20,014 bases of DNA. It comes from a virus. The stretch is taken from the IMG/VR virus record IMGVR_UViG_3300045999_007214, positions 1 to 20,014 of that record; one strand, written 5' to 3'. This document shows, one piece after another, positions 1 to 20,014 of the stretch. Under the pieces are notes generated by a model. The model had not been told where the DNA came from. It ran no database searches and worked only from the letters and a program-made list of their open reading frames with translations. Position numbers and translations under genes: made by a program. The stretch's first letter is position 1. Every line of letters starts with the position of its first letter.

Positions 1-855
1 GATGATTCATTAATGTTTAACAATGGAGATAAGTTATTACCATACATCACTAATACTAATTTTACATTCATAGAAGGTGATGTCCGAGATGCTGAAAAAT
101 TAGCACAGCACATTAAAGGCCATGACGTTGTAATCCATTTAGCTGCATTAGTAGGATTTCCTATTTGTAGAGAAAAAGGAGAAACCGAATCTCATGATGT
201 AAATGTTATTGGAACTCAAAATGTAATTAACGCATTATCTGCAGAACAGTATTTATTATTTGGATCAACAGGTTCAAATTATGGTGAGGTATTAGATGTA
301 TGCACAGAAGAAACACCATTGAATCCATTATCAATTTATGGTAGAACGAAAACTGCTGCAGAATATATGGTTCTAGAACGTGATAATAGTACCGCATTTC
401 GTTTTGCAACAGCATTTGGAGTATCTCCTAGACTCCGTTTGGATTTGCTTGTTAATGATTTAACATATAAGTCATTGTCAGAAGGCTATGCAGTAATTTA
501 TGAATCTCATTTTATGAGAACATTCATCCACGTACGTGATATTGCACGAGTATTTTTATTTGCAATTGATAATCAAGTTGATATGAAAAATAATGTATAC
601 AACGTTGGATCAAATAATATGAATTATTCTAAGAAAGATGTTTGTGAATTAATTAAAACAAAAATTCCAGATTCATATTTTAATTATGCAGATGTTGGAC
701 AAGATGCAGATAAAAGAAATTATATAGTTAGTTATGAAAAAATAAATAAACTTGGATTTGATACTACTATTAGTTTAGAAACAGGAATTGACGAATTAAT
801 TAAAACAATTCCGTTAATTAAAATGAGTAATCCATATTTCAATGTATTAAAATAA
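1..855 (+). CDS. NAD-dependent sugar epimerase/dehydratase (extended SDR), 5' end cut by window
   Basis: The reading frame is open to the first base of the window, so the gene starts upstream; the ATG at 13 is probably internal. The expected N-terminal Rossmann glycine motif (GxxGxxG) is missing because it lies outside the window. Numbering from the ATG at 13, visible features are the acidic EGD turn (21-23) that follows the second beta strand, an IHLAA strand (41-45), a GSTGSNYG segment (84-91) supplying the catalytic Ser/Thr, and the YxxxK dyad as YGRTK (Y109, K113). This is the pattern of extended short-chain dehydrogenases that epimerise or dehydrate nucleotide sugars (GalE/RmlB/WcaG type). 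The exact substrate cannot be told. The next gene, a glycosyltransferase, starts 1 nt after the stop, so the two probably act together on a surface or virion glycan. Family call is firm; substrate is unknown. Confidence 0.88.
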   Translation, partial: DDSLMFNNGDKLLPYITNTNFTFIEGDVRDAEKLAQHIKGHDVVIHLAALVGFPICREKGETESHDVNVIGTQNVINALSAEQYLLFGSTGSNYGEVLDVCTEETPLNPLSIYGRTKTAAEYMVLERDNSTAFRFATAFGVSPRLRLDLLVNDLTYKSLSEGYAVIYESHFMRTFIHVRDIARVFLFAIDNQVDMKNNVYNVGSNNMNYSKKDVCELIKTKIPDSYFNYADVGQDADKRNYIVSYEKINKLGFDTTISLETGIDELIKTIPLIKMSNPYFNVLK

Positions 856-856
856 T

Positions 857-2080
857 ATGAGAATAAGTTTTATAATTCCGTCTAGGAATAATTTAAAGTA
901 TTTGCAACAAGCAGTACAATCAATTACAGACAATTACGGAACAACCCATGATATCGTTTTATTAGATGATGCATCTACTGACGGAACATGGGATTGGATT
1001 CAATCTTTAAATGGTGAACATTTTGTTAAGTATAGAAACGAAGGACCAGAACGCGTAGGTCATACTATTTTATATGATAAAGGTGTCGAATTATCTAGAA
1101 CAGAAATCTTTAGCATTCTGCATGCAGATATGATTACTACAAAAAATCATATTCCTAATTCATTGAAATATATGAAGCCAGGTGTGGTAGTAGCAGCAAC
1201 ACGTGTTGAGCCACCACTTCATCCTCCCGGTCCAGAAAAACATGTACGTGCATTTGGTTTTGAGCCCGAAGAGTTCGAACGTGATGCATTTTTGCGTGAT
1301 GTGGAGGTATTGGAACAAGAAAATGCAGATAAGCACACAAACGGCATCTTTGCCCCATGGATGATGTATAAAACAGACTTCGAATCAATTGGGGGACATG
1401 ATCCTTTATTTGCGCCTATGGAATTGGAAGATTCTGATATCTTTAATAGAATGCATTTAGCTGGATATGAACTTATACAAAGTCGCGACTCATTTGTATA
1501 TCATATGACTTGCAGAGGTAGTAGATTCAAAGATGGAATTGAGATTGAAGCTGAGATTCCTTTACCAGATGGTACAATTTGGTATAAGCCCAAAGATTCA
1601 GAAGAATACAAAGCATTACGAGCAATTAAATTCCGAGAATGGTGGAGAAAATGGGGACAGAATGTACTTCATGATGAATTGATGATGCCAAAGGTATTGC
1701 CTAAATATAACATTGCATTTGTAGTAAAAAAATGTAATGCAGAACTATTAGAAGCCTTAGAACCATGGTGTGATAGAATTTACATTGACGATGATATGCA
1801 AGTATTAACTTCTCATTATATTGATAAAGAACAATCAAATACTAATTTTGATTTAAATAAACGAGTATTTTGTATTGGATATAATGATCCAGTTGGAGAG
1901 AATGATATCGTTGTTAGTATCAATAGAAATACATTTACTCAACAAGATTTTCAGTTAATACAAAATTTATCTGCTATAATTCAAGATTCAGGAGAACCAG
2001 GCAGTTTTAGGTTAAATAACTTAGAAATTACAATTGTTACTAAACAATCATATGAACAAGACTTAATCGTTTGTAAATAA
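857..2080 (+). CDS. Family 2 (GT-A) glycosyltransferase with C-terminal extension
   Basis: A 407-residue protein opening with the GT2 signature: a strand ISFIIPSRNN (3-12), then VLLDDASTDGTW (34-45) holding the nucleotide-binding Asp pair, then HADM (89-92) in the place of the metal-binding DxD motif. A later GGHDPLF...ELEDSD segment (179-194) matches the acceptor-side ED region of GT2 enzymes. Residues beyond about 280 form an extra domain I do not recognise. No signal peptide or membrane helix is seen, so it should act in the cytoplasm, moving a sugar from a nucleotide donor. It sits 1 nt behind the epimerase gene and has no clear Shine-Dalgarno sequence, suggesting coupled translation. Likely roles are changing host surface polysaccharide or decorating a virion protein or DNA; the sequence does not decide between these. 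Confidence 0.85.
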   Translation: MRISFIIPSRNNLKYLQQAVQSITDNYGTTHDIVLLDDASTDGTWDWIQSLNGEHFVKYRNEGPERVGHTILYDKGVELSRTEIFSILHADMITTKNHIPNSLKYMKPGVVVAATRVEPPLHPPGPEKHVRAFGFEPEEFERDAFLRDVEVLEQENADKHTNGIFAPWMMYKTDFESIGGHDPLFAPMELEDSDIFNRMHLAGYELIQSRDSFVYHMTCRGSRFKDGIEIEAEIPLPDGTIWYKPKDSEEYKALRAIKFREWWRKWGQNVLHDELMMPKVLPKYNIAFVVKKCNAELLEALEPWCDRIYIDDDMQVLTSHYIDKEQSNTNFDLNKRVFCIGYNDPVGENDIVVSINRNTFTQQDFQLIQNLSAIIQDSGEPGSFRLNNLEITIVTKQSYEQDLIVCK

Positions 2081-2104
2081 CTTCTTCAGTAATTAGTATC
2101 TTTG
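2070..2104 (+). promoter_or_regulatory. Candidate Bacteroidota-type promoter before the lysis cassette
   Basis: TTTG at 2070-2073 and TATCTTTG at 2097-2104 are separated by 23 nt. They match the Bacteroidota housekeeping promoter (-33 TTTG, -7 TAnnTTTG); 23 nt is at the upper end of the spacing accepted for Flavobacterium. It lies directly before the first lysis gene, and part of it overlaps the end of the glycosyltransferase gene. Short motifs in AT-rich DNA can arise by chance. Confidence 0.4.
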
Positions 2105-2106
2105 CC

Positions 2107-2119
2107 ATATTTATATAAA
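2107..2119 (+). promoter_or_regulatory. Recurring ATATTTATAT motif (class B)
   Basis: ATATTTATATAAA lies 22 nt upstream of the start at 2141. Near-identical motifs lie upstream of the starts at 4426, 12304, 13512 and 17074. Position and recurrence suggest a phage promoter element or a conserved leader; the function is inferred. Confidence 0.35.
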
Positions 2120-2125
2120 AATAAA

Positions 2126-2134
2126 AAAAGGAGA
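2126..2134 (+). promoter_or_regulatory. Ribosome binding site that sets the start at 2141
   Basis: AAAAGGAGA lies 6 nt before the ATG at 2141. It identifies that ATG as the start in preference to the in-frame TTG at 2102. Most other genes here have only A-rich leaders, so this canonical site is notable. Confidence 0.65.
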
Positions 2135-2140
2135 GAATTT

Positions 2141-2389
2141 ATGGCTAAGTTTACAGACATTTTTAAAAATTCAAATGATTTCAATGAAAAAACAATCATT
2201 GGATTTATGTCATTCGCGGTTATGGCAATTGCAATGATAGTAGATTTGGTAACCGGTTATTTCGGAGCTGAATTAAAATTGAATCAATATATCTATGATT
2301 CATTTGTAATTGTAACATTAGGGAGTCTAGGAATTGCAGGTTTAGAAAAATTTGCAGGTAAAAAAGGTTCTGATACTACAGAAGAATAA
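2141..2389 (+). CDS. Small two-helix membrane protein, putative holin
   Basis: An 82-residue protein. I start it at the ATG at 2141, which has a good Shine-Dalgarno sequence; an upstream TTG at 2102 would add 13 basic residues and remove that signal. It has a short polar N-terminus, a hydrophobic helix at about residues 18-42 (IIGFMSFAVMAIAMIVDL), a short polar loop, a second hydrophobic helix at about 50-70 (YDSFVIVTLGSLGIAGL), and a charged tail ending in acidic residues. Size, two membrane spans, a charged C-terminus and a position 8 nt before an endolysin gene fit a class II-type holin. Holins are too diverse for a firm call from sequence alone; a membrane protein with another role in lysis or inhibition is possible. 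Confidence 0.6.
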   Translation: MAKFTDIFKNSNDFNEKTIIGFMSFAVMAIAMIVDLVTGYFGAELKLNQYIYDSFVIVTLGSLGIAGLEKFAGKKGSDTTEE

Positions 2390-2397
2390 GGATAACA

Positions 2398-3009
2398 ATG
2401 AGTTTAAAAAGTTTACAAGAAAAAGTAGGGGTTGCAGCAGATGGTGCTTTTGGACCTGGGACATTAAAGGCCGCAATGGCATTTTATAAATTAACACCAG
2501 TAAGAGCAGCGCACTTCTTTGCACAGACAGCACACGAAACAGGTGAATATAAATTATTCAGCGAGAACCTAAATTATTCAGCATCAGGTCTTCAAGGAGT
2601 ATTCGGAAAGTACTTTCCAGGTACATTAGAAGAATCATATGCACGTCAACCAGAAAAGATTGCTAACAGAGTTTATGCAGATAGAATGGGTAATGGCAAT
2701 GAAGCTTCAGGTGATGGTTGGAAATACCGCGGAAGAGGTGCTCTTCAATTAACAGGCAAATCTAATTATAAAGCATTTGCTGATTATTTGGGAAAACCAG
2801 AAATTATGGATAATCCAGATTTAGTTGCATCAACATATGCATTTGAATCAGCAATGTTCTTTTTTGATCGTAACAAACTTTGGTCAATATGTGATCAAGG
2901 TGTTAATGATGCTTCTATTTTGGCATTAACAAAACGTATCAATGGCGGAACAAATGGATTAGACCACAGAAAAGCATTAACTAACAAATATTATGGGTAT
3001 GTAAAGTAA
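2398..3009 (+). CDS. GH19 chitinase-type endolysin
   Basis: A 203-residue glycoside hydrolase family 19 protein of the phage endolysin type, expected to cut the glycan strand of peptidoglycan. The motif HETGEY (46-51) carries the probable general acid E47. E102, just before the signature YRGRGALQLTGKSNY (110-124), is the likely second catalytic glutamate. INGGTNGLDHR (181-191) is the typical C-terminal GH19 substrate-cleft segment. Residues 9-25 (VGVAADGAFGPGTLKAA) resemble a short peptidoglycan-binding repeat. There is no signal peptide, so release through a holin is expected, in line with the membrane protein just upstream. Its stop overlaps the next start by 1 nt (TAATG). The family is secure. 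The lysis role is inferred from context, and true chitinase activity is unlikely in a phage. Confidence 0.9.
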   Translation: MSLKSLQEKVGVAADGAFGPGTLKAAMAFYKLTPVRAAHFFAQTAHETGEYKLFSENLNYSASGLQGVFGKYFPGTLEESYARQPEKIANRVYADRMGNGNEASGDGWKYRGRGALQLTGKSNYKAFADYLGKPEIMDNPDLVASTYAFESAMFFFDRNKLWSICDQGVNDASILALTKRINGGTNGLDHRKALTNKYYGYVK

Positions 3010-3599
3010 TGGCATATACAAGAGAACAAATTGAAACTGCTGTTAAAACCAAAGGATATGTTTGGTTTGAAGGCGCAAAAGACTTCGACGTTAATATTGT
3101 AGGAGTAAGAAATTCAGATACAGGAAACAAAGTAACAAATGTATTTGATGATGCAATGACTGTATCATATAAAGAAGGTGGTGAATGGAAATTTGCATCA
3201 TGGCCTTGTACAACTGATCCAGGAACAAAAGGTGTTAAAGAATATCATAATGCTGCTGGTGTAGCTCGTTTGGTAGAAGGACAATATAGAGGTTCTCATA
3301 CTTTAGGATTGCATCAAGGTAAATATGAAGCTCTTAAACAAGCAAAACCAGTAAAGGTATTTCGCGATGCAAATCGTGATATGACTTACGATGAGAGTAA
3401 GATTGCTGAAGGAGTATTTGGAATCAATATTCACAAAGCAGGCGCAGATTCAACATATGTTGAGAATTGGAGCGAAGGATGTCAAGTATTTAAGAAGTCA
3501 GCTGACTTTGAAGCATTTATGGCAATTTGTCGTAAAGCTGCAGCTATCCATGGTAAATCATTTACTTATACATTAATTGAATCAGCGGATATTAAGTAA
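3009..3599 (+). CDS. YkuD-like (L,D-transpeptidase-fold) protein in lysis cassette
   Basis: A 196-residue protein. The key segment is GINIHKAG (138-145) followed by SEGCQVF (155-161). H142 and C158 are spaced like the His...S-x-G-C catalytic core of YkuD L,D-transpeptidases, with Glu where the usual SHGC motif has His. A DANRDMTYDE segment (120-129) is rich in acidic residues and could bind a cation. I recall similar proteins of unknown function in flavobacterial genomes and prophages. Overlap by 1 nt with both the endolysin gene upstream and the membrane-protein gene downstream places it in the lysis operon. It may cut or rearrange peptide cross-links to complement the GH19 enzyme. No signal peptide is seen. 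The fold assignment rests on a short motif, so the product is tentative. Confidence 0.5.
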   Translation: MAYTREQIETAVKTKGYVWFEGAKDFDVNIVGVRNSDTGNKVTNVFDDAMTVSYKEGGEWKFASWPCTTDPGTKGVKEYHNAAGVARLVEGQYRGSHTLGLHQGKYEALKQAKPVKVFRDANRDMTYDESKIAEGVFGINIHKAGADSTYVENWSEGCQVFKKSADFEAFMAICRKAAAIHGKSFTYTLIESADIK

Positions 3600-4012
3600 T
3601 GAAAACAACCATAGCAACATATACGGTTAGTACAATGATAACATTTATCGGTACCTATTTCTTTAACTTAGCAATGACTAATTCAGATCAATATCTGGCA
3701 TTGGTTGCAGTAGTTATGGCAGATGGATTCTTCGGTGTTATTTCTGGAACTAAACGTGAAGGATTTCAAACACGTAAGGCTATCAAAGTATTACGTACTT
3801 TAGTTACATGGGTGTTATTGTTAACTGTGTTGTTGATGGTAGAAAAAGGATTTAAAGGGACTAGTTGGTTGAGCGAAACTATATTAGTCCCTTTTATCGT
3901 ATTCCAATTGATGTCAGCATTAAAAAATGCATCAATGGCCGGATTCATCAAAATGGAAGCATTGAATGCTATTCTAGATAAATTTGATAATCACAAAGGT
4001 GATCGATCGTAA
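3599..4012 (+). CDS. Holin-family membrane protein (phage_holin_4-like)
   Basis: A 137-residue integral membrane protein with hydrophobic segments at about residues 5-26, 32-50, 66-83 and 92-110. The segment ADGFFGVISGTKREGFQTRKAIK (about 41-63) resembles the D-x3-G...K-x-G-x-x-S-R-K region of the Bacteroidota/Firmicutes phage holin family 4 (toxin-secretion/phage-lysis holins). It directly follows two peptidoglycan enzymes with a 1-nt overlap. With the two-helix protein at 2141 the cassette would carry two holin-like proteins; one could be an antiholin or could serve a different membrane. Its coding sequence contains a perfect 10-bp inverted repeat (3854-3894). Membrane nature is clear; holin function is inferred. 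Confidence 0.62.
   Translation: MKTTIATYTVSTMITFIGTYFFNLAMTNSDQYLALVAVVMADGFFGVISGTKREGFQTRKAIKVLRTLVTWVLLLTVLLMVEKGFKGTSWLSETILVPFIVFQLMSALKNASMAGFIKMEALNAILDKFDNHKGDRS
3854..3894 (+). repeat. Perfect 10-bp inverted repeat inside the holin-like gene
   Basis: The left arm AAAGGGACTA (3854-3863) pairs fully with the right arm TAGTCCCTTT (3885-3894) around a 21-nt loop. The right arm ends in a T-run, so the RNA could fold as a weak attenuator or terminator, but it is within coding sequence and may be coincidence. Confidence 0.45.
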
Positions 4013-4036
4013 TTAAATTTTGAAATAATCAAAAAA

Positions 4037-4050
4037 TTCATTATAATATA
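4037..4050 (+). promoter_or_regulatory. Class A motif: TTCATTATAATATA
   Basis: Lies in the 41-nt gap before the ATG at 4054. It is related to the TTTCTTATATTATAT-type motifs before the starts at 13672, 14936 and 19184. It contains TATAAT, like a -10 box. Probable phage promoter, by position and recurrence only. Confidence 0.35.
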
Positions 4051-4053
4051 GTA

Positions 4054-4401
4054 ATGAATTATAAACATATAGTATTATCCTTTTCTATATTTCTCTTAGG
4101 ACAAATTGTAGTTTGGGTACAAGTAAATGGCCCTTTACTATGGGATTGGGCTAAAACATATAAAGCTGCGTTGATGTTGCTAGGGGTGCCGATAACGTGG
4201 GCATTCATGGAAGCGACCCGATACGCAGTTTCAGGATTCGGAGGGCTGTTCTGGCCCGGTAGATTTATTTCCTTCACTGCAGGAATATTCATATTCACAA
4301 TCATGACATTGTTTTTTAAGAATGAGGCAATCAATCTTAAAACTGCTGTGTCTTTAGGATTAGCATTCTCTTTGATATTAGTCCAACTCTTTTGGAAATG
4401 A
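4054..4401 (+). CDS. Small multi-pass membrane protein of unknown function
   Basis: A 115-residue, strongly hydrophobic protein with about four predicted helices: residues 5-24, 39-60 (interrupted by polar residues), 68-90 and 97-114. The segment FGGLFWPGRFISF (about 62-74) between helices is distinctive. I do not recognise a named family with confidence; similar small membrane proteins occur near lysis genes in large marine phages. It follows the holin-like gene after a 41-nt gap holding a promoter-like motif, so it may be a separately transcribed part of the same cassette. It lacks a lipobox, so it is not an obvious spanin. Its role is unknown. Confidence 0.7.
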   Translation: MNYKHIVLSFSIFLLGQIVVWVQVNGPLLWDWAKTYKAALMLLGVPITWAFMEATRYAVSGFGGLFWPGRFISFTAGIFIFTIMTLFFKNEAINLKTAVSLGLAFSLILVQLFWK

Positions 4402-4403
4402 TG

Positions 4404-4417
4404 ATATTTATATTAAA
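4404..4417 (+). promoter_or_regulatory. Class B motif: ATATTTATATTAAA
   Basis: Located 8 nt before the ATG at 4426 and identical to the 14-nt motif at 17030-17043 before groEL. Exact recurrence upstream of two unrelated genes argues for a functional promoter or leader element. Confidence 0.45.
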
Positions 4418-4425
4418 AATACATT

Positions 4426-6249
4426 ATGGCTAATACAAAACTTATTGATCAAATTATTTTAACTGAAATGGCTGACATTAAACGAATGTTAACGGAATCA
4501 GCTGCACATTGGTTAGACGTTAGTAATATTTTTAAAAAATTAAATTTATATAAATTTTATGTTTCTGGTATTGAAACATATGAATTTAAAGATCCTAAAT
4601 TAGGCCCTGTTTATATTTACGCGGATGGTCGAGCTTATATAGAAAACACTAAAGTAGAGTCATCATGGACTTATAATGGTACTAATATATTAGTAAATGG
4701 ACAACCGCTAGCAACCGACAGTTTTCAACCTAAACAAACAGATCAACGAATTAAAATTGTTAAGAAAAAAATTGAAGGCAACAGCGGTATTGATGCATTT
4801 CAAACGTTATTAGATTGGTTAGGATTTATCCCCGGTTATGGCGACATATTAGATGCAATCAACGCAATAATTTATTTCGCTCGAGGTAAATATCTAGATG
4901 GAACATTATCAGCAATTGCAATCATCCCGATAGTAGGATCTGGAATTAAATTAGGTTTTAAAGGTGCGATACAAGGTGCCGGCGGTGCAATGGCAGTAAG
5001 TCGTATTTGGCGTAAAGCAGCTAATGGCTCGCCTGATGATTTAATTAAATTTTACCGAGAAGCAATTGCATCTGGTAAGTTAAGTAAAATGCAATTAAAG
5101 GCACTCGCTGCTAAAGGCGATGAGATTGCAGCATTATTAACACGCGGTAAATCATATATAAAAGGCAAAGAAGCAATGCTTTCGACAATGGGATTAAATT
5201 CTCAGGCTGTATTAAAACAAATCGACGATGTATCTCGTACGATTAAAAATACAACATCTATTCCTATTAACAAATCAATTGGTAGTAAAATTGGTGCAGC
5301 GTATGATGCAATGAAAGCATCTAGAGTTGGCAAAGGTACATCTAACTTATTCCAAGGCGGAGCTAATTTAATAACATTTGGCGGATATGGCGTTGCTAGA
5401 AATTTAGTTAAAAAACTAGGGATTTCTAAAAGAGAAATGAAAATGCTTAAAGATGCAATGGATGTTCGTTGGGTAAAACGTATATCAGATAGCCCAACTT
5501 TAACAACAGCTATGTTTAAAACCAATAAAAGATTATCAACAGCTGATGCAGCATCATTAGGAATTCCGCCATGGTTATCTGCTAAGCCAACAAGCGAAAT
5601 ACAACAATGGTTTACTAATCTTCAAAAAACAGATGCATTGAAATGGAAACAAATTAGTAATTCAATTGCACAAAATGCAGCTGATGCTAAAAATCCATAT
5701 TACATGAAATTTGTTGAAAATGCATTCCAACAAGCATCTAATATATTTAGACCTGGTGCGGTATTTAAAGGAGGCTATCCAGATATGTTTGCTAAGGCAT
5801 TGAAATTAGATTCATATCGTTTATCAAATCCTAAGAATTTAGATATTGTTAAAAATGAGATTGAAGATTTAGCTGAAAAATTAGGATTAGATCCACAAGA
5901 TGATCCTAATGGCGTGATTATGCCGGCAATATTTGCAACCTTTGAATCATTTTTAACTGACACGAAAAATAAAGCAGTAGATGCATATGATAAAACAGAC
6001 GTTACAACAGCTGTTTTAGGTACAGCAGGTGCTATTATTGGTATCGGAGGCGATGCAGAAGTTGAACCAACTGATTCACAACCAGGTAGTACTAATGTAG
6101 ATCCAAGTTCTGAATCAGAATTAACATCAATTAAACAAGATTTTAAAAATGCGAATGGTACTACATTAGAAAGATTACAAGCATTATCTGATCAGGGGTG
6201 GTCGGAAGATGATATTTTTGTTTTGAAAAAATCTTTGGATATTGAATGA
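4426..6249 (+). CDS. Putative internal-head (injected) protein with pre-toxin-like hydrophobic region
   Basis: A 607-residue protein of unknown function. Its N-terminus has two (L/I)xE sites, ILTE (11-14) and MLTES (21-25), matching the T4 prohead-protease cleavage rule and the signature shared with genes at 9090, 9422, 10273 and 12304. Residues 123-190 form a hydrophobic, glycine-rich stretch (DWLGFIPGYGDILDAINAII, then a second PIVGSG segment) that resembles the pre-toxin regions found before toxin domains in polymorphic toxins. The centre is helical and rich in Lys/Ala; residues 525-560 include another Gly/Ala stretch and an acidic Ser-rich linker; the last 45 residues look like a small helical domain. 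No recognisable toxin active site is present. I infer a packaged, possibly membrane-active protein. Alternatives are a scaffold or core component cleaved in the prohead. Confidence 0.5.
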   Translation: MANTKLIDQIILTEMADIKRMLTESAAHWLDVSNIFKKLNLYKFYVSGIETYEFKDPKLGPVYIYADGRAYIENTKVESSWTYNGTNILVNGQPLATDSFQPKQTDQRIKIVKKKIEGNSGIDAFQTLLDWLGFIPGYGDILDAINAIIYFARGKYLDGTLSAIAIIPIVGSGIKLGFKGAIQGAGGAMAVSRIWRKAANGSPDDLIKFYREAIASGKLSKMQLKALAAKGDEIAALLTRGKSYIKGKEAMLSTMGLNSQAVLKQIDDVSRTIKNTTSIPINKSIGSKIGAAYDAMKASRVGKGTSNLFQGGANLITFGGYGVARNLVKKLGISKREMKMLKDAMDVRWVKRISDSPTLTTAMFKTNKRLSTADAASLGIPPWLSAKPTSEIQQWFTNLQKTDALKWKQISNSIAQNAADAKNPYYMKFVENAFQQASNIFRPGAVFKGGYPDMFAKALKLDSYRLSNPKNLDIVKNEIEDLAEKLGLDPQDDPNGVIMPAIFATFESFLTDTKNKAVDAYDKTDVTTAVLGTAGAIIGIGGDAEVEPTDSQPGSTNVDPSSESELTSIKQDFKNANGTTLERLQALSDQGWSEDDIFVLKKSLDIE

Positions 6250-7280
6250 TAACAGAATACGAAATAAATAAAGAACTTAATCCAGAAATATGGGATGGTG
6301 ATGTTCTCAAAAAAAATCTACGAGATGGGTTTTTTAAGATTGCTACATCATTCTATGATTTTTTGAATACTAATGCAGAAAAGCTAGATGTTGTGTTAAT
6401 TGGTAGCAATGCTAATTATAATTGGACAGAACATAGCGACATAGATTTACATGTTATAATTAATTTCTTAGATATAGGAAGCAATTTACATTTAGTTAAA
6501 GAATATTTACATGCTAAAAAAAGTATATGGAATACTAATTATCCTTTAAAATATAAAGGCATGAACATTGAACTTTATGCACAAGATTTAAATGATAATT
6601 TACATTCATCTGTAGGTATTTATTCTATCATGCACGACAAATGGATTCAAAAGCCAACATATGAAATGATATCAATCGATGATGATATTATCAAACAAAA
6701 GGCACAACCATATGAATATGAAATAAATAAACTTTCATTGAAAGATAACAATCTAGAAATTAAAATAAAAAATATTCTACTTCGATTAAAGAACTTGCGA
6801 CAAACGGGATTAGATGCACAAGGCGAATATTCAGTAGAAAATTTAGCATACAAATATCTTCGTAATAAAGGTTATTTAGAACGTTTAAAAGATATGTTAC
6901 GTGCCACAACATTAGGCCAATTGGATATACAAGATCCAGCTGTACAAACTCTAGTTAATCATATAAGTCAAAAAAAAATATTAGATGAATCGGGCTGGGG
7001 TCGTGTAATGCATCATATGGATGCTGTTGAAGATTCAATGGGGCAATGGAATCACCCAGGTAGATGTACAATGATTCCTGGCAATCAAATTACAATGCGC
7101 AATGTACCTTATAAGGTATTAGGTATTGATGATACAGGACATATGAAATTAATGCATCCTGAACGAGACTATGCATATCCGGGGGGCAAAGTCTTTGAAA
7201 TACCAATGACAGGTCAGTATCATACTTGGGTTATACAATTATTAAACGCAATTAAAAATGGATCTAAATATGCAAAGTAA
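6246..7280 (+). CDS. Nucleotidyltransferase-fold protein with C-terminal phage domain
   Basis: A 344-residue protein beginning within the previous stop (ATGA, 4-nt overlap). The N-terminal third carries the Pol-beta-type nucleotidyltransferase signature: LIGSNANYNW (51-60), SDIDLHV (64-70) with D65 and D67 as metal ligands, and a later acidic residue in NIELY (E109) suited to the third ligand. Residues 150-240 are charged and helical. At 245-249 an ILDES sequence resembles a prohead-protease site and is followed by a compact domain (about 250-340) with conserved-looking HHMDAVEDSMGQWNHPGRC and VPYKVLGIDDTGH segments, which I recall from marine phages without a known function. It may transfer a nucleotide to protein or RNA; the substrate is unknown. 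Fold call is good, function open. Confidence 0.65.
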   Translation: MITEYEINKELNPEIWDGDVLKKNLRDGFFKIATSFYDFLNTNAEKLDVVLIGSNANYNWTEHSDIDLHVIINFLDIGSNLHLVKEYLHAKKSIWNTNYPLKYKGMNIELYAQDLNDNLHSSVGIYSIMHDKWIQKPTYEMISIDDDIIKQKAQPYEYEINKLSLKDNNLEIKIKNILLRLKNLRQTGLDAQGEYSVENLAYKYLRNKGYLERLKDMLRATTLGQLDIQDPAVQTLVNHISQKKILDESGWGRVMHHMDAVEDSMGQWNHPGRCTMIPGNQITMRNVPYKVLGIDDTGHMKLMHPERDYAYPGGKVFEIPMTGQYHTWVIQLLNAIKNGSKYAK

Positions 7281-7461
7281 AGGTTTAGGCGACGACATCA
7301 AAAAAATAACTAGTGCAACTGGTTTAGATAACTTAGCTAAGCGTATAGCACAACTTCTAGATGAAGATTGTGGATGTGATGATAGACAAGAATGGCTCAA
7401 TGATAAAACAAAGAATTGGCCTATTTATAAAAAAAGGAATTTAAATGGCAGTAATAAATAA
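7258..7461 (+). CDS. Small acidic-tailed hypothetical protein with CGCDD motif
   Basis: A 67-residue unknown protein overlapping the previous gene by 23 nt (only 11 nt if the ATG at 7270 is used) and the next gene by 17 nt. It has a helical N-terminus (GLDNLAKRIAQLLDEDCGCDD, ending near residue 41) and a basic Trp-containing tail. The LLDE followed by a CGCDD cluster resembles the N-terminus of the protein at 7982 (LNECSCGCGG), so both may bind a metal. It is retained because its frame fills the gap between two clear genes. No family is recognised. Confidence 0.5.
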   Translation: MDLNMQSKGLGDDIKKITSATGLDNLAKRIAQLLDEDCGCDDRQEWLNDKTKNWPIYKKRNLNGSNK

Positions 7462-7978
7462 AACGGGTATTACAAATGGCGGAACGGTTCAAGCTGAACA
7501 TGTTACTAGAGCAATTGATGCACTGAGTGGAGTTAGTACCGATACAATTATTGCAACGGGATCATTTAGTGGATCTTTAACAGGTATTGCTACTTCTGCT
7601 ACTAGTGCTTCATATGCAGTAACGGCTTCATATGCAACCACAGCTTCATTTGCATTAAATTCTACAACAACTTTTCCATTTACTGGCTCTGCTAGAATTA
7701 CAGGATCACTGAGTGTAACAGGATCATTTACAACAACAGCTGGCACATCATCGTTTCAATCAACAACGATTAATGGATTTGTTGGAGGAAATATTACTGG
7801 TTCTAGTACATTGATTATGGATTTAAGTACACTAGGTACTGGTGGTAATTTTGTTTTACCAACCACCGCACCACAAAATCCAATGCGAGGTAGTATATAT
7901 TTCGATTTTCAAGCTGGGACGTTATATATACATAATGGTTCAGATTGGTTAAGTACTACGCTTACGCAAGGAGGATAA
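7445..7978 (+). CDS. Fibre-like virion protein, Ser/Thr/Ala-rich with short repeats
   Basis: A 177-residue protein dominated by Ser, Thr, Gly and Ala. Residues 52-70 hold three copies of a TASYA/TASFA repeat (ATSASYAVTASYATTASFAL), then come beta-rich GSLSVTGSF segments (87-95). The C-terminal part (GSIYFDFQAGTLYIHNGSDW, 149-168) resembles the 'G-x-IYFD...LY-x-x-NG...W' ending of phage tail-fibre or baseplate decoration proteins. Composition and repeats suggest a trimeric beta-structured fibre segment or a fibre tip. An A-rich leader with AAAAGGAAT lies about 8 nt before the start. It is short for a full fibre, so it may be an accessory fibre, head fibre or baseplate whisker. Structural role is inferred from composition. 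Confidence 0.55.
   Translation: MAVINKTGITNGGTVQAEHVTRAIDALSGVSTDTIIATGSFSGSLTGIATSATSASYAVTASYATTASFALNSTTTFPFTGSARITGSLSVTGSFTTTAGTSSFQSTTINGFVGGNITGSSTLIMDLSTLGTGGNFVLPTTAPQNPMRGSIYFDFQAGTLYIHNGSDWLSTTLTQGG
7969..7974 (+). promoter_or_regulatory. Strong Shine-Dalgarno site for the gene at 7982
   Basis: A perfect AGGAGG ends 7 nt before the ATG at 7982 and overlaps the last codons of the fibre-like gene (stop at 7976-7978). It is the most canonical ribosome binding site in the window. Confidence 0.7.
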
Positions 7979-7981
7979 TAA

Positions 7982-8449
7982 ATGAAACAACTAAATGAAT
8001 GTAGCTGCGGATGTGGCGGAGATGATGGATGTAATTCTAATAATGGCAATTACATGTTTTTTGGCAATCTAAAAATAATTAAAAAATATGTAGATGCATT
8101 GTTGCAAATGAATCCCAATCAAGTTCAAGAAATATTGAGCAATGGACACGACTGGGCTGCAGACCACATTGCAACGTCTAAAGATGATGTTCAAGAGGTT
8201 GGCGATTTCTTAATGAATGAAATGCAACATGGTTCAGAAATGGATTCATACAATATGCAACAACCACAATTTGTTCCGATGGACTTTAAGAATCATCTAA
8301 AGAAGTTGATGCCGGAGCGCATTGAAAAAACTGAATCTGGTTATTTTGCTACTACTGAAACGGGTAGAAGATTATCTAAACAAGCTAAATCTAAAAAAGC
8401 CGCATTAGCTCAATTAGCTGCAGTTGAAATATCAAAACATAAAAAATAA
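7982..8449 (+). CDS. Hypothetical protein with Cys-rich N-terminus
   Basis: A 155-residue unknown protein with a perfect AGGAGG ribosome binding site. The N-terminus, MKQLNECSCGCGGDDGC, packs four cysteines between residues 7 and 17, suggesting a small metal site or a disulfide-linked tag; the preceding LNE also fits the (L/I)xE cleavage rule. Residues 30-80 are helical (KIIKKYVDALLQMNPNQVQE and following), with HDWAADHIATSKDDVQEVGDFL acidic-helical. The C-terminus (about 100-155) is strongly basic and includes ESGYFATTETGRRLSKQAKS, which could bind nucleic acid. It overlaps the next gene by 1 nt. Similar small Cys-tagged proteins occur in uncultured marine phages as I recall; no function is known to me. 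Confidence 0.62.
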   Translation: MKQLNECSCGCGGDDGCNSNNGNYMFFGNLKIIKKYVDALLQMNPNQVQEILSNGHDWAADHIATSKDDVQEVGDFLMNEMQHGSEMDSYNMQQPQFVPMDFKNHLKKLMPERIEKTESGYFATTETGRRLSKQAKSKKAALAQLAAVEISKHKK

Positions 8450-9081
8450 TGGCATATTTAAATCATAACATACCAACAATAACATGTTACATACGCAATG
8501 AGTATATGTTCAATCACGAAAAAGGTGAAGGCGAATATACATTAGCAGATGTACATAGTGTAGCTTCACTTGAAAAACGCGTACCGTTATTTGAAGCATT
8601 TCTAGAAAATGGAGTTAATTGGACAAGAAGACCAATCACAGCATTTTGTTGGAAAAAGACTGCACCTAAACTTCCTATAGAATATCATATGTATTGGGAT
8701 TGTTTTAGTCCGTATATTGATGTTCAAATACGACAAAGATTAGCAGGCCTTCGTGCTGAGTTAATTGATTTTAAAGGCAAAAAACATGAAGGTGCATATA
8801 TGTTTACTTTGGATTGGTCATGGGAAAATAAAGCAGGTGTTACTAATGTAAACTTTTCAGAAACACCTGAACATAAATGCGGACACTTGTTTAAGATGGA
8901 TGACGGAAACTTTTTTATTTATCCTAACAACAGAATCATATGGAGAGATGATGCTTGGACTTATAAAAGAATTGATGCTAACCCTGGATATAAAATTGAT
9001 ATGAATGAATATAGCGTAGAAAACAAACGCAAAGTAGAAACGGATTATTCATATATTACAGAATTTAAAGAAGTAAAATAA
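8449..9081 (+). CDS. Conserved hypothetical phage protein
   Basis: A 210-residue soluble protein, rich in Trp, Tyr and His, with no recognised motif. Distinct segments include FCWKKTAPKLPIEYHMYWD (about 66-84), FSPYIDVQIRQRLAGLRAEL (about 86-105), FTLDWSW (about 119-125) and NFFIYPNNRIIWRDDAW (about 154-170). Mixed alpha/beta character and aromatic content suggest a folded virion or host-takeover protein. It starts inside the previous stop (TAATG) and ends 8 nt before the next gene, so it is cotranscribed with the candidate virion genes around it. I recall related unknown proteins in marine myoviruses but cannot name a family. Confidence 0.65.
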   Translation: MAYLNHNIPTITCYIRNEYMFNHEKGEGEYTLADVHSVASLEKRVPLFEAFLENGVNWTRRPITAFCWKKTAPKLPIEYHMYWDCFSPYIDVQIRQRLAGLRAELIDFKGKKHEGAYMFTLDWSWENKAGVTNVNFSETPEHKCGHLFKMDDGNFFIYPNNRIIWRDDAWTYKRIDANPGYKIDMNEYSVENKRKVETDYSYITEFKEVK

Positions 9082-9089
9082 AGGTATTT

Positions 9090-9422
9090 ATGAAACTAAT
9101 TAATTTATTATTCGAATCCAAACAAACTAACGATAAGTTTGAAGAATTTGCAGAAACTCGAGGTAAGGGTGCTGCTAAGATAGCTTCTACCGCTGAAGAA
9201 AAAGGTGGATTAGCATTGCTAACATGGCATCATTTCAAAGTGAAAGCTGCATACTATAAACGAGCTACTGCAGGAAAATTTGAAGTTGATTCTGCAAAAA
9301 AAGAATTTGCTGAGACTTTAAAAAAGATTTCATTGGATATGACACCAATTGAATTTCAACGCGAAGTTGGACGTTTGGAAGTATTAGGTGAATTGATTAT
9401 ACGAGATCAAAAAGGCAAATAA
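9090..9422 (+). CDS. Small basic helical protein with capsid-targeting-like N-terminus
   Basis: A 110-residue, Lys- and Glu-rich helical protein. Its first ten residues, MKLINLLFES, match the shared signature also seen in MIRLKHLLSES (9422) and MIRLKSLLIES (10273), with LFE|S as the predicted prohead-protease site. In T4 the internal protein IPIII begins in the same style (MKTYQEFIAEA) and is cleaved after (L/I)xE. The rest has no recognised domain; it resembles small basic internal proteins in size and charge. Its stop overlaps the next start by 1 nt, placing it with the lysozyme and HAD genes that carry the same leader. Predicted role: packaged internal-head protein. Unknown activity. Confidence 0.6.
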   Translation: MKLINLLFESKQTNDKFEEFAETRGKGAAKIASTAEEKGGLALLTWHHFKVKAAYYKRATAGKFEVDSAKKEFAETLKKISLDMTPIEFQREVGRLEVLGELIIRDQKGK

Positions 9423-10276
9423 TGATACGTTTAAAACATTTATTATCGGAGTCTCTAGTAAATGATGCTGAATTCCGTGCACAAGTAAAAGATTGGGAAG
9501 GTAAAGTTACTAATGCAGCTGGTCTTCATGTATCATATGATGATGAAACTGGTCGACCTGTACAATCTCCTAAAGAAGTAAAAGGAGTACTTACAATTGG
9601 TTATGGTACTACTAAAACTATATTTCCTGAATTAAAACCAGGATTAAAAATTTCTGAAAAACAAGCAGATAACTTGTTAACGAAAGGAATAAAAACCATC
9701 GAAGATACTGTTAAACGAAAAATTCCACAATACGATTCATATCCTAGATATGTACGCACGGCAATAATGAATGCATCATATCGGGGGGACTTAGGACCTG
9801 CTACAACTAAGTTGATTAATCAAGGAGCTTGGAATAAAGTTTCAAAAGAATATCTAAACCATAGCAACTATACTAGCCCAGGATCATTAACTGGCGTTGT
9901 AAAACGAATGAAATCTAATGCCGATGCTTTCGATCGTTATGCAAAGGAACGTGCAAATAAAAAACCTGCAGATGCAGTAAAATCAAAACAAACATATAAA
10001 GGTAATGTTGGTAGAATGTTATATCCAAGAAAAACCCCGGATACCAATTTTGCTAACGTTAGAAATGAACCTGTTATTAATAATGGATTTTTTACTAACA
10101 TTATTTCTAGAATCGAATGGCCGAACCCAGTTGGTGTAGCTAAGTCGAAAAAATTTGACGCACAAGGTAAGGCGTGGTATTATGTTGAATTACCAGCTGG
10201 TACTAGTTCATCATATAAACATGGGTGGGTACGATATGATGTAGTTACTGCAAATAAAACTGGAAAATACATATGA
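9422..10276 (+). CDS. T4-type lysozyme (GH24-like) with SH3-like C-terminus and packaging leader
   Basis: A 284-residue protein in three parts. Residues 1-11 (MIRLKHLLSES) form a capsid-targeting-like leader with a predicted cut after E10. Residues about 12-175 look like a GH24 muramidase: catalytic Glu in DWEGKV (E26), the LTIGYGTT motif (57-64) equivalent to TIGIGH of T4 lysozyme, and a helical region with RTAIMNASYRGDLGPATT. About 30 residues separate the Glu from TIGYG, longer than in T4 lysozyme, so a loop is inserted. Residues about 195-284 resemble an SH3-like wall-binding domain (ANVRNEP, WYYVELPAG, HGWVRYD). A lysis endolysin is already present at 2398, so this enzyme is more likely virion-borne and used in entry. 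It overlaps the next gene by 4 nt. Confidence 0.72.
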   Translation: MIRLKHLLSESLVNDAEFRAQVKDWEGKVTNAAGLHVSYDDETGRPVQSPKEVKGVLTIGYGTTKTIFPELKPGLKISEKQADNLLTKGIKTIEDTVKRKIPQYDSYPRYVRTAIMNASYRGDLGPATTKLINQGAWNKVSKEYLNHSNYTSPGSLTGVVKRMKSNADAFDRYAKERANKKPADAVKSKQTYKGNVGRMLYPRKTPDTNFANVRNEPVINNGFFTNIISRIEWPNPVGVAKSKKFDAQGKAWYYVELPAGTSSSYKHGWVRYDVVTANKTGKYI

Positions 10277-10722
10277 TACGTTTAAAATCTTTACTAATTG
10301 AAAGCTCAGCTACATATACGTTATATGTTGATATGGGAGGTGTGTTATTCAAAAAAATGGGTGCCGATGCAGGCGGGAAGGGAACAAAGACTGAATACAT
10401 TGGAAACACATTGTGGAATGCTATAAAAAATTTAGATCCAATAATTCTTTCAGCTGTCGACAGTGATGTTGATGGCAAAAAGAAAGAAACTAAACGAAAA
10501 CAAGTTGCTGACCATTTAACCCCAACACCATCAATTAAATTTGTTACAAAAGGTACGGATAAGGGTAACGACGGCCGCGCAAATAAAAATTCAATACTAA
10601 TCGATGATGACGACGCAAACATAACGTCTTGGAAATCTAAAGGTGGTATCGGAATCCTACATAAATCAACCGATGTACAAGCTACAATCAAACAATTAAA
10701 AAAATATTTTGATTTGGATTAA
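10273..10722 (+). CDS. HAD-like protein with altered motif I and packaging leader
   Basis: A 149-residue protein starting with MIRLKSLLIES, the shared capsid-targeting-like leader, with a predicted cut after E10. The remainder resembles a compact HAD-superfamily domain: motif I is VDMGGVLF (19-26), motif II ILSAV near residue 58, a Lys-rich KKKETKRKQ stretch (70-78), and motif IV ILIDDDDANITSW (about 107-119) followed by GGIGILHK, as in 5'-nucleotidase or polynucleotide-phosphatase HAD proteins. The second catalytic Asp of motif I (DxD) is Gly at residue 22, so normal phosphatase catalysis is doubtful. It may be an inactive or altered HAD domain, or use a different residue. It overlaps the lysozyme gene by 4 nt, suggesting coordinated production. 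Confidence 0.6.
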   Translation: MIRLKSLLIESSATYTLYVDMGGVLFKKMGADAGGKGTKTEYIGNTLWNAIKNLDPIILSAVDSDVDGKKKETKRKQVADHLTPTPSIKFVTKGTDKGNDGRANKNSILIDDDDANITSWKSKGGIGILHKSTDVQATIKQLKKYFDLD

Positions 10723-10730
10723 TGTTTGAT

Positions 10731-10743
10731 TTTTCATATAATA
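10731..10743 (+). promoter_or_regulatory. Class A motif: TTTTCATATAATA
   Basis: Sits in the 25-nt gap before the ATG at 10748 and contains TATAAT. It resembles the motif at 4037-4050 in sequence and in distance to the start (17 nt from motif start to ATG in both). Candidate promoter for the small-gene block that includes the ClpS-like gene. Confidence 0.35.
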
Positions 10744-10747
10744 AGTT

Positions 10748-10948
10748 ATGACACAAGAAAATTTCATTGGGAAGTTATTGATGGCATCTATAAATCATAT
10801 GAAAACAGATGATTGGGAATGGCCACCGAATTGGGATTTAACTAAAAAACAAAGATTTTTAAATCAATGTCTTGTATATGCAGAACAAAATGAATTATAT
10901 GAACAATGTGCAATCATTAGAGATGTCGAAAAAGAAATTAACAAATAG
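10748..10948 (+). CDS. Small hypothetical protein
   Basis: A 66-residue acidic, Trp-containing protein. Residues 22-30 (DWEWPPNWD) form a distinctive turn, followed by a helix (LTKKQRFLNQCLVYAEQNEL, 31-50) and a short C-terminal helix. Its last 26 nt overlap the start of the ClpS-like gene, implying coupled translation. No family is recognised. The TPR- or UVR-like helical pattern (an 'AEQNELYEQCAIIRD' segment resembles UvrB/UVR motifs in clamp proteins) hints at a protein-protein interaction module, but this is weak. Confidence 0.55.
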   Translation: MTQENFIGKLLMASINHMKTDDWEWPPNWDLTKKQRFLNQCLVYAEQNELYEQCAIIRDVEKEINK

Positions 10949-11180
10949 AAGAGGTCAACATAAAGTAATTGTCCATAATGACAATCACAATACGTTTGAA
11001 CATGTTATTAATTCGTTGATGGATGTATGCGGCCATGGATACTTGCAATCAGTACAGTGTGCTACTATAACTCATACAAATTCAAAGTGTGCAGTGTACA
11101 CTGATAGCTATGATGAATGCATTCAAGTTCAACGAGAATTACAATCATTAGGTATAACCGTTTCAATTGAAAAATGCTAG
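10923..11180 (+). CDS. clpS: ClpS-like Clp protease adaptor
   Basis: An 85-residue protein starting at the ATG at 10923; an in-frame ATG at 10872 would add 17 residues that only shadow the overlapping gene. After a basic N-terminus, KVIVHNDNHNTFEHVINSL (14-32) matches the ClpS core with the Asn-Asp pair (N19, D20) that binds the N-terminal amino group of N-degron substrates, the next acidic residue being Asn here (N21). ITHTNSKCAVYT (49-60) aligns with the conserved 'VHxxGxxxxGVYT' region and keeps its His (H51). The C-terminus, LQSLGITVSIEK (73-84), matches the closing strand. ClpS delivers N-degron proteins to ClpAP. A phage copy could redirect host proteolysis or compete with host ClpS. 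Family call is good; in vivo partner is unknown. Confidence 0.8.
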   Translation: MSKKKLTNRRGQHKVIVHNDNHNTFEHVINSLMDVCGHGYLQSVQCATITHTNSKCAVYTDSYDECIQVQRELQSLGITVSIEKC

Positions 11181-11359
11181 AACAAATAATTAAAATTAGA
11201 ATTGCATTGCTGCACGCAACATATCATAGAAATATGAAACGTGCGGAGAAATGTAGACAACAATTAGATATTGTTAAATTTAAAAAGTATGTCTATGCTG
11301 CGGAAGATGCATGGCGTAAATTAGTTATATTATCAAATAAATTAAAACCAAATGGGTAG
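11174..11359 (+). CDS. Small basic helical hypothetical protein
   Basis: A 61-residue, strongly basic, all-helical protein (about 18 Lys/Arg) with a HATYHRNMKRAEKCRQQ segment (14-30) and a second helix to residue 58. It overlaps the ClpS-like gene by 7 nt and the next gene by 8 nt, which supports it as a real member of the run of small genes. Heptad-like hydrophobic spacing suggests a short helical hairpin or coiled coil, like the one in the gene at 10748. No family is recognised. Confidence 0.5.
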   Translation: MLEQIIKIRIALLHATYHRNMKRAEKCRQQLDIVKFKKYVYAAEDAWRKLVILSNKLKPNG

Positions 11360-11738
11360 AAAATCAGCTCACACCGGAATGTCTCCGAAGGATCGCTCCA
11401 TTAACATAATGGACAAGTTTATCACAAGAAATCAAAATAAACAAAAAGATCGACCATTTCAATCTGCACGTAGAAAAGATCCGGATGTTCCGATTCATAT
11501 GTGGCCATTGAACGATCAAATTGAATATTGGGAAAATAGAACCGACAGCGATCGATTCGATGATTTGTATCCTATCTATTCTTATTGGATTGATGAAGTA
11601 CAACGATTATCTAAAGTACATCCGACATTCTTTGCAGATTGTACATTAAAATTAAAACCAATGTTGTTGGAAATGTATGATGCAAAAACACCAACAAAAG
11701 ATACAGTGGCTGAATTAAGAAAGCACGGAGTTTATTAA
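11352..11738 (+). CDS. Hypothetical protein
   Basis: A 128-residue protein with a basic N-terminal third (residues 1-43, rich in Lys, Arg, Asn), then a conserved-looking aromatic/acidic stretch: DVPIHMWPLNDQIEYWENRTD (about 45-65), DDLYPIYSYWIDEVQRLSK (about 70-88), and a C-terminal helix. There is no recognised catalytic motif. It overlaps its upstream neighbour by 8 nt and its downstream neighbour by 1 nt. The basic tail and folded body are compatible with nucleic-acid or ribosome binding, but this is only composition. Confidence 0.58.
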   Translation: MGRKSAHTGMSPKDRSINIMDKFITRNQNKQKDRPFQSARRKDPDVPIHMWPLNDQIEYWENRTDSDRFDDLYPIYSYWIDEVQRLSKVHPTFFADCTLKLKPMLLEMYDAKTPTKDTVAELRKHGVY

Positions 11739-12292
11739 TGGAAGATAAACAATATAAGTATGTATATGGCATCGGTAAGACTGCCTTAGATATTCCAGAA
11801 AGCGAAATACGTTATGCAATGGAGAATACAAAGTCTAATGCAGAGGCAGCTCGCTTTCTGAAAGTATCGTTTACTACTTATAAAAAGTATGCTCGATTAT
11901 ATACTGATAGAGATTCGGGTAAAACATTGTATGAATTACATAAGAATCAATTTGGGATAGGAATTCGTAAGGATGTTGCAAATGCTCGTAAAGGTATTTA
12001 CTCGATTGATAATGTACTCGAAGGCAAGCATCCTAACTATCCTTCATGGAAGCTACGCAATAGACTATTAGCATTAGCTATACTGCCAGAAGAATGTGCA
12101 AGTTGCGGATATTCGGAACGAAGAATAACAGATGATACAGTGCCACTTCGTTTAGATCATTTAGATGGTGATGACACAAATCATTGCATTGACAATTTGC
12201 AAATGCTATGTCTCAATTGTTATTATCAACAAACAGGCAATCCGTATAATGAAAATAAAGACACTTATTGGAATTACAATTTACTTGAGTGA
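11738..12292 (+). CDS. HNH endonuclease with N-terminal helix-turn-helix-like region
   Basis: A 184-residue protein. Residues 32-56 (SNAEAARFLKVSFTTYKKYAR) look like a helix-turn-helix used in DNA recognition. The C-terminal half is an HNH/zinc-ribbon nuclease: ECASCGY (119-125) and LCLNCY (157-162) provide a C120-x2-C123 / C158-x2-C161 zinc site around LRLDHLDGDDTNHCIDNLQ (138-156), where D140-H141 and N153 fit the HNH catalytic positions. It starts in the previous stop with a 1-nt overlap. It is most like free-standing phage homing or nicking endonucleases, though a role in DNA packaging or host DNA degradation is possible. No intron or split gene is visible next to it. Confidence 0.8.
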   Translation: MEDKQYKYVYGIGKTALDIPESEIRYAMENTKSNAEAARFLKVSFTTYKKYARLYTDRDSGKTLYELHKNQFGIGIRKDVANARKGIYSIDNVLEGKHPNYPSWKLRNRLLALAILPEECASCGYSERRITDDTVPLRLDHLDGDDTNHCIDNLQMLCLNCYYQQTGNPYNENKDTYWNYNLLE

Positions 12293-12304
12293 TATTTATT
12301 AATA
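12292..12304 (+). promoter_or_regulatory. Class B-like motif: ATATTTATTAATA
   Basis: Lies in the 11-nt gap between the HNH gene and the ATG at 12304. It shares ATATTTAT with the motifs at 2107, 4404 and 17030. It touches the start codon, so it would act as an upstream element only if transcripts were leaderless; more likely it is an AT-rich leader. Confidence 0.22.
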
Positions 12305-13053
12305 TGATATCAATGAAATCACTTATTATCGAAGGCCGTTATGATAGTTTGGTTACGAGACTATCTAATAAATTGCTACAAATAATCAAAGATAGTTTTG
12401 CTGCAACAACTGATCCGGAAGGCTCTTTTAGTGGCGAAAAGATTTATTTTAAACAAGGAGAGGATGTTCCGAATATCGAAGACCCTGCTACCTTTGATAA
12501 CATTTATTTTGAAGAAGTAGAAAATACAGATATCCCTGTTGAATTTTATTTAGAATTAAAAGTTCAATGGATCGAAGGATTAGATGATTTACATGTTGGC
12601 GGAGATGCATATAACAATACAAAAAGAAATTCAGATGAACTGCCACTTATTGAAATACGATTCAAATTAGATCCTGCAGAATATCCGAAACTATTATCTG
12701 AAGTTGCAATGGATCTTCGCGATACACTTCGTCATGAAATTGAACATGTAACTCAATCGGGTTGGAATACAATTGATAGCAAATTTATTCCGTCAGATCA
12801 AGCATTGCGAAAGAAAATTGAAACTGGTGCATTGCCGCCTGCTAGATATTTTACATTACCTAAAGAAATAGATGCAATGATCCAAGGTTTATATTTACGT
12901 GCTAAAAAAACAAGAACACCATTTTCTAAAGTTATCAATGATTATTTAGATATTTGGGTGAATAATAAATCAATTACTCCGGAAGATAAAATGCAAATAT
13001 TATCAGTATGGAAAAAACGAATACCACAACTAGGAATTCGTCAGGAGATATAA
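12304..13053 (+). CDS. Putative zinc metallopeptidase (HExxH) with packaging leader
   Basis: A 249-residue protein. I start it at the ATG at 12304 because MISMKSLIIEG then aligns residue for residue with MIRLKSLLIES at 10273; an upstream GTG at 12289 would disturb this. The predicted prohead-protease cut is after IIE (residue 10). The body contains a zinc-protease helix DTLRHEIEHVTQSG (about 140-153) with H144, E145 and H148, and a downstream LPKEIDAMIQGLYL helix (about 185-198) whose E188 could be the third zinc ligand. The HExxH...E pattern is that of gluzincins, but no named family is recognised. Predicted role: a protease carried in the head and delivered with the DNA, or acting in capsid maturation. 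Motif is clear; activity and packaging are inferred. Confidence 0.62.
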   Translation: MISMKSLIIEGRYDSLVTRLSNKLLQIIKDSFAATTDPEGSFSGEKIYFKQGEDVPNIEDPATFDNIYFEEVENTDIPVEFYLELKVQWIEGLDDLHVGGDAYNNTKRNSDELPLIEIRFKLDPAEYPKLLSEVAMDLRDTLRHEIEHVTQSGWNTIDSKFIPSDQALRKKIETGALPPARYFTLPKEIDAMIQGLYLRAKKTRTPFSKVINDYLDIWVNNKSITPEDKMQILSVWKKRIPQLGIRQEI

Positions 13054-13472
13054 TGGCAAAGATTAAAGGTGTTGACGGAAAAGCATGTTGGGATGGATAT
13101 CGATATGCTGGAACTGAAAATGGTAAAGACAAATGCATTAAGGTTGAAACTATGGAAGAAATGTCAATTTGTACAGAATGTGCAATTGCAATGATGGAAG
13201 ACATCAAGGCAGGTAAATTCAATGTAGTAACAGAAGCAGAATATCAAGGACGCAAAATCCAATTGGGCAAACCAATGCGAGGCGACGTTAAGAAATTCAA
13301 AGTATACGTTAAGAATGCTAAAGGCAACGTTGTAAAGGTTAACTTCGGCGACCCTAATATGAGAATACGTAAGAGCAATCCAGCACGTAGGCGTTCATTT
13401 AGAGCTAGACACCGTTGTCATACTGCCAAAGATAGAACATCGGCAAGATATTGGTCATGCCGTAAGTGGTAA
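13053..13472 (+). CDS. Conserved marine-phage domain protein, Cys-containing and basic C-terminus
   Basis: A 139-residue protein starting at the ATG at 13053 (TAATG overlap, AGGAG 5 nt upstream); an in-frame ATG at 13008 lies inside the preceding gene. Two parts resemble domains I recall in many marine T4-like phage proteins: an N-terminal CWDGYRYAGTENGKDKCI (9-26) with paired cysteines, and a C-terminal module running from EAEYQGRKIQLGKPMRGDVK through KVNFGDPNMRIRKS to RARHRCHTAKDR and RYWSCRKW. Between them is ICTECAIAMM, with two more cysteines. The second module is very basic and carries two cysteines, suggesting a structural or nucleic-acid-binding role. Its function is unproven. It closes the operon that holds the metallopeptidase gene. 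Confidence 0.65.
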   Translation: MAKIKGVDGKACWDGYRYAGTENGKDKCIKVETMEEMSICTECAIAMMEDIKAGKFNVVTEAEYQGRKIQLGKPMRGDVKKFKVYVKNAKGNVVKVNFGDPNMRIRKSNPARRRSFRARHRCHTAKDRTSARYWSCRKW

Positions 13473-13495
13473 TTTGGATTTTTAGTACAGTTTCC

Positions 13496-13507
13496 ATATA
13501 TTTATAG
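13496..13507 (+). promoter_or_regulatory. Class B-like motif: ATATATTTATAG
   Basis: Located 4 nt before the ATG at 13512, in a 39-nt gap. It also reads TATATTTA, a 7-of-8 match to the Bacteroidota -7 box TAnnTTTG. Weak promoter candidate for the tiny basic gene and perhaps the ATPase gene. Confidence 0.25.
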
Positions 13508-13511
13508 TGTC

Positions 13512-13637
13512 ATGGAAAAGATAGAAATAACAATGCAGGAAATTTGGCAGGCAACACGTCCAATTGTTCATAAGAACAAAAAAGCCTACAACCGCAAGAA
13601 AAAACACAAAAAGATTCCGGAAAGATTGGATTCATAA
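13512..13637 (+). CDS. Tiny basic protein (41 aa)
   Basis: A 41-residue ORF. It reads MEKIEITMQEIWQATRP, then a Lys/Arg/His-rich tail including HKNKKAYNRKKKHKK, ending in PERLDS. The tail has about 14 basic residues, suggesting binding to RNA, DNA or the ribosome. It fills the space between the gene ending at 13472 and the start at 13672. An AT-rich motif like that before other genes lies just upstream. No family is known to me. The composition (basic, non-random tail) and lack of any competing ORF support it. Confidence 0.5.
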   Translation: MEKIEITMQEIWQATRPIVHKNKKAYNRKKKHKKIPERLDS

Positions 13638-13643
13638 CTTTTA

Positions 13644-13658
13644 TTTCTTATTATATAG
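13644..13658 (+). promoter_or_regulatory. Class A motif: TTTCTTATTATATAG before the AAA+ gene
   Basis: Begins 28 nt before the ATG at 13672. With the sites at 14906 and 19159 it forms a near-identical set (TTTCTTAT followed by TTATA, then an A-rich leader to the ATG). Spacing to the ATG is 28, 30 and 25 nt respectively. Likely phage promoter, by recurrence and position. Confidence 0.5.
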
Positions 13659-13671
13659 AAAATAAAGAGTT

Positions 13672-14832
13672 ATGAAAAACAAGAAAATTGGTGTGCCTAC
13701 CATTATAAATGGCAAACAAGTAATCATCGAATTTGGTACTGATAATGACATTACGGCACTGTTCCGTCCTGTTATGATTCAGCATGCATTTAATAACGAT
13801 GAAATCCTTTTTTTTGATGAAAACACCGGCCGAGCTAAGCGCATGGATAAACAAGGTGTTGAATTAGAAGATTCAAAAAAACAACAAGAACCAGAAGTGA
13901 AAAAAGAACTAGATCCGGTAATGCAACTTATTCAGAATGCGCATAAGATTAAACCAGCAACATTAGAAATGTCTGATGTGAAATGGAAGTATCTAGTACG
14001 CTCAGCAGTTCGAGGTAAAAATATCATGATGGTTGGCCCTGCAGGTTGTGGTAAGACACAAGCCGCAAAGGATCTTCCTAAAGCAACCAATCGTCCATTC
14101 TTTTATTTTAACTTAGGTGCAACTCAAGATCCTAGAGCAACACTTATTGGTAACACTCACTTTAAGGATGGTCAGACAACGTTTGATGAGTCAGCATTTG
14201 TTAAAGCAATTCAAACTGAGAACGCAGTCATTCTATTAGATGAGTTATCACGTGCGCATCCAGAAGCTTGGAATATCTTGATGACAGTATTAGATGAAGG
14301 ACAACGTTATCTTAGATTAGATGAAGATATTAATGCGCCGACCATCTATGTAGCACCTGGAGTATCATTTATTGCAACGGCAAATATTGGTACTGAGTAT
14401 ACATCGACACGCGTGTTAGACCGAGCATTAATGGACCGTTTTGAAATCATTGAGGTTGATATATTATCTCTTTCTCAGGAAGAAGATTTGTTAACTCGTC
14501 GCTTTAAAGGAGATGTTTCAGCGGCTCTTATTCATTCAGTGGCAGATATTGCAGATGCAACACGAAAAGAATGGAGATCAGAAGATGGTAAACTTACCAC
14601 AATGGTATCAACTCGTATGACAGTTAGATTGTGTGAATTGTTAGCTGATGGCTTCTCATTAACCGAAGCCTCAGAAGTAGCAATCCTCCCTTTCTTTGAT
14701 GCATCAGGTGGCACTGACTCTGAAAGGACATTTGTTAAACAAATTATTCAGAAGCATATGGCTACTGAGATGAATGATATCTTTAATACCGGAGAAGAAT
14801 CTAATACTGAGTACGCAGACGGACCTTTCTAA
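13672..14832 (+). CDS. MoxR/CobS-like AAA+ ATPase
   Basis: A 386-residue ATPase. An N-terminal region (1-95) of unknown fold is followed by a AAA+ core: Walker A GPAGCGKT (122-129), Walker B VILLDEL (186-192), sensor 1 in ATANIG (N238), and an LDRALMDRF segment (249-257) with arginine-finger candidates R251 and R256. The tail (about 275-386) forms the lid domain. The arrangement, and a VWA protein encoded next, match MoxR-VWA pairs and the cobaltochelatase subunits CobS-CobT; cyanophages carry related 'cobS' genes without evident cobalamin pathways. It probably remodels a protein complex, with the VWA protein as partner. A terminator follows at 14851-14875, so the two are separate transcripts or only partly coupled. 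Strong family call; target unknown. Confidence 0.88.
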   Translation: MKNKKIGVPTIINGKQVIIEFGTDNDITALFRPVMIQHAFNNDEILFFDENTGRAKRMDKQGVELEDSKKQQEPEVKKELDPVMQLIQNAHKIKPATLEMSDVKWKYLVRSAVRGKNIMMVGPAGCGKTQAAKDLPKATNRPFFYFNLGATQDPRATLIGNTHFKDGQTTFDESAFVKAIQTENAVILLDELSRAHPEAWNILMTVLDEGQRYLRLDEDINAPTIYVAPGVSFIATANIGTEYTSTRVLDRALMDRFEIIEVDILSLSQEEDLLTRRFKGDVSAALIHSVADIADATRKEWRSEDGKLTTMVSTRMTVRLCELLADGFSLTEASEVAILPFFDASGGTDSERTFVKQIIQKHMATEMNDIFNTGEESNTEYADGPF

Positions 14833-14850
14833 ATTTTCATAGCTCGAATG

Positions 14851-14875
14851 GGGTGGCAGAAATGTCACCCTTTTT
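14851..14875 (+). terminator. Rho-independent terminator after the AAA+ gene
   Basis: GGGTGGCA (14851-14858) pairs with TGTCACCC (14863-14870) as an 8-bp stem with one G-U pair around a GAAA tetraloop, followed by five Ts (14871-14875). It lies 19 nt past the stop at 14832 and before a new promoter-like motif at 14906, a clear transcription boundary. Confidence 0.85.
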
Positions 14876-14905
14876 CTACTGTTCCGGTTGGAATATTCAA
14901 ATTAA

Positions 14906-14920
14906 TTTCTTATATTATAT
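14906..14920 (+). promoter_or_regulatory. Class A motif: TTTCTTATATTATAT before the VWA gene
   Basis: Begins 30 nt before the ATG at 14936, just after a terminator, where a new promoter is expected. It is followed by an A-rich leader and GAGCTATG, matching GAGTTATG before 13672. The best supported of the class A sites. Confidence 0.55.
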
Positions 14921-14935
14921 AAAAATAAAAGAGCT

Positions 14936-17029
14936 ATGAGTAGTATTATAAATAAGATTATCGGCGGTAAGTATAAGAGCACACAAGCATCTAGCTTTTG
15001 GATGAATGACGACTTTGATGTTGAATTTAAATCAGAAGCAGGCATTGACTATACTAAGTTAGCTGCAGCACAAAGAGCAATTGGTAACTTTGTGAATATC
15101 GTTACTGGTAAGACAATTCCAGTAGTATTCCAAAGTAGCGATGACAGCTACACTGATGGTGAGAAGGTTGTTATTGGTACTAAATTAGATGGCAAGAATT
15201 TTGACCCCGCAGTTGGATTAGCATTACATGAAGGTTCACATATTGCTTTGACAGACTTCTCAATGTTTAAGACTCCAGCTGGTAATTATGCTGGCAGTTT
15301 AACTAATACTAAAATGGCTCAAATATGTCAATTCAACGGTCTCGATCCGGACATGACAATGACTAATCAGGAATTTGATATTGTTAAGAATCTTTTGAAT
15401 TGGGTTGAAGATCGTCGCATTGACTTTAATATTTATAAATCAGCTCCAGGTTATCGAATGTATTATGAGGCAATGTATGATACATATTTCAATGATAAAG
15501 TTGTTGATAAAGCATTAGCAGCAGGCGAGAAGAACCAAGAGACATGGGATGATTATTTCTTTCATATTATTAACTTTACTAATCCCAATCGCAATCTAGA
15601 TACATTAGTAGCTCTACGAGATATTTGGAATACAATTGACCTTCGCAATATCAGCCGGCTTAAATCTACGGAAGATGCCTTGTTGGTAGCAATTGATGTA
15701 TATAAAAAGGTTAAAGCTGCAATTGATAATGCTCCTGAACAAGAGTCTAAGCAAGCTAGCGATAATGGAGAAGGCGAAGAAGGCAATAGCGAAGGCGAAG
15801 GAAGTGGATCAGATGGTTCTGAAGGCGGAGGCGGTAAATCATATGAGTCTGATAGTGATGGCAGTGATGTTGAAATGTCAGGAGGTGATGTTGATACTAA
15901 AGGGGGTTCTTCTTTATCTCCTGCCGATCAAAAGAAATTGGCTAAAGCAATTGACGCACAGCGTAAGTTCCTTAAAGGCGAAATGAAAAAGACAGGTCGT
16001 TTGTCAAAGTCTCAAGCAAGTGTGGTAAGAGCAATTCAAGAGTCAGGTACAGAAACGGTACAGGTAGCAACCGGTGCTGGTAATGCAGATATCATCGATG
16101 CTGTTGTTATTAGAAAATTAACGCCTGGTATCATTGCAGCAATGCCTCGATTGTTTTGTAGCAATGCATCTGATTATAGTTCTGGGATGTCTGATTTCGA
16201 CGCAGACTTTAAACAAAATTCTTGGAAAACTAGAGACATCATTCGTAATCAAGAAGCAGTAAACAAAGGAATTGTTTTAGGCAAGCAATTAGGAAAGAAG
16301 TTGCAACTTCGTAATGCAGATCGCAGCTTGAAAAGCACACGATTGGAATCTGGTAAGATTGACCGTAGATTGATTTCCCAATTGGGTTATGACAATGCAA
16401 ATGTATTCCACCGCATCATTACAGATCGATTTAAGAATTATTTCATTCACATTTCAATTGATGCATCAGGCTCAATGAATGGTCGCAAGTTTCATAATGC
16501 AATTACCTCAGCAGTAGCCGTTGCACAAGCAGCTTCGATGACGACTGGTATCCGAGTGCAAATTTCATTGCGAGGAACAGATCAGGTTAGCAACAAAGAA
16601 CGTTGTATTACTCTTTATGCATATGACTCTGCAAAAGATAAGATGAGTAAGATCCGCAGTATGTTCCGTTATTTGGATACATTTGGATGTACCCCGGAAG
16701 GATTGTCGTTTAAAAGTATTGAAAAATATATCAAATCAGATGCTAAAGGAGATGAATGTATCTTTGTTAATTACTCAGATGGTGCTCCTACCAATGTAGC
16801 TGGATGTAGTTATTTCTATGATGGCATTGCTTTCACTTATAAAGTTATCAATAACTTCCGTGAGAATAACATTAACATTGTTAGTTACTTTATTGCGGAG
16901 CCTGGATATAGTTACGGTAAAGATGAATTCAAAAGAATGTACGGACCAGATTCAATATATATTGATCCATCGAACATGATGCAAGTTGCAAAAACTTTGA
17001 ATCAAAAATTCTTGGAAATTGCTAAATAG
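14936..17029 (+). CDS. Zincin plus VWA protein (CobT/DUF2201-like partner of the AAA+ ATPase)
   Basis: A 697-residue protein with three parts. Residues about 30-260 contain a zinc-protease-like site, GLALHEGSHIAL (94-105) with H98, E99 and H102, and a downstream acidic helix NWVEDRR (155-161) whose E158 suits a third ligand. Residues about 268-330 are a low-complexity acidic Gly/Ser linker. The C-terminal part is a VWA domain with a MIDAS motif DASGSMNGRKF (D509, S511, S513) and a later YSDGAPTN (D615), which bind a metal and ligand. Such zincin-plus-VWA proteins work with MoxR/CobS ATPases; the CobT subunit of cobaltochelatase has a similar acidic linker and VWA end. No chelatase partner (CobN) is visible here, so a protein-remodelling or proteolytic role is more likely. 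Confidence 0.78.
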   Translation: MSSIINKIIGGKYKSTQASSFWMNDDFDVEFKSEAGIDYTKLAAAQRAIGNFVNIVTGKTIPVVFQSSDDSYTDGEKVVIGTKLDGKNFDPAVGLALHEGSHIALTDFSMFKTPAGNYAGSLTNTKMAQICQFNGLDPDMTMTNQEFDIVKNLLNWVEDRRIDFNIYKSAPGYRMYYEAMYDTYFNDKVVDKALAAGEKNQETWDDYFFHIINFTNPNRNLDTLVALRDIWNTIDLRNISRLKSTEDALLVAIDVYKKVKAAIDNAPEQESKQASDNGEGEEGNSEGEGSGSDGSEGGGGKSYESDSDGSDVEMSGGDVDTKGGSSLSPADQKKLAKAIDAQRKFLKGEMKKTGRLSKSQASVVRAIQESGTETVQVATGAGNADIIDAVVIRKLTPGIIAAMPRLFCSNASDYSSGMSDFDADFKQNSWKTRDIIRNQEAVNKGIVLGKQLGKKLQLRNADRSLKSTRLESGKIDRRLISQLGYDNANVFHRIITDRFKNYFIHISIDASGSMNGRKFHNAITSAVAVAQAASMTTGIRVQISLRGTDQVSNKERCITLYAYDSAKDKMSKIRSMFRYLDTFGCTPEGLSFKSIEKYIKSDAKGDECIFVNYSDGAPTNVAGCSYFYDGIAFTYKVINNFRENNINIVSYFIAEPGYSYGKDEFKRMYGPDSIYIDPSNMMQVAKTLNQKFLEIAK

Positions 17030-17043
17030 ATATTTATATTAAA
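17030..17043 (+). promoter_or_regulatory. Class B motif before groEL: ATATTTATATTAAA
   Basis: Starts 1 nt after the stop at 17029 and 44 nt before the groEL ATG. It is identical over 14 nt to the motif at 4404-4417. Likely promoter or leader element. Confidence 0.45.
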
Positions 17044-17055
17044 TAAAAGTTATAA

Positions 17056-18687
<1,632 letters not shown>

Positions 18688-18688
18688 T

Positions 18689-18949
18689 ATGAAAAAGTTT
18701 CCAATAAAGAAAATGGAAGATAAAGCACTCTTCCAGAAAGTAAAATCATTGTTGGCAAAAAAACGAGTAGTAGACCCGGTGGAAGATATTCACCGGTCTA
18801 TTGCTGTTGTTGATTTAATATTATTTGATTCAAAAGATTTGGGTATACAAACCGAAGTAGTAACTTGGGCATTGAAATATATGAAACAAGATCCAACACA
18901 AGACATTTCAGATGCAATAATTTCTGCATATGAAGAATGGGGAAAATGA
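18689..18949 (+). CDS. Small hypothetical protein downstream of groEL
   Basis: An 86-residue helical, charged protein starting 1 nt after the groEL stop. It has a basic N-terminus (MKKFPIKKMEDKALFQKVKS) and several helices (DIHRSIAVVDLILFDSK, TEVVTWALKYMKQ, ISDAIISAYEEWG). It lacks the GroES mobile loop and beta-barrel pattern, so its position next to groEL does not make it a co-chaperonin. Its last 4 nt overlap the next start (ATGA). No family recognised. Confidence 0.6.
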   Translation: MKKFPIKKMEDKALFQKVKSLLAKKRVVDPVEDIHRSIAVVDLILFDSKDLGIQTEVVTWALKYMKQDPTQDISDAIISAYEEWGK

Positions 18950-19158
18950 GACCAGTTTATCGACATGGAGATGCGGCATACATAATTGTTAAGCAAACAC
19001 CTATACAGCATTTTGCTAAATTGATAGGGGAAGAGCCTAACATGGAGTATGTGCAATTGTACATGCAAAGTTTAGGATGCGATCATGTACTCCGTAATGA
19101 AACTCATTTCATGTTTTGTGAAACAATTCCAGACGTAGACTTTGAAGTTATAGAATAA
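18946..19158 (+). CDS. Small hypothetical protein
   Basis: A 70-residue protein starting at the ATG at 18946 (4-nt ATGA overlap with the previous stop); an ATG at 18937 would add only three residues. It has a mixed alpha/beta look: MRPVYRHGDAAYIIVKQTP, a central helix through MEYVQLYMQSLGCDHVL, then ETHFMFCETIPDVDFEVIE. It resembles small phage proteins encoded near nucleotide-metabolism genes, but no domain is recognised. Confidence 0.55.
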   Translation: MRPVYRHGDAAYIIVKQTPIQHFAKLIGEEPNMEYVQLYMQSLGCDHVLRNETHFMFCETIPDVDFEVIE

Positions 19159-19170
19159 TTTCTTATATTA
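19159..19170 (+). promoter_or_regulatory. Class A motif: TTTCTTATATTA before the phosphoesterase
   Basis: Begins directly after the stop at 19158 and 25 nt before the ATG at 19184. It repeats the first 12 nt of the motif at 14906 exactly, followed by an A-rich leader. Probable phage promoter for the phosphoesterase-thyA pair. Confidence 0.48.
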
Positions 19171-19183
19171 AAGAAAAAAGAAA

Positions 19184-19705
19184 ATGTCAAAAGTTCGATT
19201 CATAGCAGATTTACATTTATCACACGCTAATATGGCTAAGCGTCGAGGCTTTGCTTCGGTAGAAGAGCACGATGCATATTTGATTGCACAATGGAATAGC
19301 GTTGTAGATAAACGAGATGTCACTTATATTTTAGGTGATGTTACCATGGAGAAGTCCGCACCATATCCGTTACTTAATAAGTTGAATGGAAAAAAACACA
19401 TTGTATTAGGGAATCATGATCGCCGACAGGATACTAAGAAATTATTTGAGTATGCTGAAAGTGTAGCTGGTATGATTCAATACAAAGGAATCATGTTAAC
19501 ACATTGTCCTATTCACCCGGCTGAATTAGAATATCGTGTTCCGTATAACATCCACGGGCACATTCACGGAAAATTAGTAACATACCCAGTTACATTGTTT
19601 GGGTTTAAATTGTTCGATCGTGTTGATCGTCGATACTTTTGTGTATCTTGTGAACATGTAGATTTTAAACCAAAAACATTAGCTGAATTAGGAATCACAC
19701 GTTAA
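19184..19705 (+). CDS. Calcineurin-like metallophosphoesterase
   Basis: A 173-residue protein with the five metallophosphoesterase motifs in order: ADLHLSH (8-14; D9, H11), GDV (51-53; D52), LGNHDR (75-80; N77, H78), THCPIHP (106-112; H107) and GHIHG (125-129; H126, H128). These bind two metal ions and hydrolyse phosphate mono- or diesters. The compact size and C-terminal VSCEHVDFKPKTL segment match small phage and bacterial phosphoesterases, which often act on nucleotides or RNA ends. It is followed 3 nt later by thyA, suggesting a nucleotide-metabolism pair. Family is sure; substrate is not. Confidence 0.9.
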   Translation: MSKVRFIADLHLSHANMAKRRGFASVEEHDAYLIAQWNSVVDKRDVTYILGDVTMEKSAPYPLLNKLNGKKHIVLGNHDRRQDTKKLFEYAESVAGMIQYKGIMLTHCPIHPAELEYRVPYNIHGHIHGKLVTYPVTLFGFKLFDRVDRRYFCVSCEHVDFKPKTLAELGITR

Positions 19706-19708
19706 GCT

Positions 19709-20014
19709 ATGTATATAGAACGAGAATACCTTAAGCTCCTTAAAGATATTTTATCGAACGGAGTTGAGAAGGATGATAGAACAGGTACAGGCACCCTTTC
19801 GGTATTTGGAAGACAAATACGTCATTCAATGTCGAAAGGGTTTCCTTTATTAACAACTAAGAAGATGCCAATGCGTCTTGTTGCAACTGAGTTGCTTTGG
19901 TTCTTACGTGGTGATACTAATATTAAATTTTTGCATGATTATGGTTGTCATATATGGGATGGTGATTATGAAAAGAGTGGTAGAACAGATGGCGAGTTAG
20001 GTCCAATTTATGGT
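19709..20014 (+). CDS. thyA: Thymidylate synthase, 3' end cut by window
   Basis: 102 codons, open to the window edge, starting at the ATG at 19709, 3 nt after the previous stop. The reading [15 protein letters not shown], then [57 protein letters not shown] and ELGPIYG is the classic N-terminal half of thymidylate synthase (folate-binding loop RTGTGT, Arg of the phosphate site, [10 protein letters not shown], and GPIYG). The catalytic Cys lies outside the window. ThyA converts dUMP to dTMP using methylene-tetrahydrofolate. It is common in large phages, including T4 (td), and helps supply dTTP for AT-rich genomes. Confidence 0.97.

Follow-up and report, generated by a model that had tools for sequence, protein, structure and literature searches.

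A phage-encoded ClpS and an overlapping UVR-like mini-protein as a possible two-part adaptor for the ClpC protease of Bacteroidota

The occurrence in phages of ClpS, a small protein that selects the substrates of cellular Clp proteases, is already published and is not in itself new. Iyer and co-workers proposed that a phage ClpS brings targets to host ClpAP (PMC7824862; AMM43882.1). The jumbo phage Atu_ph07 encodes ClpS as gp708, alongside its own Clp ATPases and a ClpP-like subunit (PMC6102473). Reports of phage ClpS were found in the literature searched; experimental tests of phage ClpS were not. Cellular systems provide the other points of reference. Plant ClpS1 binds ClpF, the UVR domain of which helps to contact ClpC, and the two have been proposed to form a binary adaptor (PMC7966870). 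Several UVR proteins are strongly enriched on plastid ClpC1 (PMC8889267). Mycobacterial ClpS partly inhibits ClpC1, and the effect depends on middle-domain residues next to the Uvr motif (PMC6274998). The N-terminal tail of Escherichia coli ClpS is gripped by the pore loops of ClpA, and delivery is inhibited when entry of the tail is blocked (PMC9663308).

The locus described here lies in a window of 20,014 nucleotides, the whole stretch of viral DNA that was analysed. Its ClpS is phage-encoded, like those of the jumbo phages (Atu_ph07 gp708; AMM43882.1), for which a role with a Clp protease or ClpAP has been proposed. Unlike Atu_ph07, the phage group of the window has no detected Clp ATPase or ClpP in the records searched. 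Two further differences from the jumbo-phage proteins are that the likely target is the ClpC of Bacteroidota and that a gene for a UVR-like mini-protein overlaps clpS. Structure and motif also liken the phage proteins to the ClpS1/ClpF/ClpC1 system of Arabidopsis chloroplasts, which combines an HNDN pocket, ClpC in place of ClpA and a partner with a UVR domain. Plant ClpF is larger and carries a YccV domain, whereas the phage mini-protein has 66 amino acids, and its putative partnership with ClpS is suggested by adjacency and motif similarity. The new elements are thus the T4-like lineage associated with Bacteroidota, the likely ClpC target, the short ClpS tail and the constant UVR-like companion.

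The clpS gene occupies positions 10923–11180 (coordinates are those of the window, plus strand unless stated). An ATG at 10923 opens the frame, a stop codon closes it at 11180 and the product has 85 amino acids. The start is secured by the relatives L011, L014, L161 and L182, in which the frame is closed one or two codons further 5'. Against the Pfam family PF02617 (ClpS; curated cut-off 23 bits) the protein scores 52.2 bits, with E-values of 1.4e-15 to 5.2e-14. An AlphaFold2 model built on a 59-row alignment reaches a pLDDT of 92 and has the strand and helix order of ClpS. In a Foldseek search, the top PDB structure is 7d34, Arabidopsis ClpS1 solved with bound peptide (TM 0.91 by target length, rmsd 0.8 Å). 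The first 38 PDB matches are all ClpS structures, including one malarial ClpS fusion, and the TM-score by target length reaches 0.97. Profile and model together confirm membership of the ClpS family, as the earlier note had proposed from the letters alone; the match lies well above the family cut-off, and the predicted fold is that of ClpS, peptide pocket included. More specific assignments fall short. The NCBIfam equivalogs PRK00033 and PRK13019 give 29.8 and 29.2 against cut-offs of 107 and 158, so the protein is assigned to the ClpS superfamily, without a named orthologue group. PHROGs holds no family for it or for the mini-protein. A phmmer search of PDB with the single ClpS sequence found no match, whereas the alignment profile did. 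When relatives among isolated phages were sought, ClpS gave clear matches only to three metagenomic phages of about 635–642 kb, and the mini-protein gave none.

Residues of the N-degron pocket can be placed by collinear alignment with E. coli ClpS. Asn19-Asp20-Asn21 (10977–10985) corresponds to Asn34-Asp35-Asp36, and His51 (11073–11075) to His66. The Asn-Asp pair and downstream histidine remarked on in the earlier note are thus in place, and the residues equivalent to those that contact the alpha-amino group (Asn19, Asp20, His51) are kept, with Asn standing for Asp36. Variation was counted over 43 distinct ClpS sequences of the phage group, in E. coli numbering and ignoring kinship. Position 35 is Asp in all 43, position 34 is Asn or Asp, and position 66 is His in 39 of the 43. 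Position 36 is Asn in 22 and Asp in 13, the others having Ser, Thr, Pro or Lys. By the same count, the pocket is looser overall in the phage group than in bacterial relatives. The asparagine at position 21, which the earlier note had singled out as a departure, is real but not unusual: it is the commonest state in the phage group, it occurs in five of 50 sampled Bacteroidota ClpS, and the HNDN motif of Arabidopsis ClpS1 has Asn at this position likewise. These counts speak against a loss of function marked by Asn21, and that reading was rejected; by alignment, the residue is ordinary natural variation. As far as residues can tell, the conserved pocket favours a working recognin. The cysteines of the protein are also stable. 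Cys66 (11118–11120) is kept in 32 of the 33 members of the phage clade, and Cys36, Cys46 and Cys56 are invariant there.

The origin of the gene was approached with a tree of 110 ClpS sequences over 86 columns, in which deep forks are weak. The 33 phage-group sequences form one side of a single branch (support 98/98; length 0.64). This clade joins Bacteroidota ClpS, apart from Chloroflexota and also apart from a small Bacteroidota set of another type, one member of which adjoins a ClpA gene. The most likely history, judged from the tree, is one ancient acquisition from Bacteroidota ClpS. Chromosomal ClpS of Bacteroidota are the closest bacterial relatives; in them, as in the phage proteins, Phe occupies the Met40 gate position. 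A second, separate phage ClpS set (L123–L155; contigs up to about 597 kb) has the canonical NDD and mostly a 20-residue tail, lacks the UVR-like gene, and is placed elsewhere among Bacteroidota. Two separate sets probably mean at least two acquisitions.

Which protease such a protein would serve depends on the host. Shine-Dalgarno sites are nearly absent from the phage group of the window and upstream regions are A-rich. From the near-absence of these sites and the ancestry of ClpS we infer a host among Bacteroidota, an assignment that is supported, not proven. ClpS is present in 285 of 297 Bacteroidota genomes. ClpA passes its family cut-off in one of 41 sampled genomes and not in the other 40, and a ClpC-sized frame (832–914 amino acids) with a UVR motif occurs in about 35 of the 41, among the matches listed. 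Four of these frames were read whole; each is ClpC, with the N-domain, two ATPase domains and a UVR motif in the middle domain. Five related phage records contain no ClpP and no Clp N-domain. One of them, G301, is 159,586 bp long with a 64-bp terminal repeat, which suggests a complete genome. Since ClpC is common and ClpA rare in Bacteroidota, and neither a Clp ATPase nor ClpP was detected in the phage records searched, the likely target is host ClpCP. The earlier proposal that a phage ClpS acts here therefore stands as to the protein, and its partner changes from ClpAP to ClpCP.

The same proposal had linked ClpS to capsid maturation, with the prohead protease exposing new N-termini. Relatives have an S77 prohead protease, but none was identified in the window. 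Many proteins of these phages begin with M-x-x-L-K-x-L-L-x-E, a tag ending in LxE that resembles the capsid-targeting tags of T4. In one relative, 16 of 187 proteins carry it at the N-terminus, an enrichment over internal Met controls (seven of 878), and each of two 160-kb relatives has 15–16 tagged proteins. Cleavage after the Glu would expose mainly Gly, Ser, Ala, Asp or Lys; Phe, Tyr, Trp or Leu is predicted in just six of 206 cases, a distribution that speaks against N-degrons arising chiefly through capsid maturation. The prohead protease is not supported as their supplier. Tags like M[IK]xLKxLLxE also occur on four window proteins: MKLINLLFE-S (9090–9422), MIRLKHLLSE-S (9422–10276), MIRLKSLLIE-S (10273–10722) and MISMKSLIIE-G (12304–13053). 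On the strength of these T4-like tags, the packaged proteins may include a phage lysozyme and a nucleotidase-like protein. The protein at 10273–10722 has 149 amino acids and resembles phage 5'-3' deoxyribonucleotidases (PHROG 2643, E 1.4e-13); among the loci seen, the closest relative alone has such a gene 5' of clpS.

Directly 5' of clpS, at 10748–10948, is the gene for the mini-protein, which shares 26 nt with the clpS start. All related contigs that extend far enough share this arrangement. In one scan, clpS follows at once in 53 of 53 loci, and in another in 76 of 77 newly fetched ones; the scans have many contigs in common, and the counts are not additive. Among the 77, the sole exception is cut off by its contig end 15 nt past the mini-protein. 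The AlphaFold2 model (pLDDT 89.5) has three helices, at residues 3–18, 31–47 and 51–65, and the last two form a hairpin at a pLDDT of about 89–95. This hairpin (residues 31–65, LYEQCAIIRDVEKEI; 10838–10942) resembles the UVR motif in the middle domain of host ClpC, KYEEAARLRDTEKQI. UVR motifs of ClpC, McsA, UvrB and bifunctional nucleases are helix-turn-helix hairpins with YExxAxxRD, as in the mini-protein; the phage family departs from the usual form by having, in almost all its members, Cys in place of the first Ala (YEQCA). The Pfam profile PF02151 (UVR) does not match the mini-protein at E up to 10, and so it is called UVR-like only.

Profile comparisons place the likeness beyond chance. 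With hhalign, the mini-protein scores 24.6 against UVR, and none of 150 column-shuffled controls scores as high (9.3 ± 2.1, maximum 16.8). Profile–profile scores against ClpC and UvrB/nuclease UVR sets are 19.4–24.8, again above all 150 shuffled controls (means near 9–10). When a ClpC-UVR profile is run over 8,624 phage frames, the mini-protein family takes most of the top ranks, at E-values of 0.15 and above. The mini-protein profile (A4) gives 19 weak matches and no full-length match in the 297 Bacteroidota genomes; four of the 19 are confirmed UVR motifs, in host proteins of about 210–232 amino acids. Foldseek with the mini-protein model returns nothing significant, only chance-level matches, and entries for McsA–McsB and MecA–ClpC (E about 7–8) were not counted. 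From profiles and model, a resemblance of the C-terminal hairpin to the UVR motif is supported, not proven. A clear UVR motif occurs in another viral contig with ClpS, L150: on its minus strand, at about 8605–9252, a protein of about 215 amino acids has a strong C-terminal UVR motif (E 1.9e-11 to a host UVR profile) and is probably of the bifunctional-nuclease type.

Downstream, the end of clpS is overlapped by a gene for a 61-aa protein (11174–11359), followed by genes for a 128-aa protein (11352–11738), neither with a family match, and a 184-aa HNH endonuclease-like protein (11738–12292; PHROG 14736, E 1.5e-16). These three are as constant as the mini-protein and clpS pair and complete a conserved five-gene block, whereas the genes 5' of the pair vary among relatives. 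Because the whole block is syntenic, adjacency of the pair alone is no proof of joint function, and that argument was rejected. A UVR reading of the 61-aa protein was also dropped, there being no PF02151 match. The wider surroundings include, at 13672–18687 (2.7–7.8 kb downstream of clpS), genes for an AAA protein (MoxR/CbbQ-like), a CobT-like VWA protein and full GroEL in succession. The order recurs in relatives, and this may be a proteostasis region. At 13–2080, a sugar epimerase/dehydratase gene is followed by one for a family 2 glycosyltransferase, possibly a set for surface sugars.

By analogy with the systems above, a phage with adjacent genes for ClpS and a UVR-like hairpin would have both kinds of handle on ClpC. 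The following course of events can be proposed. An ancestor of the T4-like phage lineage would have taken clpS long ago from a Bacteroidota host, and selection has retained it. Once made, phage ClpS would dock on the host ClpC ATPase and, through its conserved pocket, capture proteins whose bulky N-terminal residues are exposed. Translation of the mini-protein is probably coupled to that of clpS. Like plant ClpF, which engages both ClpS1 and ClpC, the mini-protein would attach either to the middle domain of ClpC, where the UVR motif lies, or to ClpS. In competition with host ClpS, the pair would prevail and steer host ClpCP toward a set of substrates chosen by the phage. Redirection of this kind by the pair is the reading that we favour, tentatively and at somewhat less than an even chance. 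We infer the binding events and the substrates, and also that the outcome is redirection and not inhibition. A broader statement, that a short-tailed ClpS and a stand-alone mimic of the ClpC UVR hairpin form a two-part phage adaptor that takes over or shuts down ClpCP, is somewhat unlikely.

The N-terminal tail bears on the choice between delivery and inhibition. Residues 1–12 (MSKKKLTNRRGQ; 10923–10958) form a short basic extension. Tails of 12–14 residues are found in most of the phage clade, against 20 in the second phage clade and a median near 23 in Bacteroidota (most 20–30). Phage ClpS might thus be an anti-adaptor that occupies ClpC, and perhaps N-degron proteins, and is too short-tailed to deliver. 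Host ClpS-dependent or SsrA-type degradation would be blocked and phage proteins protected, and the UVR-like peptide would reinforce this effect, keeping the middle domain of ClpC in its resting contacts. ClpS-assisted degradation in E. coli is inhibited when the tail is kept from entering ClpA (PMC9663308), and ClpS inhibits unfolding of an SsrA-tagged protein by ClpC1 via the middle domain (PMC6274998); a peptide like the middle-domain hairpin could compete for the contacts of that domain. A pure ClpC blocker, however, would not need the pocket that is largely kept in the phage group. E. coli ClpS tolerates shortening of its tail to about 12–14 residues, so the phage tail may suffice. The short tail could make delivery less efficient, in line with an anti-adaptor; alternatively, the mini-protein could make up for it. 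Together with the variable positions 34, 36 and sometimes 66, the short tail could also mean weaker delivery or binding. On this evidence, an anti-adaptor role is rather improbable.

Phage ClpS might instead be a plain extra copy that raises the dosage of host ClpS or covers its loss in infected cells, with the mini-protein an unrelated neighbour. The gate Phe and most pocket residues are common to host and phage, the synteny of the whole block deprives proximity of weight, and the UVR match is sub-threshold. Yet the phage clade is set well apart by its long branch, shorter tail and greater pocket variation, and the resemblance to UVR exceeds that of every shuffled control; an extra copy is accordingly rather unlikely. 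A decayed, non-functional remnant is very improbable, since substitutions in some relatives (N34D, H66D or H66N) are outweighed by pairwise dN/dS values of 0.015–0.19, invariant core residues, a confident ClpS fold and retention of the gene across phages at only about 39–85% ClpS identity to the window protein. The dN/dS values are low also outside the overlap with the neighbouring gene and indicate that clpS is under purifying selection.

A two-part adaptor would be a phage parallel to the ClpS1–ClpF adaptor of plants. The clpS gene and its 66-aa UVR-like neighbour offer a small, concrete system for phage control of the host ClpC protease, and possibly a simple model for the ClpS–ClpF adaptor and for regulation of ClpC by UVR hairpins. 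The phage group also provides roughly 40 distinct natural forms of ClpS, altered in the pocket, for the study of N-degron recognition.
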